Of a stretch of 12,512 bases of DNA, positions 1 through 12,512 are shown piece by piece (position 1 is the first letter of the stretch; every line of letters begins with the position of its first letter). Under the pieces are notes generated by a model. That model saw only the letters and a program-made list of their open reading frames with translations. It was not told the DNA's origin and did not search any database. Origin of the DNA: Alphaproteobacteria bacterium (GTDB lineage: Bacteria > Pseudomonadota > Alphaproteobacteria > Sphingomonadales > Sphingomonadaceae); contig JAENVZ010000058.1 of NCBI GenBank assembly GCA_016650315.1, positions 1-12,512 on the forward strand. The letters are read 5' to 3'. The position numbers were made by a program, and so were the translations under genes.

Positions 1-1170
1 GACATTGGCCGCGCATAGCGGCTCGGCGAGAGCGGCATGAAATGCCTCGCTCTGCGCACCCAATTCCTTCATCGCGCCCAGCACGGCCAGACGGCGCACA
101 CTCTGTTCACGGCCAAGCTGCTTCAAGGTAGCGGCCATCGACAGCGGATTGGCATTATAGCTTTCATCGATCAACAGCGCTTCGCCATCGGCAAAGGGGA
201 TGCGCGTCCGTGCGCCGCGTCCGGGAAGATCGGGCAATTCGGCGAGCGCCAGTCCCGCCACCGCCAGATCGCCGCCCACAACTTCCACCGCCGCCAGTAC
301 GGCCAGCGCGTTCGACACCCAATGTTCGCCCGGTGCGGCGATAGTGAGGCACAGCTCTCCTTCCGGCAGCTTGACCGTCACCAGCGTGCCGCCATTGACC
401 GCCGTGACGCTATCGACCGCGCGCACATCCGCGCCTTCATTGAAACCGAATCTCAGTATTTTCGCACCATGACGCTCCGCCGCGCCGGTCAGCCTTTCGG
501 CAAAAGGGCTGTCGGCGGGAATGATTGCCGTTCCGTCCGGCTCCAGCCCCTCGAAAATCTCCGCCTTTGCGTCGGCAATCGCCTCCATGCTGTCGAAAAA
601 GGCCTGATGCGCCGGAGCAATCGCAGTGATAATGGCGACATGCGGGCGCACGAGCGCCGTCAGCGCAGCCAGTTCACCGGCATGATTCATGCCCATTTCA
701 AAGACGCCGTACAGCGCGTCACGCGGCATCCGGGCCAAACTGAGCGGCACGCCAACATGATTATTATAGCTTTTGACCGAACGGTGCGCCCGGCCCGGCG
801 CACACCGGTCAAGAGCTTGAAAAAGCGCCTCTTTGGTTCCGGTCTTACCAACAGACCCCGTCACGCCAATGATCTTTGCCTGCGTCCGCGTTCGCGCGGC
901 GGCCCCAAGCGCGTTGAGAGCCGCAGTCGTGTCGTCGACCAGCACATGTGGATGATCGACCCGATGGCTGACGATGGCACCCGCCGCGCCCGATGCGAAG
1001 GCCTGTTCCACGAAACGATGGCCATCGGTCGCCTCCCCCGAAAGCGCGATGAACAGGTCGCCCGGTCCCACTTCCCGGCTGTCGAAAGCAACCCCGGTAA
1101 CGGCAAACGGCGCGGAAACCGTGCCGCCGGTGGCCTGCGCGATTTCAGCGGAGGTCCAGAGATCAATCAT
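1..1170 (-). CDS. murF: MurF, UDP-MurNAc-tripeptide--D-Ala-D-Ala ligase (3' end cut by window edge)
   Basis: MurF is the cytoplasmic ligase that adds D-Ala-D-Ala to UDP-MurNAc-tripeptide, the last Mur ligase step of peptidoglycan precursor synthesis. The frame is open from the ATG at 1170 to the left edge (390 codons, no stop), so about 60-90 C-terminal residues are missing compared with a usual MurF of 450-480. Visible motifs are the ATP-binding loop GVTGSVGKT (residues 102-110), YNNHVGVPL (135-143), FEMGMNHAGE (157-166) and, late in the protein, DESYNANPLSM, a MurF signature. The start has a good ribosome site (AAGGGG, 6 bases upstream). It is separated from murE by about 96 bases that hold a long palindrome, unlike the overlapping junctions upstream. 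The identification is firm. Confidence 0.97.
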   Translation of the reverse strand, partial: MIDLWTSAEIAQATGGTVSAPFAVTGVAFDSREVGPGDLFIALSGEATDGHRFVEQAFASGAAGAIVSHRVDHPHVLVDDTTAALNALGAAARTRTQAKIIGVTGSVGKTGTKEALFQALDRCAPGRAHRSVKSYNNHVGVPLSLARMPRDALYGVFEMGMNHAGELAALTALVRPHVAIITAIAPAHQAFFDSMEAIADAKAEIFEGLEPDGTAIIPADSPFAERLTGAAERHGAKILRFGFNEGADVRAVDSVTAVNGGTLVTVKLPEGELCLTIAAPGEHWVSNALAVLAAVEVVGGDLAVAGLALAELPDLPGRGARTRIPFADGEALLIDESYNANPLSMAATLKQLGREQSVRRLAVLGAMKELGAQSEAFHAALAEPLCAANV

Positions 1171-1182
1171 GCTGACCCCTTC

Positions 1183-1246
1183 CCGTTTGGTTCGAGCTTG
1201 TCGAAAATCCGATGCGCAGGGTTCTCGATAAGCTCGAACCAAACGG
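1183..1246. repeat. Long intergenic palindrome (REP-like) between murE and murF
   Basis: Two 22-base arms, 1183-1204 and 1225-1246, are inverted copies with one mismatch (1200/1229). Pairing continues inward through 1206-1210 with 1219-1223, leaving an 8-base loop at 1211-1218. The core GAGCTTGTCGA resembles a repeat family that I recall as scattered between genes in sphingomonads; no second copy is obvious in this window. There is no T-run after the stem on the minus strand, so it does not look like a rho-independent terminator. It ends one base from the AAGGGG ribosome site of murF (1176-1181) and could modulate murF translation, mRNA stability or processing. Confidence 0.85.
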
Positions 1247-1266
1247 AACGGGACTGGAAACCGCCT

Positions 1267-2721
1267 TCATGCCGCGCATTCCCGCGCCACGGTGACATCA
1301 TCGAAGGGCAGGATGCGCTGATTTTCTCCGGCACCCACGATTTGTCCCTGTTCATGGCCCTTGCCGGCAAGCAGAACAATGTCATCCACGCCCGCCTGCG
1401 CAATCGCGGCGGCGATGGCTTCCCGGCGCCCCCCAATTTCGATGGCGCCCGGCGCTGCCGCCATAATCGCCTTGCGAATCGCGGCGGGGTCTTCGGAGCG
1501 GGGATTATCGTCGGTCACGATGACGCTGTCGGCAAGCTCCACCGCAACCTTGCCCATTTCGGGGCGCTTGCCAGTATCACGGTCACCGCCAGCGCCGAAA
1601 ACGACAATAAGACGACCTCTGGTGTGCGGGCGAAGCGCCTTGATCGCGGCATCAAGACCATCGGGCGTATGCGCATAATCGACATAAATGGGCGCACCAG
1701 CCTTGCTGATCGCCGCGCGCTCCAAACGTCCACGTACCGGTTGAAGGCGCTCCAGGCAGCCCAAAATATCTTCCAGCTTTCCACCCGTCGCCAATATAAG
1801 AGCGGCAGCGGTCAGCGCGTTGGCCGCCTGATACGCGCCGATCAGCGGCAGATTGACACGGTGCGTCCTACCCTCCGCCTCGATCATCAGCACCTGACCC
1901 AAATGGGTCGGCGTGCGTGACAAAAGTTGCAGCGTTTCACCCGCTTCGCCAATAGTCAGAATGACAAGGCCGCGCTTTTTCGCCCGCGCAATGACATCAG
2001 GCGATCGCGCATCATCGGCCCAGATGACAGCAGCAGCGCCCGGTTCAACCACCTCCTCGAACAGCCGCATCTTGGCTTCGAAATAACTGTCCATGTCGCC
2101 ATGATAATCGAGGTGATCGCGGCTCAAATTGGTAAATGCCGCCGCCTGAACTGGCAATCCTTCGGTCCGGTATTGCGCAAGGCCATGACTGGACGCTTCG
2201 AACGCGGCATGGGTGATCCCTTCGCGGCAAAGGCCGGACATGTTTGACAGAAACGTCACTATATCGGGGGTCGTCAGGCCAGTGGACACCTGATCCACCG
2301 AAGTCGTGACGCCCAGTGTACCGATGGAAGCCGCCTTTTCGCCCATCATGCGCCAGATTTGCCGGGTCAGTTCGACCGTCGATGTCTTGCCGTTGGTCCC
2401 CGTGACGGCAACCACCGTCTTGGGAAAAGGCGCGAAATATTTTGCTGCCAATTGTGCGAACAGGCGGCGCGGACAATCGTCGACTAGATGGGCCGCACCC
2501 TTTACTTCCGCCTGGCGCCGGGCCACGATGGCGATGGCGCCTGCCGCGATAGCGTCATTGATAAAGTCCTCGCCATTGAAGCGCACTCCCTCAAACGCAC
2601 CGAATACCGTACCGGGCGCGACCTTGCGATGGTCGATGGCAAAGCCCGTCACTACGCTGTCCTGCATATCGCCAGACACGTCTCCGACAATCTGGCCGCC
2701 CGCAATCTGGCCAAGGCGCAT
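1267..2721 (-). CDS. murE: MurE, UDP-MurNAc-dipeptide ligase (meso-diaminopimelate adding)
   Basis: MurE is the cytoplasmic ATP-dependent ligase that adds the third stem-peptide residue to UDP-MurNAc-L-Ala-D-Glu. The 484-residue protein carries the P-loop GTNGKTS (108-114), TTPD (150-153), the NLSRDHLDYHG block (198-208), the lysine of the FEAKMRLF stretch (K217, the position carbamylated in the family) and KGHE (454-457). The motif DDNPRSEDP (404-412) contains DNPR, the signature of meso-diaminopimelate rather than lysine selection. The reading frame extends 9 codons further upstream. I chose the ATG at 2721 because it overlaps the ftsI stop by one base (TAATG) and follows a strong GGAGG site, whereas the longer start lies inside ftsI. 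Confidence 0.97.
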   Translation of the reverse strand: MRLGQIAGGQIVGDVSGDMQDSVVTGFAIDHRKVAPGTVFGAFEGVRFNGEDFINDAIAAGAIAIVARRQAEVKGAAHLVDDCPRRLFAQLAAKYFAPFPKTVVAVTGTNGKTSTVELTRQIWRMMGEKAASIGTLGVTTSVDQVSTGLTTPDIVTFLSNMSGLCREGITHAAFEASSHGLAQYRTEGLPVQAAAFTNLSRDHLDYHGDMDSYFEAKMRLFEEVVEPGAAAVIWADDARSPDVIARAKKRGLVILTIGEAGETLQLLSRTPTHLGQVLMIEAEGRTHRVNLPLIGAYQAANALTAAALILATGGKLEDILGCLERLQPVRGRLERAAISKAGAPIYVDYAHTPDGLDAAIKALRPHTRGRLIVVFGAGGDRDTGKRPEMGKVAVELADSVIVTDDNPRSEDPAAIRKAIMAAAPGAIEIGGRREAIAAAIAQAGVDDIVLLAGKGHEQGQIVGAGENQRILPFDDVTVARECAA

Positions 2722-4421
2722 TATTCTTCCCCCTCCTTGGGTTTCCACAGCAAAGGCATCAGTTCCGAAATATCGACGTCGCGGTTAAGGTCGGGATAGA
2801 TGCCCAGCATCGGACCGGTCCGCTCAATCACTTTCTTCACGATTGGGGCGGACGTCCATGCCGCCGTGCGCAGGCCAAAAGTCTCTGGCGTTCCTTTGGG
2901 TTCATCCAGCATGGTCAGGACAATATATTTCGGATTTTCCATCGGGAAGGCGGCGGCAAATGTCGTCACGAGTGAACTTCTTGCATATCCGCCCTGAAAT
3001 GGCTTTTCAGCCGAACCCGTCTTGCCGCCGACCCGGAATCCTTTCGCGTCGGCGCTTCTCCCTGTACCGGCTGCCACGATCATACGCAACAATTGCCGCA
3101 TCCGCGCACTGGTCGCGGCGGTAAAGACCCGGCGTCCCGTGGGCGCTTCGCCATCCTTCACTTTCTGGATCGTTGCGGGCCGCCAGATCCCGCCATTGAC
3201 AAGCGCGGCATAGGCACTGGCAAGGTGCAGCGGCGTGACCGCAATGCCATGGCCATAGGACACCGTCATGTTGGTAAGCCGTCCCCAGCTTGCCGGCCAG
3301 ATGGTGGAACCACGCTCCTTGAGTTCAATGGACGGGCGACGATCGAATTCCAGCTTACGGAATATGTCCTGCATCCGCTGCGGCCCCAGTTCATCAGCGA
3401 TCCGGGCAGTGGCGATATTGGAGCTGTGCACCAGCGTTTCAGGCACGTTGAGCCAACGCTTCAGCGGGTGATCGTCGCGAATATGGAAACCGCCAATGGC
3501 AAGCGGCGCGGTCGCATCATAGCGCTTGTTCATTGAGGTAACGACGCCCGCATCCATGGCCGCACCGATGGAAATCGGCTTGAAGCTCGATCCCAGTTCA
3601 TAGACCGCCTGCGTCACATCGTTGCGGCGAGCCTCCATATTGCCCTTGCGCAGCTTGTTGGGGTTGAACACCGGAAGCGACGCCATCGCAATGACTTCGC
3701 CGGTATTGACGTCGAGAATCAGGCCAGCGCCACCCAGCGCCCGATGCGCTTTCATCCCGGAGTAGAGTTCGCTTTCCATCGCCGCCTGAACCCGGCTGTC
3801 GATGGACAGGACAAGCGGTGTCGAACGCAATCGCTCGTCCGTCAGTCGCTTGTCGAAAGCACGCTCGACCCCCATAGCGCCCGCGCCATCCTGATCGACA
3901 AAACCCAGAACATGCGCGGCCAGCGTCCGTTGCGGATAGAGCCGTTCCTTCTCGCGCGGAAATTCGATGGCGATTTCACCAAGCGCATTGACCGCGCTCA
4001 CCTGTTCGGGAAGCGCCCGTCGGCGCAGATAGGTGAAGCGTGCCGGACTGGTCAGCCTGGCATAAAATTGGGCAACAGACTCATCGGGAAAAATATTGTG
4101 GAGGTTTTTGGCAATTTGCATGGGATCGCCAAGCAAAGCCCTGGGCCGGACAGCGATCGAATAGGCATCCATCGTCCGCGCCAGCGGCACGCCGTTGCGA
4201 TCCATAATATCCGCTCGCATCGGAATCAGGCTGACCGGGCCATGCCGCCCGGGCGCTCCATCGGCAAAAAGTCCCAGCCACAGCAACCGCCCGCCCACCA
4301 GCATGGTCGCGGCGAGGAACAGCAGCAGAAGAAGCATCAGGCGGTAATGCGCAACGGCCGTCAACTGATAGCGCTGACTGGCCGTTCTCACTCGTTCGGG
4401 ACGCGCGACGAGCGTCGTCAT
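2721..4421 (-). CDS. ftsI: FtsI/PBP3, septal peptidoglycan transpeptidase
   Basis: This is a class B penicillin-binding protein that cross-links septal peptidoglycan as part of the divisome, together with FtsW and the FtsQLB complex. The 566 residues fit the family. A short cytoplasmic tail is followed by one membrane anchor (about 28-50), a dimerisation/pedestal domain (about 65-200) and the transpeptidase domain. The three active-site motifs are intact: SSFK with catalytic Ser278 and Lys281, SSN (333-335) and KTGS (467-470). The ATG at 4421 shares one base with the ftsL stop (TGATG) and has a GGGAGGA ribosome site about 10 bases upstream. It is also known as pbpB. Confidence 0.97.
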   Translation of the reverse strand: MTTLVARPERVRTASQRYQLTAVAHYRLMLLLLLFLAATMLVGGRLLWLGLFADGAPGRHGPVSLIPMRADIMDRNGVPLARTMDAYSIAVRPRALLGDPMQIAKNLHNIFPDESVAQFYARLTSPARFTYLRRRALPEQVSAVNALGEIAIEFPREKERLYPQRTLAAHVLGFVDQDGAGAMGVERAFDKRLTDERLRSTPLVLSIDSRVQAAMESELYSGMKAHRALGGAGLILDVNTGEVIAMASLPVFNPNKLRKGNMEARRNDVTQAVYELGSSFKPISIGAAMDAGVVTSMNKRYDATAPLAIGGFHIRDDHPLKRWLNVPETLVHSSNIATARIADELGPQRMQDIFRKLEFDRRPSIELKERGSTIWPASWGRLTNMTVSYGHGIAVTPLHLASAYAALVNGGIWRPATIQKVKDGEAPTGRRVFTAATSARMRQLLRMIVAAGTGRSADAKGFRVGGKTGSAEKPFQGGYARSSLVTTFAAAFPMENPKYIVLTMLDEPKGTPETFGLRTAAWTSAPIVKKVIERTGPMLGIYPDLNRDVDISELMPLLWKPKEGEE

Positions 4422-5080
4422 CAGCGCATCATCCTCCCATTCTCCCGCGCCGCAAGGCGGGCAAGGTCGCCCATAGTATGATCATCCAGCAATGTTTGCT
4501 CCAACATCGCCATACGCTCAACACGCCGTGGCACAGGCGCGGTCTGCACCGATGCCGTACGGACAATCCTTGGTTCGGCCTTCTTTGCCGATGGCCGTAC
4601 AACCGCTGCAGGCGCAGAAGGTTGCGCAGGCGATGGCTTTACAACCGAAACAGTTTCGTGCGCCTGTGCGGCGGCCGGACCGGCAACCGCCTTTGCGACT
4701 GCTGCGACGGCGGCGGGCAAATCGTCCGCGGTTTCCACCATAGCGGTCATGACTGGCGCCGCGACATAGCCCGGACCATTGGGGGCAATGCCATCAAGGC
4801 TGGCCAGCGCCTTTTCGCCATTCAGATATTGCGCGACTGTCGGCGTTGAAAAACGGAAATTTTCATTGTTCCAGCGTTCAAGCTGGCGGAGGCTGGCGCG
4901 CGCCCCGAATTCGGTTTCCAGATAACGCATGTCCCGTTTCGTCGACAGGATTTGCGTTTCGACGCGCACCAGTTCTGTCCGCTCCGATGCAACCCGGAGG
5001 GAGACCAGATAGACAGCAATGGCACCAAGAGCCACCAGCAACACCCAGAAAATGCTTTGCAGACGTTTGACCGCGATCAT
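4421..5080 (-). CDS. ftsL: FtsL-like divisome protein with long Ala/Pro-rich tail
   Basis: Its place between rsmH and ftsI and its topology identify it as FtsL, the bitopic partner of FtsB and FtsQ that activates FtsWI. Residues 9-30 form one membrane span and about 31-70 a coiled-coil region (heptad-like, ending in [12 protein letters not shown]). After that comes a linker rich in Ala, Pro and Val (about 104-187), and a charged, probably helical end (about 188-219). At 219 residues it is much longer than the roughly 120 of E. coli FtsL, because of this tail. I chose the ATG at 5080 because it overlaps the rsmH stop as ATGA and has AGGAC just upstream. An ATG at 5095 would add five residues but lacks a ribosome site. 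FtsL diverges strongly in sequence, so the name depends mainly on context. Confidence 0.85.
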
Positions 5081-6021
5081 TGTCCTGTTCCCCATGCTGA
5101 AGCCGATGTGCGCACCGCGCTGCGCAAAGTGGCGGACCGCGCGCGCGGATTGAGCGAAATTTCCCTGTCGCCCGCGCGCACTGCCTTCGCGGGCTTTTCA
5201 AAGCTGGCCGATGGCAGGTCATCATTGACCGGGCGATGCCGCGAACCGGCCCCCTCACTCCCACTCCGGCGACGCAGGAATTGCTTCACGATCCGGTCCT
5301 CCAGACTGTGAAAGGTGACGACGGCCAGCCGGCCGCCCGGTTCCAGCACGGCTTCGGCCGCCACAAGTCCCTTTTCCAACTCGTCGAGTTCACCGTTCAG
5401 ATAGATGCGGATTGCCTGAAATGTACGGGTCGCCGGGTCTTTCTTGTCGCCTGCGCGATAGCCCACGGCCTTGCGGACCACAGCGGCCAGCTCCCCGGTG
5501 CGGCTGAGCGGACGCGCTTCGACGATGAAGCGGGCGATGCGGCGGGACCGATGCTCCTCGCCATAGCGATAGATGACGTCCGCTATATCCTGTTCGGCGG
5601 CGGTGTTTAGGAAATCCGCGGCGCTTTCCCCTGCCTGACTCATCCGCATGTCGAGCGGCCCGTCCGCCTGAAAGGAAAAGCCGCGCTCGGCCCGATCAAG
5701 CTGCATCGAAGAAACACCGATGTCGAGCGTGACACCGGAGACTTTGGCAACGCTCCGCGCCTCCAGAAGCCGTTCCATGTCAGAAAAGCAGCCCTCGATC
5801 AGTGTAAGCGCGCTACCTTGGGCCGCAGCGAGCGCCTGCCCTTCCGATATGGCGTCAGGATCGCGGTCAAAGGCAAAGACCTGCGCACCCCGTTCAAGCA
5901 TCGCCATGCTGTATCCGCCCGCGCCGAAAGTGCCATCGACATGGCGTTCACCCGGAACAATGGCGAGTGCGTCAAGAACTTCATCCAGCAGAACAGGAAT
6001 GTGTGGCGCGGCAGAGGTCAT
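5077..6021 (-). CDS. rsmH: RsmH (MraW), 16S rRNA C1402 N4-methyltransferase
   Basis: RsmH is an S-adenosylmethionine-dependent methyltransferase acting on N4 of cytidine 1402 in the decoding centre of 16S rRNA. The 314-residue protein shows HIPVLLDEV (7-15), the SAM-binding GTFGAGG (30-36), FDRDPDA (51-57), [11 protein letters not shown] (99-109), GFSF (114-117), GPLDMRM (121-127), [15 protein letters not shown] (198-212), [10 protein letters not shown] (237-246) and NPRARSA (291-297). I chose the ATG at 6021 because it overlaps the mraZ stop as ATGA and follows a GGGGG-rich site. The frame runs 12 codons further into mraZ, but those residues are not family-like. Confidence 0.97.
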
Positions 6022-6530
6022 TTCGACCCCCGCGCATTTTTGGGGTTCTTTTCCCATTCTTCCAGAGCGAATTCGGCGGCCAGCTTCAGCGCGTCATACA
6101 CGCCGTCGGTGGCGATAAGGGTATGGGGGTTCCACAATTCGAAATAGTCGCCCGAACCATTGATGAAGATGATATCTTCAATGCCGCACAGCTTCTTGAG
6201 AAAGGGGGAGATGAAGAAGCGGCCGCCATCATCGAACGGCACATCTTCCAGCAGACCGAATTTGCGCTGCATCGCCGCCGCGCGGCTGTAACCCTCGCCC
6301 CGGGCCAAAGCGAGTTGCTCCTCGCGGTCAATGTCGGCGCGCAAGGCCTGCTGATAGCTATGACCAAACCCGATAACGCAGTTAAAGTCTTCATGCTTGG
6401 TAAGGCAAAGCCGGTTCTGGCCGCCGCTGCTGGCCTGAATGACATGGCGCATGGACGCGGGGATGGAAAAACGACCCTTGCCGTCCATCGCGGTAAATGC
6501 AGGACCGGAATATAACCCGACTTCCAACAC
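6018..6530 (-). CDS. mraZ: MraZ, transcriptional regulator of the dcw cluster
   Basis: MraZ is a ring-forming DNA-binding protein with two AbrB/SpoVT-like halves. In E. coli it represses its own dcw operon by binding short TGGG-type direct repeats. The 170-residue protein has the first-half motif DGKGR (16-20) with FSIPASMR behind it, and the second-half motif [11 protein letters not shown] (99-109). It is slightly longer than the 152 residues of E. coli. The start is a GTG at 6530, followed at once by TTG, after a G-rich stretch (GGGGCGGGCGAG). This start is less certain than the gene itself. It heads the overlapping rsmH-ftsL-ftsI-murE chain, and the 10-base-spaced boxes at 6655-6699 are the likely binding site. 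Confidence 0.95.
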
Positions 6531-6574
6531 TTGCTCGCCCGCCCCTTTAATCGCCGAGGCCAGACTCGTCCGTT

Positions 6575-6602
6575 CCGGGAAGCGGCCTCATTGCCGTCCC
6601 GG
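6575..6602 (-). other. Hairpin in the mraZ leader
   Basis: CCGGGA (6575-6580) pairs with TCCCGG (6597-6602), and CGGC (6583-6586) with GCCG (6593-6596), with a two-base bulge and a six-base loop. It lies 45-72 bases before the mraZ start and would form in the mRNA if transcription begins upstream of it. No T-run follows on the minus strand, so a terminator is unlikely. Its role is unknown. Confidence 0.45.
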
Positions 6603-6630
6603 GGTTCACAAATCGCATACGGCGTGTCTG

Positions 6631-6658
6631 CCCCAATAGACGCGAAGTCTATCAGGGG
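6631..6658 (-). other. Dyad next to the MraZ boxes
   Basis: ATAGAC (6636-6641) and GTCTAT (6647-6652) are perfect inverted copies around a 5-base loop. They are flanked by CCCC (6631-6634) and GGGG (6655-6658), which extend the stem to about 10 pairs with small bulges. The right-hand GGGG is part of the first box of the MraZ repeat array, so pairing in the mRNA or protein binding at the DNA would involve the same bases. Confidence 0.45.
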
Positions 6659-6699
6659 ATGGCTTGGGAATAAAGGGGATAATTTGGGAATTTATGGGA
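6655..6699 (+). promoter_or_regulatory. Putative MraZ operator: five [T/G]GGGA boxes at 10-base spacing
   Basis: Reading the plus strand, GGGGA (6655-6659), TGGGA (6665-6669), GGGGA (6675-6679), TGGGA (6685-6689) and TGGGA (6695-6699) recur with exact 10-base periodicity. In E. coli, MraZ binds TGGGN boxes separated by 5-base spacers, giving the same period of about one helical turn, so this array is the expected operator upstream of mraZ. The boxes read on the strand opposite to mraZ, which is transcribed leftward; the mRNA-like strand shows TTCCC/ATCCC. I do not see a convincing -35/-10 pair in the AT-rich spacers, so the transcription start is not assigned. Confidence 0.75.
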
Positions 6700-6894
6700 A
6701 ATTGGAACGAAATGGCCGAATATGGCGTGTATTATTCAGTCATTCCCAAGACATACTCCTGTCTGTTTCTATTATGTTCCGACCAAAACACCGCGCTCAC
6801 AATATCCGACTCGATTTTGCCGATCCTTCCCATGCTTTCCCAGCCATGCACCACACCACCTTGAAATAACCGCCGTGCCGAATGGGTGGCAACA

Positions 6895-7257
6895 TCAAGG
6901 CTCGCGATCCATGGGTTTTCTAAGGGCAGGATTTGGCTCAAGGTCGGGAACAACCTGCCCGGAAATATTCTTGCCCTTTGCGGACACCGCCGGTTCTTCC
7001 GGCGGAGGCGGAGTCACACCCAGTTCCGCCAGCGGTTCGGGCAAAAGCACGGGCACAGGAACGGCTTCTATCGCATTGTCGCCTGGGACTAGCTGCAGCG
7101 GAGCGCCATCGACCGCACTTGCCGCCACATCGTCATCCACGCCCGCCTTTTTGATGACTATATTAGCAAGCCCGACCAGCAAAACGACGCCGGCCAAACC
7201 GGCAAGTCCGATCTGAATCCGCTGCATGCTATCCTTCCGGCGGCTATCGGACATCAT
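6895..7257 (-). CDS. Small single-span membrane protein, unrecognised
   Basis: I do not recognise a family. The 120 residues comprise a basic N-terminus (SDSRRKDS), one hydrophobic span (about 17-36), an acidic stretch (GVDDDVA), and a Pro/Val/Glu-rich region (about 65-90, including TPPPPEEP). The C-terminus is polar. This suggests a small inner-membrane protein with a flexible tail outside the cytoplasm. Two starts are possible: ATG at 7257 (AAAGG upstream, used here) and ATG at 7227 (GGAAGGA 6 bases upstream, giving 110 residues starting MQRIQIGLAG); the second is at least as good. It begins 34 bases after cysK with no terminator visible between, so co-transcription with cysK is likely. mraZ follows 364 bases later. 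Confidence 0.7.
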   Translation of the reverse strand: MMSDSRRKDSMQRIQIGLAGLAGVVLLVGLANIVIKKAGVDDDVAASAVDGAPLQLVPGDNAIEAVPVPVLLPEPLAELGVTPPPPEEPAVSAKGKNISGQVVPDLEPNPALRKPMDREP

Positions 7258-7291
7258 GTGAGCCTTTCTTCATGCTCCGGCACAGGAACCT

Positions 7292-8287
7292 TCAGTCCTT
7301 CTTCTCCAGCCAGGGAAAGACCGTCAAGCCCTTCTGTTCCAGCCATTCCCGATTATAAAGGGTGGAAAGATAACGAAAGCCGGTATCGGCAAGAATTGTC
7401 ACGATCCGCTTGCCCGGCCCCAGTTCCCGCGCCAGCGCCATTGCTCCCGCGACGTTGATGCCCGACGACAGACCAAGACACAGCCCTTCGTCGGCCAACA
7501 GAGCACGAACCTGCTCCAAGCCTTCCTCATCGGAAATACGGAACTGCGTGTCGATCGGCGCACCTTCCAGATTGGCCGTCACGCGGCCCTGTCCAATGCC
7601 CTCGGCCACCGACGAACCCTCGGCCTTCAACTCACCATGCGCATAATAATTGAAAAGCGCCGCGCCATGCGGATCGCTGAGCGCAATGGTGATGGCTTCA
7701 TCCTTGGCCTTGAGGCCCAGACCAACACCCGCAATCGTGCCGCCCGTACCCGCCGCACATGTAAAACCGTCAATGCGGCCATCCATCTGCGCCCAGATTT
7801 CTTCCGCCGTGCCACAGATATGCGCCTTGCGATTGGCGATATTGTCGAACTGATTGGCCCAGACTGCCCCTTCGGTCTCCTCCGCAATGCGCCGGGACGT
7901 GTGAACAAAATGGCCCGGATTGGAATAGGGAGCGGCGGGCACGGTCACCAGTTCGGCACCAAGCGCACGCAACGTATCCATTTTTTCCCGGCTTTGCGTT
8001 TCGGGCATGACAATGATGGTGCGATAACCTTTGGCATTGGCGACGAGCGCAAGGCCGATACCCGTATTGCCCGCCGTCCCCTCGACAATGACACCACCGG
8101 GCGCAAGCTGGCCCTTTTCTTCGGCATCATTGACGATGTAGAGCGCCGCCCGATCCTTGACCGAAGCACCGGGATTGGCAAATTCGCATTTGCCGTAAAT
8201 GTCGCAGCCAGTCGCCTCGGACGGCCCCTTCAGGCGCACCATTGGCGTATTGCCAATAAGCGCAAGCGTATCTTTATAGACAGTCAT
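7292..8287 (-). CDS. cysK: Cysteine synthase A (O-acetylserine sulfhydrylase)
   Basis: This is a pyridoxal-phosphate enzyme that makes L-cysteine from O-acetylserine and sulfide in the cytoplasm. The 331-residue protein has NPGASVKDR with the Schiff-base lysine K44, the substrate loop GTAGNTG (70-76), the phosphate-binding GTGGT (180-184) and GLSSG (272-276). The loop reads TAGNTG rather than the TSGNTG of enterobacterial CysK, a variant I recall in alphaproteobacterial members. The ATG at 8287 is chosen because the 12-codon longer frame would begin at a TTG. A CATAAT element at 8332-8337 might be a -10, but no matching -35 is seen. A cystathionine beta-synthase-type enzyme is possible but less likely given the length and lack of extra domains. 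Confidence 0.92.
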   Translation of the reverse strand: MTVYKDTLALIGNTPMVRLKGPSEATGCDIYGKCEFANPGASVKDRAALYIVNDAEEKGQLAPGGVIVEGTAGNTGIGLALVANAKGYRTIIVMPETQSREKMDTLRALGAELVTVPAAPYSNPGHFVHTSRRIAEETEGAVWANQFDNIANRKAHICGTAEEIWAQMDGRIDGFTCAAGTGGTIAGVGLGLKAKDEAITIALSDPHGAALFNYYAHGELKAEGSSVAEGIGQGRVTANLEGAPIDTQFRISDEEGLEQVRALLADEGLCLGLSSGINVAGAMALARELGPGKRIVTILADTGFRYLSTLYNREWLEQKGLTVFPWLEKKD

Positions 8288-8376
8288 GTCGCCTGTGTAG
8301 CGGGAGTGGTCGCCGGACGGCAAGCAAAGGAATTATGTATCGTAAAAAGTTGGGGTTGGGCTGTGCCGTTTCGATT

Positions 8377-8751
8377 TCATGCAGCAAGAGCGGTTTCGAC
8401 GGCTTTCTGGAGTTGGCGACCAAAAATCGGCTTGAACAGAACCGCGCTTGGATGGTCGAGCTGAATGCGTGCCATCGTGGCCGGTTCCCGTGACCCAGTG
8501 ATAAAAATAACCTTCGAAATCCCCAGAGCGTGAATGGCGAGTGCTGCATCAACGCCGTCCTCCTCTCCTGCCAGACGCATGTCCATCAGAACCAGATCCG
8601 GGCGATGCTTTGTCGCCAATGCAACGGCATATTTGGCGGTCGCTGCTATGCCGCACACAGTCAGGTTCATGTCTTCCAGCTGTATGCGCAGACTTTCGGC
8701 GATGAGATATTCGTCATCGACGATAAGCACAGATGCTTTCTGCACGCTCAT
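8377..8751 (-). CDS. Stand-alone receiver-domain response regulator
   Basis: The 124-residue protein is a single CheY-like receiver domain with no output domain. Key residues are all present: acidic pair D12-D13, phospho-acceptor D57 (in VLMDMRL), T85 (in FITGS) and K107 (in FKP). It presumably takes phosphate from the kinase encoded directly upstream, since its ATG overlaps the kinase stop as ATGA. It then acts by protein contact or as a relay or phosphate sink. Sphingomonads have a FATGUY family of single-domain regulators (for example SdrG) in the general stress pathway. Here the equivalent segment reads FITGSR, so it is not a canonical member. The gap of 89 bases to cysK holds no clear terminator. 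Confidence 0.92.
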   Translation of the reverse strand: MSVQKASVLIVDDEYLIAESLRIQLEDMNLTVCGIAATAKYAVALATKHRPDLVLMDMRLAGEEDGVDAALAIHALGISKVIFITGSREPATMARIQLDHPSAVLFKPIFGRQLQKAVETALAA

Positions 8752-9977
8752 GACAGCGCCGGTACCGGAAGAGTTATTTTCGTTATCATTCCGCCCTCCC
8801 TCCTGATCTCCATCTTGCCGTTAAGCTGTTGCACCAGTCCTTTCACGATCCGGGTCCCAAGACCTGTCTTGTACAATTTTTTAACGCCGGTCGGGAGCGA
8901 CGCGCAACCATCGTCAGCAACAGTCAACACGACTTCGCCTCCCTTTTCATTAAGAGCCAGGGTTACCGCCACGTTTCCCTTACCATCGGGAAAGGCATGT
9001 TTCAGTGAATTCGTAACAAGTTCGGTGACGAGCAGACCCAGTGGAATGGCAAAATCCAGATTAACAGCCAGGGTGCAGGCATCGATCGTCAATGCAATCC
9101 CGCCTTCGGCGCCGCCCTCTATAATATGGCGCGACAGTTCCTTCAGAAATGGCGCGATGTCGAACGTTTGCAAATCGTGAGACGTCATGAGTTGCTGGTG
9201 CACCAGACCCAATGCATAAATCCGCCCGCGCAAGGACTCCAACGCATTCTTGGCCGCCGCGTCGTCCAGTTGGCGCGCCTGCATCATCACCATCCCGTCA
9301 ATGATTTGCAGATTGTTCTTCACGCGATGATAGACCTCCCGAAGCAAAAGGTCGCGCTGCTGGAGCGCAGCCGTGCGCTCATCGACCACCGCTTCCAGAT
9401 CCGCCTTGGCAACGCGCAGTTCCGCCAGCGTGTCGATCAACCGGTCGTTGGCGGCACTAAGGTCAGCGGTCCGTTCTTCAACCCGCCGTTCCAGTTCCGT
9501 ATTGGCGATGCGAACCTTTTCTTCGCTTTCACGGAGGAGTCGGGCCGTGCGATCCTGTTCTTCCACACGATGCGACAATTCGTCGTTGAGCCGGCCAAGC
9601 TGGGCGGGCGATGGTAACGCAAGAAGTTTCGGCACCAGCGGCCATAACAATATCGCAGTTCCGACCGATAGCATGGCGGTCACCACCTTAACCAAGCCAT
9701 CGATACCGTAGGCGGGCACCCATAATGTCAGTATTGCCATGAAATGCGTCATGCCGCACGCAAGGATGAAACCGACAAACAGGAAAAAGACCCAGCGATA
9801 TTCCAGGTCCGACCGCTGACGGACGAACCAGTATAGCGCGAGTGGAATGGAAAAATAGGCCAGACCGATAATGATGTCCGATACAGCGTGAAGCCAGATC
9901 AACCCCGGCGACCAAAGCAGACAAAAGCCATGCGGGGTCAGGCCGGTCGGATTGAATAACCAATTCCACAGCGTCAT
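8748..9977 (-). CDS. Sensor histidine kinase with ethylene-receptor-type membrane domain (HisKA_2 class)
   Basis: The 409-residue protein has an N-terminal three-span domain (about 28-117) matching the ethylene-binding domain of plant ETR1. Around DIIIGLAYFSIPL and ILACGMTH, residues D34, Y41, I44, P45, I71, C74 and H78 match ETR1 D25, Y32, I35, P36, I62, C65 and H69 with identical spacing. The Cys and His are the copper ligands. A coiled coil (about 125-205) links it to a HisKA_2 dimerisation domain with EVYHRVKNNLQ (phospho-acceptor H217) and an ATPase domain with TELVTNSLKH (N323) and GLGTRIVKGL (372-381). I chose the ATG at 9977; one at 10022 adds 15 residues without a good ribosome site. 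It overlaps the response regulator gene by four bases. The ligand is inferred, not shown. Confidence 0.9.
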   Translation of the reverse strand: MTLWNWLFNPTGLTPHGFCLLWSPGLIWLHAVSDIIIGLAYFSIPLALYWFVRQRSDLEYRWVFFLFVGFILACGMTHFMAILTLWVPAYGIDGLVKVVTAMLSVGTAILLWPLVPKLLALPSPAQLGRLNDELSHRVEEQDRTARLLRESEEKVRIANTELERRVEERTADLSAANDRLIDTLAELRVAKADLEAVVDERTAALQQRDLLLREVYHRVKNNLQIIDGMVMMQARQLDDAAAKNALESLRGRIYALGLVHQQLMTSHDLQTFDIAPFLKELSRHIIEGGAEGGIALTIDACTLAVNLDFAIPLGLLVTELVTNSLKHAFPDGKGNVAVTLALNEKGGEVVLTVADDGCASLPTGVKKLYKTGLGTRIVKGLVQQLNGKMEIRREGGMITKITLPVPALS

Positions 9978-10043
9978 GATCGCCCACCCCTTCGTACAAG
10001 ACCGTTCCACCGCTGGCCCCATCTCTTACGGTGGCATACCGAC

Positions 10044-10086
10044 GGTCACGCCTGATTGGCTGCGATCCCATACCAAATCAGTGACC
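10044..10086. promoter_or_regulatory. Imperfect dyad upstream of the kinase gene
   Basis: GGTCAC (10044-10049) and GTGACC (10081-10086) are perfect inverted copies. Inside them TGATT (10053-10057) pairs with AATCA (10076-10080), and GG (10058-10059) with CC (10073-10074), giving about 13 pairs with a GCC bulge. It lies 67-109 bases before the kinase start, where an operator or leader hairpin would be expected. No protein is known to bind it, and no clear promoter was found on the minus strand here. Confidence 0.35.
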
Positions 10087-10225
10087 AAAGTTCGCACGCA
10101 CACCCGCAACGGTCAAGCACATGCGACAGAGGATATAATAAACTCAATGCCTTGTTCCACCATTTCGGCTGGTAATCGAAGATCATCCGGTTAATACAAA
10201 AAATTCAGGAAAGTGATTTTTTTCG

Positions 10226-10250
10226 GGAACCAATGCGCGATGTCCTCGTT
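10226..10250 (+). promoter_or_regulatory. EcfG-type (general stress response) promoter
   Basis: GGAAC (10226-10230) and CGTT (10247-10250) are separated by exactly 16 bases, an exact match to the GGAAC-N16/17-CGTT consensus of the alphaproteobacterial stress sigma factor EcfG/SigT. A T-rich run (10217-10223) precedes it. The start of transcription would be near 10257, followed by two hairpins and a terminator rather than an open reading frame. Nine fixed bases at set spacing in one intergenic region are unlikely by chance, though not impossible. Confidence 0.7.
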
Positions 10251-10303
10251 TGGATACTCGGATAGCAAATCTTTTGCCCCCCGCTCTTGCTGTCCGATAA
10301 CAT

Positions 10304-10358
10304 GGGCCCGGAACGCTTTCTCCCCCCCCCCCGACGGCGTTCCGGGTCCTATGTTTTT
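10304..10358 (+). terminator. Rho-independent terminator of the predicted small RNA
   Basis: The arms 10304-10316 and 10337-10349 form 13 pairs, 12 of them standard and one G-U. A T run (10354-10358) follows four bases after the stem on the plus strand. The minus strand has no T-run after the stem, so it acts rightward. No plus-strand protein gene lies upstream, which is a main reason to predict a non-coding transcript. It stands 87 bases before the entericidin gene, which it may insulate. Confidence 0.75.
10322..10332 (+). repeat. Run of eleven C in the terminator loop
   Basis: An uninterrupted C11 tract lies in the loop of the terminator hairpin. Such tracts are prone to slipped-strand length change and also to sequencing error, so the true length may vary. 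Confidence 0.9.
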
Positions 10359-10444
10359 CTGAGGTCTCCCAAACCCATTATTCATTAGACTGAAAGCCTC
10401 GCCGGTTTATGATGTGGTCGAGTTTTCCAATAAGGACGCCTGTC

Positions 10445-10573
10445 ATGAAAAAGAATTTGGCCATTGTCGCACTTTCCGTTGCCCTGACGCTGCTAGCCGC
10501 ATGCAACACTGTGAAGGGTGCCGGACGCGACATTGAATCCGTTGGCAGCGCGGGCGAAAAAGTCATCAACTAA
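10445..10573 (+). CDS. Entericidin-type small lipoprotein
   Basis: The 42-residue product has a signal peptide (MKKNLAIVALSVALTLLAAC) with lipobox LAAC and the lipidated Cys at position 20. A mature part of only 23 residues follows (NTVKGAGRDIESVGSAGEKV...). The CNTVKGAGRDIE segment is the hallmark of the entericidin A/B family, small membrane lipoproteins linked to stationary phase and stress. AAGGA lies 8 bases before the ATG. A possible -10 (TATGAT, 10408-10413) lacks a good -35. It is the only protein gene on the plus strand and converges with the prepilin peptidase gene. Read-through from the stress-type promoter at 10226 could also express it. Family recognition is confident; the function in this organism is unknown. 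Confidence 0.9.
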   Translation: MKKNLAIVALSVALTLLAACNTVKGAGRDIESVGSAGEKVIN

Positions 10574-10580
10574 GGCCGGG

Positions 10581-10594
10581 GAGAGCGAACTCTC
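10581..10594. other. Short stem-loop between converging genes
   Basis: GAGAG (10581-10585) and CTCTC (10590-10594) pair around a four-base loop, inside a wider GGGGAG/CTCCCC frame (10578-10583 and 10612-10617). It sits in the 25 bases between the convergent entericidin and prepilin peptidase stops. No T-run follows on either strand, so a terminator role is only a possibility. Confidence 0.3.
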
Positions 10595-10598
10595 GCGC

Positions 10599-11381
10599 TC
10601 AAGAATAGGCACTCCCCATGATACGCGATGCGATCCATGCCGGGAATGCCGCAACGGCCAGAAATGTACCAAGCGGAATGCGGGTGGTTGACGTAACCCC
10701 CCGTCCCCGTGCGGCGCCAAGGCCGATGGTCAACAGCGCCGTCACGCTAGCGATGACGAGCAGCAGCGGCAGGACTGGCCAGCCCATCCATGCACCAATA
10801 GCGCCCAGCAGCTTGGGATCACCCCCGCCCATCCCTTCGCGTCCGCGCAGGTGGCGATATCCAACAGCGATGACCATCAGCGCACCATAACCTGCGGCTG
10901 CGCCGATCACGCGGTCGGCAAGAGTGACGCCGTTCACCCACGTTCCAAGTGTAAGGCCCAGAAAAGCCAGCGGGAGCGTCAATGCATCAGGCAACCAGAA
11001 ATGCCGGTAGTCCAGCACGGCCAGAACGATCAACAACCAGGCGAAAACCGCCCAGCCTAATCCTTCAATACCCGGCGCAAGCCACAAGGCCACAGCTCCA
11101 GCCAACGCGCAGCCCAATTCCACACCAAAATGCAGCCAGTCGATCCGCGCGCCGCACGTCCGGCATTTGCCGCACAGGATAATCGCGCTGAACAAGGGGA
11201 CAAGGTCGATCGCACCCAACATCCGTCCACATCCATCGCACACGGAACGACCCGCAAGCACTGAACGCTCCTGCGGCCACCGAAGGACAAGGGTAGCCAG
11301 AAAACTGCCGATAATTGCGCCCAGAACAAAGCCCGCGAGCGGCCATGTTCCGGGCGGCAGCATATTCAGGCCGTCGCTCAC
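10599..11381 (-). CDS. gspO: Prepilin peptidase/N-methyltransferase (type II secretion GspO)
   Basis: This inner-membrane aspartic protease cleaves the leader of type IV pilin-like proteins (the pseudopilins of the secretion system) and usually methylates the new N-terminus. The 260 residues have the GSFLATLVLR start (25-34), the metal-binding cysteines C48-C51 and C73-C76 (with an extra C70), and several hydrophobic spans. The two catalytic aspartates are in LDYRHFWLPD (D124) and MGGGDPK (D188). The start is a GTG at 11381 overlapping the gspN stop as GTGA; an ATG at 11363 lacks a ribosome site. It follows gspM and gspN, so secretion is its likely main role, though it may also serve type IV pili. 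Confidence 0.93.
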   Translation of the reverse strand: MSDGLNMLPPGTWPLAGFVLGAIIGSFLATLVLRWPQERSVLAGRSVCDGCGRMLGAIDLVPLFSAIILCGKCRTCGARIDWLHFGVELGCALAGAVALWLAPGIEGLGWAVFAWLLIVLAVLDYRHFWLPDALTLPLAFLGLTLGTWVNGVTLADRVIGAAAGYGALMVIAVGYRHLRGREGMGGGDPKLLGAIGAWMGWPVLPLLLVIASVTALLTIGLGAARGRGVTSTTRIPLGTFLAVAAFPAWIASRIMGSAYS

Positions 11382-12100
11382 AACCTGCCGCTGATCTTCA
11401 ACACATATCCGCCATCCGCCGCACGCGAAAAGCCATTGCCCGCAAGCGTCCCCGCAAGGGCCGCATCCATGGTGCTGACCAGCAATTCGGCCCGATAGCT
11501 CCCATCAGCTTCAATATGCAGATTGAGCTTTTCAAGGCCAGACTGACTGACCAGCGGCAGGAAAAGCGCGGGGCCATCGCAGACAGCTTCACCACTCAAC
11601 CCTTGCGACAGATTAAGACCCTGAATAGTGGCGGCCATGCGCGCCTTGATACGGCCTTGTGCACGGACACAGGCGCCGTCGGCGAAACGCACGCTAACAT
11701 CCGAAAAGTCGATTCCACTGATTGGAAGCGGTGCAAACAGGCCATCCGCGCCAATGCTGGCTGTCACGTCATCTATACCAAAGCTGGCGCTGCTGACTGT
11801 CACCGCGCCTTTCAGGTCATCGGGACCGCCCGTTTGCCGGACAAAATCCATCCGCGCCCTGCCCACCAGCAATTGTATCGGGGACAACCGTGCCTCGACA
11901 TTGCCCAACATCACGCGGCCAAGGCGCAATTGCTCAATAGTGCCCCACCACACGCCACCATTTATGGACCGCGCTGCAAGACCGTTTTCCTGCAACCCCA
12001 GCATATTGAATGCCAGTCGCAGAGGGAAAAGCGCCACCAACGCAAACAGAAGCGCAAGCAGCAAAAACAGGCGACGGCGCGCGGGAAACGAGAAACCCAT
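11378..12100 (-). CDS. gspN: Type II secretion system protein N (GspN)
   Basis: GspN is a bitopic inner-membrane protein of the type II secretion apparatus; its exact job is poorly defined and it is absent from many systems. The 240-residue protein has a basic start, one membrane span (about 10-32) and a periplasmic domain. That domain has the typical segment GLAARSINGGVWWGTIEQLRLG (stated here only as key residues G40, G48-G49, W51-W52 and G53) and a repeated beta-rich layout. Its ATG at 12100 shares a base with the gspM stop (TAATG). The sequence diverges fast in this family, so the call uses both the WWGT-type motif and the gspM-gspN-gspO order. Confidence 0.87.
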   Translation of the reverse strand: MGFSFPARRRLFLLLALLFALVALFPLRLAFNMLGLQENGLAARSINGGVWWGTIEQLRLGRVMLGNVEARLSPIQLLVGRARMDFVRQTGGPDDLKGAVTVSSASFGIDDVTASIGADGLFAPLPISGIDFSDVSVRFADGACVRAQGRIKARMAATIQGLNLSQGLSGEAVCDGPALFLPLVSQSGLEKLNLHIEADGSYRAELLVSTMDAALAGTLAGNGFSRAADGGYVLKISGRL

Positions 12101-12512
12101 TACCGTCCCGCCGTTCGCAGCACTGCGGTTGCGCTGATGACATCAGGTCCCGCTGGCCGTGCGCTTAATGTTTCAACCTGAACCCCGAGCGCCTCCAGCG
12201 AGGCAAGCCAACCGAAAAAGGCGGTCGGGCGCGCAGAGCCAATGGCGATGCTTACCCTGCCCTCCCCCTGTGGATCGTTCCGGTCCAACGTGAAGCCGGT
12301 TTCACTGGCGCTCTGGCTGACCACGACATCGAGCGGCGCACCCAATGCAGGCGGGCGGTGGCCCGAAAGCCCCTTGATGGCGTCCACCCGGGCACGGATG
12401 GCGGCGTAGCGGTCGATGGCCGCCGCATGACTGGCCTTTGCCGAAACAAGGCTGCCGTCGATGGGCCGGATAACGCCAAGCCACAGCACCACCACAACCA
12501 ACAGCGCCAGCA
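12100..12512 (-). CDS. gspM: Type II secretion system protein M (GspM), N-terminus outside the window
   Basis: GspM is a bitopic inner-membrane protein of the secretion platform that partners GspL. About 137 residues are visible. The frame is open to the right edge with a hydrophobic span (LALLVVVVLWLGVI) reaching it, so the true start lies beyond; a TTG at 12501 within the span is not a credible start. After the span comes a helical stretch (VSAKASHAAAIDRYAAIRARVDAI), cited here for its coiled-coil-like Ala spacing, and then a C-terminal alpha/beta domain ending in AVLRTAGR. Low sequence conservation means the name rests on topology, size and the overlap with gspN. Confidence 0.8.
   Translation of the reverse strand, partial: LALLVVVVLWLGVIRPIDGSLVSAKASHAAAIDRYAAIRARVDAIKGLSGHRPPALGAPLDVVVSQSASETGFTLDRNDPQGEGRVSIAIGSARPTAFFGWLASLEALGVQVETLSARPAGPDVISATAVLRTAGR

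What the first reader, a model, noticed from the sequence alone, without database searches (positions are those of the whole stretch)
10226..10360. Predicted EcfG-dependent small RNA with two C-rich loops, resembling GsrN
An exact GGAAC-N16-CGTT promoter is followed about 7 bases later by a compact RNA of two hairpins, ending in a rho-independent terminator with no reading frame between. Both loops display C runs (C6 and C11) suited to pairing with G-rich ribosome sites. Caulobacter GsrN is under the same sigma factor type, is of similar length and uses a C-rich loop to control katG and other mRNAs. This may be the sphingomonad counterpart or a separate RNA with two anti-ribosome-site loops.
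Basis: partly seen in the sequence, partly recalled or inferred. Interest (0 to 1): 0.85.

Follow-up and report, generated by a model that had tools for sequence, protein, structure and literature searches.

The report
Stress-linked small RNA of sphingomonad bacteria

Summary
Window 10226-10358 carries GGAAC-N16-CGTT, then two hairpins with C6 and C11 loops ending in a T run. The promoter alone is not significant in this window; conservation decides. A covariance model of the RNA body, built without the promoter, matches 116 of 298 family genomes. Of 111 matches fetched, 109 have the promoter directly upstream, 102 of the 103 not used for the model, against 0.37% expected. Each of 23 base pairs shows two-sided changes. 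0 of 374 terminator-like hairpins in a relative has a C6 loop, against 58 of 62 detected in this family. A kinase of one cluster lies upstream in 76 of 111, PhyR-like proteins in 40 of 77; the window itself lacks phyR and nepR. No Rfam family matches. Best reading: an EcfG-transcribed base-pairing RNA that works like GsrN. No targets were found: katG leaders (1 of 24) and translation starts give no signal. Expression is unproven.

The parts
10226..10250 (+). EcfG-type promoter, GGAAC (10226-10230) - N16 - CGTT (10247-10250)
   Evidence: such an element directly upstream of 109 of 111 homologous RNAs, the window included. Fits the S. melonis Fr1 EcfG motif GGAAC-N17-20-GTT (PMC6599016, passage).
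10257..10358 (+). small RNA, about 100 nt; 5' end inferred from the promoter, 3' end from the T run
   Evidence: Covariance model matches 10253-10356; fold z -7.15; no Rfam match. No transcript data.
10258..10297 (+). hairpin 1; loop 10269-10286 with C6 at 10277-10282, the proposed main seed
   Evidence: in A5 (100 sequences) six C columns are 97-100% C and all 9 pairs have two-sided changes.
10299..10360 (+). hairpin 2, intrinsic terminator with C11 loop (C run 10322-10332) and T run from 10354
   Evidence: all 14 pairs have two-sided changes; C run of 6 or more in 101 of 111 homologs.
10445..10573 (+). entericidin-family lipoprotein gene, frequent downstream neighbour of the RNA
   Evidence: PF08085 26.2 bits over cut-off 23.3; entericidin-like ORF downstream in 87 of 110 homologous loci by a regular expression; promoter-like TAGACT-N16-TATGAT at 10386-10413 (1 found, 0.3 expected in shuffles).
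8748..10022 (-). divergent histidine kinase with ETR1_N and HisKA_2 domains
   Evidence: PF25487 134.3 bits, PF07568 73.4 bits.
8377..8751 (-). single-domain response regulator beside the kinase
   Evidence: PF00072 60.2 bits; PhyR-family model only below its cut-off (81.7 of 240 bits).

Best explanation
A free-standing small RNA gene of the general stress response. Stress releases sigma EcfG (through PhyR and NepR), which transcribes about 100 nt from the GGAAC-N16-CGTT promoter; the second hairpin terminates transcription. The exposed C6-C7 stretch of the first loop, and probably the C run in the terminator loop, then base-pair with G-rich stretches of mRNAs and change their translation or stability, as GsrN does in Caulobacter. 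Shown by sequence: promoter, structure, conservation, both C-rich loops, location. Inferred: transcription, EcfG dependence, base pairing, help from Hfq, direction of regulation, targets.
For: Promoter upstream of 102 of 103 fetched matches not used to build the model and of 116 of 118 places found by a loop pattern in named genomes. Each of 23 pairs changes on both sides in some sequence, 96.4% of cells paired, 0 of 500 shuffles, slid controls 30-44% (alignment fitted to the model). Loop 1 is about as conserved as its stem (1.38 and 1.33 bits per column), leader and linker much less (0.36, 0.51). A second copy in genome G248 (L116) keeps the loop ACCTTTTGCCCCCCCGCTCTC on a different stem. Terminator C run of 6 or more in 101 of 111; such loops in 0 of 374 terminator-like hairpins of a relative. 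A protein of one kinase cluster lies within 700 nt upstream in 76 of 111; PhyR, NepR and HisKA_2 confirmed on representatives. GsrN: six tandem cytosines in the 5' loop read G-rich targets (PMC5869019, passages).
Against: No expression data seen. No target found: katG leaders 1 of 24 at p<0.05; the true loop is no stronger at 1455 leaders than in gene bodies (means -17.0 and -17.3 kcal/mol) and not stronger than 24 shuffled loops; the pattern GGGGGGCAAA-N0-9-ATG gave 16 matches against 4 of a reversed control but no recurring gene among downstream ORFs of 30 aa or more. 182 of 298 family genomes have no match at the strict setting. The window copy has no phyR or nepR beside it.
Confidence: 0.8

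Rival explanations
1. It is an anti-Shine-Dalgarno RNA of the CcsR / CCUCCUCCC kind: C-rich loops mimic the 3' end of 16S rRNA and block ribosome sites of many mRNAs.
For: CCTCC occurs at the terminator C run in 55 of 111 homologs; C-rich loops.
Against: The window copy has no CCTCC there. Loop 1 is GCCCCCC(C)GCTCT, not CCTCC. No preference for translation starts over gene bodies in 1455 genes of a relative, tested with loop 1 only. No Rfam match. EcfG-type promoter, whereas CcsR is RpoH-dependent (recalled).
Confidence: 0.2
2. It is not a free RNA but a leader or attenuator of the entericidin gene, or the 3' end of the kinase mRNA.
For: Entericidin-like ORF downstream in 87 of 110 loci; kinase gene end close upstream where that cluster is present (median 72 nt to the model start).
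Against: The terminator hairpin lies before the entericidin gene, which has its own promoter-like site in the window. In the window the kinase is divergent, so the RNA cannot be its 3' end there. Own promoter in 109 of 111. 23 of 110 loci show no entericidin-like ORF.
Confidence: 0.08
3. The C-rich loops bind a protein (sponge or scaffold) rather than mRNAs.
For: No mRNA target found; the C runs vary in length, which a protein might tolerate.
Against: The closest likeness, GsrN, pairs with mRNA through a C-rich loop (PMC5869019); loop conservation extends beyond the C run.
Confidence: 0.1
4. Chance: a C-rich palindrome with a promoter-like string.
For: The promoter pattern alone is expected about 0.7 times per window.
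Against: Covariation, conservation over many genera and the promoter at a nearly fixed distance.
Confidence: 0.01

Closest known systems
GsrN (Caulobacter crescentus, sigma T / EcfG-dependent sRNA; PMC5869019, abstract, section 14 and passages)
   Same: EcfG-type promoter; about 100 nt; exposed C-rich 5' loop with six or more cytosines, strongly conserved; intrinsic terminator; homologs typically near the core stress genes. Sites in its target table such as UCGGGGGGCG imply a GCCCCCCG core, also present in the window loop (my inference).
   Different: Different bases around the C run; a second C run in the terminator loop; entericidin and tatC as frequent neighbours; no katG signal. The paper found BLASTn hits only in Caulobacteraceae and no gsrN-like gene in its outgroup Erythrobacter litoralis (a relative of sphingomonads; that placement is recalled).
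CcsR / cuckoo / CCUCCUCCC sRNAs (Rhodobacter and others; search listing only; details recalled)
   Same: Stress-induced, C-rich loops that resemble the anti-Shine-Dalgarno sequence.
   Different: Other promoters and loop motif; no Rfam relation found.
RepG (Helicobacter pylori; seen only as a reference entry; details recalled)
   Same: A pyrimidine-rich terminator loop that reads homopolymeric G stretches, a model for the C11 loop here.
   Different: Unrelated organism, promoter and sequence.
SuhB sRNA of Sphingopyxis granuli TFA (PMC6563040, passages)
   Same: Small RNA of a sphingomonad.
   Different: 61 nt, more transcribed at high growth rate, lowers translation of thnR.

Membership tests
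GsrN | transcribed from a sigma EcfG promoter | tested here: met
   By sequence only: 109 of 111 homologs, 102 of 103 independent of the model.
GsrN | intergenic RNA of about 100 nt ending in an intrinsic terminator | tested here: met
   By sequence only.
GsrN | exposed C-rich 5' loop as a highly conserved part | tested here: met
   Six C columns 97-100% C over 100 sequences.
GsrN | near core general stress genes (phyR, nepR, ecfG) | tested here: inconclusive
   Frequent in relatives: kinase cluster within 700 nt in 76 of 111; PhyR-like cluster upstream in 40 and NepR-like in 25 of 77 places with at least 2.7 kb upstream (clusters by BLAST, the window's own kinase and response regulator are counted in them; identity confirmed on representatives). 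ecfG was not looked for. The window has only a divergent HisKA_2 kinase and a response regulator.
GsrN | sequence homology with Caulobacter GsrN | not testable with these tools
   No GsrN sequence was at hand.
GsrN | pairs with the katG leader | tested here: not met
   1 of 24 leaders (from 22 genomes) at p<0.05, crude duplex model with uncertain start codons; katG family not found in 17 of 41 genomes with the RNA.
GsrN | Hfq-stabilised, cleaved to a 51-54 nt 5' isoform | not testable with these tools
   Needs RNA blots.
any Rfam 15 family | score above the gathering cut-off | tested here: not met
   0 matches in the window; in five loci only F6, E 0.6, below its cut-off.
CcsR / CCUCCUCCC sRNAs | anti-Shine-Dalgarno loop motif (recalled) | tested here: inconclusive
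   CCTCC at the terminator C run in 55 of 111, not in the window copy.
SuhB sRNA | 61 nt RNA induced at high growth rate | tested here: not met
   Predicted length and promoter type differ; no sequence comparison was made.

The most novel reading that the evidence does not exclude
This is the missing post-transcriptional arm of the sphingomonad general stress response: a two-seed RNA in which both a conserved C6-7 5' loop and a homopolymeric C run inside the terminator loop read G-rich mRNAs. Stems drift while both C runs are kept, and a second copy in one genome carries the same loop on a different stem.
Probability: 0.4. Interest if true: 0.8.

Novelty: new variant of a known kind. Interest (0 to 1): 0.7.

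Why it matters
The general stress response has been dissected in sphingomonads such as S. melonis Fr1, yet term searches in two of their EcfG papers show no EcfG small RNA. A conserved RNA with an EcfG-type promoter, often beside phyR, nepR and a HisKA_2 kinase, would show that a C-loop small RNA is a recurring output of this response beyond Caulobacter, and it gives a family model and promoter ready for tests. The C run inside the terminator loop is unusual and raises the question of a terminator that doubles as a seed.

Tried and rejected
katG as the shared target: rejected on present evidence (one search used badly placed start codons and was redone). Sites GGGGGGCAAA-N0-9-ATG in 41 genomes: 16 matches, 4 in the reversed control, no recurring gene among downstream ORFs of 30 aa or more. 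Ranking 1455 leaders in 1.6 Mb of relative G462 against 24 shuffled loops: no enrichment. Class-wide search for an EcfG promoter followed by C6G: 25 matches in 21 of 289 genomes, against 30 for the reversed control; in the window's own genome the RNA locus is the only match. A weak match outside the family, G608 (E 5.7e-5), lacks the promoter and was not counted. tatC loci of 30 genomes without a strong RNA match (G004 and G073 have weak ones, E about 4e-5, without the promoter): no EcfG promoter followed by a C run of 5 or more. First gene-calling by longest ORF gave shadow frames and was replaced (then 43). Plasmid collection: no match.

Full report
What is in the window. The + strand at 10226-10250 reads GGAAC-N16-CGTT. 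Seven bases on, the sequence folds into two hairpins: 10258-10297 with an 18-base loop holding C6, and 10299-10355 with a loop holding C11, with TTTTTCT at 10354-10360. The fold is -48.3 kcal/mol, z -7.15, none of 200 shuffles as good. The promoter string alone is no surprise in a window of this size (95 of 200 shuffles), and no Rfam family matches (in five loci one search gave only F6 at E 0.6, below cut-off).

Relatives. A plain DNA search found the RNA in 8 of 59 related genomes, the window's own included. All eight had the promoter or a near form (one reads CATT instead of NGTT). I aligned the RNA bodies only (A2) and built a covariance model, R1. R1 matched 116 of 298 genomes of the family at E<=0.001, 42 of 96 genera, 120 places. 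I fetched 111 of the 120; the nine weakest were left. A second model, R2, from 100 of these matched 90 of 296 genomes drawn from the order; every genome with a match is of the window's family, but the answer does not show how many of the 296 are not. In 289 genomes drawn from the class R2 matched 3: two of the family and one doubtful. A more sensitive search of 40 genomes, nearly all without a match before, gave 15 with anything at E<=0.5; of the 20 matches one (L264, same family) has the promoter. Thirteen of the 40 belong to other families of the order; their four matches are at E 0.1 or worse and lack the promoter. The genome of the window's own genus, G001, has a contig of the same length (393842) as a Rhizorhapis suberifaciens contig, so the window is probably from Rhizorhapis.

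Promoter. Of the 111 fetched places 109 have GGAAC-N15-18-NGTT ending 1-6 bases before the model start: 79 CGTT, 19 GGTT, 7 TGTT, 4 AGTT; spacer 16 in 97 and 17 in 12. Eight of the 111 were used to build the model; of the other 103, 102 have it. The exceptions are L073 (CATT, one of the eight) and L093 (GAAAC). Background in the same loci is 108 in 1,064,854 positions, 0.37% per search window. In the named set 116 of the 118 with enough upstream DNA have it; the other two end in GCATT. The spacing fits the EcfG motif GGAAC-N17-20-GTT derived from transcriptome data of Sphingomonas melonis Fr1 (PMC6599016, passages).

Structure and loops. On A5 (100 sequences) each of 23 pairs changes on both sides in some sequence, 96.4% of cells pair, 0 of 500 shuffles reach this and slid versions fall to 30-44%. 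A5 was fitted to the model, which favours the structure, but the margin is large. Loop 1 has 1.38 bits per column against 1.33 in its stem, 0.36 in the leader and 0.51 in the linker; its central six C columns are 97-100% C. Genome G248 has a second copy (L116) with the promoter and the same loop on a different stem. The terminator stem varies strongly, yet 101 of 111 keep at least six C in a row there. In 0.8 Mb (both strands) of relative G462, 0 of 374 terminator-like hairpins have C6 in the loop; in the family, where the same scan sees 62 of 111 terminators, 58 do. The C-rich terminator loop is thus a kept feature, not a habit of that genome.

Place. The commonest order is phyR (opposite strand), nepR, a HisKA_2/HWE kinase, the RNA, an entericidin gene, then tatC and tatB pointing back. 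PhyR (NF006623, 374 over 240 bits), TatC (TIGR00945, 234 over 133 bits), NepR (PF18557, 30.6 over 25.7), HisKA_2 and entericidin were confirmed on representatives only. Counts by BLAST clusters of called genes: kinase cluster within 700 nt on the upstream side in 76 of 111 (in one search two members, the window and G001, point the other way); tatC within 700 nt downstream in 86 of 111; entericidin-like ORF in 87 of 110; among 77 places with at least 2.7 kb upstream, PhyR-like in 40 (the window's response regulator is in that cluster), NepR-like in 25, any of kinase, PhyR or NepR in 49 and none in 28. In S. [quoted passage not shown] In the window the arrangement differs: a divergent HisKA_2 kinase with an ethylene-receptor-like domain and a single-domain response regulator on the left, entericidin on the right, and no phyR, nepR or tatC among the neighbours.

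Mechanism. The best reading is an EcfG-transcribed RNA that pairs with G-rich mRNA stretches through loop 1 and perhaps loop 2. GsrN provides the model: six tandem cytosines in its 5' loop, G-rich targets, activation of katG supported by compensatory mutation (PMC5869019, passages). The sites in its target table imply a GCCCCCCG core, which the window loop also has (my inference). I could not find targets. The katG family was found in 24 of 41 genomes with the RNA (22 over the cut-off) and not in G000; of 24 katG leaders from those 22 genomes one pairs with loop 1 at p<0.05, which is chance (crude duplex energies, uncertain starts). Over 1455 genes in 1.6 of 2.07 Mb of G462 the true loop binds leaders no better than gene bodies (-17.0 and -17.3 kcal/mol) and not better than shuffled loops. 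This speaks against a general aim at ribosome sites, but says little about a few specific targets.

Comparison with the known. Features shared with GsrN and those not met or not testable are listed in the membership table. It works like GsrN by anatomy; I do not file it as GsrN, because the katG feature was tested and not met and descent could not be tested. Tien and colleagues found GsrN by BLASTn only in Caulobacteraceae, predicted others by transcription, position and promoter, and saw no gsrN-like gene in Erythrobacter litoralis (PMC5869019, section 14 read). Term searches in the main text of two sphingomonad EcfG papers found no small RNA of this kind (PMC6599016, no occurrence of the terms; PMC7083833, only a reference to SuhB); supplements were not open to me. 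Ten full-text searches listed no paper whose title or shown abstract start describes this RNA; the library lacks most subscription journals, so this is not proof that it is unpublished.

Verdict. New variant of a known kind, interest 0.7.

Noticed in passing
window 8377-10022: A divergent histidine kinase with an ethylene-receptor-like ETR1_N domain plus HisKA_2, overlapping by a few bases a single-domain response regulator; a candidate input to the general stress response beside the RNA.
   Followed up: partly
L116 (G248:C1:2293343-2293439): Second copy of the RNA in one genome with an identical loop on a different stem and its own EcfG-type promoter. Second matches also occur in G006, G013, G078, G024 and G404; of these only the G013 copy (L114) was fetched and it has the promoter.
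   Followed up: partly
L105-L108, L110, L115: A divergent version (first hairpin around AAGCCCCCC) with the same promoter, near an amidohydrolase-like protein and in four of the six a TPR-like protein (names by eye); no stress gene cluster in the flanks fetched.
   Followed up: partly
window 10445-10573 and 87 of 110 homologous loci: An entericidin-family lipoprotein gene follows the RNA in most places examined; why the two stay together is unknown.
   Followed up: partly
window 1-6530, - strand: Cell wall and division cluster: ORFs that look like murF, murE, a penicillin-binding protein, rsmH and mraZ (by eye, not tested).
   Followed up: no
G029 katG leader, L333: One katG leader carries GCGCGGGGGCAAAAAG, a long complement of loop 1 (p 0.025); the only one of 24 at p<0.05.
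   Followed up: no
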